Shown in pieces: positions 1 through 64,000 of a stretch of DNA of 64,000 bases. This stretch comes from Bacteroidota bacterium. Lineage in GTDB: Bacteria > Bacteroidota > Rhodothermia > Rhodothermales > UBA10348. Below the pieces are notes generated by a model that was given only the letters and a program-made list of their open reading frames with translations, made no database searches and was not told the DNA's origin. The position numbers and the translations under genes were made by a program. Where the stretch lies: the NCBI GenBank assembly GCA_022567305.1, contig JADFHF010000009.1, positions 1 through 64,000 on the forward strand. Direction: 5' to 3'. Position 1 is the stretch's first letter. Every line of letters starts with the position of its first letter.

Positions 1-2242
1 GTACAATAATCAAGTCCTTCGACCGAATGACAGATTCTACGGGTGAAAGAAGCAATTCGTGCAAATAATGACCGTATTTTAGGTACCACTCAGCATAGCC
101 CCTTGTAATACCCCACTTCAGGCTGTCAACCACTTGATCCAGGTTCGGGGGAATAGAAACACCGACACCCGCAAGAGTATCATCCGTCACCACAAAAATT
201 ATTAGGGTATCCGGTTCAAGGACATACTCAATAAGCGCAGTATTGGAATCGAGGACGTCTCTCCTCAGCTGAGAAATAGGCGTTCCGAATATTTCCTGCT
301 TTTTCGCATGATACTTGGGAAAGTTGGCCTCAAATGATCTTTCTGTCAGATCTCGCTTCTGTTGAGCACCAAATAATTCTAGCCGTAAAGATTCCAAACC
401 TGAAAGCGGTGTTTCTCCACTCAGTTTTGACTCTGCAAGCGTTCGTTCAATATTTGCAACCTTAACTGCTAGCGAGTGCTCTTCATTGACGAGTGCTGGA
501 GGGACCAGATCTGAATACAGGGCTGATCTCTCGATAACCTCACGTAGAAGTAGTCCAAATTTTCTTTTGTCAGCAAACCTGAAGGCCAGTTCTAAATAGC
601 GCTTCCGGCCCGTGGTATTATACAATTTCAATGAGGCAGAAATTGCTTTCGACGACAATTCAGCAAGTCGACCTCTCGCTGGACTATTCACAATCGACCG
701 TGAGGTTTTTGATTCAATATGCTCAAGCAATTCAATGCCTCTTTGAAGTGTGACCAACGATCTCTGCAGAAATTCAACCCTCTGCTCACCCTTGTCGGCA
801 AAAATCATCCATGTGTCAGCTTTTAGCTCAAGTGTTCGGAGAAGTTCGTAATCATCTAGGGCAGATCGAATGGAAGGATTAACGGCCGGATCTTTACTCT
901 TGAAGAAAGGACTATTTGCCGCAGCAGCTTTGTTTAAAATATCCAGTCGTCGATCCGGGGTAGAGTCATCAGTTAATTCTGATAAATCGTTCAAAATTGT
1001 AGCCGAAATAGGATGAGGGTTTTCCCCTGTTAATGCTTGCGCACGGATGAGAATGTTTCGGGACTGATCAGTAGCCCCATTTCTAGAATAAAGTAGCCCG
1101 AGGTTGCGCAAGGCAACCCAGTAAGAGGGACGCGAAATGAGATTGCTGCTTTCCCATATATCTACAGCTTGAACTAAGAGTGATTCTGCACGCACAAAAT
1201 TCTGTCGCTCCAGTAGGATGTGACCCAACGTACTGTAAGAAATAGCCGTTCTAGGATGATTTTTGCCGAGGCGAGCCTCCTTTATTGCGATCGACTGCTC
1301 AAGAAATTCCATGGCATCCTCGGTTTCGCCGAGAGTCAAGAGCGCCTCACCAAGATTGTGATACGAAGCTGCTAGTTCCGGATGCTGTGGACCAAAATTA
1401 TCCTTCCAAATATCTGCTGCCCGGAAATGGTATGAAATGGCAAGATTGTCGTCACCGAGTGCATGGAATACAATTCCGAGGTTTCCAAACGATGCTGCGA
1501 TCGATGGGTGATTTTCCCGGAGTGTTGACTGTCGCAGTGCAACAATTTTCATATGAAGATCTAAAGCTTTATGACTATCACCTTTTCTGTAAAAAATGTT
1601 GGCTATGTTGTTTAACGGTACAGTCTTCAGGTAAGAGCCAACTTTTCCGAGTTGAATGAAGTGCTCATAGCTTATTTCATAATAGTCTAGCGCTCTATCA
1701 TAGTTGCCTTGAAAGTGATGTAACAGACCAAGTGCTTGATATGTCAATCCCTCTAGCTTTGGACGAAAATCATTTGCCGAGCTTAGGACCGTTATTGCAT
1801 GATTTAGTATTGAATCAGCCTCATCAAATCGGCCTAGTCGCACGTAGACTCTTCCCAGCTCACTTAATGCCCCGCCGTAATCAAGACTATTGGCGGGGAG
1901 GAAAATCGAGGACTCGTTAACGGTTGTCTGGAGGATCTCTTGAGCTAGGTCATAGTGGCCATTTTTGGAATGGATGCGCCCAATTCCTGTTTTCGCTCGA
2001 ATATATCCTGGCCAGTTCGCTTCTTGTTCGTATAGGTCCTTAAGGCCTGTGTATGCGGCCATAGCAGAACTATACCAGGCCTGCTCGACAAGCGAATCAA
2101 CCCTCGCGAGAAGACCGTACGTGTCAACGCTTCCCTTGGGTGTAGAAAGCAGAAGTGGAATTTCATCACTCGATTGATTCGAACAGCTTAATACGGAAGA
2201 TGCGAGGACAAATAGAAAGGATCGGAATGGAAATGACGACAT
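1..2242 (-). CDS. TPR-CHAT domain lipoprotein, 3' end beyond window
   Basis: An uninterrupted minus-strand frame starts at the ATG at 2242-2240 and stays open to base 1, giving 747 residues with the C-terminus outside the window. Residues 1-20 form a lipoprotein signal (hydrophobic FLFVLASSVLS, then Cys20), so the protein is probably anchored in the envelope. Residues about 80-400 are TPR-like helical repeats, with clear units such as SIAASFGNLGIVFHALGD and ELAASYHNLGEALLTLGE. From about residue 670 (LIEYVLEPDTLIIFVV) the sequence matches the start of a CHAT domain, a caspase/separase-related fold. The His-Cys catalytic pair would lie beyond base 1, so protease activity cannot be judged. TPR-CHAT proteins are common in Bacteroidota, and their roles there are mostly unknown. 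No strong ribosome-binding site precedes the ATG. The domain call is firm; the function is open. Confidence 0.85.
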   Translation of the reverse strand, partial: MSSFPFRSFLFVLASSVLSCSNQSSDEIPLLLSTPKGSVDTYGLLARVDSLVEQAWYSSAMAAYTGLKDLYEQEANWPGYIRAKTGIGRIHSKNGHYDLAQEILQTTVNESSIFLPANSLDYGGALSELGRVYVRLGRFDEADSILNHAITVLSSANDFRPKLEGLTYQALGLLHHFQGNYDRALDYYEISYEHFIQLGKVGSYLKTVPLNNIANIFYRKGDSHKALDLHMKIVALRQSTLRENHPSIAASFGNLGIVFHALGDDNLAISYHFRAADIWKDNFGPQHPELAASYHNLGEALLTLGETEDAMEFLEQSIAIKEARLGKNHPRTAISYSTLGHILLERQNFVRAESLLVQAVDIWESSNLISRPSYWVALRNLGLLYSRNGATDQSRNILIRAQALTGENPHPISATILNDLSELTDDSTPDRRLDILNKAAAANSPFFKSKDPAVNPSIRSALDDYELLRTLELKADTWMIFADKGEQRVEFLQRSLVTLQRGIELLEHIESKTSRSIVNSPARGRLAELSSKAISASLKLYNTTGRKRYLELAFRFADKRKFGLLLREVIERSALYSDLVPPALVNEEHSLAVKVANIERTLAESKLSGETPLSGLESLRLELFGAQQKRDLTERSFEANFPKYHAKKQEIFGTPISQLRRDVLDSNTALIEYVLEPDTLIIFVVTDDTLAGVGVSIPPNLDQVVDSLKWGITRGYAEWYLKYGHYLHELLLSPVESVIRSKDLIIV

Positions 2243-2437
2243 GGGTTCGGTCCGGTAGATGGTGGGATACTCTGCAGATAAAGAGCTCGCGAGAGGGTGG
2301 ACGTAACTGCAATATTAAAAAGCGCGCATTCGTGTTCTGTGGGATGCCGCTGCCAATCTCCCGGACCGAATGGGTTTTGGCGTCATCTATAGAAACGTGA
2401 CGTCCGGTTCACTAACGACGTAAACTGCGGCGGTCTT

Positions 2438-4915
2438 TTAGAAGACCAATCGCAACCTCACATTCACCGTCCTGGGTGTGAGCCTCGTTGGAATCCTTGT
2501 CCAGATTCCGGTAGCGTTTGGGATCCAGGTGTAAGCCACGGTATTCGTCATGTCGAAGATGTTCAGCATCTCGGCGGTCAGGTCCATCGTGATCGGGTGG
2601 GCTGAGTCTCGTGAGTTGACCTCGAGGCGTTTTGTAACGCCCATGTCGAATCGGAAGTAGCTGGGGTAGCGCGCGGAGAAGCGGGGGCCTGGTGCCTGCG
2701 AAACAATGTTGCCGAGCTGCTGTCCCGGTACGGGAGGCGTGTATGGAATTCCGCTTCCGAAAAGCGTCCGCAGGTGGAGTCGCCACGTTGGATCTGCAGG
2801 GATGTAGTCCTGGATGAACATCGAAACGGTGTGGCGTTGATCGGTTGGGCGAGAGATCGTTCCTTTGTTAAACTCCGTTTCGAATTCGCTTGAGAATTTC
2901 TCTCTGGCGACCAGAAAACTGTAGTTCACCCAGCTCTCCATGCCCGGAACGAACTCGCCGCGGAGCTGAAGATCCAGGCCGTAGATCTTACTTTTCGCGT
3001 CGTTCTCGCCGGAATAGAGCACTCGAACGTTTTTCACGTCGTAGGAAATTACGTCCGTGATGTACTTGTAAAAAACTTCCGCACGGACATAGTAGCGGCT
3101 CTCTTCGATGAAGTACTCCAGACCTCCTACGGCCTGGATGGACCGCTGCGAATTGAGGTCTCGGTTGAGCGCGCCTAGGATCGATTCGCCGATTTCGGGC
3201 TTACCTCGAAGCTCGCGGTAGGACGGCATCTGGTAGTAGACGCCGAGCGAGCCGAAAAGCGTAGTGAATTCATTCTGTTTGAACGTAGCCGTCACGCGCG
3301 GCGAAAGTGTCCATTCTCCCGTAAAGGAGAAATAGTCGGCTCTCAGGCCTGTCGTTAGTAAAAACCGCCCCGGCTCCTCGCTCAGGACATCAAATGCATC
3401 CTGTGCGTGGAACGCCGCCTGCCACTCGCTGAAGGAGGCCTGGTCGCGGAGACTGTCCGCCACAATTCTCACGATATCACCGTCCAGGGATCGCCCGATG
3501 ACGACCGACTTTTCGTCGAGGTGGTCGTCGAACTCCAACTTCCGAACGCTCCAACCCATCTCCGCCGCGTGCCGAGCGCGCGTAAGGAGATAGCGCCCCT
3601 GGCCCGACAGCGTGGTCACATTAACCCGGTTGTTGGCAAAGTCCTCCTGCTGCGAATTGCCGATCGGAAACCCTCCTTCGTTGGGTTCTTGACCGGGATC
3701 AAGAAGGAAAAGAATGGCCGATCCCTTCAGGTCGAAGCGCTCGCGCTCTTCGGTCTTGAAATAGGCCACATCATGCTCCACCCGAAAGGCGCTCGTCCAC
3801 CGGTTGGAGAGTCGGAGACCCCCAAACTGTGTGGAGTATCCGTCGCGTTCGAAACTGGAATCATCAAACCGTACCCAGAGGGACTGGAGGTTGGAGGGGG
3901 CCAGCGCGGAATTCTGGCTGAGGGTTCCGAAAAACGTACGGCGCGAGCTTGGGTCCAGCCTAAACTCGTGCTCGGCAATCATGGCGAGCGCCTCGACTTC
4001 GTGGCCTGGAGCCAAATTGTACGCGAGCATTCCCTGCAGATCCGTGTACTGAGGTTGATAGTTGCCTTTAAGTTCTTGTTTTTCGAAAAAGCTCCTTTGT
4101 TGAGCACGTCTCGCGCTGAAAAGCCATCCGCCGCGTCCCCCGTAAAAAGAGGAGGACGCCGAAACACCCATATCCAGCAACGAGGCGTAGGCCGAACCGC
4201 GCAGGCCTTCACCGGTCCGTTGGGGTTTTCGATACTCGATATCCACGGCCGACGAGAGTTTCCCGCCATAGCGCGCCGGAAAGCCGCCGGAGTAAAACGT
4301 TATGCGTTCGGCCAGTTCGCCATTCAGTAAGCTCAAGCCTTCCTGTTCGCCGTTTCGAGGGCGGAAGGGGAGAAAGATCTCGAAGCCGTTCACGAAGATC
4401 AGATTTTCGTTGAAACCGCCACCGCGGACGGAGTACTGGTTCGAGAGCTCGTTATTTGTGGCCACACCCGGGAGTACTTTGAGTGCGCGAAGCGCATCCC
4501 GAATCGGGGTTGGAATATCCCGAATGATATCAGGATCAATCTGAAAAACACCTGCCTGGACAGTAGCCCTGTCTTCTACCCGGATCTCATCGAGTTCGAG
4601 CAAAGAAACTTCAAGAACCACATCCAGCCTGCTCGTCGCACCACTTGCGATAACGATCGAATCTCTGCGCGTCACAAAACCCACCGACGAAAACCGAAGC
4701 AGGTATCGCCCCATCGGAAGTCGAAGCTCGTAGCGGCCGTCGTCTTCGGTGGCTGTTCCAAAGTTCGTTCCGTCCACAATGACGGATGCTCCAGGGATCG
4801 ATCGACCATCGTCCGCAGCCGTAAGGCGCCCCGCAGCAGCACCCCATTCCTGTGCAGAGACTTCGCACGGAAATGCTAGAATGGTGAATAAATAAAAGGC
4901 CGGCGAAAATCGCAT
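2438..4915 (-). CDS. TonB-dependent outer-membrane receptor with carboxypeptidase-regulatory-like N-domain
   Basis: 825 residues. A signal peptide ends near VSA-QE (residue 21). Residues about 25-105 form a carboxypeptidase-regulatory-like beta domain (GRLTAADDGRSIPGASVIVDG). A plug domain follows at about 120-225, with IRDALRALKVLPGV and YSVRGGGFNENLIFVNG. The rest is the beta-barrel, ending in the aromatic VRLRLVF typical of outer-membrane proteins. The family imports large substrates across the outer membrane using TonB/ExbBD energy. No SusD-like partner or hydrolase lies next to it, so the substrate cannot be inferred. An AAGGAG sequence lies about 16 nt before the ATG, further than usual. 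It is divergent from the PadR gene across 292 bp, which probably holds both promoters. Confidence 0.9.
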   Translation of the reverse strand: MRFSPAFYLFTILAFPCEVSAQEWGAAAGRLTAADDGRSIPGASVIVDGTNFGTATEDDGRYELRLPMGRYLLRFSSVGFVTRRDSIVIASGATSRLDVVLEVSLLELDEIRVEDRATVQAGVFQIDPDIIRDIPTPIRDALRALKVLPGVATNNELSNQYSVRGGGFNENLIFVNGFEIFLPFRPRNGEQEGLSLLNGELAERITFYSGGFPARYGGKLSSAVDIEYRKPQRTGEGLRGSAYASLLDMGVSASSSFYGGRGGWLFSARRAQQRSFFEKQELKGNYQPQYTDLQGMLAYNLAPGHEVEALAMIAEHEFRLDPSSRRTFFGTLSQNSALAPSNLQSLWVRFDDSSFERDGYSTQFGGLRLSNRWTSAFRVEHDVAYFKTEERERFDLKGSAILFLLDPGQEPNEGGFPIGNSQQEDFANNRVNVTTLSGQGRYLLTRARHAAEMGWSVRKLEFDDHLDEKSVVIGRSLDGDIVRIVADSLRDQASFSEWQAAFHAQDAFDVLSEEPGRFLLTTGLRADYFSFTGEWTLSPRVTATFKQNEFTTLFGSLGVYYQMPSYRELRGKPEIGESILGALNRDLNSQRSIQAVGGLEYFIEESRYYVRAEVFYKYITDVISYDVKNVRVLYSGENDAKSKIYGLDLQLRGEFVPGMESWVNYSFLVAREKFSSEFETEFNKGTISRPTDQRHTVSMFIQDYIPADPTWRLHLRTLFGSGIPYTPPVPGQQLGNIVSQAPGPRFSARYPSYFRFDMGVTKRLEVNSRDSAHPITMDLTAEMLNIFDMTNTVAYTWIPNATGIWTRIPTRLTPRTVNVRLRLVF

Positions 4916-5207
4916 GGGCGCGAAACGTGTTCTCCTTCTGAAAATAGTTTGACTCGGACTGTAACGGTCTTTCAGTTCAGAGAGTGCCCTTGGATGATTG
5001 AAGAAGTCTATTGCAGACGCGTAATGAAGAAAGAAAGTGCGGCCGGGAAACGCATATTTGACGGAATTCGTTCCACGCTACCGCGCCTTTAGAAGTGCAA
5101 AACGAGCCCCCTGCATATGAATGAGACTAATTCTATATTTTAGAGAAAAGACTGCATGGCGTGCAACTTTTCTGGAAATACTCTATAAAGTAGAATAATT
5201 CATTCGC

Positions 5208-5546
5208 ATGAATATGCTTTCACGAACGGAAGAAATGCTATTGCTGGCCGTCTGTCGTTTGCAGACTGAAGCCTTCGGAATAAACATCCGTAAGGAGGTC
5301 GAGGCGCTGACGGGCAAACGATATTCGGTGGGAGGGATCTACGTTCCGCTTGATCGACTCGTAAAGAAAGGATTTTTGTCCACGAAGACGGGACGAGCCA
5401 CGGAAAATCGGCTTGGCAGGCCGAAGCGATTGTTTACCATATCGTCAGTGGGTTTGGCAGCGCTCAGGGAGGCAAGATCTCTGTACGAAGCAATGTGGGC
5501 CTCTCTGCCCGAACCAGTTGTCAAACAGCTGACTTTCTCAGGTTAA
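5208..5546 (+). CDS. PadR-family transcriptional regulator
   Basis: 112 residues, the size of a minimal PadR protein. The N-terminal winged helix reads SRTEEMLLLAVCRLQTEAFGINIRKEVEALTGKRYSVGGIY split over residues 5-45. It is followed by LDRLVKKGFLSTKTG and GRPKRLFTISSVGLAALREA, the recognition-helix and wing pattern of PadR. The dimerisation C-terminus is short. The stop lies 8 bp before the probable start of the FtsX-type permease, so the two are very likely co-transcribed. PadR next to duplicated orphan permeases is a recurring pairing in Acidobacteria and Rhodothermia, and this regulator probably represses its own operon. A TATAAA at 5184-5189 could be a -10 element, but no good -35 is visible. 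A second Met at codon 3 is an alternative start. Confidence 0.88.
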   Translation: MNMLSRTEEMLLLAVCRLQTEAFGINIRKEVEALTGKRYSVGGIYVPLDRLVKKGFLSTKTGRATENRLGRPKRLFTISSVGLAALREARSLYEAMWASLPEPVVKQLTFSG

Positions 5547-5554
5547 TCGTAGGA

Positions 5555-8218
5555 ATGACCAGAAACAGCAATAGCTTGCCCAGTTGGGCCCTTTCGCTCC
5601 TGGAGCGCATCGTTCCTTATCGGAACAGAGACGTAGTCATTGGCGACTTTGCCGAGATTTTTCACTACGTCGCCCGGGAAGATGGATGGCTCCCAGCCAT
5701 TCGATGGTACCTGTGGCAATTCATGCGATCACTTCCATCATTCGTCATGAATGGTTTTTCTATTGGTGGTTCCATGGTTGGCAGTTATGTAAAAGTGGCG
5801 GTTCGAAATCTGTCGAAAAGAAAGTTCTATGCAGCTCTAAATATCGGCGGGCTCGCCATCGGAATGGCGGTTTGTCTGCTCATATTACAGTATGTCGTCT
5901 TTGAAACGAGCTACGATTCGTTTCACGAGAACGCCGACAATCTCTACCGGGTAAATTTGGGATCCTATCAAGAAGGGGAACTCATTTCCCAGGACCCCTA
6001 TACGTTTCATGCCATCGCTCCGCTCATTCTCGAGACCGTTCCGGAAATCGAACGGGCGGTCCGAATTCATCCTTCGTATGGGACTGCGACCGTTCGCATT
6101 CTCGATGGGACCGATGCCCCAGTTTCGTTTCGCGAATCGGGAGTCGGCTTCGTGGACGCCGAATTTGCGACGATGTTCACGTACAGCCCTTCAATCGGAG
6201 ATGCAGCAGTCACGCTGGATTCCAAGGGTACGGCCGTTCTTTCAAAATCAGCTGTCCGACGTTTCTTTGGTGATACGGACCCCATAGGCAGGATTATCGA
6301 TGTCCGAGGATGGGTTGATGGAGAGTACGCGGTCGGTGCCGTGATCGAAGACATGCCAACGAACAGTCATATCCGCTTTGACATCATGCTGCCGATCGAA
6401 GACCTGATTGAAAATGAAAACGGGCAATATGCAGAAACGGATGGGTGGAGTTGGACGAACTTCGTCACGTACGTGCAGCTGGGTTCAAGTGCCGACATCA
6501 GCGCGGTTGAAAAGAAGATCGCTAGCGTTGTTGACGCGTCACGCGCAGAGTCTACGGGCGGGCGGACGAGCTCTGCATCGATTGAATTGCAGCCTATTCA
6601 ACGCATCCACCTCTATAGCGACACCGAGGACATGTTCTCGGCGAACGCCGCATACAAAACGGTCCTTTTTCTGTCGATCATTGGCATTTTTATACTGCTC
6701 ATCGCTTGGGTCAATTATGTCAATCTAACTACAGCGCGAGCCGTGGAGCGGGCCAGAGAGGTTGGAATTCGAAAAGCCTCCGGCGCAAAAAGATCTCAGG
6801 TCTTTTCGCAGTTTTTGGTCGAGTCTCTTTTTTTAAATTTGGTAGCGCTGGTTCTGGCTGTTGCGGCGGCCCACTACGCGCTTCCGCTGCTGAATGAGCT
6901 TGTGGGTGTTTCGATCCCGACGACCATCTGGCAGTCAAAGCTTGTTTGGATCGGACTGATCGGCATATTTGGTGTCGGTGCAATCGTTGCGAGTCTGTAC
7001 CCCTCACTTGTTCTCTCAGCCTTTCAGCCCATCTCAGTACTAAAAGGAAAATATGGCTCCGGCGTGGCGGGCACTCGACTTCGGAAGGGACTCGTTGTTT
7101 TTCAATTTGCCCTCTCCATCAGCCTCATTTCGGGGATGTATATCGTATACGAACAGGTCCAGTATCTGCGGGGTGTTGACCTGGGATTCGACTTGGATCA
7201 GACGTTGGTAGTTCAGAGACCAAGCATCATTGATAATGATGAGGAATACCGTTCTAATCGAGAAATATTTAAGTCGAGAGCTCTTGAGTTGGCGAGCATT
7301 TCGAATGCAGCTATGTCGACGTCCATCCCAGGCGTCGGATATAATCTGGGTACGATATTCAGAAGAGAAAGCGTTCCGGATACCGAGGTCCTCCCAGTAA
7401 ACGTGGTCTGGGTCAACGACACATTTATCGACACGTATAAGTTTGAGTTGATTGCTGGACGAAATTTCCAGGCAGACAACGAAACGGATCGCGAGCTTGG
7501 CGTCCTGGTCAACGAGAAGACGGTAGACGTTCTTGGATACGACAGCAACGAAGCTGCAATTGGCGGGAGGATCGTGTTTGGTCGCTCGAGTCCAGCGGTG
7601 ATTCTGGGTGTGCTCCGGGATTTTAGTTGGATGTCGGCCAAGAGCGAATTGAGTCCGGTTGTACTGTCTTATTCGGAAGGCGGAGCGTGGTATTCGTTTA
7701 GGATCGGTACCCAGAATCTAGGCTCTACGATCGATGATCTCGAAGGATTCTACTCCGAACTCTTCCCGGGGAATACGTTTGACTATTTCTTTGCAGATGA
7801 GCATTTCGATGAGCTTTTTCTTGCAGAAGAGCGACTTCAGACTCTCGTCAGCCTATTCGCAGCGTTTGCCATACTCGTGGCTGCACTGGGTCTGGTAGGG
7901 CTCTCAGCGCTTACTGCGTCTCAACGGATCAAGGAAATCAGCATTCGAAAGGTGCTGGGTGCCAGCGATTTCGGCATCGCCCGATTACTGACAGGGCATT
8001 TCGCTCTACTGGTCATAATTGGAGTCGCTCTAGCCGTTCCAGCCGTTTATTTCGTGGCAGATGGATGGTTAAATGAATTTGCAGTTCGAATATCCCTTTC
8101 GGCCGAGCAGTTTTTAATACCGGGGTTGATCGTCTTGATAATGGCGCTCCTCTCATCCGGATTTCACGTGTTCCGGGTGGCGCACGCGAATCCCATTGAA
8201 GGAATCAGAAGCGACTGA
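5555..8218 (+). CDS. MacB/FtsX-type orphan ABC permease with N-terminal prefix domain
   Basis: 887 residues from the ATG at 5555, which follows AGGA closely. An upstream in-frame start at 5495 would overlap padR and adds an unlikely peptide. Residues 8-65 match the permease prefix domain seen before duplicated orphan permeases (LLERIVPYRNRDVVIGDFAE). After TM1 (about 92-116) come a MacB-like periplasmic domain, three TMs of an FtsX domain (REVGIRKASGAKRSQVF), a second periplasmic domain, and a second FtsX domain (KEISIRKVLGASDFG) with three further helices. No ATP-binding subunit is encoded nearby, so it is an 'orphan' that either borrows an ATPase or works differently. MacB relatives move substrates such as lipoproteins, peptides or drugs, or relay force to the periplasm. 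The substrate is unknown. Confidence 0.87.
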   Translation: MTRNSNSLPSWALSLLERIVPYRNRDVVIGDFAEIFHYVAREDGWLPAIRWYLWQFMRSLPSFVMNGFSIGGSMVGSYVKVAVRNLSKRKFYAALNIGGLAIGMAVCLLILQYVVFETSYDSFHENADNLYRVNLGSYQEGELISQDPYTFHAIAPLILETVPEIERAVRIHPSYGTATVRILDGTDAPVSFRESGVGFVDAEFATMFTYSPSIGDAAVTLDSKGTAVLSKSAVRRFFGDTDPIGRIIDVRGWVDGEYAVGAVIEDMPTNSHIRFDIMLPIEDLIENENGQYAETDGWSWTNFVTYVQLGSSADISAVEKKIASVVDASRAESTGGRTSSASIELQPIQRIHLYSDTEDMFSANAAYKTVLFLSIIGIFILLIAWVNYVNLTTARAVERAREVGIRKASGAKRSQVFSQFLVESLFLNLVALVLAVAAAHYALPLLNELVGVSIPTTIWQSKLVWIGLIGIFGVGAIVASLYPSLVLSAFQPISVLKGKYGSGVAGTRLRKGLVVFQFALSISLISGMYIVYEQVQYLRGVDLGFDLDQTLVVQRPSIIDNDEEYRSNREIFKSRALELASISNAAMSTSIPGVGYNLGTIFRRESVPDTEVLPVNVVWVNDTFIDTYKFELIAGRNFQADNETDRELGVLVNEKTVDVLGYDSNEAAIGGRIVFGRSSPAVILGVLRDFSWMSAKSELSPVVLSYSEGGAWYSFRIGTQNLGSTIDDLEGFYSELFPGNTFDYFFADEHFDELFLAEERLQTLVSLFAAFAILVAALGLVGLSALTASQRIKEISIRKVLGASDFGIARLLTGHFALLVIIGVALAVPAVYFVADGWLNEFAVRISLSAEQFLIPGLIVLIMALLSSGFHVFRVAHANPIEGIRSD

Positions 8219-8220
8219 TT

Positions 8221-8258
8221 TTAATACGCTCTCGGAAAATTAATACGCTCTCGCAAAA
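8221..8258. repeat. 19-bp tandem duplication across the proS stop codon
   Basis: Two directly adjacent 19-bp copies, 8221-8239 and 8240-8258, differ at one base (G against C at 8235/8254). On the minus strand the first copy encodes the last residues of ProRS (FARAY) and its TAA stop. The second copy repeats the same bases, including another TAA, just downstream. The duplication fills almost the whole 21-bp gap between the convergent permease and proS genes. Confidence 0.9.
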
Positions 8259-9712
8259 TAAACACGCGTTGTTGATGCCTCACCCGTCAACGGGTCCACG
8301 CCATTCGGATCAATGGCCTCGAGTGGTATGCACCGGATCGTGGCCTTGGTTTCATCCTTGATCTTGGTCTCTGTTTCCGCGCTTCCATCCCAGTGTGCGA
8401 GAACGAACCCACCCTTTGAGTCCAGAACGTCTTTGAAGTCGTCGTAGGAGTCGACCTTCGTGGTGTGCTCCTCTCTAAATGCGAGCGCGCGCGCAAATAG
8501 ATTGTTCTGGATTGCTTCCAGCTTTTCGGCGACGACGGTCGCAAGGCCCTCTTGAGAAACGAATTCTTTTTCTCCCGTATCCCGGCGAGCCAATTCAATG
8601 CTTCCGTTTTCCAGATCTCTCGGGCCGAGCGCCAATCGGATCGGAGTGCCTTCTACTTCGTTTTCGGCAAACTTCCAACCCGGCCGGAAGCCTTCCCGGG
8701 CGTCCACCTTCATACGAATTCCGGCCTCCAGCAATTCTTCCTGAATGCGATCAGCGGCTTCCATTACGGCCACCTTTTCCACGTCGCTTTTATAAATTGG
8801 CACGAGTACGACTTGCGTGTCGGCCAGCTTGGGGGGTAGAACCAGGCCTTTATCATCGGAATGGACCATGATGAGCGCGCCGATCATTCGGGTCGAAACG
8901 CCCCACGAGGTCGCCCAGACATATTCCAACTGGTTGTCCTTGTTCTGGAACTGGCAGTTGAACGCTTTGGCAAAATTCTGACCGAGGAAGTGACTCGTGC
9001 CCGCCTGCAGCGATTTTCCATCCTGCATGATCGCCTCAATACAGTACGTCTCGTCTGCCCCTGCAAAGCGCTCTCTCGCCGTTTTGATACCCTGAATGAC
9101 GGGCATCGCCATGTACTCCTCGGCAAACGTGGTATAAATATCCAGAATCTTGAGCGTCTCTTCCATCGCTTCTTCGCGGGTCGCATGTGCCGTGTGACCT
9201 TCCTGCCACAGAAATTCCATCGTCCGCAGGAAGAGCCGCGTGCGCATTTCCCACCGTACAACGTTGTTCCAGGAGTTGATCAGAATCGGCAGGTCGCGCC
9301 AGGATTGGATCCACCTACTGTACGTATCCCAGATGATCGTTTCACTCGTGGGTCTAACAATCAGATTTTCTTCCAGTTGGGATTCGGGGTCGACGATCAG
9401 TTCCCCATCGTCGTCCACTTTCAAGCGCGAATGCGTAACCACAGCGCACTCCTTCGCGAAGCCCTCCACATGGGCGGCCTCACGAGCTAGAAAGGATTGG
9501 GGAATGAAAATGGGGAAGTAGGCGTTTCGATGGCCGGTCTCCTTGAACATGGCGTCCATGGCCGACTGCATGTACTCCCAGATGGCGTATCCATTCGGAC
9601 GGATGATCATGCAGCCCCTCACCGGCGAGTGTTCTGCCAGCTTGGCATTCCGGATGACGTCCAGATACCACTGCGAATAGTCGGATTCACGCGGTGTGAT
9701 AGCGTCAGCCAT
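8240..9712 (-). CDS. proS: Prolyl-tRNA synthetase, eukaryote/archaea-type
   Basis: 490 residues, the short ProRS form without the bacterial editing insertion. It charges tRNA-Pro with proline in the cytoplasm. Class II motifs are clear: motif 2 lies around [33 protein letters not shown], whose first half ends at RTRLFLR and second half at QEGHTAH. The proline pocket and ATP region [17 protein letters not shown] and motif 3 [16 protein letters not shown] follow. An anticodon-binding domain (VLVPIYK... onward) and a C-terminal extension ending in YFARAY complete it. The archaeal-type enzyme is the usual one in many Bacteroidota. The gene is convergent with the permease and reads away from the Ser/Arg-rich lipoprotein gene. 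Confidence 0.97.
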
Positions 9713-9900
9713 AGTGTACAGTAATGTGGATTATCGAATACAGAAATGAACGAGTTTTGCCTATATACGTCGGTTTTAGACGTCTTTGTTGGGTCGGCTC
9801 GGTATTTGCTTCAATTTTCAAACAGATCAGCGACCGTTCGTGCCCGTCAAAGATACACCGTTTTTTGGGGTTTGATTTGTGTGGGATCGAACCCGGACTA

Positions 9901-9922
9901 GTCCCCGAGAGGGAGCGGGGAC
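9901..9922. other. Hairpin in the 9713-10036 intergenic region
   Basis: The 324-bp gap between the divergent proS and lipoprotein genes must hold both promoters; none is obvious by eye. The only structure is a perfect 7-bp stem, GTCCCCG (9901-9907) with CGGGGAC (9916-9922), around an 8-nt loop. Just before it, on the opposite strand, GGGTTCGATCCC (9882-9893) looks like a tRNA T-arm, but no complete tRNA can be folded. The function is unknown. It could be a leader hairpin, a weak terminator or a tRNA remnant. Confidence 0.35.
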
Positions 9923-10036
9923 AGGATTTTGGAGAAGGTCGTTTGTACGGAAACATTTTGGCCCTGAATCCTTAACGGAGGGTACCAGGGTAGGATCGTG
10001 AACGAAAAATTAGCGTCTCTAAACGAGGTAGCTCTG

Positions 10037-11314
10037 ATGAAGAAGATTAACAACACCGGCTTCCGACGCCGATTTTTGCCGGGTGTAATTGTCTTAGTCG
10101 CAGTATTCGGCCTTTCCGGTTGCTATACGAGACTGGCCGTCGTCGATCATGATTACGATCGCATTCCAGACTACGTCGATGAGGGCGATTACTTGGAAGG
10201 AGATTATTATGATGGCGATTATTATGCGGACAATTATTGGCGTCCGCGCTCCTACCGTCGCTACTTCTCGAATTTCTACGGATCACCATATTATAATCAC
10301 TTTGGCTACGATCCCTTTTATTCCTGCTTTGATTATTTCTGGTGTGATCCGTTTGGTCCGAGCTATGGATATCGCTTTAGTCTGGGTTTCTCTATCGGAA
10401 GACCGTTCTACTGGAGTCCATTCCATCATTATGGGTACGGTTATTATGACCCATTCTCGTATGGCTATGGGTACGGCTTCCCGTACGGCTTTGGCGGCAG
10501 ATACGGTTATGGGTCCTACTACGGCGGCGGCATTTACAATTATGTAGGGGTTAACCGGAGCTACAAGCCTCGCGGATCAACGATGACCCGGAGCCGCCTG
10601 ACCAGCAATTCCAGACGGACGCGCGGTGGCGTACGTGGTAGCGTACGCGGGGTGACTGACGCGAATCGTGTCAGCCGAGGCTCAACTCAGAGAGATCTTT
10701 TGGATGGAAACCGGACGATTGTTCGTTCCGGGACGGGTACGGTAGCTAAGAATACAGCGACCAGGACATCGAGGAGTCGCCTCAATTCGGATCGGGCAAC
10801 GGCGTCTCGGCCTCAGCGGAGAACCTCCTTTGGAAGCAGCTTACGAGATGCGGAATCTCGCTCGAGCTCACGCAGCAAAGCTCTTCGACCAGGTTCCAGT
10901 TCCAGGACCTCGTCGGTAGATCGGTCATCGAGTAGATCGCGCAGGGGACCGTTCACACGTTCCAGCAGGTCTACGAGTAAGTCGGGTGTTGTCACTAGAA
11001 CGAGAACGAACTCGCCGAGTGCAAGGATACGCTCACAAGGGTCAACGTCCAGGCGTGTACCTGCAGTGAGGCGGACAGCGCCAGGCTCACGGTCGTCCGG
11101 CAACATTCGCCGCGCCGGGCCGAGTAGATCGTCAAGCGGCTCAAGAGTTTCTGGCGCACAGAGGTCATCCGCTGGCTCAAGATCTTCTGGCGTACGGAGG
11201 TCATCCGGTGGCTCAAGATCTTCAGGTGTCTCAAGGTCGTCCGGTAGGTCCAGTGGCTCGTCTCGGTCGTCTGGTCGAAGCTCTGGCAGGTCAGGACGAT
11301 CAGGTCGCAGATAA
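10037..11314 (+). CDS. Low-complexity lipoprotein: Tyr/Gly/Phe-rich middle, Ser/Arg-rich tail
   Basis: 425 residues from the ATG at 10037, chosen over an upstream in-frame GTG (9998). GAGGT sits 7 nt before this ATG, and it opens directly on a lipoprotein signal (MKKINNTGFRRRF, hydrophobic stretch, LSGC with Cys29). Residues about 35-60 are Asp/Tyr-rich. Residues 65-180 are rich in Tyr, Gly, Phe and Pro (YGYGYGFPYGFGG). The remaining 230 residues are dominated by Ser and Arg and end in 12-residue repeats (GSRSSGVRRSSG type). No known domain is recognisable. Related YGF-rich lipoproteins exist in Bacteroidota. The strongly basic, probably disordered tail suggests binding to anionic surface polymers, which is inference only. 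A strong terminator follows. Confidence 0.75.
   Translation: MKKINNTGFRRRFLPGVIVLVAVFGLSGCYTRLAVVDHDYDRIPDYVDEGDYLEGDYYDGDYYADNYWRPRSYRRYFSNFYGSPYYNHFGYDPFYSCFDYFWCDPFGPSYGYRFSLGFSIGRPFYWSPFHHYGYGYYDPFSYGYGYGFPYGFGGRYGYGSYYGGGIYNYVGVNRSYKPRGSTMTRSRLTSNSRRTRGGVRGSVRGVTDANRVSRGSTQRDLLDGNRTIVRSGTGTVAKNTATRTSRSRLNSDRATASRPQRRTSFGSSLRDAESRSSSRSKALRPGSSSRTSSVDRSSSRSRRGPFTRSSRSTSKSGVVTRTRTNSPSARIRSQGSTSRRVPAVRRTAPGSRSSGNIRRAGPSRSSSGSRVSGAQRSSAGSRSSGVRRSSGGSRSSGVSRSSGRSSGSSRSSGRSSGRSGRSGRR
11138..11245. repeat. Three 36-bp imperfect tandem repeats in the Ser/Arg tail
   Basis: Units 11138-11173, 11174-11209 and 11210-11245 each begin GGCTCAAGA and encode 12 residues: GSRVSGAQRSSA, GSRSSGVRRSSG and GSRSSGVSRSSG. 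The period is a multiple of three, so gain or loss of a unit would keep the frame. Shorter degenerate SSGRS-type units continue to the stop codon. Confidence 0.88.
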
Positions 11315-11361
11315 GTCATTTATTGAGAGAGGGAGGGAGGCTGTTTTTGCAGTCTTCCGGG

Positions 11362-11390
11362 GGCCCGTGTGGGAAACGGGCCTTTTTTTT
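11362..11390 (+). terminator. Rho-independent terminator
   Basis: A perfect 7-bp GC-rich stem, GGCCCGT (11362-11368) with ACGGGCC (11376-11382), has a 7-nt loop and is followed by eight T residues (11383-11390). It lies 47 bp after the stop of the Ser/Arg-rich lipoprotein gene and separates it from the porin gene at 11455. Confidence 0.92.
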
Positions 11391-11454
11391 ACCCAGTGGA
11401 CATCATTGCAATAGATTGATAAACACTTGTAAATAAAGGATATAGGTATAGAAA

Positions 11455-13026
11455 ATGACATCGAAATCCTATGCATTTCCATCGTCCCTCAATTCTGTAG
11501 GACTCGCGCTTATAGCCTCTCTTGTGTTTATCGCTCCAGCAAAAGCGCAATCCGGAAATGATGCCCTTCGATTCTCGCAGCGATTTCCTGGCACTACGGC
11601 TGCCAGCCTAGGTCTCTCAGGGACTGGGATCGCAGGTGTCGCGGATCCATCCGCCCTCATCCTCAATCCAGCCGGTCTTGGATTTGCCCAGACATCTTCT
11701 ATTTCAGGTTCGTTCTCCTCGTTCGATATCCAGGATGATTCGTTTTTCAGATCGGATGGAATCACATTTCCAGGAGTCGCCGAGATCACATCGGCCGGTG
11801 TGGGCCATCTTGCGTCGCTCTATAAGTTTCCGACCAGCCAGGGTAGCCTCGTAATTGGAATTTCAATCAGTCAGGTCACGACCTACGAACGGGATCTCTT
11901 CTTTGACGGTGAAAACGGACTCAACTCAATTACGGATTTCTTCATGCCACTTTCAGACGAGTTCGAGCTGATTGAAGAAGGAGATGATCTATTTCCTGAA
12001 TTTTTCCGGACGCCTTCCTTTATCGCATTCGAGACCTTCGCGATCGATTTTGACCAGGGTCTCTTCGATGCCAACGACCCGATACCGTTTCTGCCGGCGG
12101 TGTCCGCAGGAACCGTGGCTCAGTCCGGCTCCGTAACGGAAGAGGGGAGAATGAACGAACTCAATATTGGTGGGGCCATGGAAGCGGCTAACGGTGTGAT
12201 GATAGGCGCGTCCATAAATATTCCGTTTGGACGATATACGTTTACGCGCATCTTCGAAGAAGAAGATATTTTCAACGATAACGACGGGTCCGGGGGAACG
12301 ACCGACTTTGACTACCTGAAGTATACGGAGTCTTTTCAGTCTGATATGGTAGGAATCAACGCACGGTTTGGCCTATCAGCCAGGGTGTCTCCTCAGTTGC
12401 GTCTGGGAATCACGCTAGAAACCCCTACCCAATTGACGATAGAAGACGACTTTGCAACGGTTCTTCGAACGGAATTCGATAACGGAGACGTATTTACTTA
12501 CGGAGACCAGATAGACGAGGACGCAGGCACCGGTCATTTTGAGTATACCCTGACCACGCCATGGCACGTCGGGGTCGGCATTTCGTATCGGAGCGGATCG
12601 CTTTCGCTGATGGCCGATGCTGAATTGATTGACTGGTCCCAAATGAAGTTCAGTAACGATAATCTCACTTTTGCCGACGAAAATCGGAGCATTCAAGAAC
12701 AGTTTGAGAGCGTTTTGAACACGAGATTCGGTGCCACATATGAAACCGGAGATTTCATTCTTCGTGGCGGTTTTGCGGTCTATCCTGATCCACATAACGC
12801 TCAATTTGGGAGGGCAGCTGACGGGGCGGTGGTGGACCGGGAGCGTCAGTATTTTTCGTTGGGTCTCGGATACCGGATTTCCAATACGTTGAGAGCGGAT
12901 GTGGGATGGATACAGGAACAGTTCAACGATGTGTACTCTCCGTACACCGAGGTTGCGAATGCTCCGATTGTCGATGAAGAGGTGATCCGAAATCGTTTCC
13001 AGATCGGATTCACCTATTCACTCTAG
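11455..13026 (+). CDS. OmpP1/FadL-family outer-membrane transport protein
   Basis: 523 residues. A signal peptide ends at AKA-QS (about residue 31). After it comes ALRFSQRFPGTTAASLGLSG and then GVADPSALILNPAGLGF, which is the FadL/TodX hallmark of an N-terminal segment with a conserved NPAGL motif. The rest alternates like a 14-strand barrel and ends FQIGFTYSL with a terminal hydrophobic residue. The family moves hydrophobic compounds such as long-chain fatty acids through the outer membrane. The substrate here is unknown. AAGGA precedes the ATG by about 14 nt. It is convergent with mltG, with only 8 bp between the stops. Confidence 0.85.
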   Translation: MTSKSYAFPSSLNSVGLALIASLVFIAPAKAQSGNDALRFSQRFPGTTAASLGLSGTGIAGVADPSALILNPAGLGFAQTSSISGSFSSFDIQDDSFFRSDGITFPGVAEITSAGVGHLASLYKFPTSQGSLVIGISISQVTTYERDLFFDGENGLNSITDFFMPLSDEFELIEEGDDLFPEFFRTPSFIAFETFAIDFDQGLFDANDPIPFLPAVSAGTVAQSGSVTEEGRMNELNIGGAMEAANGVMIGASINIPFGRYTFTRIFEEEDIFNDNDGSGGTTDFDYLKYTESFQSDMVGINARFGLSARVSPQLRLGITLETPTQLTIEDDFATVLRTEFDNGDVFTYGDQIDEDAGTGHFEYTLTTPWHVGVGISYRSGSLSLMADAELIDWSQMKFSNDNLTFADENRSIQEQFESVLNTRFGATYETGDFILRGGFAVYPDPHNAQFGRAADGAVVDRERQYFSLGLGYRISNTLRADVGWIQEQFNDVYSPYTEVANAPIVDEEVIRNRFQIGFTYSL

Positions 13027-13034
13027 AGAACGCT

Positions 13035-14114
13035 CTAAGGATTTGACGACTGAGCTGCTCGCCGCTCCCTCATCAGACGCTGGTATTCGTCCGCGCGGCG
13101 ATTGTGCTCAGATAGCGTTCTGCTGAAGATATGGGTGCCGTCGCCGGTGGCAACGAAGTAGAAGAATTGATGCTCTTCCGGCCCCAGCACGGCTCGAATC
13201 GAAGACGCCGACGGATTGGTAATCGGTCCTGGTGGCAATCCCCTGTAATTGTACGTGTTGTACGGGTGTCGAAGGTCGTAGTCTCTATACAAGAGGCGCC
13301 GTTTGTCGCCTTCCAGTTGCATGACGGCGAATTGAATAGTCGGGTCCGCTTGGAGGGGCCAACCATTGCGGATACGATTCAGATAAACGCCCGCTATTCG
13401 GGCCTTCTCAGATGCGTGAGCCGTTTCCCACTCAACGATAGCTGCAAGACGCAGAACCTCTTCGTTAGACAAATGCTGAGCTAGACTGTGGGAGGGGTTG
13501 GCTGATGTAGAATCCCAATGAGCCCTTTTGCGCGACCTCGTGTTTGCGATCAACGTATCGGTCGAAGCCTTGATCTTTCGCACGACATCTTCCGGAGAAG
13601 TGAGCCAGTAGAAGAGATATGTTTCCGGCAAAATGAATCCGAAGAGCTGCGTCGTATCGGTCTGGAGCTCGGCCGAAAACAGACTGTCGCGAAGCACATT
13701 CAGCATCTCATCCGTCGAAAACGCCATGTTCCGGGCGAGGGCACGCGCGAGGCGTTCCTTTCGCGTTCCCGCCGGCACCTGTACACGTACCGGCTCCTGC
13801 AGTCCGCGGCGAAGTTGATCCAGGATGTCTCGGCTCGAGCTTCCTGATTCAATCACATAATGCCCGGCCTTTATCTGGTTACCCCATCCCGATAGGCGCG
13901 CGAAGACCATAAAACTCCCCCGTTTTTCCAGTACACCGCTGCTTGCGAGCGAGTCTGCTACCTGGTCTACAGCGGATCCCCGAGGAATAAGAACGGAGCG
14001 CGCACCCTCGTACGAAGGCGTGACCGAGCTGAATACCAGCAAATAGCCAGTCAGAAGGGCAAAACCCAATAGGATGCCCGCACCCATGGATATGTGTCGC
14101 AAACGACGATTCAT
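13035..14114 (-). CDS. mltG: Endolytic murein transglycosylase MltG
   Basis: 359 residues with one N-terminal membrane helix (about 10-30), a LysM-like region (SVLIPRGSAVDQVADSLASSGV), and the YceG/MltG catalytic domain. The key motif LAAIVEWETAHASEKARIAGVYLNRI (shown in part: IVEWETAHASEKARIAGV) carries the catalytic Glu. It continues to LQADPTIQFA and YNTYNYRGLPPGPITNPS, both characteristic. MltG cuts nascent glycan strands next to the inner membrane and sets their length. It lies downstream of the chorismate mutase gene on the same strand, with 66 bp between them. Confidence 0.96.
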   Translation of the reverse strand: MNRRLRHISMGAGILLGFALLTGYLLVFSSVTPSYEGARSVLIPRGSAVDQVADSLASSGVLEKRGSFMVFARLSGWGNQIKAGHYVIESGSSSRDILDQLRRGLQEPVRVQVPAGTRKERLARALARNMAFSTDEMLNVLRDSLFSAELQTDTTQLFGFILPETYLFYWLTSPEDVVRKIKASTDTLIANTRSRKRAHWDSTSANPSHSLAQHLSNEEVLRLAAIVEWETAHASEKARIAGVYLNRIRNGWPLQADPTIQFAVMQLEGDKRRLLYRDYDLRHPYNTYNYRGLPPGPITNPSASSIRAVLGPEEHQFFYFVATGDGTHIFSRTLSEHNRRADEYQRLMRERRAAQSSNP

Positions 14115-14180
14115 GGTAGAATCTGTAAACTAACCGCCATCCTGTGTGGACGGCTCATCAAGGAGTATCGGCCTACGCGT

Positions 14181-14540
14181 CTAATTCTTATCCGATTCAT
14201 CCTGATATTTTTGCCTTTCAAGCGCGCGCGTTTCGTCGATTATTCTCTCAAATAAACCTCGAACAGATGCGTCTGGAAGCGGGCCTAGATTGGCCTTGCG
14301 CACTAGATCCAGAACCTCCTCCTCTCTTTCAGGGACGTAGACCGGCAGTCCAAGTTGCTTCTTGATGCGCCCAATGATGTTCGCCGACCTGGATCGCTCA
14401 TTTAATAACTCGAGAAGACCGAGGTCGATTTCGTCGATGCGTGCTCTAAAAGTCTGAATATCGTCTTTGGACGGCTCACGGGCTTCGGGCAGCGCTTGCT
14501 GCAAAAGCTTTATCAAATTTTTTAGCCGATCTGAGGACAT
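14181..14540 (-). CDS. AroQ-type chorismate mutase, monofunctional
   Basis: 119 residues from the ATG at 14540-14538. A longer frame would run into tsaD, so this start is preferred. It converts chorismate to prephenate for Phe/Tyr synthesis. The three-helix AroQ fold is visible: FRARIDEIDLGLLELLNER, RIKKQLGLPVYVPEREEEVL, and LFERIIDETRALERQ. By alignment to the E. coli enzyme, the active-site residues Arg11, Arg28, Lys39, Arg51 and Glu52 are kept. The position of E. coli Gln88 is Glu (RALE), as in yeast chorismate mutase. No prephenate dehydratase or DAHP synthase domain is fused. It lies 34 bp downstream of tsaD and is probably co-transcribed with it. Confidence 0.88.
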   Translation of the reverse strand: MSSDRLKNLIKLLQQALPEAREPSKDDIQTFRARIDEIDLGLLELLNERSRSANIIGRIKKQLGLPVYVPEREEEVLDLVRKANLGPLPDASVRGLFERIIDETRALERQKYQDESDKN

Positions 14541-14574
14541 GGAGAACGCAATAGAATGAGTAGGGTCCAGGCTT

Positions 14575-15594
14575 TCACTCAACGAGAGCAAGCGAAGGAT
14601 CGACTGTAAGCGTGAGCGGACTACTCTGGCCTGCCACGAATTTATGATGGCCTGCAATCGCAATCATGGCTGCATTGTCCATGCAATACTTCTGGTCCGG
14701 TACAAACAGTTCACCACCGGCGCTTTGTGCCAGGCTCCTCATTCGTTTTTGAAGGCGGATGTTTGCCGACACGCCTCCGACGAGCGCCAGATTTCGAATT
14801 CCTGATTCACGAATCGCCTTCGCGACCGGTCGCACCAACATATCAACTACAGCCTCCTGGAATGAGGCGCAAATGTCCTCGCGGTTGTCTTGAATATGCC
14901 GGCGTCGCTCCGCCTCCGGAATCGCATTCAAGTAATACAATACGCTGGTCTTGATCCCACTGAACGAATAATCGAATCCTTGAAGCCGTGTGCGTGGAAA
15001 GTTGTGAAATGATGGATCGCCGTGTTCTGCGAGTTTTTCGATCGCCGGCCCTCCCGGATAGCCGAGCCCAAGGAGGTTCCCGACCTTGTCAAAGGCCTCC
15101 CCGGCGGCATCATCTCGTGTGCGTCCAAGAATGAAATAGTTAAAATGGGCTTCCACTTTCACGAGTTGGGTATGTCCTCCCGAAACGACCAAACATAGAA
15201 ACGGAAAATTGGGCCTGAACTCGTCAATAAAGAGTGAGTAAATATGTCCTTCCAGATGATTTATTCCGATAAACGGAATACCCAATCCAAACGAGAGTGC
15301 CTTCGAGAAGCTTAGTCCGATTAGAAGCGCTCCTGCCAATCCCGGCCCGATCGTAACGGCGACAGCATCCAGATCTGACCGAACCAATCCGGCCTTCAAT
15401 AGCGCTTCATCAACGATGGGGACGATGACGCGTAGATGCGCCCGAGAGGCCAATTCCGGAACCACCCCTCCGAAAGCGGAGTGATCATCCTGTGACGACA
15501 CGATACTCGACAGGAGTTGTCCCCCGGCCGTAACGGCTGCTGCAGTGTCGTCGCAAGAAGTTTCAATACCAAGCAATACCGGTGAGGAATGCAT
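14575..15594 (-). CDS. tsaD: tRNA threonylcarbamoyladenosine (t6A) transferase TsaD
   Basis: 339 residues, the usual length. TsaD transfers the threonylcarbamoyl group to A37 of ANN-decoding tRNAs, together with TsaB and TsaE. Hallmarks are the start LLGIETSCDDTAAAV, the metal-binding HLEGH within GINHLEGHIYS, VSGGHTQLV, the nucleotide-binding GYPGGPAIEKLA, FSGIKTSV, and the late metal ligand in CMDNAAMIA. The gene is the first of a leftward tsaD - chorismate mutase - mltG run and is divergent from the small exported protein at 15735. Confidence 0.97.
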   Translation of the reverse strand: MHSSPVLLGIETSCDDTAAAVTAGGQLLSSIVSSQDDHSAFGGVVPELASRAHLRVIVPIVDEALLKAGLVRSDLDAVAVTIGPGLAGALLIGLSFSKALSFGLGIPFIGINHLEGHIYSLFIDEFRPNFPFLCLVVSGGHTQLVKVEAHFNYFILGRTRDDAAGEAFDKVGNLLGLGYPGGPAIEKLAEHGDPSFHNFPRTRLQGFDYSFSGIKTSVLYYLNAIPEAERRRHIQDNREDICASFQEAVVDMLVRPVAKAIRESGIRNLALVGGVSANIRLQKRMRSLAQSAGGELFVPDQKYCMDNAAMIAIAGHHKFVAGQSSPLTLTVDPSLALVE

Positions 15595-15674
15595 CGTTAA
15601 GCTGAATGAAGGTCGTCCACAAATACCCTAATTCGACTCCACTCTGTCAGAACATTTAGTTTGGGAGCCCGTTG

Positions 15675-15703
15675 TTGACATCTGAAGCGCAAGGCTCTAT
15701 AAT
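15675..15703 (+). promoter_or_regulatory. Consensus sigma-70-type promoter
   Basis: TTGACA (15675-15680) and TATAAT (15698-15703) both match the E. coli consensus exactly and are separated by the ideal 17 bp. Transcription would start near 15710. That gives a leader of about 25 nt containing GAAGGAGAGG, a good ribosome-binding site 9-10 nt before the ATG at 15735. This is the only fully consensus promoter I found in the window. Confidence 0.88.
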
Positions 15704-15734
15704 ACGTTATTCGTTTGAAGGAGAGGCAACTACA

Positions 15735-16316
15735 ATGCGCCATTCACTGTTCGTCGCGTGTTTCATTCTGACGCTGGGATTGACCGTTCCAACGCAGGCC
15801 CAGCTGCGCAGCGACGTTCTTGCGGAAGACGCCACCGTGCGCCTTTACGATCACGGACAGTCCGGATTCTCACTGAATCGGTTCTTCAGTCCTGCGCATT
15901 TTCGCATGAGCCATTCGCTTGAGTTTTCGACCGGTTCGTATGGAGGTACGTCGTCATCGCTCGGTATGTACACGAACACGATGATGTGGCGATTCAGCCA
16001 ACGCTTGGCTGCTCGTGTTGATGTCTCTATGGCCTATTCGCCGTACTCTGATGAACGCCTGCAGGGTATCACGGGATCTAATAACGGCCGTATTTTTATC
16101 CGAAATGCGGAACTCGCGTATCGCCCAACCGAGAATTCTCAGATCCATCTTTCGTTTCGGCAGAGTCCGTACGGCTCGTATATGAGTCCTTATGGATCCG
16201 GTTACTTTGGCTCAGGGTATCGTGACTATCGCTATCGAGGTCGAAGTGGTGGAATTTTTGAAGCCAGATTCGGACCCAACAATAGAGACCTGTTCTGGAA
16301 CGATCGGAAGAGGTAA
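15735..16316 (+). CDS. Small exported protein, unknown function
   Basis: 193 residues from the ATG at 15735. An earlier in-frame start at 15672 lies upstream of the -10 element and is rejected. A signal peptide ends at TQA-QL (about residue 23). The mature part has alternating polar and aromatic segments (SHSLEFSTGSYGG, MMWRFSQRLAARVDVSMAYSP, RIFIRNAELAYRPTENSQI) that look like beta strands, perhaps a small outer-membrane barrel. It is followed by a Tyr/Gly/Ser-rich stretch (YGSYMSPYGSGYFGSGY). The strong promoter and ribosome-binding site suggest high expression. No family is recognised. A hairpin terminator follows the stop. Confidence 0.78.
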   Translation: MRHSLFVACFILTLGLTVPTQAQLRSDVLAEDATVRLYDHGQSGFSLNRFFSPAHFRMSHSLEFSTGSYGGTSSSLGMYTNTMMWRFSQRLAARVDVSMAYSPYSDERLQGITGSNNGRIFIRNAELAYRPTENSQIHLSFRQSPYGSYMSPYGSGYFGSGYRDYRYRGRSGGIFEARFGPNNRDLFWNDRKR

Positions 16317-16340
16317 CATCCCGGGTCATGAAGACTTTCA

Positions 16341-16376
16341 AGCGCGGTGACTGCAGATGCGGATCGCCGCGCTTTT
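16341..16376 (+). terminator. Probable intrinsic terminator
   Basis: AGCGCGG (16341-16347) pairs with CCGCGCT (16367-16373) across a 19-nt loop and is followed by a short T tract (16373-16376). It lies 24 bp after the stop of the small exported protein. The first in-frame ATG of the next gene (16357) falls inside the loop, which argues for a start further downstream. Confidence 0.65.
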
Positions 16377-16434
16377 GTATTATAGATGTGTCAGCAACGC
16401 GTCCAATCTTTGCCGACATGCTTCTATCAGAATC

Positions 16435-16899
16435 GTGACAAGACCGACAAAAATAACTGATCGCGCCCTCGACGTCGGTATTATCGTGTTTGGTGTCGTC
16501 ACGCTTCTTCTCGTTTACGCCTTTTTTAACCGAGTCGGTTCGCCGCGGCCCGACGCCACACGGGTCTTCAACCCGGACGGGCTGTTAGGAGACATTATTC
16601 AGGTTGAAGTACGTAATGGCAATGGGGTATCCGGGCTGGCGCGTCGGATGACGACCTTCCTTAGATCGTACGGTTTTGACGTGGTCGAACAGGGTGATCA
16701 TACGTCGTTTGACCAAGAAGAAACGATCATTTTTGACCGGATTGGAAACTTGGATGCTGCAAAACAAGTAGCCCTCGCACTTGGGATCCCTGTAATAGAG
16801 GTTCAGCAAGACATCCGATCGGATTACTATTTGGACGTTTCTGTAATCATCGGAATGGATTACAAGTCGGTGATGCCGTTTCTTGAAGACGAACCATGA
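16435..16899 (+). CDS. Membrane-anchored LytR C-terminal (LytR_C) domain protein
   Basis: 154 residues from the GTG at 16435. The alternative ATG at 16357 lies inside the preceding terminator hairpin and encodes an unlikely Cys-rich leader. One membrane helix (about residues 11-30, LDVGIIVFGVVTLLLVYAFF) is followed by a LytR_C domain of about 95 residues: IQVEVRNGNGVSGLARRMTTFL, here IQVEVRNGNGVSGLA, then YGFDVVEQGDH and AKQVALALGIPVIEVQQD. The domain accompanies LytR-Cps2A-Psr wall-polymer ligases in other bacteria; its own role is not known. Standalone forms next to rsfS are frequent. Its TGA stop overlaps an ATG (ATGA at 16896-16899) discussed under rsfS. Confidence 0.82.
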   Translation: MTRPTKITDRALDVGIIVFGVVTLLLVYAFFNRVGSPRPDATRVFNPDGLLGDIIQVEVRNGNGVSGLARRMTTFLRSYGFDVVEQGDHTSFDQEETIIFDRIGNLDAAKQVALALGIPVIEVQQDIRSDYYLDVSVIIGMDYKSVMPFLEDEP

Positions 16900-16923
16900 G
16901 AGAAACGGTATTTCGAGACGTAT

Positions 16924-17466
16924 TTGTTGGATTCAGAGCGGCGACAAGAACCGAGGACAAGAAACGAGTACAAGAAACGAGGACAAGCGCTGAATAAGAC
17001 TTACGAAGGCGGTGCACAGCCCGAGATCGCTCCACGCCGTATTAAAGACAAAGTCCGTCGAAAACGCGTCCCTGTTCAAGATCTGGCGCGATCCGCCATA
17101 GACGCCATTTTAACCAAAAAGGGACGAGATATCCTGGTTTTGGATGTGCACGATGTTAGTGGAATGGCGGACATATTTATTCTCGTGACCGGTGATTCAG
17201 AACTACAGATCAAGGCCATTTTCAATTCGGTGCGCAGTGAACTTCATGAAGAGTTAGAAGAACGTCCCTGGCACGTGGAAGGGATAGAGCATCTGCAATG
17301 GGTGCTGTTGGACTATGTCGATCTTGTAGTACATATCTTCAACGAAGAGAAGCGATCGTATTATTCGCTGGAACGGCTCTGGGGTGACGCTCCGAAAGAA
17401 GCGGTTCCGGAGAGTGGATCCGGCGACTCGGTTGACCTTCTCGGTCAATTCGGCAACACAAGATGA
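16924..17466 (+). CDS. rsfS: Ribosome silencing factor RsfS
   Basis: The conserved core starts about residue 49 (VPVQDLARSAIDAILTKKGRDI) and contains the DUF143 features VLDVHDVSGMADIFILVTGDSE, cut here as VSGMADIFILVTGDSE, then WHVEGIEHLQWVLLDYVDLVVHIF (core EGIEHLQWVLLDYVDLVVHI) and YYSLERLWGDAP. RsfS binds uL14 on the large subunit and blocks subunit joining in starved cells. The start is unusual. No ATG or GTG lies in this frame upstream of the core; the frame opens with TTG TTG at 16924/16927. An ATG overlapping the previous stop (16896) is in another frame and would join this one only if one 13-bp repeat unit were lost. The stop overlaps the next gene (ATGA). Confidence 0.9.
   Translation: MLDSERRQEPRTRNEYKKRGQALNKTYEGGAQPEIAPRRIKDKVRRKRVPVQDLARSAIDAILTKKGRDILVLDVHDVSGMADIFILVTGDSELQIKAIFNSVRSELHEELEERPWHVEGIEHLQWVLLDYVDLVVHIFNEEKRSYYSLERLWGDAPKEAVPESGSGDSVDLLGQFGNTR
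16943..16981. repeat. rsfS: 13-bp tandem repeat (three units) in the rsfS 5' region
   Basis: Units 16943-16955 (GACAAGAACCGAG), 16956-16968 (GACAAGAAACGAG) and 16969-16981 (TACAAGAAACGAG) are followed by a partial fourth (GACAAG). The 13-bp period is not a multiple of three, so a change in copy number shifts the reading frame of anything translated through it. Confidence 0.92.
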
Positions 17467-17993
17467 CCCTTCGATCCCGTCTTATCACATCTTTAACGGC
17501 GATTGTCGTTGTGCTGGTTGCCGGACCTATCGGCTGTCTGAGTGGCTCCGGAGCGATCATGGATCCAGACGGCCAATTTGGACACCGGGTCGCAGGAGAG
17601 TCTCCGGACGGGAGAAGCACGATCGTTATTCATCCACCGGAAACAAATCGCATCTACAATTTTTCCCCGGCTACTTTTCAAAGCGTCAATGTCAGATCGG
17701 CACCCATAAACGAGCATACCCCATCAGAGGGGGTGTCGGTTGAGATCCTGATCAAAGGAGCCTTTCCCGACGCGTGTACCGAACTACACGATGTAAACCA
17801 GGAACGAGCCGGAAACGTCATTCGCGTGGAACTTCGCGTGCGTCGGCCGACCGGAGCGGTCTGTGCGAGTGTGCTCCGCCCGTATCGATTCTATTTGGAA
17901 TTGGCCGGCCTCTACGATGTTGGTCCTTATTCACTCATTTTGAACGACCGAACAAATCCATTCGAAATCAGGTCCGTTGTCACCGGATCGTAG
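17463..17993 (+). CDS. Small lipoprotein, unknown function
   Basis: 176 residues. The ATG overlaps the rsfS stop (ATGA), which implies translational coupling. The lipoprotein signal is hydrophobic (LITSLTAIVVVLVAGPIGC) with Cys25. The mature protein is about 150 residues, has two further Cys (in FPDACTELHDV and GAVCASVL) that might form a disulfide, and reads as mostly beta: VSVEILIKGAFPDA, RVELRVRRPTG, YRFYLELAGLYDVGPYSLILN. This resembles an immunoglobulin-like or C2-like exported domain, but no family can be named. The position after rsfS is probably only operonic convenience. Confidence 0.75.
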   Translation: MTLRSRLITSLTAIVVVLVAGPIGCLSGSGAIMDPDGQFGHRVAGESPDGRSTIVIHPPETNRIYNFSPATFQSVNVRSAPINEHTPSEGVSVEILIKGAFPDACTELHDVNQERAGNVIRVELRVRRPTGAVCASVLRPYRFYLELAGLYDVGPYSLILNDRTNPFEIRSVVTGS

Positions 17994-18076
17994 CGATAGG
18001 GTCTGTCAGGATATAGGCGAGGCCTGGTCATTCACCCGCTTGCTCTCAGTACAAACCGCTGCCAGATCGGACGGAC

Positions 18077-18919
18077 ATGAACGCTGTTATTTCCAGAGGC
18101 GGAGGAGTTTGGATTTCCTTCCTTGCAATTCTATTGATCGCTTCGTCGACCTTTCTTTTTTCTTTTGGTGCACCCGCGGCGAGAACCGGTGCACCCGGCG
18201 AATCGACATGTGTCGACGGTTGTCATGTCTCTTTTCCCCTGAACAGCGGTGGAGGATCGGTCACCATTCAGGCACCCGCGGAGTACACACCAGGGGAGAC
18301 ATTCAATGTTACTGTTAGCGTTGCTGATCCGGATGCAGCAGCATTTGGTTTTGAAATCACTGCAAAAGATGCTTCAGAGGTCCATGTCGGTTCGTGGGAT
18401 GTCTCGGACGATGCCGTGCAGTTTGCCGGTGGATCGACGGAATACGTAACACATCACAATGCCCCGTTCTCGTCCCAGTCGTTTTCATGGATCATTTCCT
18501 GGACGGCTCCCGGCACTGACGTTGGAAACATCACATTTTACGCTACTGGAAATGGTGCTGACGGTGGAGGTGAGTTTCTGAACGATCGCATTTATTCAAC
18601 GTCGCTCACCATTTCACCAAGAGGCCCTACAGCCGCTGAAGAAACGGACTTACCCGTAGACTTCGCAATTACAAGCGTATTTCCCAATCCGTTCGTTGAC
18701 CGGGCCACGGTTGTATTCTCTCTCAGCCGGGCCGCTGAGGTTTCGCTGGATTTATTTGATGCGTTGGGAAGGAAGCTGAGTTCGAAAAAACTCGGTGTGC
18801 AACCGCCGGGTCAGCACGAGTGGATGATCGTTGGGAACCGTCTCCCGACGGGTGTGATTTTCTACCGCCTCCGAGCAGGTCGCAGTGTACAATCGGGTCT
18901 TCTTATTCTAACGAGATAG
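18077..18919 (+). CDS. Choice-of-anchor V protein with T9SS C-terminal sorting domain
   Basis: 280 residues. The signal peptide covers about 1-35. The mature start carries the choice-of-anchor V pattern: RTGAPGESTCVDGCH, then PLNSGGGSVTIQAP, EYTPGETFNVTVSV, FGFEITAKDAS and ISWTAPGTDVGNITFYA, a reelin-like beta sandwich with a CxxxCH element. From about residue 205 a type-A T9SS sorting domain follows (VFPNPFVDRATVVFSLSRAA, shown in part as VFPNPFVDRATVVF; FDALGRKL; LPTGVIFYRLRAG). The protein should cross the outer membrane through the T9SS and be released or attached to the cell surface. No enzyme motif is seen. Confidence 0.87.
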   Translation: MNAVISRGGGVWISFLAILLIASSTFLFSFGAPAARTGAPGESTCVDGCHVSFPLNSGGGSVTIQAPAEYTPGETFNVTVSVADPDAAAFGFEITAKDASEVHVGSWDVSDDAVQFAGGSTEYVTHHNAPFSSQSFSWIISWTAPGTDVGNITFYATGNGADGGGEFLNDRIYSTSLTISPRGPTAAEETDLPVDFAITSVFPNPFVDRATVVFSLSRAAEVSLDLFDALGRKLSSKKLGVQPPGQHEWMIVGNRLPTGVIFYRLRAGRSVQSGLLILTR

Positions 18920-18935
18920 GCTAGAAGTCAACTCG

Positions 18936-21803
18936 CTATTCGGATGCTTCATCGTCGGAAATTTCCTTGAGCGCATCGTAGTACGCTTCAATCTGCTCTG
19001 GAGTCTGCCGATAGGATGAATCCTGCAATACTTCTGCAATCGAATTGGTGAATTCCGAAGCAGCAACGAAGTCCCTTACCTCGAGATAATAGCTTCTCAC
19101 GATGTCGAGAAAACGTACGCCCTGTTCTAGATCGCGTGAGCTTCTCGGATTAGTAATGGAGTGCAACAGCAAGGGTTCAGCTCGCTGTAGCACTTCTACA
19201 CCTTTTTGGTGCTCGCCCAACGCCCGGTAGGCTTCGGCCGTAAAAATAAAAGAGCGCTCATCTCCCGCAATGGTTTCGAAGGGCACCTGTTCCATAAACC
19301 AGTCGAGCAGCGAGAGTCCCTCTTCGATCTCTCCAGCTCGGGCCATGGCTTGCACCGTATGAGAAAAGATATTTCGGTAGTTATCGACCATGCGTCGAAT
19401 ATTCTCGTCGAAATAGACGTCGGGGTCATTCAGTCTGGTAAATCGGAACTGCCGAAGACGGTCCGGTGTGATGGACAGAACAACGCGACCCAGGGGCTCA
19501 TCGTGCTCGATGGGTACGACTCGATACGTCTGTCCTTCGAGCTGAAAATAGTTCTTAAGATCGAGCTGGCCGGATGGAGCTACCGTCACAGCAAAATAAA
19601 TGGGTCGCTTCCAGCCCTGTTGCGCGTTGGTGAGCAACATGTTGAGCGCCACTTGATCCGCACCGTACAGCAGGTTGATTACTTCGGGTTCCATCTGGTA
19701 GGGCCGACCTTCGAGCAGCCATCTCATCGGGCTCTGAATTTCGCTTGAATCCTCGAGTTGAATTCGCACCTCTCCCGGGTCGAAAAGCTGGTCCTTATTG
19801 ACGGGGAGTTCCATGATAGACGGAGGCCAGCCGATGATGGCCAACTGGTCGATCTGAATGTCGCTCATCGTGATTGGCAGGGGACTGGATTCCCGTGACC
19901 ACTGATTCTTGAGCTGATGCACGTACCAGGGGGTGTTAAGCAGAGAAAGGTTTGCAACACGAACGTCCTGTCTAAACCCCTCCACCTCCTGCATGTACCA
20001 AAGTGGAAATGTGTCGTTGTCTCCATTGGTGAATACGACTGCGTTTTCGTCCAAAGAGATGAGCATGTTATATGCATAATCTCCTGCAACGTACCGCCCA
20101 GAGCGATCATGATCGTTATAGTTGACGATCAACATCAGAAAAGGGACGAGAACAAAGACGATCGCTCCTGTTCCGGCGTTAACGAAGGGAATCAGTTTTT
20201 CACTTCCGAACTTCTCCTTCACTACTTCAGAAATCAGTTGAATGAGGCCCGTCGCCCCAATACCTATCCAAATACTGAAGGCAAAAAAGCTGGCCACATA
20301 GGAGTAGTCTCTCTCTCTCGGCTGGAGCGGCGTCTGATTTAGATACAATATGATCCCGATGCCCGTTATGATGAACAGGACCATCACTGCAAACGCTCGC
20401 CGCCAATCTTTCAGGAAATGAAACGCGACTCCGATCAATCCCAGTAGCAAGGGCAGACCGTAGTAGACGTTTTGACCCGCTTGCTCACTCGGAGTCTGGA
20501 AAAAGTAGGGAGCCTTCTCGTCACTCGTCAGTCCGGTAATGGCCGGGGAATCCTGTTCATCACTTGCACGACCCACGAAATTCCATAGGAAATAACGGAC
20601 GTACATGTGTCCGATCTGGTACTGCCAAAAATATTCCGAATCCGAGGCGTAGTTGCCGTAGTACCGAACGTGCGTAGGATCCGGCGAGTACCTACGTGGA
20701 AACCAGACGTCCTTGTCTGAATCAATCTTACCGGTAAGATTATCGTACGTGGGACCTTTGAGTAAGGGTGTGTCACCATATTGCTCCCTTTTCAAATAAG
20801 AGATGATGGCCTCAACGGTTTCGGGGTCGTTTTCATCAATAGGTGGATTGGCGGCACTACGGATAAAAATGACCGCGTACGCTGAATAACCGATAAGCAC
20901 CATCGTCGCACACAAGAGGACGAGATTGAGAGCCTGTATTCTCTTTTTATTGGTGTAGTAGATGGCGATGCTCAGACCGCCAATAAAGAGAAAGAGAGAA
21001 AATGCCGGAGATCCGCTCCCACCAATCAATACCGGGAGACCCTGCACGATCCCTGGATAGATTACCAGGAACGCAACCGCAGACACGATTCCTGCCACCA
21101 CCAATCCCGTCATTCGCTGTTTCGTCGTCCATTCTTGCTTGTCGAATTCAACGAAGAAAACGATCAGGGCAATAAAGAAAATGGCCAGCAGGTTCAAGAG
21201 ATGGATCCCGATTGCCAGTCCGAACAAATAAGCGATCAGGATTAGATAGCGATTTGCGGCAAGTCCGAATGGGTGCTGGCCGCCTTTCAGGTACGCTTCT
21301 TCACTTGTTGCCTGTTCTCTCCATCGGAGGATCAACCAGATTACGGCTGAAGTGAAGAGCATCGACATCGCATACACTTCCGCTTCAACAGCATTGAACC
21401 AGAAAGAGTCTGAAACGGCAAATGTGCAAGCTCCGATCACACCACCCGATAGAGCACTAAACCGATCGTTATCGGACCACGATATTCGAGTTCCCTGCCA
21501 TTCTGAGATCAAGCGTACGATGATGAGATGCAGCAGAAGAATTGTAAAGGCACTCGATAGCACCGAAACGAGGTTAATGGACAAAGCCACATATTGGACC
21601 GGGACAAACATGGAAAAAAGACGACCGACCAGCATATAGAATGGCGCTCCAGGAGGGTGTGAAACCTGAAGCCTGTTGGCTATCGCAATGAACTCACCCG
21701 CGTCCCAGAACGATATGGCGGGCGCCACGGTCAGGAGGTAGAGCACCAGCGCATACAGGAATACAGCGCCAGCCACAATTTTTTCGGTGCGTTTCCAGTT
21801 CAT
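18936..21803 (-). CDS. GT117/DUF2723 multi-spanning membrane protein with C-terminal TPR region
   Basis: 955 residues. The N-terminal half has about a dozen membrane helices and an Asp-Ala-Gly-Glu motif in the first periplasmic loop (APAISFWDAGEFIAIAN), as in DUF2723/GT117 proteins. These resemble protein O-mannosyltransferases and use a lipid-linked sugar. A long soluble region follows (NGDNDTFPLWYMQEVEGF, conserved in the family), then TPR-like helices at about 790-940. DUF2723 proteins are typical of Bacteroidota and are thought to glycosylate exported proteins or surface polymers. The acceptor here is unknown. It is last in a leftward lptF/G - rsmI - GT117 run, with a 94-bp gap that contains two palindromes. 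Confidence 0.85.
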   Translation of the reverse strand: MNWKRTEKIVAGAVFLYALVLYLLTVAPAISFWDAGEFIAIANRLQVSHPPGAPFYMLVGRLFSMFVPVQYVALSINLVSVLSSAFTILLLHLIIVRLISEWQGTRISWSDNDRFSALSGGVIGACTFAVSDSFWFNAVEAEVYAMSMLFTSAVIWLILRWREQATSEEAYLKGGQHPFGLAANRYLILIAYLFGLAIGIHLLNLLAIFFIALIVFFVEFDKQEWTTKQRMTGLVVAGIVSAVAFLVIYPGIVQGLPVLIGGSGSPAFSLFLFIGGLSIAIYYTNKKRIQALNLVLLCATMVLIGYSAYAVIFIRSAANPPIDENDPETVEAIISYLKREQYGDTPLLKGPTYDNLTGKIDSDKDVWFPRRYSPDPTHVRYYGNYASDSEYFWQYQIGHMYVRYFLWNFVGRASDEQDSPAITGLTSDEKAPYFFQTPSEQAGQNVYYGLPLLLGLIGVAFHFLKDWRRAFAVMVLFIITGIGIILYLNQTPLQPRERDYSYVASFFAFSIWIGIGATGLIQLISEVVKEKFGSEKLIPFVNAGTGAIVFVLVPFLMLIVNYNDHDRSGRYVAGDYAYNMLISLDENAVVFTNGDNDTFPLWYMQEVEGFRQDVRVANLSLLNTPWYVHQLKNQWSRESSPLPITMSDIQIDQLAIIGWPPSIMELPVNKDQLFDPGEVRIQLEDSSEIQSPMRWLLEGRPYQMEPEVINLLYGADQVALNMLLTNAQQGWKRPIYFAVTVAPSGQLDLKNYFQLEGQTYRVVPIEHDEPLGRVVLSITPDRLRQFRFTRLNDPDVYFDENIRRMVDNYRNIFSHTVQAMARAGEIEEGLSLLDWFMEQVPFETIAGDERSFIFTAEAYRALGEHQKGVEVLQRAEPLLLHSITNPRSSRDLEQGVRFLDIVRSYYLEVRDFVAASEFTNSIAEVLQDSSYRQTPEQIEAYYDALKEISDDEASE

Positions 21804-21820
21804 CTTGGGTAGTGCGACGA

Positions 21821-21864
21821 GACTCCAGATTAGGAGTCCTCTAATAGGTGTCGACCGGGTCGAC
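21821..21864. other. Two palindromes upstream of the GT117 gene
   Basis: In the 94-bp gap between rsmI and the GT117 start, GACTCC (21821-21826) and GGAGTC (21833-21838) form a 6-bp inverted repeat with a 6-nt spacer. GTCGACC (21850-21856) and GGTCGAC (21858-21864) form a 7-bp palindrome around one base. Neither is followed by a T run on the minus strand, so operator or RNA-processing roles are as likely as termination. Confidence 0.4.
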
Positions 21865-21897
21865 TCGCGCTATGAACGCGACCATGTCGTCTTTGAT

Positions 21898-22629
21898 TCA
21901 GCCCGAAATGGCGAGCGATGGATCGTCGTCCGATGGGGGAGCAGAGTATCCTTTTCCTGCAATAACGATAACGATTTCGCCCTTTACGCGTTTCTTTCCA
22001 GAGATCCATTCGTTTAACTCAGCAAGGGATCCACGGTAATAGGATTCAAATTTCTTGGAAATCTCCCGGCAGATGACAACCTGGCGCTCGGGCCCGAAAA
22101 CATCCAGCATCTGCTGAAGGAGTTTGGGTAAACGATGGGGCGATTCGAAGAGAAGGATGGTTCGCGATTCATCCAGAAGTGCCTGAAGCCGTTTGAGTCG
22201 CCCCTTTTTGGGAGGGAGGAAGCCCTCGAAAACGAATCGGTCAGCGGGAAGACCGCTCGCGGTTAACGCCGGAATTATTGCGGTGGCTCCGGGTAACGAT
22301 TCGACTCGAATTCCTGCTGCGACGCCTGCCCTGACCAGTAGAAATCCGGGGTCGGAAATACCGGGTGCTCCGGCGTCTGTGATCAAGGCTACGGACATTC
22401 CCGCGTTCAGTTTTTTAATGAGAACGGACGTCTTTTGATGCTCGTTATGTTGATGAAAGCTCGTTTTTGGAGTCGTGATATCGTACTCCGAGAGCAGCAC
22501 CGACGAGGTTCTCGTGTCCTCACATGCAATCAGGTCAACTTCTTTTAGAATGGTCACCGCCCGAAATGTTATGTCCGAAAGGTTTCCAATGGGCGTAGGT
22601 ACCAAAAAGAGCGTTCCCTTATCAATCAT
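21898..22629 (-). CDS. rsmI: 16S rRNA (cytidine1402-2'-O)-methyltransferase RsmI
   Basis: 243 residues, slightly shorter than E. coli RsmI. It methylates the ribose of C1402 in 16S rRNA using S-adenosylmethionine. The tetrapyrrole-methylase fold is obvious: LFLVPTPIGNLSDITFRAV at the N-terminus, CEDTRTSSVLLSEY, FHQHNEHQ, VALITDAGAPGISDPGFLLV (core ITDAGAPGISDPG), LPGATAIIPALTASGLP, and FEGFLPPKKGRL. It starts 27 bp after the LptF/G permease stop on the same strand and is probably co-transcribed with it. Confidence 0.97.
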   Translation of the reverse strand: MIDKGTLFLVPTPIGNLSDITFRAVTILKEVDLIACEDTRTSSVLLSEYDITTPKTSFHQHNEHQKTSVLIKKLNAGMSVALITDAGAPGISDPGFLLVRAGVAAGIRVESLPGATAIIPALTASGLPADRFVFEGFLPPKKGRLKRLQALLDESRTILLFESPHRLPKLLQQMLDVFGPERQVVICREISKKFESYYRGSLAELNEWISGKKRVKGEIVIVIAGKGYSAPPSDDDPSLAISG

Positions 22630-22656
22630 TTGAGTGTCACAGTCGGGTAAGGCCGT

Positions 22657-24087
22657 TCACGCAGCTGAATCGGTCGAGCGCTTCTTGCTGCTGCGACCAG
22701 GACGGAGACGAATATTTCTCCATTCGAAGGTCATATAGGCAGCCAGTCCAAGGCCCAATAGTCCAGTGACGATATTCCCCGCCCACATCCCAATCCAGGG
22801 ATCGAGGAGATCGCGGTCAGCCAGCTTTTCTCCGTTTACGAGTGTCACCCAATAGAAAATGATGATCACTACGGCTGCTGTAGCGGCGACACCCAGTCCA
22901 CCGCGACGAATAATCAATCCGAGTGGTGCGCCAATAAGCATGAATATCAGACAGGCCAGGGCGATAGAGTCCTTCTTGTGCAACTCGACCCGGTACCTGT
23001 CAGCCGAGTCGGCCAAGAATTCGATGTCACTCCGGACTCCGTCGACACGTGATTGTACGATACGGGCATTCTGCAGGGCGATAGAGAGTACGGCTTCCGT
23101 CTTTGACTTCTTTTCAGATTCTTGGGCTCCCGTTCTCGCAGCATCCAGGACGAGATTTGGATACGAAACGAGGCGCCCCGAGCTACGGAAGACTGAACTT
23201 CCGTACCCCAATTTGGACGTCAACTCCCTCAACACCTGCTTTTCTTTACGGATGCTGATTTCCAATGAGTCAACAATGAGGGTCATAACACTGGATCTCA
23301 TGGTTCGATCGCCTCTTCTTCTTGACGAGCGATCAGATCGCTCGAATGCCAGGTCTTCGATCGAAATTTGAAGCCGGTGTCTCTCAAATGTCATGCGTTC
23401 GTAGCGGTCGATGGATCCGCTTCCTGGTGGCTGTCTCCGATGTATTTCCCCATCGAAAAGTTCTAGATTGATGGCCGTCCCATCTCCGGCTGATTCAATC
23501 AGACCACGACGTGCTGATATTTCCGAGCGGTATCTCGTTCCGTCGGTATAGTCAAAAATCGTGATGTCTTGTAGCTCATTGGAATTGACCGGCGAAATTT
23601 CCCGAACCAAAATTTTATACTGATCCATTCCGTCATAAAACACTCCGGGTTTGAGATCAAATCCGGGTTTCGTGGCGCGGATATCGAGCCAGAGCGCCGA
23701 CGCCCGAAAGTTGGCCTCCGGCAGAATTTCATTGTTGAAATACATCATGAAGCCAGCCGCGACGACCCCGACCATCAGTGCCGGCCAAACGATTTGAGGG
23801 AAAGACACACCCGACGACTTTATCACCGCGTACGCATTGGTTTCCACAAGCTTGCTGAACGTCATCAACGTGGCAATCAGGATTGACATGGGTACAGCCA
23901 AAACCAACATGTAGGCCAGATTGAAGCTGATGAGCTCAACAAAAATCAAGGGTGGAAGCCCTTTCCCTACCAGATCAGGTAGGTATTTGATGAGGAACTG
24001 CATGACCAAGAGGAACATCAGCAATGCCAGTGACGCAAAGATGGGCCCAGGTAACATCCGAAGAATCATGCGGTGAAATTTGCTCAT
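22657..24087 (-). CDS. LptF/LptG-family lipopolysaccharide export permease
   Basis: 476 residues with the LptF/LptG layout: an N-terminal bundle of three helices (about 10-125, including ELISFNLAYMLVLAVPMSIL), a periplasmic beta-jellyroll domain (about 130-250), an unusually long charged insertion with coiled-coil character (about 260-350), and three C-terminal helices (IALACLIFMLIGAPLGLIIRR, core CLIFMLIGAPLGLIIRR). With LptB it extracts LPS from the inner membrane. I cannot decide between LptF and LptG. Bacteroidota often place the partner elsewhere. It is the first gene of a leftward run with rsmI and is divergent from the MBL hydrolase. Confidence 0.92.
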   Translation of the reverse strand: MSKFHRMILRMLPGPIFASLALLMFLLVMQFLIKYLPDLVGKGLPPLIFVELISFNLAYMLVLAVPMSILIATLMTFSKLVETNAYAVIKSSGVSFPQIVWPALMVGVVAAGFMMYFNNEILPEANFRASALWLDIRATKPGFDLKPGVFYDGMDQYKILVREISPVNSNELQDITIFDYTDGTRYRSEISARRGLIESAGDGTAINLELFDGEIHRRQPPGSGSIDRYERMTFERHRLQISIEDLAFERSDRSSRRRGDRTMRSSVMTLIVDSLEISIRKEKQVLRELTSKLGYGSSVFRSSGRLVSYPNLVLDAARTGAQESEKKSKTEAVLSIALQNARIVQSRVDGVRSDIEFLADSADRYRVELHKKDSIALACLIFMLIGAPLGLIIRRGGLGVAATAAVVIIIFYWVTLVNGEKLADRDLLDPWIGMWAGNIVTGLLGLGLAAYMTFEWRNIRLRPGRSSKKRSTDSAA

Positions 24088-24141
24088 TCAACCCTAATCG
24101 TGAGTGTACGGCGAGCGCTGGTTCGAGCGCGTCTCCTCTGA

Positions 24142-24169
24142 AGGTACTGCTTGAATTTGAGGAGTACCT
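24142..24169. promoter_or_regulatory. Inverted repeat between lptF/G and the MBL hydrolase gene
   Basis: AGGTACT (24142-24148) and AGTACCT (24163-24169) form a perfect 7-bp inverted repeat with a 14-bp spacer. It sits in the 140-bp gap that must carry both divergent promoters. It could be a dimeric repressor site. No regulator gene is adjacent, so this is only a candidate. Confidence 0.35.
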
Positions 24170-24227
24170 ATCTTGCACGCCCGCGATAAACGCTCGTTTC
24201 TGGATTCGATTCATCTTATCACGACGC

Positions 24228-24881
24228 ATGACCCTCAAATCGTTCACATTCAACCCGTTTTCAACCAATTGCTATATAGTGGAAAGCGACGGAGAGGCGG
24301 TGATTGTGGATCCGAGTTGTATGACGAAGCAGGAGATCAGTGCCGTCGTTGACTACATCTCGCAAAATGGATTTGAGATTCGGCACCTTCTCCTAACCCA
24401 TGGCCATATCGATCACATATTCGGATGCAATGCGCTGTCGGAGGCGTACCAATTGGAATGGCGTATTCACGTCGATGATGCGCCGCTGCTCGAGAACGCC
24501 CCTTTGCAGGCCGAAATGTTCGGTATCCCGCTCGATACGCCCAATTCACCCGGCGCTGCGTTAGCGGACGGCGATCAGATTTCCTTTGGTCGGATGAAAC
24601 TAGATGTACTCCATACCCCAGGCCATTCTCCCGGCTCTGTTTCATTCTCGAATCAGAAAGAGAACTATGTGATTGCTGGGGATGTGCTCTTTCGAGGCTC
24701 AATCGGGCGAACGGACCTCTGGAAAGGATCATTGCCGGTGTTGATGCAATCGATTTTTCAGAAGATCGTACCGTTGGGGGATGACGTTTCAGTTTACTCG
24801 GGTCACGGACCGGAGACCACCGTGGGAATCGAAGTCGAGACGAATCCGTTTCTTACCGGATCCGGAGATTTTGGGCTCTAG
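24228..24881 (+). CDS. MBL-fold hydrolase, glyoxalase II-like
   Basis: 217 residues from the ATG at 24228. The longer frame from 24024 would overlap the divergent lptF/G gene. All metal ligands of the metallo-beta-lactamase fold are present: THGHIDH (about 63-69), the His in HTPGHSPGSV, the Asp in IAGDVLFRGSIGRTDL and the final His in YSGHGPETTVG. The short length without the C-terminal helical domain of true glyoxalase II, and the GSIGRTDL signature, fit the YcbL-like group. The substrate is not known; a thioester such as a lactoyl-thiol is plausible. bshA on the facing strand suggests a possible link to bacillithiol, but this is only inference. Confidence 0.9.
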   Translation: MTLKSFTFNPFSTNCYIVESDGEAVIVDPSCMTKQEISAVVDYISQNGFEIRHLLLTHGHIDHIFGCNALSEAYQLEWRIHVDDAPLLENAPLQAEMFGIPLDTPNSPGAALADGDQISFGRMKLDVLHTPGHSPGSVSFSNQKENYVIAGDVLFRGSIGRTDLWKGSLPVLMQSIFQKIVPLGDDVSVYSGHGPETTVGIEVETNPFLTGSGDFGL

Positions 24882-24951
24882 GAAAATGATCAACAGAAGC
24901 GGTGTGGCTCTACTTATCCGTTCCAAATGGCCTTGATCAGGCGTCCCGGAC

Positions 24952-26100
24952 TTATAGAATGCCGGTTGCCACGCTCTCCATCACACGTTCGTAGTAAGCC
25001 TCATACAGGGGAACGATCATGTTGGTCTCGAACGTATCGACCGCTCGCTGTCGCCCGGCCTGAGACATCTTTAGACGAAGCTCTTCGTCTTCGATCAAAA
25101 GACGTGTTTTCTCTGTAAATGCGTCGATATCGCCGAGCGGGCAAAGTAACCCCGTTTCCCCGTCGATGACCAATTCCGGGAGCCCTCCGATATCTGACGC
25201 CACCACTGGAACCCCGCAGGCCATCGCTTCGAGGGCAGCGAGGCCAAAGGTCTCCGATCCGGAAGGCATCAGAAAGATATCTGCGATGGAAAGTAATTCC
25301 TCCACGGGCTCCTGTTTTCCAAGGAAGCGAACGTCATCGATTACGCCTAATTCGCGCGCAAGATGTTCAGCAGGGGCACGATCTGGGCCATCTCCCACAA
25401 GAAAAAGCTTGACACCGTATCCCTCCTGGACGAGCCGGTTAAAGATTTCAACCACATCCGTCGTGCGCTTTACAGGCCGGAAATTGGAAACATGCACGAG
25501 CAACGTCTCGCCATTGGGACAGATGGCTTGCTTGAAGTGATCTTTCATCAAGGGCCGAAAACGCGTCGTGTCGATGAAGTTCGGAATGACTTCAATATCA
25601 GCGGTGATGTCGCAAATGCTGAGTGTTTCCTCCTTCAGGAACTCGGAGACTGCTGTAACGCCGTCAGACTGATTGATCGAGTAGTTCACCACGGGGGCGA
25701 AGGACGGGTCGCGACCGACAATCGTAATATCCGTTCCGTGGAGCGTGGTCACGATCGGAATATGTATACCCGAGTCCGCAAGAATTCGTTTTGCCAAGTC
25801 CCCGCTGGTTGCGTGAGGGATCGCGTAGTGCATATGGAGGATATCCAACTCTTCATGCTTGACGACGTCGACCAGCTTGGACGTTAGATTGAGCGTATAT
25901 GGCGGGTACTCGAATAGAGGATAGGCGTTAACTTCAACCTCGTGAAAGAAAATATTCTCCTGGATGTGTCCGAGGCGAAAGGGAATCGAATACGCTATGA
26001 AGTGAACCGAATGGCCGCGAAGTGCAAGGGCTTTGCCGAGTTCGGTGGCAACGACCCCGCTTCCGCCGTATACGGGGTAACAGGTTATTCCAATTTTCAT
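24952..26100 (-). CDS. bshA: N-acetyl-alpha-D-glucosaminyl L-malate synthase BshA (bacillithiol pathway)
   Basis: 382 residues from the ATG at 26100; a start 11 codons earlier is less likely. It is a GT4 glycosyltransferase and the first bacillithiol enzyme, joining GlcNAc from UDP-GlcNAc to L-malate. Family-specific features are KIGITCYPVYGGSGVVATEL at the N-terminus, HMHYAIPHATSGDLA, TTLHGTDITIVGRDPSF, VSNFRPVKRT (donor-binding) and PSGSETFGLAALEAMACG with the GT4 E-x7-E pattern. Bacteroidota commonly make bacillithiol, which fits. BshB and BshC are not in the window. It is convergent with the MBL gene and divergent from the beta-barrel gene at 26251. Confidence 0.93.
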   Translation of the reverse strand: MKIGITCYPVYGGSGVVATELGKALALRGHSVHFIAYSIPFRLGHIQENIFFHEVEVNAYPLFEYPPYTLNLTSKLVDVVKHEELDILHMHYAIPHATSGDLAKRILADSGIHIPIVTTLHGTDITIVGRDPSFAPVVNYSINQSDGVTAVSEFLKEETLSICDITADIEVIPNFIDTTRFRPLMKDHFKQAICPNGETLLVHVSNFRPVKRTTDVVEIFNRLVQEGYGVKLFLVGDGPDRAPAEHLARELGVIDDVRFLGKQEPVEELLSIADIFLMPSGSETFGLAALEAMACGVPVVASDIGGLPELVIDGETGLLCPLGDIDAFTEKTRLLIEDEELRLKMSQAGRQRAVDTFETNMIVPLYEAYYERVMESVATGIL

Positions 26101-26250
26101 TTCAACAGGTCCCTCATCGTGTGTCCGTCTCAACTCATGATTCAGTGTCAGGTTGCAAAAACGGGCACAATCGGAGGGATTTAGAGATCAAACGAGACCC
26201 ATTTCATTCGTAAGGGTCTATATCCGATCCCTCTAACAAACACGAACACC

Positions 26251-26880
26251 ATGTCTAGACTCTCAACTTCGTTGGTTACTCCTTTTTGTCTCGTTTTACT
26301 GCTCGGGGGAACACAGCGATCTTACGCTCAAATAGGAATCGCAGTCGGATTGAATTACGATAATGTGTCCGACCTCGATGCGGGCGACTTCTCTGCTTCC
26401 TATGACGCCGCGAGTGGGTATCATGTCGGGCTATTCTACGATTTGTCGCTCGGAACCATCGGCCTCCGTCTCGGCGCATTTTATAGAGACCTGGGCGATA
26501 TCGAATCGACTAGTGATATTGACGTGGCAGAGGAAGTTGAAAACTTCGATTTGACGATGATCGATTTTCCAGTCGATATCAGGTTGAATTTGACAGCGAC
26601 TCCCTTGATTCATCCGTACGTACTCTTTGGTCCGGTTTTCAGCGTGCCGTCTTCGGGCGTCGACTTTATTGACAACAATCTGGAATCGCTGCTTGTAACC
26701 GGGAATGTGGGAATTGGCCTGGCGGTCAATATCGGAGGGATCAGCCTGTTTCCGGAATTTCGATACGCGATCGGTATTACGCGACTGCTCAAAGATCGAA
26801 TCGAAATCGGCGGAGTTGAGGTCGAAACAGAGGTGCAGCGCGTAAACAGCACCATGCTTCGACTGGGAGTGATTCTTTAG
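26251..26880 (+). CDS. Small outer-membrane beta-barrel protein
   Basis: 209 residues. A signal peptide ends near SYA-QI (about 27). The mature part is alternating beta strands: IGIAVGLNYDNVSDLDA, YHVGLFYDLSLGTIGLRLGAFY (core GLFYDLSLGTIGLRLGAFY), IDFPVDIRLNLTA, HPYVLFGPVFSV, GNVGIGLAVNIGGISLFPEF, and the end STMLRLGVIL. This is the 8-stranded PorT/OmpX-like barrel type. Such proteins are abundant in Bacteroidota and mostly of unknown role. The acidic loops are typical of surface-exposed turns. It is a single gene between bshA (divergent) and the SleB-like gene (convergent). Confidence 0.82.
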   Translation: MSRLSTSLVTPFCLVLLLGGTQRSYAQIGIAVGLNYDNVSDLDAGDFSASYDAASGYHVGLFYDLSLGTIGLRLGAFYRDLGDIESTSDIDVAEEVENFDLTMIDFPVDIRLNLTATPLIHPYVLFGPVFSVPSSGVDFIDNNLESLLVTGNVGIGLAVNIGGISLFPEFRYAIGITRLLKDRIEIGGVEVETEVQRVNSTMLRLGVIL

Positions 26881-26892
26881 AATTCGGTTGTC

Positions 26893-26926
26893 AAAAAAAA
26901 GGCACGACGCCTGGCGAAGTGGCTTT
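26893..26926 (-). terminator. Probable terminator for the SleB-like gene
   Basis: On the minus strand AAAGCCAC (26926-26919) pairs with GTGCCTTT (26905-26898) with one mismatch and runs into eight T residues (complement of 26893-26900). It lies just downstream of the minus-strand stop at 26949. The same bases are only a poor terminator on the plus strand. Confidence 0.5.
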
Positions 26927-26948
26927 GATTCTTTCCCGCAGAAAAACG

Positions 26949-27596
26949 CTACGAGATTCCTTCATAGAATCGGAATCGATGCTGATCGATCTCCATAACG
27001 GAGGTAATGTCGAGAGCTGATTCTCCGCCAATCCATGCCGGTTGGCCGCGGTCAAGCATCGAACGTTCACTGTAAAAGTGTCTTGTTTCCGGAGAGAAGG
27101 GACGGTAGTTGTCGTTGACGTGACGAATATTGTGCGCGATTTGAAGCGCCTGCTGCCATCCTGAGATTCTGGACGCGTGGTCCAGTGATTCATAAAACGT
27201 CCGATTGTCCGATCCGAAACGAAACGCACTGAATTGGAAGGGGTCGAGTACGACACTTTGGTACGATCGTTTTCCACGGAAACCCGTCTCTACACGATTT
27301 CGAATTACCCAGGCTACGAGTATTTGCTCGTTCGGTCGCTTCGTCTCGGAATAGATGGCCCGAGCAAGCCAGAGGGTTTCGCTATCGATCATCTCTAGAG
27401 GTAGCCGTGTAAATGACGTAGGCTGACTCAGGGATCTGGCAAGGGTGTTCATCGGGTGCACGTCTGGATAAACGCTTTCCACGTCGTCTGCCGGTACGGG
27501 AAGCGCTGGTTCCTGAATACGTTCCATCCGGAATGCGAATACGAAGCAAAAAACGATGGCGCCAAAGATGCGCAACGTGTTTGACTTCTTGATCAT
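26949..27596 (-). CDS. SleB-family cell wall hydrolase, membrane-anchored
   Basis: 215 residues from the ATG at 27596; an earlier frame start at 27665 adds an unlikely leader. An uncleaved N-terminal helix (about 8-22, LRIFGAIVFCFVFAF) is followed by a roughly 50-residue linker and the Hydrolase_2 domain: LWLARAIYSETKRPNEQILVAWVIRNRV (core ARAIYSETKRPNEQIL, with the catalytic Glu in YSE), SYQSVVLDPFQFSAF, and HFYSERSMLDRGQPAW. SleB relatives are lytic transglycosylases or amidases of spores. In non-spore formers they act on the peptidoglycan of growing cells. No YpeB partner is present. Confidence 0.85.
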   Translation of the reverse strand: MIKKSNTLRIFGAIVFCFVFAFRMERIQEPALPVPADDVESVYPDVHPMNTLARSLSQPTSFTRLPLEMIDSETLWLARAIYSETKRPNEQILVAWVIRNRVETGFRGKRSYQSVVLDPFQFSAFRFGSDNRTFYESLDHASRISGWQQALQIAHNIRHVNDNYRPFSPETRHFYSERSMLDRGQPAWIGGESALDITSVMEIDQHRFRFYEGIS

Positions 27597-27804
27597 GGTT
27601 TGTCTCAATAGATTCTTGATACCAATCAAATGTTGGATCAGGCATTCGGGCCCAAACAGCCGCAATCAACGACTGGTGAGGGGCGAAGTTTCAGATTTAC
27701 GACTCTACTTAAGTATCTGAATATTAATGAGTTATGCCTCGGATTATAAATATTCACAGCCTGTTCAACGTGACTTCATTTCACCTTCACACCTCCAGAT
27801 CGGC

Positions 27805-27816
27805 AGGAATATTCCT
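27805..27816. promoter_or_regulatory. 12-bp palindrome in the 27597-27934 intergenic region
   Basis: The 338-bp gap between the divergent SleB-like and pdxB genes is A+T rich and holds no gene I can support. Its one clear structure is the perfect 12-bp palindrome AGGAATATTCCT (27805-27816). A minus-strand TATAAT (complement of 27743-27748) could serve the SleB-like gene, but the nearest TTGAAC is only 14 bp upstream of it. Regulatory function is not shown. Confidence 0.3.
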
Positions 27817-27934
27817 ATTTCAGATTCATTACCACTTTCGACGGTTTAAGAAATTATCGGATGAGTATTTTCCCGGCAACCCCGTCAGTTGTTAAATCTC
27901 AATTGAAGTACATTAATGGAAGGCGTTTCGTTAG

Positions 27935-29104
27935 ATGTCGATAAAAATTGTTTCAGATGCCTACATCCCTTTCGTGGAGGACGTGTTCTCAAAAGAATGC
28001 TCGTTGCATCTCGTTCCCGGACACGAAATAGACTCTTCCGTCATAGAGCATGCTGACGCTCTTCTTGTACGCAGTGAAACGGCCGTCGATGAAGAGTTGC
28101 TCAAAGGGTCAACCGTTCAGTTTGTGGGTTCTGCCACCGCTGGGTACGATCACGTTGATTGGGTCTACTTGGACAAGCGTCGCATTGAATGGGCGTACGC
28201 ACCAGGTTGTAACGCAGAGTCCGTTATTGAATACGTTTTCGCAGCCATTTTCTACCTGTCACAATTGAAAAGCACGCCGATCCTCAATTCGACACTCGGT
28301 ATCGTTGGGGTTGGAGAAATTGGCAGTCGACTTGAGAAGAGGGCTTCCGCATTGGGCCTGAACGTCCTGGAAAACGATCCACCGCGTGCGCGAAATGAGC
28401 CAGCGCGAGACGGGAAAAAGGAATATGTGAAGCTCGAGCAGCTCCTCGAGGAGAGCGATATCGTCTCGCTCCACGTTCCATTGACCAAGGAAGGACTCGA
28501 CCCGACCGAAAATCTGATTGGATCCAACGAGCTGGGTCTCCTGAAGGACGGAACGTGGATTCTAAATACGTCACGTGGTGGCGTAGTGAACGAGTCTGCA
28601 CTGATCGATTCAATAAGAAATCATCACATTGGTGCCGCCGCAGTAGATGTGTGGGACGGAGAACCAAACCCTGATCCGTCGTTGCAGGAATTGGTGGACA
28701 TCTGTTCTCCTCATATTGCTGGTTACTCTAGAGATGCCAAACGGAATTGCACGCAAATGATCGCCGATCGATTGAAGCGTCACTTTTCCGTTCCCAATCA
28801 GGAAGTCGCTCGCCCAGAGCGGACTCCGATTCGCTTGAACATGCCGGAGATCAACCCGGAGAATAACCCGGAAGCGTTTATCCACGGAATCGTCGAGCAG
28901 ATGTATCGAATTGAGGATGATTTAAATCGGATGAGGTCACTGCCCCTCCATGATTCCCGGAAACGGGAAGCTGCATTTCGCCAGCAGCGCCGGGAATATC
29001 GGTCGAGACTCACTTTCTCTCGTTATGAGCTTTCATCGAGGGGGCTCTCGGAGGAATGGCAGACGCGGCTGAGGGATGGCCTCAAAATTTCGATGATCGA
29101 CTAA
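27935..29104 (+). CDS. pdxB: 4-phosphoerythronate dehydrogenase PdxB
   Basis: 389 residues, PdxB length. It oxidises 4-phospho-D-erythronate in the DXP-dependent pyridoxal-phosphate pathway. The N-terminus KIVSDAYIPFVEDVF and the signature GSATAGYDHVDWVYL are PdxB-specific. The NAD site GIVGVGEIGSRLEKRA, the catalytic Arg in NTSRGGVVNE and the His in CSPHIAGYS follow. A C-terminal PdxB dimerisation domain (DUF3410-like) starts about residue 295. pdxJ, a later step of the same pathway, lies 4 kb away on the other strand. Confidence 0.93.
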   Translation: MSIKIVSDAYIPFVEDVFSKECSLHLVPGHEIDSSVIEHADALLVRSETAVDEELLKGSTVQFVGSATAGYDHVDWVYLDKRRIEWAYAPGCNAESVIEYVFAAIFYLSQLKSTPILNSTLGIVGVGEIGSRLEKRASALGLNVLENDPPRARNEPARDGKKEYVKLEQLLEESDIVSLHVPLTKEGLDPTENLIGSNELGLLKDGTWILNTSRGGVVNESALIDSIRNHHIGAAAVDVWDGEPNPDPSLQELVDICSPHIAGYSRDAKRNCTQMIADRLKRHFSVPNQEVARPERTPIRLNMPEINPENNPEAFIHGIVEQMYRIEDDLNRMRSLPLHDSRKREAAFRQQRREYRSRLTFSRYELSSRGLSEEWQTRLRDGLKISMID

Positions 29105-29157
29105 AAAGTTGGCAACGGCGACTGGCTCGAGTTTTGGGAGAACAAGAGACTTTTTAG
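29101..29157 (+). terminator. Terminator-like inverted repeat after pdxB
   Basis: CTAAAAAGT (29101-29109, including the pdxB stop codon) and ACTTTTTAG (29149-29157) are perfectly complementary over 9 bp with a 39-nt loop. The right arm supplies a run of five T residues. The stem is A+T rich, so its strength is uncertain. Confidence 0.35.
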
Positions 29158-29304
29158 ACTCTCAGCGCGGCTATAGTCCAGGAAATCGACGAACTCGCTA
29201 CAGGAGGACTGATTCGCACTTACGAGAATATTGCGACCGGTTTTCGCCTGTCTCACCCATATTCTAATCCTTTTCCCAGACCACCCGGAATACCAGGACG
29301 CCGT

Positions 29305-32100
29305 ATGTCGATACGTTTGTTACACGCCTTGTCTTTGGGATGGGTGTTCGTCGCTCCTCTATTGCAAAGCTCAGCAGCTCAAAACGCGATTGAATTCGAC
29401 GTTCCGCCCAGAAAGATCAACCATCGGTTCTTCAAGGATCAATTTGTGACCCAGCGTCCGGCACTTACGTTCAATGGCTTCTCATGTGAACGGGCGAAGG
29501 TTTGCCATCATGGTTTGGGTGTTGTTGAGTTTCTAGGGAGGGTGATGGGAAGGGATCCGGATAAACAGCTTCTGGAGTATCTCGGCCAACTCCTTCTCTG
29601 GTCGAAGAAAGATCTTTGGGCAGAGCCGTCGGATCGACAAGATGTCATCGAAAATACAGGCATCGTCCAGGCACGGGCGACGATCGCTCTAATCTGGATT
29701 GTGCTTGAAGGCAGTGGGGTTGAGCAGAGACCATTCCTGAAGGGAGCGCCTACAAACGCATCTGAAGCCGTTAGACAACTGTTCCACACCCTGGAGGACC
29801 TGAACGTTTTTCGAATCCGGAAGAGCATGACGGAAGATGCCGTGAAGTGGGTGGTTCCGATAGCAAATCTGGCGAGGACATTGGATTTGTATTTGGCTCT
29901 CGAGAACGCCATCTCTTACTATCCTTCGGTTCGTTTTACGGAGCCACTACCCGCTCTGCTTTCGTGCTCGGAAAAATCAAAACTACTTTCTTTCGTCGCC
30001 GACGAGGTCGAACACCTGGACGATCTGGGAAACGAGCCGGTGCTTCTGGGAATAAAGCGCGATGAGATCCAGTCGGGAAACTGGCCCATGAAAGTCCATC
30101 TGGCGGTCGCATACGGCAGTCTTTCTTCACAGACTTCAGATGAGAACTCGTGTGAACCGGTTCCGAACTATTCTTACACCCACTGGCTGGAACGGGGACT
30201 TCGAAGCGCCGGAGCACCGACGAAACAGAACCGAAGTAAACATTGGAACTATCAGACGGACAGCGGAAGTCGATTTTTTGCGGAAGGTCCTTACTATTTC
30301 CACCTCACACTTTCGGAAGTCATCCCGTTTTGGCATGCCATTCGCGTAAATGGATTGATCGGATCCCACCCGGATTTTGATTTAGATGATCCGTTTTTTA
30401 GCAGCTGGTTTACCGATCCTCTGGAATGGTTGGCCGATATCGTTACGCCCGGAGGAACGACCCTACCGTTTGACGACGGAAATCGCGTTTTCATGGGACA
30501 TGCGGATCTTCTTCGGTGGGATGCCACGTACGGACTTGAGAGGCTCGGCCGGAAATTCGCATGGATCGCTGATCAGAAAAATGAGGGAAATCCAAACAAC
30601 GCGAATTTGTTACCGCTCTTTCTCGCTATTCCCGCTGTGGGTTGGGGAGAGGGGACAGAACCTATTGCGCGTCTCGGTAAGGTCTTAGATTTCGAAGGAC
30701 CTCGAACCCACGAACAGATCGCACTCATGCGGCGATCGACGATCGATTCGATGGGTCGAAAAAGTGAGCATTTCGTGGCGATGAACGGCGAGTTCGGTGA
30801 TTCCATTCGTAGGGGTGAAGGGCATGAACAGGCCGACCAACTCCAGTTGGTCTATTACGTGGGGGACGTGGGCGTCTTGATCGACTCCGGGTATGACCAC
30901 GCCTATGGACTTGGTAACAGCACGTGGAATCACTACTACGACCACAATGTGTTGACCATATCGAACGGTTTTCAGACGCTGGATGGAGGACTTCCCGCAC
31001 CCGTTCCCAGTCTATTTGCCACCCGAATTATATCCACCCATGCGGATGCCCACTACCTCGGGCAGTATTCAAAGGGCCGAATAGACGTGCTCCGAGGAGT
31101 CGTTGATCTCAAGCTAACCAATTCTTTTAATGGAGCTCCCGATGCCCGGTATCTTCGGTACAGTTTGCTGGTCGGGGACCCCGAACAACCTTATTTGATC
31201 GATGTGAACCGAGGGGTATCAAGGGATTCACGGATCGAATTCAAGATGAGATATCACGTTAGGGGAGATCCATTTAGCTATCAAGACCTCAATTATAAAT
31301 GGAGGTCCAAAAGAACAGACGAATCGATTATAGAGACTCGAATATCAGCCTTTCGAACCGACGGACCACTCGATCTGTCTGTGCAGCATGATACAGGGAT
31401 GGAACACCTTCGAGAGCTAGAGACGATCGGACGGCTCGATCTTGAGATACCCCATCCATCTCTCACCTTCAGTTCCGTTGCACTCATCTCGACGGGCGAT
31501 CCCGATCGTGAAGTTATGGTTCCCAAGCCTCTTTCGATGGTCGTAAACAGTGATGCCAATTCTAATGGCGATGACGATGAAGTCAGCGCCTATTCCTGGG
31601 CTCCTGACCATCAGGTCGTGGACGTGCTTCTACTTTCATTTTCGAGTCGATTGTCCTCGCTGATAACCCTCGAGCTGTCCGGGCAACCCGTAAACTTGAC
31701 CTTTCACGCGAACTCAGATGTTGGATTTATACGTTTGCGTTACTCGTCGACTGGAGAATGGAGGGTGGAACCCGAATATGTCTATAATATCACTTCTGAT
31801 TTAAGGCCCGTGGGTACCGATACATTTTCAGCGATTGAGCTATCGGATCTCATTCAAATCCATCCGAATCCCGTTCGTGAAACCGCTGAGATTGAATTTA
31901 GGGTCGAAGTGAAGGGCACCGTTCGACTTTCTATATATGATTCTCAAGGTCGTGAAGTAGCGGTACTCGTAGATTCGATGCTTGAGCCCGGGTTGCACCG
32001 GTCGACCTGGTCCTCGTCCATGCTCGCCAGTGGGGTCTATTTCCTCCGAATCACGAACGGTGGGCGACACGAAACGAAACCGTTTGTCATCAAACGATAG
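29305..32100 (+). CDS. Heparinase II/III-like protein with T9SS sorting domain
   Basis: 931 residues. The signal peptide ends near SAA-QN (about 25). Residues about 40-480 are an alpha/alpha toroid typical of polysaccharide lyases of the heparinase II/III group (ENTGIVQARATIALIW, EGPYYFHLTLSEVIPFWHA). From about 500 a beta-sandwich carries the family pattern: GHEQADQLQLVYYVGDVGVLIDSGYDHAYG (core GHEQADQLQLVYYVGD), then WNHYYDHNVLTI. The last 85 residues are a type-A T9SS domain (IQIHPNPVRETAEIEF, IYDSQGREVAVLV, ASGVYFLRITNGG). It is probably a surface enzyme cleaving an anionic polysaccharide, but the substrate and catalytic residues cannot be fixed by eye. No other polysaccharide-use genes flank it. 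Confidence 0.82.
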   Translation: MSIRLLHALSLGWVFVAPLLQSSAAQNAIEFDVPPRKINHRFFKDQFVTQRPALTFNGFSCERAKVCHHGLGVVEFLGRVMGRDPDKQLLEYLGQLLLWSKKDLWAEPSDRQDVIENTGIVQARATIALIWIVLEGSGVEQRPFLKGAPTNASEAVRQLFHTLEDLNVFRIRKSMTEDAVKWVVPIANLARTLDLYLALENAISYYPSVRFTEPLPALLSCSEKSKLLSFVADEVEHLDDLGNEPVLLGIKRDEIQSGNWPMKVHLAVAYGSLSSQTSDENSCEPVPNYSYTHWLERGLRSAGAPTKQNRSKHWNYQTDSGSRFFAEGPYYFHLTLSEVIPFWHAIRVNGLIGSHPDFDLDDPFFSSWFTDPLEWLADIVTPGGTTLPFDDGNRVFMGHADLLRWDATYGLERLGRKFAWIADQKNEGNPNNANLLPLFLAIPAVGWGEGTEPIARLGKVLDFEGPRTHEQIALMRRSTIDSMGRKSEHFVAMNGEFGDSIRRGEGHEQADQLQLVYYVGDVGVLIDSGYDHAYGLGNSTWNHYYDHNVLTISNGFQTLDGGLPAPVPSLFATRIISTHADAHYLGQYSKGRIDVLRGVVDLKLTNSFNGAPDARYLRYSLLVGDPEQPYLIDVNRGVSRDSRIEFKMRYHVRGDPFSYQDLNYKWRSKRTDESIIETRISAFRTDGPLDLSVQHDTGMEHLRELETIGRLDLEIPHPSLTFSSVALISTGDPDREVMVPKPLSMVVNSDANSNGDDDEVSAYSWAPDHQVVDVLLLSFSSRLSSLITLELSGQPVNLTFHANSDVGFIRLRYSSTGEWRVEPEYVYNITSDLRPVGTDTFSAIELSDLIQIHPNPVRETAEIEFRVEVKGTVRLSIYDSQGREVAVLVDSMLEPGLHRSTWSSSMLASGVYFLRITNGGRHETKPFVIKR

Positions 32101-32124
32101 GTCGGCGAATTCTATCTATCCTTT

Positions 32125-33039
32125 CTATCGACCATCGTAGCCGTAGGACTTCAGAAATGCTTCCTTATTTCTCCAGTCTGCTCGAACCTTGACGAAGAGA
32201 TTCAAAAAGATGGGCTCGCCCAGGAATTCTTCGATATCAATCCGCGCCCTGATTCCGATTTGCTTCAGTGCAGCACCCTTCTTACCGATCAGGATTCCTT
32301 TCTGAGAATCCCTTTCGATGACGATGTCGGCATGAATGAGCGTTTTTTCCTGTTTTCGCTCTTCAAATGAGACAACATTGACCTGACATGAATAGGGGAT
32401 CTCTTGTCGGAATTGTTCGAATATCTTCTCTCGAATAATTTCCGCTACAAAGAATCTCTCGGGGTGTTCACTCACTACGTCTTTGGGATAAAGGGGTGGC
32501 CCCTGCGGGAGACGATCGACGATCGCGGCGATGAGCCGGTCCAGGTTTTTTCCTTTTAGAGCGGAAATCGGGATGACTTCCTCAAATTCAGCTTCCTCGG
32601 AATACGATTGAGCCAGTGGAAGCATCTGATCCTGACTGACAAGATCCGATTTGTTGACGGCCAGTATGGTCGGTTTACCGGCTATCAAATCCAGTGTTCG
32701 GAAATCGATTTTCTGTCGCGTTGCGTCGATGATAAATACCAGCACGTCAGCCTCCTGCGCCGCTCCGGTGACACTCCTCATCATGGCTCGTTGCAATCCA
32801 TACTTAGGCTGAATTATGCCTGGTGTATCCAGGAGTATCAATTGAAATTCGTCCTCGGAAAGAATGCCAAGAACGCGGTGCCTCGTTGTTTGAGGTTTGC
32901 GCGTAACGATCGATATTTTTTGTCCTAGTAGGGCATTGATCAGCGTACTCTTCCCGACGTTCGGTTTACCGATCAGAGCTGCGTATCCGCTTCGATGACT
33001 CCTATCCACGTTCGCATTTTCCATTCCCAAATCGGCCAA
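32125..33039 (-). CDS. era: GTPase Era
   Basis: 304 residues. Era is an essential GTPase that binds the 3' end of 16S rRNA during 30S assembly. The G motifs are intact: G1 GKPNVGKST, G2 region KPQTTRHRVLGI, G3 LLDTPGIIQPK, G4 NKSDLV and G5 ISALKGKN. The C-terminal KH domain reads RDSQKGILIGKKGAALKQIG, followed by FVKVRADWRNKEAFLKSYGY. An internal Met at codon 6 is an alternative start. It follows pdxJ by 36 bp on the same strand. Confidence 0.97.
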   Translation of the reverse strand: MADLGMENANVDRSHRSGYAALIGKPNVGKSTLINALLGQKISIVTRKPQTTRHRVLGILSEDEFQLILLDTPGIIQPKYGLQRAMMRSVTGAAQEADVLVFIIDATRQKIDFRTLDLIAGKPTILAVNKSDLVSQDQMLPLAQSYSEEAEFEEVIPISALKGKNLDRLIAAIVDRLPQGPPLYPKDVVSEHPERFFVAEIIREKIFEQFRQEIPYSCQVNVVSFEERKQEKTLIHADIVIERDSQKGILIGKKGAALKQIGIRARIDIEEFLGEPIFLNLFVKVRADWRNKEAFLKSYGYDGR

Positions 33040-33075
33040 AATAAAGGGACTTCAGACCATTAATAATTCCTGGCT

Positions 33076-33801
33076 TCAGGTTGGCTTCACAACCGACAAC
33101 ATCTCCTTCACGGCATTAGATATACCAACAAAAAGGCTTCTTGCTATAACGGCGAATCCGATGGACACCTCCCGGATATAAGGAACTCGTTCCGAAAACA
33201 AAGGAAAGTTGTCGTAGTCAAGTCCATGTCCGGCATGAACGATCAGGCCATTTTCGTGAGCTCGCCTGGCAGCGGCCGCTAGAGCATCCAGCACGGATTC
33301 GCGCGCACCCGGACCTTGGGCATTCGCATAATCGCCCGTATGGAGTTCAACGACATTCGCTCCTGATTCCGCGGCAGCATCCATCTGATCCAAAGATGGA
33401 TCCAGAAACAGAGCCACTTCCTTGATCCCCGAATCATACAATCTCTTAGCGATCTGTTTCACGCGTCCGATTTGACTCACCACATCGAGGCCCCCTTCAG
33501 TGGTGACCTCTTCTCTTCGCTCCGGAACCAAGGTCGCCAACTCGGGGACGGTTCTGCAACATATGGTAACTATATCCGGTGCGAGAGACAGTTCGAAGTC
33601 GAGTTTGGTCTGAGTCTCAAGCTTTAGCCGCTCAACGTCCTGATCAGAAATATGTCTCCGATCTTCACGAAGGTGGAATACGATTCCGTCTGCTCCGGCC
33701 TGTTCGCATTCCAAGGCAACCGCTACAGGATCCGGGAAAGATTCTCGTCGTGCGTTTCTGAGCGTGGCGACATGGTCAATATTTATTAACAGATTCGGCA
33801 A
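33076..33801 (-). CDS. pdxJ: Pyridoxine 5'-phosphate synthase PdxJ
   Basis: 241 residues, the usual length. PdxJ condenses 1-deoxyxylulose 5-phosphate with 3-amino-2-oxopropyl phosphate to pyridoxine 5'-phosphate. Family motifs are NIDHVATLRNARRESFPDPV (start), EQAGADGIVFHLREDRRHI, VPERREEVTTEGGLDV, VALFLDPSLDQMDAA, VELHTGDYANA and VHAGHGLDYDNF. It is upstream of era on the same strand. With pdxB in the window, the DXP-dependent vitamin B6 route is well supported. Confidence 0.97.
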   Translation of the reverse strand: MPNLLINIDHVATLRNARRESFPDPVAVALECEQAGADGIVFHLREDRRHISDQDVERLKLETQTKLDFELSLAPDIVTICCRTVPELATLVPERREEVTTEGGLDVVSQIGRVKQIAKRLYDSGIKEVALFLDPSLDQMDAAAESGANVVELHTGDYANAQGPGARESVLDALAAAARRAHENGLIVHAGHGLDYDNFPLFSERVPYIREVSIGFAVIARSLFVGISNAVKEMLSVVKPT

Positions 33802-34033
33802 TTAGAATTGGGTTGAGGGAGCAACTCCTGATAGGGTCCATAGTCCAATTGAAAGAGGGATTATCGATCGTGAAGAACCAAATTCTACACTGAATGTTTT
33901 GATCGACGTTTATGGCCGCTCGATCCCTCGAAATTGCTTTTCGGCCGGTGCGCGGTTATTTTCGGGGCCGATGTAAGAATGCGCATCGCCCCACCGGGTC
34001 TCAGTCCGTAAAATCTACCCTACGAATCACCAA

Positions 34034-34495
34034 ATGGCGTTTCTCAGCCGCGGAGTGCAGTTGGCCATTCAGGCCGGTCTAGCTATTCTGATCATCGTTC
34101 TTGTCTACTTTCTTATCGATTCGATCGTGACACCCTATGCCGAGGTTGAGCGTCGAAAAGAAGTCACCGAGGTGACCAGGGCACGCATGGACCACGTTCG
34201 TCAGGCATTGATCCTCTACAATCGGCGCAATGGACGGTTCGTGACGTCTCTGGATTCACTCGTAATGTGGTTTTATGCCGATTCGGCTCTAGCGGCCAGC
34301 ACCGACAGTTTATTCGGCACAGGATTCCAGGTCGATTCTCTCCCGTTTTCACCCCGGACGGGTAACCGGTTTGAACTGGCGGTGAACGATTCATCCAGGA
34401 CGAGTACATATCTCCTTTCTGATCCCGACTCCGACGATTTTATCGGCACATTGGATGGCGACATCACGCGCCTGAACGCATCGAGTTGGGAGTAG
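34034..34495 (+). CDS. Membrane-anchored pseudopilin-like protein, unknown function
   Basis: 153 residues. An N-terminal hydrophobic helix (about 9-29, LAIQAGLAILIIVLVYFLID) continues into an amphipathic helix with R/E residues (EVERRKEVTEVTRARMDHVRQAL, core RRKEVTEVTRARMDHVR). A compact domain follows with FVTSLDSLVMWFY, then PDSDDFIGTLDGDITRLNASSW at the end. The layout resembles type II/IV pseudopilins such as GspG, but no prepilin peptidase site (G before a Phe/Met and Glu+5) is evident. It lies 60 bp before a PilM-like protein, and the two probably work together. No other secretion genes are near. Confidence 0.7.
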   Translation: MAFLSRGVQLAIQAGLAILIIVLVYFLIDSIVTPYAEVERRKEVTEVTRARMDHVRQALILYNRRNGRFVTSLDSLVMWFYADSALAASTDSLFGTGFQVDSLPFSPRTGNRFELAVNDSSRTSTYLLSDPDSDDFIGTLDGDITRLNASSWE

Positions 34496-34555
34496 ACCAC
34501 CTCTCGGGTTTATAGCAGGCCAAGCCACGTGAGCAACAATCATCGGTGATGCTGT

Positions 34556-35473
34556 ATGCGAGCATCTGCGACAGCTGGAATAGAGTTTTTCGGGAAAGCC
34601 ATGCGGTATTCCGAAATCGAACAGTACGGTGAGCAGTATCGACTTCTAAGACTCGGCGATTGTGACTTCGAGTTTGATGTCACGGAAGTATTGTTCGAGC
34701 TGGGAACGCCAAAGCATCTCGATATTGTCAAGGATGCACTCTCAGAAATATTTCTTGGTACGACGGCGACCCGTTTTCGGATCGCAGTTCATCCTCCGGT
34801 TTCCAGGGTGTTCAGGTCGATGTCTAGGTCTGGCCAGGATGAAGAGACGATTCGGGAAAATGTCGCGTTCGAGTCCGCATTGATGAATGACGAGATCGTT
34901 GCTGAGGACAGTCGTCGCATTGTTTCCGATCTAAGGCAAGATCAGGACCCACGTACAACGCCTGCGCCTGGCATGGATTCTCTTCTGGTATCTGAAGTAC
35001 GAGGCCAGGCCAGACTGCGCTTGCAGGGAGTAACGTCCGGAATCCCCGATGCCTTACCTGAGATCATTTCGTCTACTGAAGCTTTGATTGCAGTCGTTCG
35101 CGAAACGATGTCGCACAACGCACTTGACGGGTATCAGCTTTCTATTGGACTCTACCCTTCATATACGAAGTACACGGTAACGCGGGATGCCGAATGGATT
35201 TTATCCCAGACGAGGGGCGAGACCGAAGAGGGTGATGTGGTCTATTTCGCAGCACACTTTTTGGAGATTTCGGGTGTATCGCGAGTCGACGATGTTCGGG
35301 TACGCCTATATGGATCGGGTGTTAATCGAGAATTACAGGAGACTCTCAATTCGATTTTCCCCGAGCGGGTCGCTGTTCTGAATCCCATATCCATCGTCGA
35401 CTTGGAAACGGATCAATTTGACAGTGATTTTCAGTTCGAATCATTTGTGATCTGCTTGGGCGCAGCGCTGTAG
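34556..35473 (+). CDS. PilM-like (actin-fold) protein, unknown function
   Basis: 305 residues. The N-terminal strand AGIEFFGKAMRYSEIEQYG resembles the first beta-hairpin of PilM/FtsA-type actin folds (GIDxGsxxxKxxExxxxG), though the phosphate-binding residues are not conserved. Later segments (LFRIAVHPPVSRVF-like FRIAVHPPVSRVFRSM, ENVAFESALMNDEIV) match the position of PilM's shared hydrophobic core. It has no signal peptide or membrane helix, so it is cytoplasmic. An ATG 15 codons later is an alternative start but would remove the first hairpin. The pairing with the pseudopilin-like protein upstream suggests a reduced pilus- or secretion-related module. This is inference; sequence similarity is weak. 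Confidence 0.6.
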   Translation: MRASATAGIEFFGKAMRYSEIEQYGEQYRLLRLGDCDFEFDVTEVLFELGTPKHLDIVKDALSEIFLGTTATRFRIAVHPPVSRVFRSMSRSGQDEETIRENVAFESALMNDEIVAEDSRRIVSDLRQDQDPRTTPAPGMDSLLVSEVRGQARLRLQGVTSGIPDALPEIISSTEALIAVVRETMSHNALDGYQLSIGLYPSYTKYTVTRDAEWILSQTRGETEEGDVVYFAAHFLEISGVSRVDDVRVRLYGSGVNRELQETLNSIFPERVAVLNPISIVDLETDQFDSDFQFESFVICLGAAL

Positions 35474-35510
35474 CCCACCCATTGGTTTTAGATAGCCGGG
35501 TCGTTCAATC

Positions 35511-36068
35511 GTGGCCAGTATTCGAATTATTTCGGGTGAGTTTCGGAGCAGGAAACTAAGGGTTCCTAAGGGTGAACTGATTCGTCCTACCAGCAATCGA
35601 GTCCGGGAGGCCATGTTTAATGTGCTCGGTTCAAGAATGAGCATCGAAGGCGCCCACGTACTGGATCTATTTTCCGGGTCGGGTGCATTGGGTCTCGAGG
35701 CCCTGAGCCGAGGTGCAGAATCGGTCACGTTTGTCGACTCACATCCGCTCGTGCTTGCCTGTAGCCGTGACAATACGCTTTCTTTCGACGTCTCAGATCG
35801 ATGTACGTTTGTTCGGATGGACGTCCGCACGTTTTTGGCACAGCACCACCGGGATTGCTTTGATCTTATATTAGCGGATCCACCGTATGGCCTGGACTAC
35901 ATTACGGAACTCCCCGAAATCACCGCTCGGCACGTTCAATCGAACGGTTTATTCGTGTTGGAACATGACAAGAGAATTGATTTTTCACAGCGTGCGGACT
36001 TGAGCACTATGAAATCGTACGGACGAACCCATCTTTCGGTCTTCGCTTATAACGAAAACGATGAGTGA
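35511..36068 (+). CDS. rsmD: 16S rRNA (guanine966-N2)-methyltransferase RsmD
   Basis: 185 residues from a GTG start. It methylates G966 of 16S rRNA. Hallmarks are RIISGEFRSRKLRVPKG, RPTSNRVREAMFNVL, the SAM-binding LDLFSGSGALGLEALSRGA and the catalytic DPPYGLDY. The stop overlaps the coaD start by 8 bp, and rsmD-coaD is a widespread gene pair. Confidence 0.96.
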   Translation: MASIRIISGEFRSRKLRVPKGELIRPTSNRVREAMFNVLGSRMSIEGAHVLDLFSGSGALGLEALSRGAESVTFVDSHPLVLACSRDNTLSFDVSDRCTFVRMDVRTFLAQHHRDCFDLILADPPYGLDYITELPEITARHVQSNGLFVLEHDKRIDFSQRADLSTMKSYGRTHLSVFAYNENDE

Positions 36069-36555
36069 TTCCATGGATAATCGTCTTGCTTTATATCCCG
36101 GGTCGTTTAATCCATTTACATTCGGCCACTTGGACATCGTGGAGCGGGCCAGCCGGATTTTTGATCGCGTTGAAGTGACGGTAGCCGATAACACGAGCAA
36201 GGTTTCATTCTTTTCTTCAGAAGAACGGTGTCGCCTGATCCAGGAGTGCACCGAGCATCTGTCCAACGTTTCCGTCGTACCGTTCAAGGGGTTACTTGTT
36301 GATCATGCCAGGAGTAGCGGTGCAGATGTCCTGGTTCGGGGCCTTCGACAGGTTTCGGATTTTGATTTTGAGTTTCGCATGGCTTTCGCTAACCGCAGAC
36401 TCAACCCGGATGTGGAAACCGTATTTTTAATGACCACAGAGGAGCACGCCCTGATCAGCGCATCGATTGTCAGGGAAATACATCACTGGAAAGGAGACGT
36501 TTCGTCCTTTGTCCCCGAACCGGTGTTAAAGGCTTTGAAGACAAAGCAATCGTAG
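36061..36555 (+). CDS. coaD: Phosphopantetheine adenylyltransferase CoaD
   Basis: 164 residues. It adenylates 4'-phosphopantetheine to dephospho-CoA, the penultimate step of CoA synthesis. Motifs are YPGSFNPFTFGHLDIVERA with the GHxD nucleotide-binding signature, VLVRGLRQVSDFDFEFRMA and the ISASIVRE loop. The start at 36061 overlaps rsmD; a second ATG at 36073 (MDNRLALYPG) fits the family length equally well. Confidence 0.97.
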   Translation: MSDSMDNRLALYPGSFNPFTFGHLDIVERASRIFDRVEVTVADNTSKVSFFSSEERCRLIQECTEHLSNVSVVPFKGLLVDHARSSGADVLVRGLRQVSDFDFEFRMAFANRRLNPDVETVFLMTTEEHALISASIVREIHHWKGDVSSFVPEPVLKALKTKQS

Positions 36556-36605
36556 ACGTGTCAAACTTTTTCAGCTGAACCCATAAGAGTTCGGTCTAAG
36601 ATTAG

Positions 36606-37820
36606 ATGGAAACACTCTATATGGACCTTGAAGTCAATCCGCGCGTCGCCAGTATGCAGCCGTCGGCCACACTTTCGATGACGGCCCGAGCGAAAGCACG
36701 AATTCGAGAAGGGTACCCGGTCATCGGACTCAGCGCGGGCGAGCCGGATTTTGATACGCCGCGGCCCATTGCAGACGCAGCCATCTCAGCAATTCAGGAA
36801 GGCTTTACGCACTATACCGAAAATCGGGGGATGCTTGCCCTTCGAGAAGCCATCTGCGAAAAGCTGTCTCGTGTGAATGGGATATCCTATTCACCCGACG
36901 AAATTTTATGCACGAATGGTGCCAAGCAATCGATCGCCCAGGTTTTATCAGTCATCTGTAGCCCCGGCGACGAGGTGTTGATTCCTGCTCCATATTGGGT
37001 GAGTTATCCTGAACAGGTTCGCTTCGCTGGTGGTCAGCCGGTCATCATTCCGACCACGGTGGAATCAGACTACAAAATGAAGGTCGACGAGTTGGAGGCG
37101 CATATTACCGGACAGACCCGCGCACTGATTCTGTGCTCACCTTCTAATCCGACCGGAAGTGTTTACAGCCCGGACGAATTGAGAGCGCTTGCAGAGGTGT
37201 TGGCGCGCCACCCCCAAGTGTATATCATCTCCGACGAGATCTATGAGCAGATTATCTATGACGCCGAACACCTCTCGTTTGGATCGATACAAGGCATGAA
37301 GTCGAGAACCATTACGATCAACGGCTTCTCCAAAGCATATGCCATGACCGGATGGAGATTGGGATACCTGGCCGCCGATGGTCAAATCGTAAAGGAAGCT
37401 GCGAAAATTCAGAGTCAGTTTACGTCGGCGCCGAGTAGCATCTCCCAGAAGGCTGGAATTGCCGCCTTAGAAATGGACCCAGGTCCTATATTGGAAATGG
37501 TAGCTGCCTTTCGAGAGCGTCGCGACTTTGTCCTTGGAGCCCTCGAAGCGCGCGATGACGTCAGGTGTCCAAAACCAGAAGGCGCATTTTATGTTTTTCC
37601 GGACATTTCCACACTTTATGGTAAGGCGACGCCATGGGGGGACGTCATCCAGAATAGCGAGCAGATGTGCTACTACGTGCTGGATAAATTCAACGTGGCA
37701 CTCGTGCCAGGAGATGCTTTTGGCGCTCCCTACGGCGTGAGAATATCGTATGCAACTGGCTTGGACGATTTGGAAGAAGCCATGAGACGAATCGACGCGG
37801 CGTTCGATTCTCTCACCTGA
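36606..37820 (+). CDS. Class I aspartate/prephenate-type aminotransferase
   Basis: 404 residues, or 399 from the ATG at 36621. It is a PLP-dependent fold-type I enzyme of the AspC/AspB (subgroup I-beta) group. Evidence is IGLSAGEPDFDTPRPIADAA, FTHYTENRGMLALREAI, CSPSNPTGSVYS, ISDEIYEQIIYD and the PLP-lysine motif NGFSKAYAMTGWRLGY, with the substrate-binding Arg in VRISYAT. It makes aspartate and possibly arogenate or other amino acids. The exact substrate cannot be read from the sequence. It is 50 bp after coaD and probably in the rsmD-coaD operon. Confidence 0.92.
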   Translation: METLYMDLEVNPRVASMQPSATLSMTARAKARIREGYPVIGLSAGEPDFDTPRPIADAAISAIQEGFTHYTENRGMLALREAICEKLSRVNGISYSPDEILCTNGAKQSIAQVLSVICSPGDEVLIPAPYWVSYPEQVRFAGGQPVIIPTTVESDYKMKVDELEAHITGQTRALILCSPSNPTGSVYSPDELRALAEVLARHPQVYIISDEIYEQIIYDAEHLSFGSIQGMKSRTITINGFSKAYAMTGWRLGYLAADGQIVKEAAKIQSQFTSAPSSISQKAGIAALEMDPGPILEMVAAFRERRDFVLGALEARDDVRCPKPEGAFYVFPDISTLYGKATPWGDVIQNSEQMCYYVLDKFNVALVPGDAFGAPYGVRISYATGLDDLEEAMRRIDAAFDSLT

Positions 37821-37939
37821 ATGCTGCTCCAATTGCTGCTACTATTGATTGAAATTCCGCATTCGACTGAAAACATCATCCCCGTGAGTCCGTACGGTAG
37901 GCTTTCATTTCACGCCAATCTTAGCAAGAGTCGCATTCG

Positions 37940-39202
37940 TTGGAGCAATCAGATCGACCGGGGCTAACGAGACGAATATTCGGAAGAAGAGGATCTGTTG
38001 AAGCAGAGCTTTATCCCCAGGTTAATCCTAAAGTTAACGAACGTTACTGGCTACACGCGCTCCTTTTTCTAGTCACGCTCGTCTCCACCATCATGGCGGG
38101 CGGTCAAATGGCCGGCCGGTTCGATTTTTATGCCGCTTCCGATAATTGGATAAACCTATTCGGAAGCCGGATCAGTGTAGAATTCGTTCTGGACGGGCTT
38201 CGATACGGTGCATCCCTGCTTCTCTTTCTTGGGGTCCACGAATTCGGGCATTATTTCGCTGCCAGGAAGCACAACGTGAGTACGTCTCTACCGTATTTCA
38301 TCCCGTTTCCGTGGAATGGAATCGGAACATTTGGCGCCGTCATTCGAATTCGAGAGCAGATCCCATCCATGAGAAAGCTTTTCGATATTGGCACGGCCGG
38401 ACCTATGGCTGGCTTTGTCGTGGCTCTCGGCGTGTTGATTTTTGGACTGGCGACTCTGCCGTCGCTCGATTATGTCGCCGACCTGTATGAACATCAGGCA
38501 TTGAAGGACTTCGTTCGTGACTATGGTGCATTTCCGGATCGTCTCGATGAGATCGCATTGGGCTCTAGTGATTATTTACTCGTAGTCGGGCAGACTCCTC
38601 TCTATTGGATGCTGTCTCAATTTTTCACGGATGTGCCTCCGATGTGGGAGATGTATCACTACCCGGTACTTTTCGCCGGCTGGTTGGGGCTATTCTTCAC
38701 GGCAGTCAATCTATTGCCGGTCGGTCAGCTCGATGGAGGTCATATGTTGTATGCGCTCGTGGGTCCGAAGTGGCATCGGAGGCTTGCTCGGGGGTTTGTG
38801 CTCATGCTTCTGGTTTCCGGTGGAATCGGATTCATTGACGACATCGGTCCAGCGATCAGCGAATGGACTTCAGTGACTGGATTTCTGCCGTGGCTGATTC
38901 TTGCTCTCGTACTGCTGTTTTACGTACAGAGAATCTTCAAAGATCAGCCACGTTTGATTGTCGGTTGGCTTCTCGGTTTAGTTGCTATAATCGCGGTATT
39001 CCGTTGGAGTCCGTGGATCGTCGAAAATATGGGCTACACAGGTTGGCTGATCTGGTGCCTCTTGATCGTATTGCTCATTCGAGTTGACCATCCTCCGGTC
39101 CTGGAAATGGAACCACTCACGACGAAGCGCAAAATATTGGCCATCTTTGGGCTAGTAATTTTTGCACTTTGTTTCAGCATCAAGCCTCTCTACCTTGTAT
39201 AG
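37940..39202 (+). CDS. M50-family site-2 protease (intramembrane metalloprotease)
   Basis: 420 residues from a TTG start. The zinc motif HEFGH (residues 100-104) sits in a membrane helix (LLLFLGVHEFGHYFAARK). The third ligand is in NLLPVGQLDGGHMLYAL (about 256-272). There are about eight membrane helices and no PDZ domain, unlike RseP. A 119-bp gap separates it from the aminotransferase gene. Such S2P enzymes cut membrane-bound regulators or clear signal peptides; no anti-sigma factor lies nearby to suggest a substrate. Confidence 0.9.
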   Translation: MEQSDRPGLTRRIFGRRGSVEAELYPQVNPKVNERYWLHALLFLVTLVSTIMAGGQMAGRFDFYAASDNWINLFGSRISVEFVLDGLRYGASLLLFLGVHEFGHYFAARKHNVSTSLPYFIPFPWNGIGTFGAVIRIREQIPSMRKLFDIGTAGPMAGFVVALGVLIFGLATLPSLDYVADLYEHQALKDFVRDYGAFPDRLDEIALGSSDYLLVVGQTPLYWMLSQFFTDVPPMWEMYHYPVLFAGWLGLFFTAVNLLPVGQLDGGHMLYALVGPKWHRRLARGFVLMLLVSGGIGFIDDIGPAISEWTSVTGFLPWLILALVLLFYVQRIFKDQPRLIVGWLLGLVAIIAVFRWSPWIVENMGYTGWLIWCLLIVLLIRVDHPPVLEMEPLTTKRKILAIFGLVIFALCFSIKPLYLV

Positions 39203-39341
39203 CCACTCAAGCTGCGGAAAGGTCTCCATTTCAGACCGCATGCTTCTGATCAGCACTTTATGATCGTCAATCGCTACTGATTCTTTCTTTTAGAAGTGAC
39301 GCTGGTGCTGCCACAGTCTAGCCGACCACTCGTGCTGATTC

Positions 39342-40160
39342 ATGCGCAACCATTTCGAAGTATTCGTTCCGCTACTGATTGTGGTGCTGTTCACCGGGTG
39401 TGATACGGCCCCAGGAGTCGTTGAAACGGAGAACCGATCTCCGGTGCTCTCGGATCTCTCATTCTCGCCATCGAGCGTTTTGCTCGATGACCTTCCGTCA
39501 GGAAGTGTACAAGGCGGTGTCGCCCGATTCACACTGGCCGTTTCGGTGGATGTGAACGACGCTGATGGTGATTTAGATCGAATTTTCGTTTTGGTCGTGT
39601 CACCGATCCCGGGTAGGGACCCTGTCGCCAACGAGGAGATTGTCGTTACCGAAAACGGTCACTTCGCGATCGATATCAGTCTCCAAATTCCGGTAGCCGA
39701 AATCGGGATCTACACGGTTCAGCTTTTTGCCTCAGATCGAGCAGGAAGTTTGGGGAATCAGGTCGTTGGATCGCTCATCGTGGACGCGACCAGTGAACCG
39801 CCGCAGATCGACGCCATCGATATTCCGGATCGGATTACCCGACCAGGCCCTGGTGAACCGGCCTTACAAGTCCCGATTGTCGCCCATGTATCCGATCCCG
39901 AAGGGCTCGCGAATATTTTATCGGTGCAGGTCGAAGTGAATGGAGCGTCGACGTTACAGCTCTGCGACGACGGTGGGGGAGCTGCCTGCAACGCAGGATT
40001 TCCAAATAGCGGAGACGTCACTGCCGGAGACGGTCTATTTACGCTAACCCTTCTGCTGGATTCGTCGAATACACTGGGCGATAACATTTTTGTATTCAAG
40101 GCCATAGATCGCGCAGGTTTAGAGAGTGAGACGGTCACCAAAATCATCGTCGTGGAATGA
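39342..40160 (+). CDS. Exported lipoprotein with Ig/cadherin-like domains
   Basis: 272 residues. The lipoprotein signal ends LLIVVLFTGC (Cys20). Two beta-sandwich domains are visible: residues about 30-150 (SPVLSDLSFSPSSVLLDD, VDVNDADGDLDRIFVLV, IGIYTVQLFASDRAGS) and about 155-272 (VPIVAHVSDPEGLANILSVQ, GDVTAGDGLFTLTLLL, IFVFKAIDRAGLESETV). Both have the DxDGD/DRAG pattern of cadherin- or Ig-like repeats and may bind calcium. It is the first gene of a four-gene operon, only 3 bp before the next. It may hold surface components together; no enzyme is suggested. Confidence 0.8.
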   Translation: MRNHFEVFVPLLIVVLFTGCDTAPGVVETENRSPVLSDLSFSPSSVLLDDLPSGSVQGGVARFTLAVSVDVNDADGDLDRIFVLVVSPIPGRDPVANEEIVVTENGHFAIDISLQIPVAEIGIYTVQLFASDRAGSLGNQVVGSLIVDATSEPPQIDAIDIPDRITRPGPGEPALQVPIVAHVSDPEGLANILSVQVEVNGASTLQLCDDGGGAACNAGFPNSGDVTAGDGLFTLTLLLDSSNTLGDNIFVFKAIDRAGLESETVTKIIVVE

Positions 40161-40163
40161 GTC

Positions 40164-41777
40164 TTGAGAAATAGGCGATCATATCTGTATTCGATTGAGT
40201 ATTCATTTCTGCGAGTCCTGCTGCTCGTACTCCTGCCTGTGATCGGCCTGCTGAGCGTAGGCCTCGTTCCCTGCGATAGCTACGCCCAAACTTCTTCAGT
40301 CGATTCAAAATTTGGTCAGATGCTCGCAGACAGCAAGTATGGAATTCTGAGCAATTCCATTGCCAATCTTCAGGCCAACGGAGATTCACTCTGGGTGGGT
40401 CCCTATTTGAACATGACTACGAACGAAGGTCAGTCATGGAGACTAGTGGAGTCAGATTCGTTGTTCGGTTCGTCCAATCGAGTGTTTTCTATTGATGTGA
40501 TAGGGAATTTGGTTGTTGCTGGTCTGGGGAAAAATGACCTGTCTACCGGAGACAACGTACAGACCGCGGCCGGATTTCTGGTTTCGGAGGACGGTGGATC
40601 GAATTTCGATTATCGTTTTCCTCAGTTGGATCAGCCCACCGACACCACCGTTGTTTACGGGTCATCCCTTCTCGGCGCGCTCGCGATAATCGTTCCGCAG
40701 CAAAGTCCGCCCTTCGACGTTTCAATCGATCCATGGTCGGGAGAAATCTGGGTGGCGGGCTGGGCGAGCGGCATCCGGCGCTCCAGCGATCTAGGACGGA
40801 CGTGGACGCGGGTCGTATTGCCACCAGATAATCTTGATTTTATCCATCCGGATTCTACGTACTCATTTCGACTCGAACCGCAACGGGGTGGAAGCGGATC
40901 GCTCAATCACTTGGGATTTTCAGTCTTGGTTGCCGATTCCGGGACGATCTGGGCAGGCACGGCTGGAGGCGTAAATCGATCGATGGACGGAGGATCGTCA
41001 TGGAGGCGTTTTAAAGCCGAGGGTACCAGTAGCTCTCTAACGGGTTCATGGGTCATCTCGATCGAAGAGCAGCGATACGGATCTGAGTCGACGGTCTGGA
41101 TGGCCACGTGGAATACCAGCGAAGTCGCAGGTGAACAATTCGGGGTTACCTATACCGACGATCAAGGTGAATCCTTTCATCAGGCACTTCGGGGCGAGCG
41201 AATCTATGATTTCGCCTTCGATGGACTCACGGTTTACGCCGCCGGAGAGAACGGTCTTTTCATCAGTCGAGATGGCGGATCATTCTGGAGATCGGTTTCA
41301 GAATTCCGAGACCGAACACGAAGTGAACGAATCGTGCGGCCCGGTTCCAGCGTCTTTTCCGTAGAAGTAACTCGATCTGCCGTATGGGTCGGAACGGGCG
41401 ACGGATTGCTGAGAAGCACAGACGGGGGTGTTTCCTGGGAGCTCCATCGCACGGAGGTTCCACTGCACCCGACCGAACCCGACGATCTGGTTCCGGACGT
41501 GGAAACGTTCGCTTACCCGAACCCATTCTCGCCTGCTGCAGACCAGTTTATTCGTATCCGGTACGAGCTTGCCCAAGCATCGAATGTTGATATTCGAATA
41601 TTTGATTTCGGAATGAATCTGGTTCGGACGGTGGAAGACAGTGTACCGTCCGGAATTTCAGACACGCGCTGGGATGGTAGGGGTGACGACGGCACCCGGG
41701 TTGCCAACGGAGCATATTTCTATGAGATTCGAGCTGGAAATGCTCGATTTCGTGGAAAAATTCTGGTCATCGAATGA
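40164..41777 (+). CDS. Exported beta-propeller (BNR-like) protein with FlgD-type C-terminal domain
   Basis: 537 residues from a TTG at 40164. A signal segment (LLLVLLPVIGLLSVGLVP) ends near SYA-QT. Repeats of the BNR/Ycf48 type follow: NEGQSWRLVESDSLFG, SEDGGSNFDYRF, SSDLGRTWTRVVLP, SMDGGSSWRRF, SRDGGSFWRSVS, STDGGVSWELHR. At least six SxDGGxxW blades indicate a beta-propeller. The last 90 residues form a FlgD Ig-like or T9SS-like domain (FAYPNPFSPAADQFIRI, DIRIFDFGMNLVRTV, WDGRGDDGTRVANGAYFYEI). It is probably secreted to the surface. The next gene, a PorV-like protein, overlaps its stop (ATGA). Confidence 0.85.
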   Translation: MRNRRSYLYSIEYSFLRVLLLVLLPVIGLLSVGLVPCDSYAQTSSVDSKFGQMLADSKYGILSNSIANLQANGDSLWVGPYLNMTTNEGQSWRLVESDSLFGSSNRVFSIDVIGNLVVAGLGKNDLSTGDNVQTAAGFLVSEDGGSNFDYRFPQLDQPTDTTVVYGSSLLGALAIIVPQQSPPFDVSIDPWSGEIWVAGWASGIRRSSDLGRTWTRVVLPPDNLDFIHPDSTYSFRLEPQRGGSGSLNHLGFSVLVADSGTIWAGTAGGVNRSMDGGSSWRRFKAEGTSSSLTGSWVISIEEQRYGSESTVWMATWNTSEVAGEQFGVTYTDDQGESFHQALRGERIYDFAFDGLTVYAAGENGLFISRDGGSFWRSVSEFRDRTRSERIVRPGSSVFSVEVTRSAVWVGTGDGLLRSTDGGVSWELHRTEVPLHPTEPDDLVPDVETFAYPNPFSPAADQFIRIRYELAQASNVDIRIFDFGMNLVRTVEDSVPSGISDTRWDGRGDDGTRVANGAYFYEIRAGNARFRGKILVIE

Positions 41778-42814
41778 GGGTTTGCCGAACCATATTGGGC
41801 GAGGTGTTCCTTGTCGCGCTCTTGAGCCTCGGAGGGGGATATGATGCGGTGGGGCAATCCGCCGGGGCATTTTCCCGGATCGGCTTTGGCGCCAGAGGAA
41901 TCGCCATGGGGAATGCCGTGGGTGCTGACGCTTCCGGAGGCACAAGCCCGTATTACAATCCTGCATTGGCTGTCGCGATCGAGCGGCAGAATATGGATGT
42001 TACGGTCGGCCTGTTGAGTTTCGACCGATCGATTCAGTTCCTCCAGCTAAGTTCACCGTTGAGGCAAAAAGCTGGTGTGGCGGTGGGTCTCATTCATGCA
42101 TCCGTAGAGAATATTGATGGTCGAGATAACAGTGGGTTTCATACCGGCGATTTCTCGATCGACGAATACGCCGGCTTCATGGCGTTTGGAATTCGGTTTT
42201 CTGACAACGTTTCCGCCGGAGTAGGATTTCAATTCTTTAGGACGGATCTTTTCGAGGGGCTGGATCCAGCCGTCGCGATAGGGATTGACTTCGGAATGTT
42301 GATTCGCCTCTCGCAGGACCTTCACGTCTCGTTTGTGCTGGACGATCTATTGGCTCGATATCAGTGGAGCACAAACAGTATCAATGGGTCGGGAGGAAAG
42401 AAGACGACCGACCAGTTTCCTACTCGTCTGCGAATTGGTATCATGAATCAGCGCCTGGACGCGCGTCTTAGACTGGTTGGGGAGTATGAAGCGCGATTTC
42501 GTCGGGCCGAAGTCGTTTCGAAGAGTGTGTCTATCTTTGGAGGTGAACCTGTAGAAAGGTCGGAAACAGATCGCCTGGTGCTGTCTGAAAGCCGAGTCCG
42601 AGCCGGAATAGAATATCTGTTTATGAAACAATTCGTAGTCCGGGCTGGAATAGAGCAGCTCGGTGACGAGGTTTTTGGGGGACTTCGACCAGCTGCAGGT
42701 TTCATGGTTGAGCAAACCGTGGGAAACCTCGATGTCCGATTTGAATACGCCTTCTCGGTTGAATCTCCTGCTTCAGGTACCATGCACCTGCTCACGCTTC
42801 GATTATTCTTGTAA
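41774..42814 (+). CDS. PorV/PorQ-like outer-membrane protein 1
   Basis: 346 residues, start overlapping the previous stop. A signal peptide ends near AVG-QS (about 28). The mature start has the PorV/UPF0164 signature FSRIGFGARGIAMGNAVGADA followed by SPYYNPALA, then a FadL-like barrel ending LLTLRLFL. PorV of the T9SS shuttles cargo from the translocon to the sortase PorU. Whether this copy does so, or serves the beta-propeller protein upstream, is not known. A paralogue follows 13 bp downstream. Confidence 0.83.
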   Translation: MRVCRTILGEVFLVALLSLGGGYDAVGQSAGAFSRIGFGARGIAMGNAVGADASGGTSPYYNPALAVAIERQNMDVTVGLLSFDRSIQFLQLSSPLRQKAGVAVGLIHASVENIDGRDNSGFHTGDFSIDEYAGFMAFGIRFSDNVSAGVGFQFFRTDLFEGLDPAVAIGIDFGMLIRLSQDLHVSFVLDDLLARYQWSTNSINGSGGKKTTDQFPTRLRIGIMNQRLDARLRLVGEYEARFRRAEVVSKSVSIFGGEPVERSETDRLVLSESRVRAGIEYLFMKQFVVRAGIEQLGDEVFGGLRPAAGFMVEQTVGNLDVRFEYAFSVESPASGTMHLLTLRLFL

Positions 42815-42827
42815 CCGAGGGATTTCA

Positions 42828-43754
42828 ATGGGAAGAGTTTTCCTCCTTTTATCGGCATTTTCCCTCTGCCTGGGTGCAACATCGCCCGCTTCCGCTCAAG
42901 ATAGTGGTTTGTCTTTCTTGCGGTTCGGGGTTGACGCCGCCGGCATGGCTCGCGGAGACGTTGGAGTGGCTTCCGAAGACGGTGCGTTTTCAACGTACTG
43001 GAATCCTGCCGGTATCTCGGCTCCTGGTCCCAACGAAGTGGCCGTCTCTCACCATGTGTGGATTGCTGATATTCGGACTTATGTTGCATCGTCGAAATTC
43101 AGGCTGGGTGCGAAGACGGGTGTCGGTCTTTATATAACGGCAACAGGAGCTGGAGATTTGGAAGCACGAGAAGAGCCTGGAGAGGCACTGGGTTTCTTTG
43201 ACGCCCAATTCGTGAACGCTGGTATCGCACTGGGTCGCATCGTGGGCCCCATTCGAGTCGGAATCACTGCCAAATATCTCTCGGAGCGGATATTCGTAAA
43301 TTCGGCCAATGGATATGCGTTCGATTTCGGTGTTCAAACATCTCTGTTTGATGGCGGGGTTCTTCTGGGAGCGGCATTTCAAAACGTTGGAAAGATGGAA
43401 CGCTTAAATGCCGAACGAACCGAATTACCCCAAATCCTTCGAGTCGGCTCTGAGATATTCCCATTCAAAATTCTCGCAGAGAACGACGGGACGGCCCTGT
43501 TGAATACTTCGTTGATCGTAGAGGTCTCACACAACAGCATCTCTGAGTCCACCCAGATTCATGTAGGATTCGCAGGTGAGGTGCTGGATACCGTAATTGC
43601 GCGAGTTGGCTACATTTCCAATGATGCGCTAAGGGACTATTCAGTTGGGATTGGGCTGGCTATCGCAGAGCTCTCCTTTGATTATGCCCTGCTTCCCTTC
43701 GAAGAAGGATTTGGTGGCCCTGCACACATTATCTCTCTGTCCTACTCCTATTAA
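42828..43754 (+). CDS. PorV/PorQ-like outer-membrane protein 2
   Basis: 308 residues from the ATG at 42828, preceded by GAGGG at 8 nt. An in-frame start at 42663 would lie inside the previous gene. The signal peptide ends ASA-QD (about 24). The mature start LSFLRFGVDAAGMARGDVGVA and STYWNPAGI are PorV-type, and the barrel ends HIISLSYSY. It is a paralogue of the preceding protein with low overall identity, suggesting an old duplication. It ends the four-gene operon and is convergent with the CPBP gene. Confidence 0.83.
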   Translation: MGRVFLLLSAFSLCLGATSPASAQDSGLSFLRFGVDAAGMARGDVGVASEDGAFSTYWNPAGISAPGPNEVAVSHHVWIADIRTYVASSKFRLGAKTGVGLYITATGAGDLEAREEPGEALGFFDAQFVNAGIALGRIVGPIRVGITAKYLSERIFVNSANGYAFDFGVQTSLFDGGVLLGAAFQNVGKMERLNAERTELPQILRVGSEIFPFKILAENDGTALLNTSLIVEVSHNSISESTQIHVGFAGEVLDTVIARVGYISNDALRDYSVGIGLAIAELSFDYALLPFEEGFGGPAHIISLSYSY

Positions 43755-43776
43755 CGAGCGAATGGCCGTTGGTTAC

Positions 43777-44586
43777 TTAGAGTTTCTCAAAGATCTCGAG
43801 AAACGAACCAGGGCTAATTCCCGAAACACCCGTTCGTATTCGGAGCGAAGAGAACAGATCGAGGAGTAGCATTTGAACCGCATGAATGGGGACGGCAATC
43901 CAAAAAGAGCGTGATCGCCAAACGAGTGCTCCTAGGGCAACTCCACCTACGATCGAAAGCAGGGCTTCCGGTAAGGGCTTTTCGTAATGAAGAATGGCGA
44001 ACGGAACGGTCTGAATAAAGATGGCATAGATCCCAAAAACCCTGGCCGTACCAAACAAGACGAATCCCCTCCAGAGGTATTCCCATCCCATCCAGTAGAA
44101 GATGAATACAGCCTCGTAGATGAAGAAGACGGTCCAGTCGATGGCTGCGGGCCCATAATGCGGGTAGTTCGCCTGAAAGCTACTGCCATCTGATAAAATC
44201 CACGTGCCGAGAAGGGCGAAGGGCAGGTAAACGGCCCCAATTATCGAGGCGAATCGCCAGTCGCCAAGGCCGAGCCCCATCTCCCTGACGTTGCGCTTGA
44301 ATCCGAAGCGGAGAATCAGGATGGGAACTACGAAACCCAGAACACCCTGAACAACAAACCACCAAGTCCAACTCCCCAGTCCGACAGACTCGATACCCAG
44401 CTTCGGAGCGATCTCGGTTCGAAACAGCGTGCGATCGCCCAGTTTCATCTGGAGGATAACGGCAAAGGCGCTGAACAGAAGAACGAAGACAGTCTGTCGG
44501 TCGAGATTGGAGATGGCGGTCCTGACGGAGCGAATTTCTCGCCCCAAATCGAAAATCCTGGTGTTGTTATCCGATTCGTCTTTCAA
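43777..44586 (-). CDS. CPBP-family intramembrane protease-like protein
   Basis: 269 residues with about seven membrane helices. The CPBP motifs are present in altered form. Motif 1 is WEYLWRG (168-174): the second Glu (Glu169) and the Arg (Arg173) of EExxxR are kept, but the first Glu is Trp168. Motif 2 is FAILH (His200) and motif 3 has His235 in IAVPIHAVQM. In characterised Rce1-like enzymes the first Glu is catalytic, so activity is uncertain, although a WEffxRG form is common in this family. It follows lipA by 32 bp. Its function in Bacteroidota is not established. Confidence 0.82.
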   Translation of the reverse strand: MKDESDNNTRIFDLGREIRSVRTAISNLDRQTVFVLLFSAFAVILQMKLGDRTLFRTEIAPKLGIESVGLGSWTWWFVVQGVLGFVVPILILRFGFKRNVREMGLGLGDWRFASIIGAVYLPFALLGTWILSDGSSFQANYPHYGPAAIDWTVFFIYEAVFIFYWMGWEYLWRGFVLFGTARVFGIYAIFIQTVPFAILHYEKPLPEALLSIVGGVALGALVWRSRSFWIAVPIHAVQMLLLDLFSSLRIRTGVSGISPGSFLEIFEKL

Positions 44587-44618
44587 GAATTCAGAAACAA
44601 TTGAATCGAGGGCCGCTG

Positions 44619-45593
44619 TTAGAGATGGCGTTCCGCATGATAAGAAGATCGAACAAGTGGACCACTCTCGACGTGCTCGATTCCCTTCGATTCTCCAATT
44701 TCTTTATACCGATTGAACTGGTCCGGATGAATGAATTCATGAACGGGTAAATGCAGGCGTGTCGGCTGCAAGTACTGGCCAATCGTCATCACATCGACAC
44801 CGATCTCTACAAAGTCGTCCATAAGGACCATGACTTCTTCTTCGCATTCTCCGAGGCCAACCATGATGCCACTCTTCGTACGGAGTCCCTGATCCTTTGC
44901 GATCCGAAGTACCTCGAGGGACCGTTTGTATTCCGCCTGGGGTCGAACCGTGCGATACAGTCTCGGAACCGTCTCCATATTGTGATTCAGGATTTCCGGT
45001 CGTTCGTCCAGGACCGTTTGCAGGGCTTCACGATCACCTCGAAAGTCCGGGATAAGGACTTCGATCGTGCACCCCTCTATTTCCTCTCGGAGTCGCTGAA
45101 TCGTCAGGGCAAAAATGGGTGCACCGCCATCCTTTCTCTCATCCCGGTTTACACTGGTCACCACCGCATGTTGGATTCCCATCAATTTGGCCGCTCGGGC
45201 GACGCGATTGGGTTCGTCGTAGTCCAACCCCGGATCGGGTCGCCCCGTCATCACGGCACAAAAGCCGCAGCTCCGGGTGCAGATATTACCGAGAATCATG
45301 AACGTAGCGGTACCGGCCGTCCAACATTCGCCCATGTTGGGGCATCTAGCGCTCTGGCACACCGTGTGCAAATCATTCGAATCAATAATCTCAACCAAAT
45401 TGCGGTATCGCTCTCCGTACGGCAGTTTTACGCGCAGCCAGTCCGGGCGTCGTCCGGGGCCTGAAACCTGGGTTGCCGAATCCATCAATGGCAACTCAAT
45501 CAGGTCTGAATCAACCCCGTTTGAAGAGGGTCTCGCTTCGAGCGATATATCCCCCGGGCGGAAGGCAGTTCGAATTTTCTTTTTCTCTATCAT
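44619..45593 (-). CDS. lipA: Lipoyl synthase LipA
   Basis: 324 residues. It is a radical-SAM enzyme that inserts two sulfurs into octanoyl-carrier proteins. Both iron-sulfur clusters are readable: the auxiliary cluster [12 protein letters not shown] and the radical-SAM cluster [49 protein letters not shown] and GIMVGLGE follow in family order, and the C-terminus holds the RSSYHAE auxiliary-cluster Ser. The first 36 residues are not conserved; the ATG at 45485 ([11 protein letters not shown]) may be the true start. Confidence 0.96.
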
Positions 45594-45748
45594 ACGGGCT
45601 GAAAATGCACAGCGTTCACGCTAAAACGACCTTTTTAGGGGTGGTCGTAGGACGTGTGTCGGACCTACAGACCGTGCGCTATTATGATCCCATTCCGTGC
45701 TCTCGCAGGCGATGAAGTTTCGACCGAAAGGTTCTATCTTGATTCGTG

Positions 45749-45773
45749 TCGGAAACGGGATACCGGTTTCCGA
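45749..45773. promoter_or_regulatory. Inverted repeat upstream of lat
   Basis: TCGGAAAC (45749-45756) and GTTTCCGA (45766-45773) form a perfect 8-bp inverted repeat with a 9-bp spacer that itself holds GGG/CC partners. It is 66 bp before the lat start, in the 245-bp gap shared with the divergent lipA gene. Position and symmetry suit an operator; the binding protein is unknown. Confidence 0.45.
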
Positions 45774-45838
45774 AATCGAGTTATTTACACGCTGATGAGA
45801 GTGATCAGGCGTCCTTCATCTCAATTACTAAAGACTAA

Positions 45839-47191
45839 ATGGAGTTAACTAAGGTGCAGAACATCTCGCCGGAAAACGTCGAGGAGATTTATCTGGAGCA
45901 TTTGAATGCCAAGGGCATGATAGGAATCGTTCTTGATCTGGAGAAGAGTCAGGGGCTCAACCTTTATGATCAGCGATCTCAGAAAAACTATTTGGACTTC
46001 TTCGGATTCTACGCCTCAAGCGCTCTCGGAATGAATCATCCGAAACTTCGCCAGGATGAGGAATTCTTAGAACGACTGCTCGAGTCTGCGCTGAACAAAG
46101 TCACCAATTCCGATATTCGGACCACCCATATGGCTCGCTTTCTAACCACCTTTGGTCGACTCGCAAAACCGGACTATCTGCCATACGCATTCTTTGTTTC
46201 CGGTGGTGCTCTGGCCGTCGAAAATGCGCTGAAGGCGGCGTTTGACTGGAAAGTCCGAAAGAATTTCCAGAATGGGTATGATCGCGAGGTTGGAGGACAG
46301 GTGCTTCACCTTGAAGAATCGTTTCACGGTCGTTCGGGCTACACCCTTTCTCTGACCAATACCGCTGATCTGCGAAAGATCAAACATTTTCCGAAATTTG
46401 ATTGGCCTCGGATATCCAATCCTAAAATCGAATTCCCTCTTTCGGAAAATATCGAGGATCTCGAGAGGCGCGAGAATCATTCGCTGGAACAGGCCAAGAC
46501 GGCATTCTTGGAGCGAAAGGATGAAATTGCCTGTATCCTCCTCGAACCGATCCAGGGCGAGGGAGGCGATAACCATTTTCGCACGGAGTATTTACGCGCA
46601 CTCAAAGATTTGGCACACGAAAACGATGCGCTTCTGATTTTCGACGAGGTACAGACCGGGGTCGCTGTGACGGGTTCATTCTGGGTCCACGAAGCGCTGG
46701 GCGTTGAACCCGATTTAATGTGTTTCGGTAAGAAAACCCAGGTTTGTGGCTTTCTGGCTAGCTCGAAACTAGACGAAGTAGACGGGCACGTATTCCAAGA
46801 GGGCAGTCGCATCAACTCGACCTGGGGTGGAAATATCGTCGATATGGTCCGATTTGATCGGATTCTCGAGATTATCGAAGAGGATAATCTGGTTGAGAAT
46901 GCCTCCCGGGTAGGAGACTACTTGCTCGAGAGACTCCGAAAGATGCAGAATGAACACGAGTCCGTCACCAACGCACGCGGGCGCGGTCTCTTCTGTGCAG
47001 CCGACGTACCCGACGTCGCTTTTCGTGATCGCGTGCTGAGTCGCTGCTACGACGAGGGCGTGATCATGCTGGGATGTGGTCAGCGGTCCATTCGGTTCAG
47101 GTCACCCCTGACGACAACCATTGACGACATCGACATGGGGTTGGATGTTTTGAACGGGGTGATTTCATCCGTTGAGAACGAGCAGCTTTAG
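45839..47191 (+). CDS. lat: L-lysine 6-transaminase (lysine epsilon-aminotransferase)
   Basis: 450 residues. It is a class III PLP enzyme transferring the epsilon-amino group of lysine to 2-oxoglutarate, giving 2-aminoadipate semialdehyde (which cyclises to piperideine-6-carboxylate). Family evidence is DFFGFYASSALGMNHPKL, FVSGGALAVENALKAAFDW, EESFHGRSGYTLSLTNT, EPIQGEGGDNHFR, IFDEVQTGV and the PLP-lysine motif MCFGKKTQVCGF, which is specific to LAT. It probably feeds lysine catabolism. No semialdehyde dehydrogenase lies next to it. It is convergent with the LolA-like gene. Confidence 0.94.
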   Translation: MELTKVQNISPENVEEIYLEHLNAKGMIGIVLDLEKSQGLNLYDQRSQKNYLDFFGFYASSALGMNHPKLRQDEEFLERLLESALNKVTNSDIRTTHMARFLTTFGRLAKPDYLPYAFFVSGGALAVENALKAAFDWKVRKNFQNGYDREVGGQVLHLEESFHGRSGYTLSLTNTADLRKIKHFPKFDWPRISNPKIEFPLSENIEDLERRENHSLEQAKTAFLERKDEIACILLEPIQGEGGDNHFRTEYLRALKDLAHENDALLIFDEVQTGVAVTGSFWVHEALGVEPDLMCFGKKTQVCGFLASSKLDEVDGHVFQEGSRINSTWGGNIVDMVRFDRILEIIEEDNLVENASRVGDYLLERLRKMQNEHESVTNARGRGLFCAADVPDVAFRDRVLSRCYDEGVIMLGCGQRSIRFRSPLTTTIDDIDMGLDVLNGVISSVENEQL

Positions 47192-47274
47192 TTGAATGGA
47201 TTGGCACTTGGGTCAACAAAAGAGGCGACACTTCAAGGAAACGCTTTTTTTTCGTGGCATCGACATCGTACCAA

Positions 47275-48039
47275 CTACTTTTCAACCATAGCGGCAAGGG
47301 ATTCAGGAGTGATGTCACCGTTGAGTTCAACTCTTCGGACGCTCATTGATTGGAATCCGAAAGAGCCCATGTCTACCTCAATGGAATGAGCAATCTTCAA
47401 GCCGTCGATCGTTTCATAGTCAAGTACTCTTACAACGAATGGATCGCCTCCCATCGGAGATGGCATCTCCGTCCCGACAAGAAGCAGCGAATCGTGATCA
47501 TAGAATAAACGGGCCTGAGGTTCGGCCTTCATTTCAATTACGTACGCCATCGAGCCATCGAATTCTTCTGATTCGAGCATGGTAAACATGGAATCGGGCA
47601 GGGCGAGACGCTGAAGCTCCTCTTTGACGTGCATGGTCGATTCATACTGCCATCGCTGGGCGGCAGGTAAACTGTCGAATTCCGTTCGACCTTGAAAGCT
47701 ATCTACCCAACCTTCGTCTGGAGTGATATATGTAGTAACGTTTCCTGCTCCTGCGGGAAATTCTGGAGGAGCATCGTGAACCGTGACTTTCGAAAAAAGG
47801 TATCCGGGCCTGACAACCCACGACTCGGTCGACATTATCAAGCTCATCTGCTGGATGTCCATGACCATTTCCATCTTCATGTACATCGTTTTCACGTTAT
47901 TCCACGCCTCACTGCCGCCGGTCGCTTCGATGTTGGCCTCAAAAACTTCTTTGGGAGTTTTCAAATCTTGACCTGATGACACCGTTGTTGCCGTCAGGAG
48001 AAATACCCAAAGGATGAGTCCGATTTTCCTTGCATGCAT
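47275..48039 (-). CDS. LolA-like periplasmic protein, unknown ligand
   Basis: 254 residues. A signal peptide ends near SSG-QD (about 24). The mature protein opens EVFEANIEATGGSEAWNNVKTMYMK (core FEANIEATGGSEAWNN), a pattern found in outer-membrane lipoprotein-sorting-like proteins of the LolA/LppX superfamily. It continues with antiparallel strands (MAYVIEMKAEPQARLFYD, SLLLVGTEMP, HSIEVDMGSFGFQSMSV) that form the half-barrel. It may carry a lipid or lipoprotein. True LolA is normally shorter (about 200 residues) and lacks this N-terminus, so I do not call it lolA. It lies 94 bp downstream of gyrA on the same strand. Confidence 0.75.
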   Translation of the reverse strand: MHARKIGLILWVFLLTATTVSSGQDLKTPKEVFEANIEATGGSEAWNNVKTMYMKMEMVMDIQQMSLIMSTESWVVRPGYLFSKVTVHDAPPEFPAGAGNVTTYITPDEGWVDSFQGRTEFDSLPAAQRWQYESTMHVKEELQRLALPDSMFTMLESEEFDGSMAYVIEMKAEPQARLFYDHDSLLLVGTEMPSPMGGDPFVVRVLDYETIDGLKIAHSIEVDMGSFGFQSMSVRRVELNGDITPESLAAMVEK

Positions 48040-48133
48040 AGTATTTTATACTTCCTAATGATCGGATTTATCAAAAAAACGGTTCAGAATGATCGCGGGA
48101 GAGACGACATGCAGAATACTGCGCTCGAACTGA

Positions 48134-50704
48134 CTACGCTTCCGATTCGTCGTTTTGTTCTTTGCCATTCTCCTGCGCGTTTCCCTCGTCGAGGATTACA
48201 CGAGTGACATCAGCAATGGCGTCATCACGTTTCAGACTAATAACTCGTACGCCTTGCGTGTTCCGTCCCATGGATCGGATTCCAGAGATCTTAAAGCGAA
48301 TCATGATCCCTTTTTCGGTGGATATCATGAGGTCGTCGGATTCGAGAACGCCTTTAATGGCCACCAGAGGACCGGTGCGGCTCGTGGCCTTCATCGTAAT
48401 GATGCCTTTTCCGCCGCGCCCTTGTCGTCGGTAGTCGTCGATCTTCGATCGTTTCCCGTATCCGTTCGCGCTTACGACTAAAACTTCTCGGTCTCCGTCG
48501 TTCATCACAATCATACCTACAACCGAGTCGGATTCTGAGAGCCTGATTCCCCGAACTCCGCGCGTATTTCGACCCATTGGACGCGCGTTCTCTTCTGCGA
48601 AACGAATGGCCTTGCCGTTGGTGGCTCCCAGTAGGATGTCGGCATTTCCATCTGTCATATGCGCTTCGATGAGCTGGTCATCCTCGTTGATCGAAATAGC
48701 GATGATTCCATCCACGCGTGGGCGGGAAAACGCTTCCAGTTTCGTCTTCTTGACCTGGCCGCGACGGGTCGCCATCATAACGTAATGGGCATTCAGGAAT
48801 TCGGGGTCTTCGAAATCCGACTTGGTAATATTCAGAACGGCCCGGAGACGATCTGATGCCGCAATCTGAATAAGGTTGCGGATCGAGCGGCCTTTGGCGG
48901 TACGTCCACCCTCAGGTATCTCAAATACGCGTAACCAGTAGCACCGGCCATGGTCAGTGAAAAACAGGAGATAATCGTGGTTCCTCGAGACAAACAGATG
49001 TTCGATGAAATCTTCATCTCGCATACCTGAGCCGCGGACGCCAACGCCACCTCGGCCCTGCTGTCGATATTCTGTCGTAATCGTTCGTTTGATCAGGCCC
49101 TGTCTTGAGACGGTAACGACAACCTGTTCATCGTCAATCAAATCCTCAATAATGATATCACCGCCGCCCGTGTAATCGATGGCAGTTCTGCGTTCATCAC
49201 CGTATTTGTCCCGCATCTCAAGGAGTTCATCCTGGATGATCTTCATCCTCAGATCCTTATCCCCCAAGATCGTTTGTAAGCGCTTAATCTCTTTCAGGAC
49301 GGCTTCAAACTCCTCTTCAATTTTCTTTCGCTCCAACCCAGTAAGACGGCTCAAGCGTAGATCCAAAATGGCCTTCGCCTGGATCTCCGTAAGCGTGAAA
49401 AGCGATTTTCCATCTGTGGGAAGTCCGAGCCGCTCCAGCTGATCTGTAGAGAGGTGAGAGGGTAGAACGCCCGCAATCAAGTTTTCCTGGGCTACGGTTG
49501 TATCCGAAGAATTTCGGATAATGGTGATCACTGCATCCAGGTGATCCAGTGCAACGGTCAATCCTTCCAGAATATGTGCACGCTGTTCCGCTTTGCGCAG
49601 CTCGAACTCCGTACGTCGCTGTACAACCTCATGCCGATGATCGACATAATGGTGGATGATCTCCTTCAGATTAAGGGTGCGCGGTCGGCCGTTAACCAGC
49701 GCCACCATATTTACACCAAACGTCCACTGCAACTGAGTGAACTTGTACAGTTGATTTTCTACAACGAGAGGGACAGCATCCTTCTTCAGTTCTATCACGA
49801 TTCGCATGCCATCACGGTCGCTCTCGTCGCGAAGATCAGATATGCCGGCGATTTTTTTGTCGTGTGCCAGAGAAGCGATTTTCTCCAGGAGCGTACTCTT
49901 ATTGACCTGGTACGGAATTTCGTTGACGATCAGTGCCATCCGCCCCTTCCGGATCTCCTCTACTTCGATCTTCGCCCGCATCACAACGCGGCCTCTGCCC
50001 AGGTGATAAGCAGCTTTCACACCTGTATGGCCATAGATGATTCCACCCGTCGGAAAATCCGGAGCTGGAACGTGCTCCATCAACTCATCAATTTCGATCT
50101 CGTTGTTTTGTATGTAGGCGACAACTGCGTTGATGACTTCGCGAATATTGTGGGGAGGAATTTTTGTGGCCATTCCCACCGCAATTCCGTCCGAACCATT
50201 AATGAGCAGGTTAGGAATGGCCGCAGGTAACACTTGCGGCTCCTGAAGGGAACCGTCGAAATTTTCCTGGAAATCGACCGTCTCCTTCGCAAGATCGTTC
50301 AGGATGTCCTCCGAAAGGCGGGTCATTCGAGCTTCTGTGTACCGCATTGCGGCCGCAGAATCTCCATCTATAGATCCGAAATTCCCCTGTCCATCCACAA
50401 GCGGATAGCGCATGGAAAAATCCTGGGCCATGCGCACCATGGTATCGTAGATAGCTGAATCCCCGTGAGGGTGATACTTTCCAAGAACCTCGCCCACGAC
50501 CGTAGCGCTCTTTTTGTAGGGACCTCCTGCGCTGAGACTCAACTGACTCATTCCGTAGAGCACCCTTCGGTGCACAGGTTTAAGTCCGTCTCTGACATCA
50601 GGCAGGGCTCTGCCAACAATTACCGACATCGAATAGTCGATGTACGAGGATTTCATTTCCTCCTCGATGTTTATCGGGACGATTCGTTCGATATTGTTTT
50701 CCAT
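48134..50704 (-). CDS. gyrA: DNA gyrase subunit A
   Basis: 856 residues, normal length. Gyrase A cuts and religates DNA to introduce negative supercoils with GyrB. The N-terminus [40 protein letters not shown] (start [19 protein letters not shown]) is standard. The quinolone-determining region keeps Ser and Asp ([14 protein letters not shown]), a drug-susceptible type. The catalytic Tyr is in [10 protein letters not shown]. The C-terminal pinwheel carries the GyrA-box RRQGRGGKG, which marks it as gyrase rather than topoisomerase IV, plus an earlier QQGRGGVG element. The 473-bp upstream region is long for a promoter. Confidence 0.98.
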
Positions 50705-51177
50705 GCAGTCGTGAAATGAGAAGAATTACGACGTGTCAGAAGAGGCGTTTGTAGACACGCAAAAACTCAGAAACGAGTCCGAAATTACGCCCTTGGATGA
50801 GCCCGTAAGAAGTGTCAACTATGAGTAGAAAATCTTCGGATTGTGGGTAACTGAAAGATACAGAATATGGCCCTTATTTTCCACCAAAAAACGAGAAGGA
50901 CACGTTCAGTGTAAATCGTGTAATTATAATTATTTAGAGCACATTGTTCTAGGGCATTATTTTCGTAATTCCGGTGCCGGAAAATGGACATCCTGAAGGT
51001 TCGTTTCAAGCACTTCAAACGGGTCATATTCGAGTTCTCAACAGGCATGATATCCCAGTGCCCAATCACGCATTTTAGCTTCGCGATTGCAATGGGGTAA
51101 GACCCCAGACCTGCGCCAGGCATAACCTCTTGTGGCCACACTCAATTCTAACCAAGTCCTTCTTACTCCGGACCAGA
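50705..51177. other. 473-bp gap upstream of gyrA: no gene, one palindrome, A+T-rich element
   Basis: No coding frame here is convincing. TTCCGG (50969-50974) and CCGGAA (50977-50982) form a 6-bp palindrome around TG. An A+T-rich stretch at 50920-50936 contains TATAAT on the minus strand, with AGAACA 16 bp upstream, a possible gyrA promoter with a leader of about 210 nt. A minus-strand TTGACA (complement of 50813-50818) is nearer the gene but lacks a matching -10. Supercoiling-sensitive control is usual for gyrA but is not proven here. Confidence 0.4.
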
Positions 51178-51651
51178 CTAGAAGCTGAATTGGTCGGCGT
51201 AACGGACCGCCATTTCATCACCGATGGCCTCCAGATACGCTTGATCCACGGTGTCAAAGGCAGAAGCGTGGTTTGAGTCAACATCCAGAACGGCCACCGT
51301 ACCACCGCCCGATGAAACGATCGGAATGACGATTTCAGACCGTGATCTGCTCCCCGAAAACTGGGTCGCCTCTGGGACGAGCTGGGTTTTCTTTGTTCGC
51401 GCAGCGGCACCGCAAACCCCGTTCGCGAAAGGCATGTCGATTCAACCATCTCCGCCTTGATACGGACCCACTTGTAGCCAGTCGGGGCGTATCGTCCGAT
51501 AGGATCCGGTCCAATGGTAATAATCGAAAGCACTGTGGAGTTCACAGACCATAGTGGCCATGGCCGCCACCCAGTCGGTAGAATCGTCAATCAGGAGCCA
51601 AATACGCTCGGTCAGTCCCATATATTTTGCTCGCTTTTCATCGTGCTCCAC
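51178..51651 (-). pseudogene. GAF-domain (free-Met-(R)-sulfoxide reductase-like) gene with in-frame TGA
   Basis: One minus-strand frame from the GTG at 51651 (or the ATG at 51621) to 51178 encodes about 157 residues resembling fRMsr/YebR GAF proteins. The first part reads WVAAMATMVCELHSAFDYYH and WTGSYRTIRPDWLQVGPYQG. Codon 70 is TGA (51444-51442). The frame then continues without shift: PFANGVCGAAARTKKTQL, SRSEIVIPI, VAVLDVDSNHASAFD. Aligning VGPYQG and GVCG with E. coli YebR places the TGA exactly at conserved Cys84; the Cys94 counterpart is kept (GVCG), and the catalytic Cys118 loop is shortened and lost. A point mutation is the simplest reading. Selenocysteine is a remote alternative. A downstream restart at the ATG 51435 would give only half a domain. 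Confidence 0.72.
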
Positions 51652-51874
51652 TATTCCAGGCCCATTTTGCCGCACCTGGTGCTCTGTGAAGGGCCATAGG
51701 ATCCGATTTTTCTCTCTTACGACACCAGATCGAACTTTCTCGAGATAAATGTGATCCAAAAACCGGTCGGAGTGCAAGAAAACGGTTTCTTTTCGTACTA
51801 GTAGGTATGCCGAACCTGGCACCCTCATAATTCGCAGAAAAAATCGAATTTGAGTTCCCTCTGTCCAAAAAGGA

Positions 51875-52207
51875 ATGAAAACAGTGTTTATCCCGGCTAC
51901 AAAAACAGTTGATCTCATCGCGAAGACTCTCAACGAAGATTTTCCCGGAACCGTCTTCGCAGTTCGGCTCGAAGATCCCGTAAATGTGATCACCGATATT
52001 CGTGGCGTAGACGTCATTTGGGTAGATGGACCCAATCGCGATGAGGTAGAAACGGCTTTGGAGCGTTTTCAGGGGATGACGTGGGATCCTAGAACGGGTG
52101 TGTTAGAGGGTCGATCTCATTTTGTTGTAGACGAAGAAGGGAATCTTACCCGCGTCTTTTACAACGTAGACTACATCTTTTGCGACGGTCCTGTCTCGGC
52201 GGCGTAG
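51875..52207 (+). CDS. Small protein resembling large polyvalent protein-associated domain 29 (LPD29)
   Basis: 110 residues. AAGGA precedes the ATG with no spacer; the GTG three codons later (51884) would have better spacing and may be the true start. The sequence has the pattern I associate with LPD29: a helix LIAKTLNEDFPGTVFAVRL, a strand with VDVIWVDGPNRDEVETALERF (core VIWVDGPNRDEVETALERF), then FQGMTWDP and a final VFYNVDYIFCDG. LPD29 normally occurs inside large polyvalent proteins of phages and conjugative elements, or as small standalone proteins. No mobile genes flank it. It is divergent from the interrupted GAF gene across 223 bp. The assignment rests on motif memory and the function is unknown. 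Confidence 0.6.
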   Translation: MKTVFIPATKTVDLIAKTLNEDFPGTVFAVRLEDPVNVITDIRGVDVIWVDGPNRDEVETALERFQGMTWDPRTGVLEGRSHFVVDEEGNLTRVFYNVDYIFCDGPVSAA

Positions 52208-52219
52208 TCATCAGACGAT

Positions 52220-52723
52220 TTAATCGTCCAGCAGACACTGCATAATCGCGACGTCCCTCCACGTTCCGTCTACACGACCCACTTCTTCTTGAACCCCCAC
52301 GAGTGTGAATCCGCAGCTCCTGTGGAATGCAATGCTCGAATCGTTGTTCGCCCAGATTTTTGCTACGACATGGTGGTAGCCGACCGACTGAGCGAATTCC
52401 AAAAGACGAGACTGCAACAGTCTTCCGAAACCCTGACGAGTACTCGCTCGGAATAGATAAACAGACGTTTCGCAGGCCACTGCATACCCTCGTCGATCGC
52501 TATACGCTTTTACAATTCCCCATCCCCGCAAACCGGAATCCGTGTACACGACGAATACGGCCTCCTTGGGCCCGAGCGATTCAAGCAGACGCAGAATATC
52601 CTCTTCCGAGACAGGCTCTGTATCCATGGTGCTGTCTCGAGCAAGTATAGACTCTGAATAAATCCGAGCGATGACCGGAGCATCGTCAGTGACGGCGGCG
52701 CGGACCAACGGAAATTCAGACAT
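52220..52723 (-). CDS. GNAT N-acetyltransferase, phosphinothricin acetyltransferase-like
   Basis: 167 residues, typical of PAT/YncA-like GNAT enzymes that acetylate amino groups with acetyl-CoA. Evidence: VRAAVTDDAPVIARIYSESI at the N-terminus, CETSVYLFRASTRQGFGRLL with the acetyl-CoA pyrophosphate loop (RQGFGR), HVVAKIWANNDSSIAFHRSCGF (core WANNDSSIAFHRSCGF), and VDGTWRDVAIMQ. The substrate could be methionine sulfoximine or phosphinothricin analogues or a cell metabolite. It starts 21 bp after the subtilase stop on the same strand. It may belong to a leftward run with the subtilase and the small conserved protein. Confidence 0.88.
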   Translation of the reverse strand: MSEFPLVRAAVTDDAPVIARIYSESILARDSTMDTEPVSEEDILRLLESLGPKEAVFVVYTDSGLRGWGIVKAYSDRRGYAVACETSVYLFRASTRQGFGRLLQSRLLEFAQSVGYHHVVAKIWANNDSSIAFHRSCGFTLVGVQEEVGRVDGTWRDVAIMQCLLDD

Positions 52724-52744
52724 GATCGAAGCAGAACTCTGGGA

Positions 52745-54241
52745 TTAATGGCCAGAATGTACTGCTTCTATGGCTTCGGCGGCGTTTATCAAACGACCTA
52801 TACTCGCACTGTCTTGGATGTCGCGGCCCGTGTCATTGAGTATGGTGTACGCATTCTCTGCACTCAGGTCGGGATTGAGTGAGCGCATGACCCCCACAAG
52901 GCCCGAGACTACTGGGGCAGACATGGACGTTCCACTCATTCGAACGTATCCGCCTCGCGTTCTGAGAGACAGAATATTGACACCCGGAGCTGCAATCGGT
53001 CGCGCCAGCGATGTATTGGTATTCGAGAAAGAGGCCTTTCGAAGATTTTCGTCTACCGCAGAGACAACGATAACGCCAGGGATGTTGGAGGGCATATGGT
53101 TAATGGCATCCTCATTCGAATTGCCTGCCGATACGATTACGATCGCATCATTTCGCTGGGCAAATTCTACCGCATCGACGATCGTTTTCGGAGCCGTCGG
53201 CGATTTGCTACCGAGTGACATCGAAATAACATCGGCGTCCGCCCTGCTGGCGTCTAGAATCGCCTGAGCAATGGATTCAATGGTTCCCATACCCTGGTCA
53301 TTCAACGCTTTGTACCCAGTCACCTCAATAAATCGACCCTCCCAATTCAGAGAGGCAATTCCGAGGCCATTGTTCGTGGCGGCACCTGCGATCCCAGCAC
53401 AGTGACTTCCATGGCCGTGAACGTCGGCGCTTCCGGGGCTCGTTGTAAATACGGAGCTGATATCCTCGTGAGAAGCGTCCACTCCCGTGTCTACAATGGC
53501 CACTCTAGCCTTCCGTGCCGGGGTTAGATCCTTCAGATAAGCGTGAGCTTCGTGTCCTTTGATCGCCTGGAGACTCCACTGCTCTTTGACCAGTGGGTCA
53601 TCTTCAAGAACGGCCTCAGCATCGAAATCGACTGTGTTCGTGATGATCGGTTCTTCCAGTCCAATCGTCCGATTCAATTCGACGTTGTCTACGTTTTCAG
53701 CATCTGCCGTGAGAGCGCGGATCAGCTTCTTGACACGACGATCTGCGACGCTAATAATAAAGACCTGAGATAGATCTTCATCCATGCGCAGAGAGATGTT
53801 TGGAAAGGCTCGCTCGTACTGCGCATCAAACTGCGCCAGGAGTTCGGTCAATTCTTCTATTTGATCGTCGGGACCGAGCTCGACGAGAAGTGTCGTCTGG
53901 TGCCTGACATCAAGATCGGATCGCACAAAGCGTCCAATTCCAATCATGAGCACGCAGGCAATCAGCGAAAGTGACCCGAGATAGAAAAACGGTCGAGCCG
54001 GCATTTTCTTACGGGCAAGAAATCCGGCTACCAGAACCAGTCCAATCCCAAACTCGGCAGTAAGTGCTGTGAGGGCTGCGTATGGCGAAGTAAAGGTCAG
54101 GGTGTGTCCAACAACCGAAAGAGCCAGGACAGCAATGCCCGTCAACATCATGACTGGGCTTTTCTCTTGCCTCGTAGCTGCTCTCGCGATGAGAAGAAAC
54201 GCTCCGACGGTCAACATTGCGGTAATGAACATAGTACTCAA
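52745..54241 (-). CDS. Membrane-anchored subtilisin-like serine protease (S8)
   Basis: 498 residues. Four membrane helices occupy about 3-22, 30-50, 55-76 and 84-104. A region of about 110-200 resembles an I9-type propeptide (LVELGPDDQIEELTELLAQF). The S8 domain (about 215-495) has the full catalytic set: Asp251 (VAIVDTGVD), His277 (HGHGSHCAG), the oxyanion Asn374 (VSAGN) and Ser439 (SGTSMSAPVVSGL). Subtilases are usually secreted, so four N-terminal helices ahead of the propeptide are unusual. With four helices and an N-terminus outside or inside alike, the catalytic domain stays on the side of the N-terminus. Substrate unknown. It follows the small conserved protein by 39 bp. Confidence 0.9.
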   Translation of the reverse strand: MSTMFITAMLTVGAFLLIARAATRQEKSPVMMLTGIAVLALSVVGHTLTFTSPYAALTALTAEFGIGLVLVAGFLARKKMPARPFFYLGSLSLIACVLMIGIGRFVRSDLDVRHQTTLLVELGPDDQIEELTELLAQFDAQYERAFPNISLRMDEDLSQVFIISVADRRVKKLIRALTADAENVDNVELNRTIGLEEPIITNTVDFDAEAVLEDDPLVKEQWSLQAIKGHEAHAYLKDLTPARKARVAIVDTGVDASHEDISSVFTTSPGSADVHGHGSHCAGIAGAATNNGLGIASLNWEGRFIEVTGYKALNDQGMGTIESIAQAILDASRADADVISMSLGSKSPTAPKTIVDAVEFAQRNDAIVIVSAGNSNEDAINHMPSNIPGVIVVSAVDENLRKASFSNTNTSLARPIAAPGVNILSLRTRGGYVRMSGTSMSAPVVSGLVGVMRSLNPDLSAENAYTILNDTGRDIQDSASIGRLINAAEAIEAVHSGH

Positions 54242-54280
54242 AGTGCTAGTGTGCGGTACAAGGAGTAGAGTCTTCCGAAC

Positions 54281-54499
54281 TTATCCCTTGGCTGAAATGG
54301 AGTTTATTTTAACGTGCGTTCCCCACATGGTCGTTCCCAACATCTGTACCGGCTCGACGTCTGCATGGATCGCAAGCCCATCTACCTGAACTTCCTCTGG
54401 TAAGCGTTCGATCGGAACGTATTTGTCACCACCAGTTCCAATAATTCCCCAAAATCCTCCCTCCAATTCCTGATACGTGATCTTACCTTCGATCTTCAT
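54281..54499 (-). CDS. Small conserved protein, unknown function
   Basis: 72 residues from the ATG at 54499 (MKIEGKITYQELEGGFWGIIG). A longer reading from 54562 adds 21 basic residues that look less conserved in style. Mostly beta: KYVPIERLPEEVQVDGLAIHADV (core YVPIERLPEEVQVDG), then MLGTTMWGTHVKINSI. The EGGFWGIIG, D-G-K-Y and WGTHV elements resemble small single-domain OB-like proteins that occur across bacteria and archaea without known function. It has no signal peptide in this form. It is upstream of the membrane subtilase and probably co-transcribed with it, so a regulatory or substrate relation is possible but unproven. Confidence 0.7.
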   Translation of the reverse strand: MKIEGKITYQELEGGFWGIIGTGGDKYVPIERLPEEVQVDGLAIHADVEPVQMLGTTMWGTHVKINSISAKG

Positions 54500-54844
54500 G
54501 GGCTGGTTTTTGACTGTGAGCCGGGCTGGTGAATAAAATTTAGGCTGCAAGCGTGCGGCCATAAAATAAAATTAGTCTATGAAAAGCTGCCTGCCTGTGC
54601 CACCGCTCTCATTTCTGTTCGGTGGGGATACGGATTTCAAACGGGTCGGTTGCGAGAAATGTTATCTTTATAAATCATACGAAACAAACGATGACGAGTC
54701 CTGGGAACGGTAGTTGCGATATCCTCCGATCTTGCTTGAAAATGTCCGGGTCGCTTCGGTGTCCCATAATGGAGAAAATCGATTCTATCCGGCATCCATC
54801 ACAGAATTCCTGCGTTAAAAAACACACGCATAACTAGAGGCTGT

Positions 54845-56740
54845 ATGGCCAAGATCCCGCAGGAAATCATAGAAGAAGTTCGCTCTCGAACTGATATCGT
54901 AGAGGTCGTGAGTGACTACGTTCAGCTGAAGAAGAGAGGGTCGAATTTCGTTGGTTTGTGCCCCTTTCATCAGGAAAAAACCCCCTCGTTCAATGTCAAT
55001 CCTGCGCGAGACATCTACAAGTGTTTTGGATGTGGAGCCGGTGGCGACGTATTCAATTTCATAACAGAGGTTGAGAGCCTGAGTTTTCCCGAAGTCATCA
55101 GGCTTCTGGCCGATCGAGTTGGTGTTTCCGTACCGGAACCGAATGAACCGTCCGAGGATGCGTCTGAGACGGAGGCAATCTATCATGCGCTCAGATTTGC
55201 TACCCGCCATTTCTTTGAGAACCTGAAAGAAACGAGCGAGGCCAAGGAGGCGAGAATATATTTAACTGCCCGGGGCGTGACGACCGACTCGGTTAAGAGT
55301 TTTGGGATCGGATTTGCACCAGACAAATGGGACGATCTACTCAATCATGCTGAGAAGAATCAGCTGAAGCCCGAGCTTCTCGAACGAGCAGGTCTGATCA
55401 TAACGAGAAAAGAAGGAAGGGGATTCTACGACCGGTATCGCCATCGGATCGTATTCCCGATTGTCAGTCACGTAGGCAAAGTGCTTGGTTTCGGAGGTCG
55501 AGTCATCGATGAAAAGGACGAGCCCAAGTACATCAACTCGCCCGAAACGCTTGTTTATAATAAATCGAGGGTACTGTACGGATTGTACCAGGCTCGTCAA
55601 GAAATCAGGGGTAAAGAAGAGACGCTTCTGGTTGAGGGATACACGGATGTGGTTGCTCTTCATCAGGCGGGATTCAAAAACGTCGTTGCCACCTGTGGAA
55701 CGGCCCTTACAGAAGAACAGATTCGTTTGATAAGTCGGTACGCAAAACGAATAGTTTTGCTCTATGATGCCGACGTCGCAGGTGCTCGCGCGGCCGTTCG
55801 CTCCATTGACCTCATACTTGGGCAAGGCCTTACCGCCTATGCCATTGCGCTACCCGAAGGACACGATCCGGACTCCTACCTAAAAGAGTATGGGGGAGAG
55901 GCATTCGAAACGTATCTGAAAAGGCATCGAGAAGATTTCGTCCACTTTATTTTATCGAGATCCCGGATGGCCGGGAAAATGGAGACACCGGAGGGTCAGG
56001 CAGATGTTCAGCGCGCCATCATTCGGTCAATTTCCAAAATCCCGGATCCACTCGTTCGAGAGTCCTACCTAAAATTGGCAAGCGACACATTGGACATTCC
56101 CGATATGGAACTGCGCGGTGTTTTGATGGAGATAACCAAAGGTATTCGTCGATCGTCTCGAAAGCGAGCGGCCAGAACTGAGCTTACTCAAAGATCCCAC
56201 GACCAGCAGACGGCTATCACCCTCCGGGAACAGGGGAACCGTCAAGAATTCCTGCCAGCGGAAAAAACACTTTTGAAAATTATGCTGGAAGAGGGCCTTC
56301 CGCTCGTGGAGTTGATTCTGGGCAATACGGCGCTCACGGATTTTTCGCAGGGAACCACACGTGTGATGGCTGAGCATATCGTAGAGATGTATGAAAAGGG
56401 GGCCATTGACCAGAAAGAGTTCGTGAGCGGTACCCTTGGAGACGATGTCCGAAAGCTCTCAACAGAACTTCTGACGACCGACATTGAACCGTCTGAAAAC
56501 TGGCAGAGGCGGCGAAATATTTCGGTCCCTAAATTCAATGACGACGCGATCGAAGCAGCCAAGAGTGCCATGATGCATCTGAAACTGGATCGGATTGATC
56601 AGGCAATCGGTCGGCAGAAAGATCGAATATTCAAAGAGGAACAGGCTGGAAAAGATGTGCGGGATTTGCAGACTGAGATGATGAAGCTGCACGAGATGAG
56701 GAAGGTTGTGTCGGAGCGAAAGTTTATTGTAGACGCTTAA
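54845..56740 (+). CDS. dnaG: DNA primase DnaG
   Basis: 631 residues. It makes RNA primers at the replication fork. The N-terminal CHC2 zinc ribbon is intact (CPFHQEKTPSF and KCFGCGAGGDVF). The TOPRIM core holds VLGFGGRVIDE, NSPETLVYNKSRVLYG, LLVEGYTDVVALHQAGF and LLYDADVAGARAA. The C-terminal helicase-binding region (from about 450) is divergent, as usual. It is 31 bp before ppk1 on the same strand. A 282-bp gap upstream has no clear promoter, though TTGCGA/TATAAA-like bits occur near 54646-54677. Confidence 0.97.
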   Translation: MAKIPQEIIEEVRSRTDIVEVVSDYVQLKKRGSNFVGLCPFHQEKTPSFNVNPARDIYKCFGCGAGGDVFNFITEVESLSFPEVIRLLADRVGVSVPEPNEPSEDASETEAIYHALRFATRHFFENLKETSEAKEARIYLTARGVTTDSVKSFGIGFAPDKWDDLLNHAEKNQLKPELLERAGLIITRKEGRGFYDRYRHRIVFPIVSHVGKVLGFGGRVIDEKDEPKYINSPETLVYNKSRVLYGLYQARQEIRGKEETLLVEGYTDVVALHQAGFKNVVATCGTALTEEQIRLISRYAKRIVLLYDADVAGARAAVRSIDLILGQGLTAYAIALPEGHDPDSYLKEYGGEAFETYLKRHREDFVHFILSRSRMAGKMETPEGQADVQRAIIRSISKIPDPLVRESYLKLASDTLDIPDMELRGVLMEITKGIRRSSRKRAARTELTQRSHDQQTAITLREQGNRQEFLPAEKTLLKIMLEEGLPLVELILGNTALTDFSQGTTRVMAEHIVEMYEKGAIDQKEFVSGTLGDDVRKLSTELLTTDIEPSENWQRRRNISVPKFNDDAIEAAKSAMMHLKLDRIDQAIGRQKDRIFKEEQAGKDVRDLQTEMMKLHEMRKVVSERKFIVDA

Positions 56741-56771
56741 CGATTCTAAGTAGGAAAAGAAGGGTGTAGAG

Positions 56772-58988
56772 ATGAGTAAGGTCACGGAGACGATTGTAAA
56801 TAAGGATGGCAAACTTTCTACGAATGGAGCGCGTGCTCTGGTCGAAGAAGTTGTGCCCCATGCTACCGTTTCGCGGACGGTTCCAAAGAGGGCTGCGCTG
56901 TCGGACTCCCGGCTCTATTTCAACAGAGAACTAAGCTGGCTGGATTTTAACTGGCGGGTTCTATACCAGGCCATAGACGATCGAATACCGCTTCTCGAAC
57001 GTGTGCGTTTCCTGTCTATCACGTCCAACAACCTGGATGAGTTTTTTAGAAAGCGCATTGGCGGTCTGAAGCGCCAGGTGGCTGCAGGCGTTCACAAGTT
57101 GTCGCCTGACGGCCGCACCCCGGTTGAGCAACTCGAACTTTGTCGACCGGCTGTTTTGGCCATAAGCCAAAAAATATCTGAAGTTTGGGAAGAGACGTTA
57201 AAACCGTTGCTTGCCAAAAAGGCCGGGATTCGCATATATCGATACGAGGATCTCACCAACGCCCAGAAACAGTGGCTCCGCGATTACTTCCAGGCCCACA
57301 TTTTTCCGGTTTTGACACCGTTGGCGGTCGATCCGGGGCACCCGTTTCCGTTCATCTCAAACTTGAGTCTTTCTCTGGCCGTGTTGCTGAAACATCCGAA
57401 AAGGGATACCGAGCATTTTGCCAGACTCAAGGTGCCCACCAACCAGGAGCGCTGGATCAAACTTGAAGACGAGGGTGGATACGTCTCTCTGGATCAGGTT
57501 ATCGCGAATAATATTGCAGATCTGTTCAGGGGTATGAACGTGGTTAGCGTCCAGGCATTTCGAATTACGAGAAATGCCGATCTGCGTCGCGATGAGGAAG
57601 AAGCAGATGATTTGATCGAAATGATTTCAGACGAGCTTCGGGAGCGGAGATTTGCCCCGATCGTTCGTCTTGAGGTGCAGAAGAATATGCCCAGAGAGGT
57701 TCGATTGCTACTGATGCGAGAGCTTGCGCTAACGGATGAAGATGTCTACGAGGTGAATGGTGATCTGGATCTAACACATGTCTCGTTTTTTGCCGGCCTT
57801 GATTCACCAGAACACCTCTACCCTCCCTGGGAGCCCGTCACGCCTGCGCGTCTTCAGCACGACGGCAAATCCAAAGACCGAGCAAACATTTTTGAAGTGA
57901 TCCGAGGCGGCGATATTCTGGTTCACCATCCCTACGAATCTTTCGGCGCCAGCACGCAGCGATTTATCGAAGACGCAGCAGTGGATCCGAAAGTATTGGC
58001 GATCAAACAAACGCTCTACCGGACGTCTCATCAGTCTCCGATTATCCAGGCCCTCCGAAAAGCCGCCGAGCTGGGTAAGCAGGTGGCTGTTCTGGTCGAG
58101 GTGAAAGCTCGTTTTGACGAGAAGAATAATATTGAGTGGGGTCAGATCCTGGAGAAATCCGGCGTACACGTGACGTATGGATTGGTCGGATTAAAAACGC
58201 ACACGAAAACAACGCTCGTCATCCGTCAGGAGGAAGACAAATTGCGGGCGTATTGCCACATAGGAACGGGGAATTACAATCCTGCAACCGCACGACTTTA
58301 TTCTGACTTTGGGCTGCTGACATGTTCTCCGGATGTCGGTTATGATGTGATTAATCTGTTTCATTATCTAACCGGATATGCTCCAGAGCAGCATTACAGG
58401 CGCATGATCATTGCCCCAAGAAATATGCGTTCCTCCTTCATTCAGCTGGTTCGAAAGGAAATTGAACTGCAGCAGAAACACGGCAATGGACGAATCATTG
58501 CTAAAATGAATGCTCTCGATGACCTGGAGATGATTCGTGAACTTTATAAAGCCTCGGAAGCGGGTGTACAGATTGACCTGATCGTTCGCGGTCATTGCCG
58601 CCTTCGGCCCGGGCTCCCGCGTTTCAGTGAAAACATTCGCCTCGTAAGTATCGTTGGCCGATTTTTGGAGCACAGTCGGATCTACTACTTTCGAAATAAC
58701 GACAATCCCCGCGTTTTCATTGGAAGTGCAGACTGGCAACGGAGAAATCTCGAGGATCGGGTCGAAGCCATCGTAGAGATCGATGAGCTTTCGCTGAAGG
58801 CGAGGCTGATACGAACGGTTCAGATTGCTATAAACGATCAGCGCTCGGCGTGGGAGTTGAATCCTGACGGCCGATATCTTCTGCGGAATTCTTCAGACGA
58901 ATCATCGAAAAAGGGATTTCAGGAGATTCTTATGGAGCAGGCGAAGGCGCGATTCGCAGAGGAGGATTCGCCCTGGGATATCGATTAG
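56772..58988 (+). CDS. ppk1: Polyphosphate kinase 1
   Basis: 738 residues with a roughly 40-residue N-terminal extension before the conserved FNRELSWLDFNWRVLYQA. It reversibly makes polyphosphate from ATP. The PLD-like active site is clear: QTLYRTSHQSPIIQAL, VEVKARFDEKNNIEW, GLVGLKTHTKTTLV with the phosphohistidine (KTHTK) and, later, FLEHSRIYYF with the second His. GNYNPATARLYSDFGLL is also standard. GAAGGGTGTAGAG precedes the ATG. It is co-directional with dnaG and convergent with the amidotransferase-like gene. Confidence 0.97.
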   Translation: MSKVTETIVNKDGKLSTNGARALVEEVVPHATVSRTVPKRAALSDSRLYFNRELSWLDFNWRVLYQAIDDRIPLLERVRFLSITSNNLDEFFRKRIGGLKRQVAAGVHKLSPDGRTPVEQLELCRPAVLAISQKISEVWEETLKPLLAKKAGIRIYRYEDLTNAQKQWLRDYFQAHIFPVLTPLAVDPGHPFPFISNLSLSLAVLLKHPKRDTEHFARLKVPTNQERWIKLEDEGGYVSLDQVIANNIADLFRGMNVVSVQAFRITRNADLRRDEEEADDLIEMISDELRERRFAPIVRLEVQKNMPREVRLLLMRELALTDEDVYEVNGDLDLTHVSFFAGLDSPEHLYPPWEPVTPARLQHDGKSKDRANIFEVIRGGDILVHHPYESFGASTQRFIEDAAVDPKVLAIKQTLYRTSHQSPIIQALRKAAELGKQVAVLVEVKARFDEKNNIEWGQILEKSGVHVTYGLVGLKTHTKTTLVIRQEEDKLRAYCHIGTGNYNPATARLYSDFGLLTCSPDVGYDVINLFHYLTGYAPEQHYRRMIIAPRNMRSSFIQLVRKEIELQQKHGNGRIIAKMNALDDLEMIRELYKASEAGVQIDLIVRGHCRLRPGLPRFSENIRLVSIVGRFLEHSRIYYFRNNDNPRVFIGSADWQRRNLEDRVEAIVEIDELSLKARLIRTVQIAINDQRSAWELNPDGRYLLRNSSDESSKKGFQEILMEQAKARFAEEDSPWDID

Positions 58989-59006
58989 GAAAGAGCAAGA
59001 TTCGGG

Positions 59007-59687
59007 TTAATTCCTGCCCGCCCGATCCACAAGAAAGTCGAACACGGGTTTCATCTCCGATCCCATCCGTTCCGGGTGAAACTGCACGCCCAGAAAGCGT
59101 CCGTCGTCGGATTCGATCGACTCGATGACCCCATCGGGTGCCCTTCCGCTGACATGGAGCGACGTTCCCACATGCTCAATGGCTTGTATATGACGAGAAT
59201 TAACTTCCTTCACGGAATCCCCGAGTAGCTTGTGGAACTGAGTACCGGGTTCTGGAAGGATCCCGTGCACGGACGCCCCTCTTTTCTCACTGTGGGGCGC
59301 GTCGAGCCCACACTGAACCTCGACGTCTGCGTAAATCGTTCCGCCAAAATATGCATTTACGAATTGCATCCCGTAACAGATGCCCAGGATGGGAATATTT
59401 CGCTCCAAGGCACCTTCGAGAATCCACGAGTCATTGTCGATTCGCCGTTGATCGGAATGAGCAATGTCGTCAGGGAGTTCTCCATTCAGGCCTTTGGTAA
59501 TGGCCGGCCCACCGGGAAGAAGAAGTCCATCAACCAGATTCAGGAAGGATTCTACGGGTTCGGCATCATCAAATACGGGTACGACGACCGGAACCCCGCC
59601 GGAACGAACAACCGCACGGACGTAGCGCGAGTCGAGTTGTTGCTCACCTTCAGAAAACGATGTTGCAATGCCGATGATTGGTTTCAT
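59007..59687 (-). CDS. Class I glutamine amidotransferase-like hydrolase (PuuD/peptidase C26 family)
   Basis: 226 residues. The catalytic triad is visible: Cys104 in GICYGMQFVNAYFGG, and His204 and Glu206 in GVQFHPERM. The N-terminus PIIGIATSFSEGEQQLDSRY and LLPGGPAIT fit the gamma-glutamyl-GABA hydrolase group. Homologues hydrolyse gamma-glutamyl amides in putrescine breakdown, but no putrescine genes are near. Other members have other substrates, so I give no symbol. It starts 25 bp after fumC on the same strand. Confidence 0.87.
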   Translation of the reverse strand: MKPIIGIATSFSEGEQQLDSRYVRAVVRSGGVPVVVPVFDDAEPVESFLNLVDGLLLPGGPAITKGLNGELPDDIAHSDQRRIDNDSWILEGALERNIPILGICYGMQFVNAYFGGTIYADVEVQCGLDAPHSEKRGASVHGILPEPGTQFHKLLGDSVKEVNSRHIQAIEHVGTSLHVSGRAPDGVIESIESDDGRFLGVQFHPERMGSEMKPVFDFLVDRAGRN

Positions 59688-59712
59688 AGGAGGACATGCG
59701 GACTCGGGCTGA

Positions 59713-61113
59713 CTACTTACCCGGAACCCCGGCTTCAGTCATGTCTCGCACATCGAGGACCTGATCCAGTTCATCTTCGGGGAGAAGACCCATTTCGAGT
59801 ACGACATCTCGAACGGAGCGTTTTTCGGCGGCGGCCTTCTTGGCGACCTTGGAAGCATTGTCATACCCGATCGATCGATTCAGTGCGGTTGCGATCGACG
59901 GATTGAGTTCCAGTAATTCCCGGCACCTTTCTCTGTCGACTTCTATTCCGACGAGACACCGTTTCTGGAACGCTCTCATGCCCCCGGAGAGTATGGAGAT
60001 ACTCTCCAACATGGCATGGGTCATCACAGGCATCATCACATTCAATTCGAAATTACCGTGCTGAGCCCCGATGGTAATCGTGGTGTGATTGCCCATCACT
60101 CTAGCTGCGACCATCATAACGGCTTCGCACATCACAGGATTGACTTTTCCCGGCATAATCGATGATCCGGGTTGAATGGCTGGTAGTCGAATCTCCGATA
60201 GACCGCTAGTCGGCCCGCTCGACAGATGCCGGATATCATTGACGATTTTCAAGAGCGAAACCGCGATCGTATTAAGCGTACCTGAGGCCATGACGTAGGC
60301 GTCCTTGGCGGCTTGCGCCTCAAAATGATTCGAAGTCTCCTTGAACGTATGCCCAGACTCTTTTTGGATTTGCTCGATGGCTTTCTGAGCGAACCCAGGC
60401 GGACAGTTGATTCCGGTGCCTGTGGCGGTTCCTCCAAGAGCAAGCTCAGACAGCTCTTCGGATGCGTGCCGAGCTCGCTCGATTCCTTTCGAGATTTGTT
60501 CGGCATATCCGCCAAACTCCTGTCCCAGGCGAACCGGCGTTGCATCCATGAGATGCGTTCGCCCGCTCTTTACGACGTCGTCGAATTCGGTAGATTTTTC
60601 TAAAAGAGCTCTTTGTAATTCTTGCAGGGCGGGTATCAAGTCTTCTTCAAACGCTGATCTGGCCGCCACGTTCATGGCCGTTGGGATCACGTCGTTGGAC
60701 GACTGTGACATGTTCACGTGATCGTTCGGATGAATCAACTTGCTCCCAGGCTCTCCACCTAGCCGGTCAGTAGCCAGATTGGCGATGACCTCGTTGGCAT
60801 TCATATTGGAAGACGTTCCGCTCCCTGTCTGATAAATGTCCAACACAAACTGATCATCGTAATCTCCCGCGATAACTTTGCGGGCGATCTCAATAATGAC
60901 ATCGCTCTTTTCTTCATCGAGGAGGCCCAGTTCCTTGTTGGCATGGGCGGCCGAAAGTTTGACGATTCCCAGTGCCTGAATAAACCGCCTGGAAAAGCGC
61001 GTACCGGATATGGGAAAGTTGTCCAATGCGCGTTGGGTCTGAGCGCCGTACCAGGCGTCGGTGGGCACCTGAACTTCTCCCAGTGAATCTTTTTCTACTC
61101 TAAAATCTGTCAT
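59713..61113 (-). CDS. fumC: Class II fumarate hydratase FumC
   Basis: 466 residues from the ATG at 61113 (MTDFRVEKDSLGEVQVP); a start 12 codons earlier is less typical. It interconverts fumarate and malate in the TCA cycle without an iron-sulfur cluster. Motifs are WYGAQTQRALDNFPISG, SQSSNDVIPTAMNVAAR, GRTHLMDATPVRLGQEFGGY (core GRTHLMDATPVRLGQEF), and the superfamily signature GSSIMPGKVNPVMCE. The C-terminus ends with a fumarase-type helix (EDELDQVLDVRDMTEAG). It is upstream of the amidotransferase-like gene, in the same direction. Confidence 0.97.
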   Translation of the reverse strand: MTDFRVEKDSLGEVQVPTDAWYGAQTQRALDNFPISGTRFSRRFIQALGIVKLSAAHANKELGLLDEEKSDVIIEIARKVIAGDYDDQFVLDIYQTGSGTSSNMNANEVIANLATDRLGGEPGSKLIHPNDHVNMSQSSNDVIPTAMNVAARSAFEEDLIPALQELQRALLEKSTEFDDVVKSGRTHLMDATPVRLGQEFGGYAEQISKGIERARHASEELSELALGGTATGTGINCPPGFAQKAIEQIQKESGHTFKETSNHFEAQAAKDAYVMASGTLNTIAVSLLKIVNDIRHLSSGPTSGLSEIRLPAIQPGSSIMPGKVNPVMCEAVMMVAARVMGNHTTITIGAQHGNFELNVMMPVMTHAMLESISILSGGMRAFQKRCLVGIEVDRERCRELLELNPSIATALNRSIGYDNASKVAKKAAAEKRSVRDVVLEMGLLPEDELDQVLDVRDMTEAGVPGK

Positions 61114-61359
61114 TCCGCTCTCAAGAGGTCTCGCAGGGTCGATCAACATTCATACGGACAAGAAATATACCGATGCAGCCCCTAGGGCGTCGGAGGAGAA
61201 TTCGTGAGGTGCAACTGCACAGAGCGCAGCTTCACAAGGTGGACCGTAACGAGGCGACTTTGTCGTGAGAATATTTTTTCCTCCGGTGACCAATTATGCG
61301 GAGGGTCGCTCAACCACAGGACGTTTTGTAGCTTCTGGCTGCAGAACAACACAGAATTA

Positions 61360-62220
61360 GTGCTTGTCATAAAATCCATCTCTGAAATGCGAGAGTTTTC
61401 TCGCTCACGTCACGGCGCCGGATCGACGATCGTGCTCGTACCTACGATGGGTGCACTACATGAAGGACATTTGGCACTTGCGAGGGCTGCAAAAGAGTAC
61501 GGTGATATTGTTATTGTCTCAATTTTCGTCAACCATACGCAGTTCGGTCCAGAAGAAGATTTCTCTGCCTACCCCAGAACCTTGGAGAAGGATTGTCTGA
61601 AACTGGAGAAAGAGGACCTGGCCGCCGTAGTTTTCGCACCCTCGCAAGAGGAGATGTATCCAGACGGTGAGCCAAAGACATGGATAACCGTCAATCGATT
61701 GTCCGATCATCTGTGCGGAATCTCTCGCCCCGGTCATTTCAGAGGCGTTGCAACGGTTGTCGTGAAACTGTTCACAATCTGTCAGCCCGACGTCGCTATC
61801 TTTGGGCTCAAAGATGCCCAGCAATTCTACGTGATCCGAAAACTGACTGCTGACTTGAATCTGGGCGTTGAGGTTATTGGGGTGCAGACGGTTAGGGAGA
61901 CGGACGGCCTTGCCCTTTCATCTCGAAATCAATATCTGACAAAAGAAGAGCGTGGACAGGCTCCAATCCTCTATCGGGCCGTCTCCAATGCGAAGGAGCT
62001 CGTTGAATCGGGGATTCGGGAGGGTGAACGAATTCGCGAACAAATGCTGTCTGATATTCAAGAAGCGAATTTAGGACGACTTGATTACGCTGAGGTCGTC
62101 GGTTCAGCGGACTTTTATCCTGTTGAGATATTGGAATCGGGGTCCACGGTCATAGCTGCCGTGGCGGTCTACTTCGGATCAGCCCGTCTCATCGACAATC
62201 AAATCATTCGGGTACCGTGA
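61360..62220 (+). CDS. panC: Pantothenate synthetase PanC
   Basis: 286 residues from the GTG at 61360, which gives the normal family length. A frame start at 61204 would add 52 Cys/Arg-rich residues unlike any PanC. It joins pantoate and beta-alanine with ATP. Motifs are VPTMGALHEGHLALARAA with both HxGH histidines, FVNHTQFGPEEDFSAYPRT (core NHTQFGPEEDFSAYPR), PGHFRGVATVVVKLF, FGLKDAQQF and the KMS-like LALSSRNQYL. It is divergent from fumC and convergent with phoH. Confidence 0.96.
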   Translation: MLVIKSISEMREFSRSRHGAGSTIVLVPTMGALHEGHLALARAAKEYGDIVIVSIFVNHTQFGPEEDFSAYPRTLEKDCLKLEKEDLAAVVFAPSQEEMYPDGEPKTWITVNRLSDHLCGISRPGHFRGVATVVVKLFTICQPDVAIFGLKDAQQFYVIRKLTADLNLGVEVIGVQTVRETDGLALSSRNQYLTKEERGQAPILYRAVSNAKELVESGIREGERIREQMLSDIQEANLGRLDYAEVVGSADFYPVEILESGSTVIAAVAVYFGSARLIDNQIIRVP

Positions 62221-62238
62221 CCCGAACTTCAGCGATCA

Positions 62239-63282
62239 TTAAGATTCCTCGTCGTTAGTCGCATCTGAAGGGGTTGGGGGATCTGAAGGAACGGTAGAAA
62301 CCGGACCGTTTTGGCCCTCGTTGTTACCGGCATCCGAATATGCCCTGATAATCTCTTTCACCAGGCGATGGCGAAGCACGTCTGACTCGTCAAAGTAGAC
62401 GAAATCGATTCCGGAGACCCCGGAGAGTATTTCGACGGCCTCCACCAGGCCGCTTTTCGAATGAATGGGCAGATCCGTTTGGGTCAGATCACCAGTAATG
62501 ATGGCCCGACTGTCGGCCCCCAGACGGGTCAGAAACATCTTCATTTGAAGCGCCGTGGCGTTTTGGGCTTCGTCAAGGATGACGAACGCACTGTTCAGCG
62601 TGCGCCCGCGCATATAGGCCAGCGGTACGATTTCCACAATGTGCCGATCCACGTACCCTTTGAGTTTGTCAAGTGGAAGCATATCCTCCAGGGCGTCGTA
62701 TAGAGGTCGCAAATAAGGATCCACCTTTTCTTTGAGATCTCCAGGCAGAAATCCGAGTCGCTCACCTGCTTCGACGGCCGGGCGACATAGAACGATTCGT
62801 TTTACCTGTCGAGATTTGAGTGCGGAGACCGCGAGTGCAACTGCCGTGTAGGTTTTGCCGGTGCCGGCTGGTCCAATCGCAAATACGATGTCATTCTGGC
62901 TCGCGCTCTCTACAAAGGCGATCTGATTGGGCGTTTTTGCCCTGATGACACCGCCAGACGGTGTGAAAAGAAGTGTGTTATGCGTGTCTTTTGCGTATGC
63001 AGCCGTCCTTCCATTTCCTGTTGTAAAAAGGGTAAGAACCGTATCTACGTCATTTTCGGTGAGGTTGCCGTTTCGGTTGAGGAGCGTGATCAGCTCATCA
63101 ACGATTCGCTCAATTCTCCCTATCGCCTCTTTGTTGCCTTTTAGAAAGATCTGATTTCCCCGAGCCGTGATTTGCGTGTCGGGAAACGCCGCCTCGATAC
63201 GGCGGAGATAGATATCGTTGAAGCCGAACAGAAGGAGCGGTTCGGCATTCCGGATCTGAATGTGTTTTTCTTCCAAGTTCAA
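62239..63282 (-). CDS. PhoH-family ATPase (YbeZ-like)
   Basis: 347 residues. The nucleotide-binding domain has Walker A GPAGTGKTYTAVALA and Walker B FVILDEAQNAT, with RPAVEAGERLGFLPGDLKEK between them, all diagnostic of PhoH. An N-terminal KH-like region (residues about 1-75, IQIRNAEPLLLFGFNDIYL and ARGNQIFLKG) suggests nucleic acid binding. E. coli YbeZ works with the rRNA endonuclease YbeY; ybeY is not in this window. It is divergent from dapF across 39 bp. Confidence 0.95.
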   Translation of the reverse strand: MNLEEKHIQIRNAEPLLLFGFNDIYLRRIEAAFPDTQITARGNQIFLKGNKEAIGRIERIVDELITLLNRNGNLTENDVDTVLTLFTTGNGRTAAYAKDTHNTLLFTPSGGVIRAKTPNQIAFVESASQNDIVFAIGPAGTGKTYTAVALAVSALKSRQVKRIVLCRPAVEAGERLGFLPGDLKEKVDPYLRPLYDALEDMLPLDKLKGYVDRHIVEIVPLAYMRGRTLNSAFVILDEAQNATALQMKMFLTRLGADSRAIITGDLTQTDLPIHSKSGLVEAVEILSGVSGIDFVYFDESDVLRHRLVKEIIRAYSDAGNNEGQNGPVSTVPSDPPTPSDATNDEES

Positions 63283-63321
63283 TTAAATTTGTTGCTCTTC
63301 TTAGAAACCCAAGAATATGAT

Positions 63322-64000
63322 ATGCGATCGGAGCCCAACAGACACCTGGTTCTTGAATTTACGAAAATGACCAGCGCTGGTAACGATTTCATTGTCCTGG
63401 ACAATCGATTCTACCACTTTAGTGTGAATGAACTCTCGGATTTAGCCGTACGACTTTGCCCCAGAAGCGTGGGGGTGGGTGCTGACGGTCTACTTGCTCT
63501 GGAGGAGGCCCTCGACACGTTTCTTGATTTTCGGATGGTGTACTTCAACGCAGATGGTTCCAGGGGATCCATGTGCGGAAATGGTGCGAGGTGTTTGGGC
63601 CGATTCGCTCGATTGTCTGGAATGGAAGGAGATCCGCTTCGATTTGTGGCCGATGCGGGACTGTACAGTGTCAACGTTCCATCGGAGAGCGGAGCCAACG
63701 TGATCCTCCATTTACCGCCCTATGAAAATTACAAGCCCGCCTGTTCACCTGCAGAACCACTTGAATTGGGACCAGAAACAGTGGACTATATCTGGACCGG
63801 AACGGATCATATAGTTGTGTTCGTTGAGGATGTAGCGCTTTATCCGGTCACCGCAGTCGGATTAACGCTACGACATGATTTGGACATCTCGCGAAACGGA
63901 GCCAACGTCAACTTCGTACAGGTTTTGGAGCCTGAAGGACGTGAAACCGTGGGTCTAAGGGTTCGGACATTTGAGCGAGGAGTCGAGTCGGAGACCATGG
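63322..64000 (+). CDS. dapF: Diaminopimelate epimerase DapF, 3' end beyond window
   Basis: An open frame of 226 codons from the ATG at 63322 runs off the right edge. DapF converts LL- to meso-diaminopimelate for peptidoglycan and lysine. Family features are FTKMTSAGNDFIVLDNR, VGADGLLAL, YFNADGSRGSMCGNGARCLG with the first catalytic Cys (MCGNGARC), ANVNFVQV and VRTFERGVESETM. The second Cys (in ACGTG) would fall just after base 64000. The Ser in KMTSAGND replaces the usual His/Gln, a minor variation. Its promoter must lie in the 39 bp shared with phoH. Confidence 0.95.
   Translation, partial: MRSEPNRHLVLEFTKMTSAGNDFIVLDNRFYHFSVNELSDLAVRLCPRSVGVGADGLLALEEALDTFLDFRMVYFNADGSRGSMCGNGARCLGRFARLSGMEGDPLRFVADAGLYSVNVPSESGANVILHLPPYENYKPACSPAEPLELGPETVDYIWTGTDHIVVFVEDVALYPVTAVGLTLRHDLDISRNGANVNFVQVLEPEGRETVGLRVRTFERGVESETM

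Follow-up and report, generated by a model that had tools for sequence, protein, structure and literature searches.

The minus-strand frame 51651-51178 of the window (the whole stretch of 64,000 nucleotides analysed) is best explained as a recently pseudogenised gene for free-methionine-R-sulfoxide reductase (fRMsr), and not as a selenoprotein gene; a probability of about 0.9 is given to this reading. A gene intact in relatives carries here two lesions, a nonsense codon and a deletion of the catalytic segment. The features discussed are the following:

51178..51651, minus strand: fRMsr (YebR-like GAF) pseudogene, with GAF_2 and PDB fRMsr matches and one internal TGA
51442..51444, minus strand: in-frame TGA at the position of Cys84 (resolving Cys), TGC or TGT in 34/34 aligned relatives
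51412..51414, minus strand: TGC of GVCG, Cys94 position, placed by sequence and alignment
51349..51360, minus strand: 5-codon in-frame deletion (HIACS in relatives), alignment columns 116-120, junction approximate
51396..51429, minus strand: hairpin proposed as SECIS, no stabler than shuffles
48134..50704, minus strand: gyrA, conserved neighbour on the same strand, marking the ancestral locus

Family and locus of the frame

The frame counts 158 codons, terminal TAG included, when the start is set at GTG 51651, which is not certain. As stated in the initial annotation, it is open on both sides of the TGA, the sole stop before the TAG, and homology to the family is found on both sides, with VGPYQG ahead and GVCG behind. 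When the TGA is taken as Cys, GAF_2 is scored above the Pfam cut-off. Similarity to characterised fRMsr extends along the whole length (phmmer against 3mmh, the Neisseria meningitidis Methionine-R-sulfoxide reductase, E 3.7e-21), and E. coli YebR (1vhm) is matched at 9e-13. The frame shares with these GAF-fold proteins the motifs GPYQG, GVCG, SEIV and VLDVDS. Judged by its sequence, it encodes an fRMsr, a YebR-like GAF protein. Homologues were matched in 42/60 of the genomes searched, its own genome counted. Identity to relatives is at most 58%, and the best matches cover the 157-aa query from about residue 2 to residue 153.

The frame and gyrA are close together and share a strand, an arrangement also seen in the relatives G012, G005, G002, G017, G007, G013 and G020, and in several relatives the intact gene is found about 1-6 kb upstream of gyrA in the same orientation; the remnant therefore occupies the ancestral locus. 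Flanking DNA had no match in the plasmid collection searched. The divergent neighbour (51875-52207, plus strand) codes for 110 aa and contains an LPD29 domain (PF18847, 33.4 bits). The domain takes its name from the large polyvalent proteins of mobile elements; here it stands alone, in a chromosomal setting. Positions 52220-52723 (minus strand) encode a GNAT acetyltransferase resembling the ArsN1 arsinothricin N-acetyltransferase, below the cut-off (118.9 vs 170 bits).

The remnant is the only fRMsr match in its genome, and no second copy was found there. Matches are missing from 15 of the 44 genomes of the order that are at least 90% complete, mostly whole families. Many genomes in the order do without the gene, which is therefore dispensable there. 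Contig C75 carries MsrA next to an MsrB-like gene (107.9 bits, just below the cut-off of 113); since both are kept, repair of protein methionine sulfoxide is probably unaffected. A partial second MsrA match sits at a contig edge (C106:8-259); the MsrA on C75 is intact.

Lesions in the active site

The TGA is codon 70. The initial annotation had placed it at Cys84, and indeed phmmer aligns it with the first Cys of the Neisseria protein; from this column the GVCG and IACS cysteines lie at +10 and +34, which gives 84/94/118, a numbering obtained by counting along the printed 3mmh alignment. In fRMsr, Cys84 is reportedly the resolving and Cys118 the catalytic cysteine, an assignment attributed to work of Gruez et al. 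in 2010. The homologues, whose residue at this position could have been Cys, Sec or stop, have Cys only, encoded by TGC or TGT, in 34/34 aligned relatives (29 genomes of the order plus five additional homologues from a scan of GTDB r220 contigs, all with Cys at the TGA column). Elsewhere in the phylum (395 genomes), the matches listed include no TGA-bearing homologue; a few distant homologues in the same listing show one TAA. That a nonsense codon should arise at a Cys by chance is not remarkable, because in three close relatives 13-19 codons per gene lie one step from TGA, and these include every one of the 3-5 Cys codons.

The HIACS columns are absent from this sequence alone (approximate junction in the protein FSG|SRSRSEIV), and the Cys within them, Cys118, is invariant in 34/34 relatives. 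The loss of the catalytic loop, noticed earlier, thus corresponds to an in-frame gap of 5 residues. Cys94 is the only one of the three cysteines of the active-site region still present. Unlike fRMsr/YebR, then, the frame has TGA at Cys84, lacks 5 residues including Cys118, and keeps Cys94 alone. Bacterial fRMsr forms a disulfide between catalytic and resolving cysteines (PMC6211008). With both gone here, even readthrough of the TGA would yield a reductase without activity.

It is improbable that the TGA is an error of sequencing or assembly, with a Cys codon there in reality and translation of the full-length frame. A single base change would be enough, and the frame stays open before and after the TGA; but the 15-nt deletion is no base-call error and alone removes Cys118, and internal stops are absent from the other scored matches in the genome. 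Since the Cys118 segment is deleted, correction of the TGA alone would not restore a normal gene, contrary to what had been supposed. The earlier preference for a recent change of Cys to stop is upheld by the Cys codons of the homologues and by the core Sec machinery not being found (see below), but the accompanying notion of an otherwise intact gene does not survive the deletion.

Extent and probable timing of decay

Of 54 highly conserved columns, 14 are changed in this sequence, the highest count among those compared; the next has 8 such changes, and most have 0-1. Decay has not gone far, because no frameshift is found in 474 nt and the part downstream of the TGA retains 22/33 of its conserved columns. 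The ratio of fRMsr to gyrA on the terminal branch, measured on the gyrA topology and for whole-branch rates only, is 3.9 vs 3.1 tree-wide and falls within the range of intact relatives. The fRMsr rate on this branch is not clearly raised relative to gyrA. With a ratio near the tree-wide one, ordinary constraint would have acted along most of the branch, in keeping with a recent loss. Old decay with a raised rate on this branch was rejected on the same ratio.

Phase, GAF signature and branch length would also suit a non-catalytic, ligand-binding GAF protein derived from fRMsr, made by readthrough of the UGA or in two pieces with a restart at ATG 51435. This is slightly less probable than a base error. 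Against it, TGA is a regular stop in the window, where it terminates 12 other long ORFs; no UCA anticodon was found among the 42 tRNA matches of the genome, of which ARAGORN typed all except one; and a break in the middle of so small a domain would be unlikely to give two folding pieces. The untyped tRNA match is weak (contig C107:150502-150578, L098, 30.2 bits), and by eye has a tRNA-like stem and a loop CTGCGGG. A reassigned or suppressed UGA was rejected, TGA being the normal stop of the 12 ORFs and no UCA tRNA having been found.

Under the preferred reading of a recent pseudogene, the ancestor would have been a normal free-methionine-R-sulfoxide reductase gene. A 15-nt in-frame deletion would have taken the catalytic segment in this lineage, and one substitution would have turned the Cys84 codon into TGA. 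Translation is expected to end after about 69 residues, leaving a truncated and presumably inactive piece. Orthologous position, single copy, an otherwise readable frame and an extra inactivating deletion are all as in bacterial pseudogenes with a single nonsense codon; there is no notable difference from these, and the stop here happens to hit a cysteine.

The rejected reading of selenocysteine at Cys84

A Sec-containing fRMsr is the least credible of the alternatives weighed, far less so than a base error. It is suggested by a TGA exactly in the column of a redox-active cysteine, as in bacterial selenoproteins in which Sec replaces a redox Cys and homologues have Cys, and by a hairpin that can be drawn 12-13 nt downstream. 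Unlike in those selenoproteins, the core Sec machinery was not found, the putative SECIS is no better than chance, and the active-site partner is deleted.

SelA, SelB, SelD and tRNA-Sec, expected together in a selenoprotein-encoding genome, were searched for in the own genome (3.76 Mb, 115 contigs, 95.6% complete). The initial annotation had noted the absence of sel genes from the window only; the genome-wide search for selA, selB, selC and selD did not find the core set either. For selA there was no match, while the E. coli control scored positive, and across the order SelA exceeds the cut-off in none of 114 genomes. All selB matches are below cut-off; the best spans positions 1-263 of 581 only, a partial match of the kind that EF-Tu and other translational GTPases would give. 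The best selD match is likewise below cut-off (76.5 vs 125 bits). Every tRNA-Sec match falls short, the best by 0.1 bit; ARAGORN assigns the eight for which loci are given to Leu, Ser, Tyr or Phe, and two others coincide with tRNAs typed Leu and Met.

The arms of the hairpin drawn in the initial annotation, TTCGCG (51429-51424) and CGCGAA (51401-51396), are present, but shuffled sequence folds more stably on average: z is +1.15 and +1.42, and 178 and 188 out of 200 shuffles match or surpass the hairpin. Rfam has no match anywhere in the window. A 2026 review of prokaryotic selenoproteins does not name fRMsr (PMC13188914). Selenocysteine was rejected on machinery, SECIS and partner cysteine, and is excluded within the limits of a 95.6%-complete genome: for it to hold, the part absent from the assembly would have to contain all of selA, selB, selC and selD.

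The importance of this remnant is small beyond annotation. It offers a clear case of a selenoprotein look-alike created by a nonsense mutation at a cysteine, a case settled by the lesion at the partner cysteine together with a genome-wide check of the machinery.
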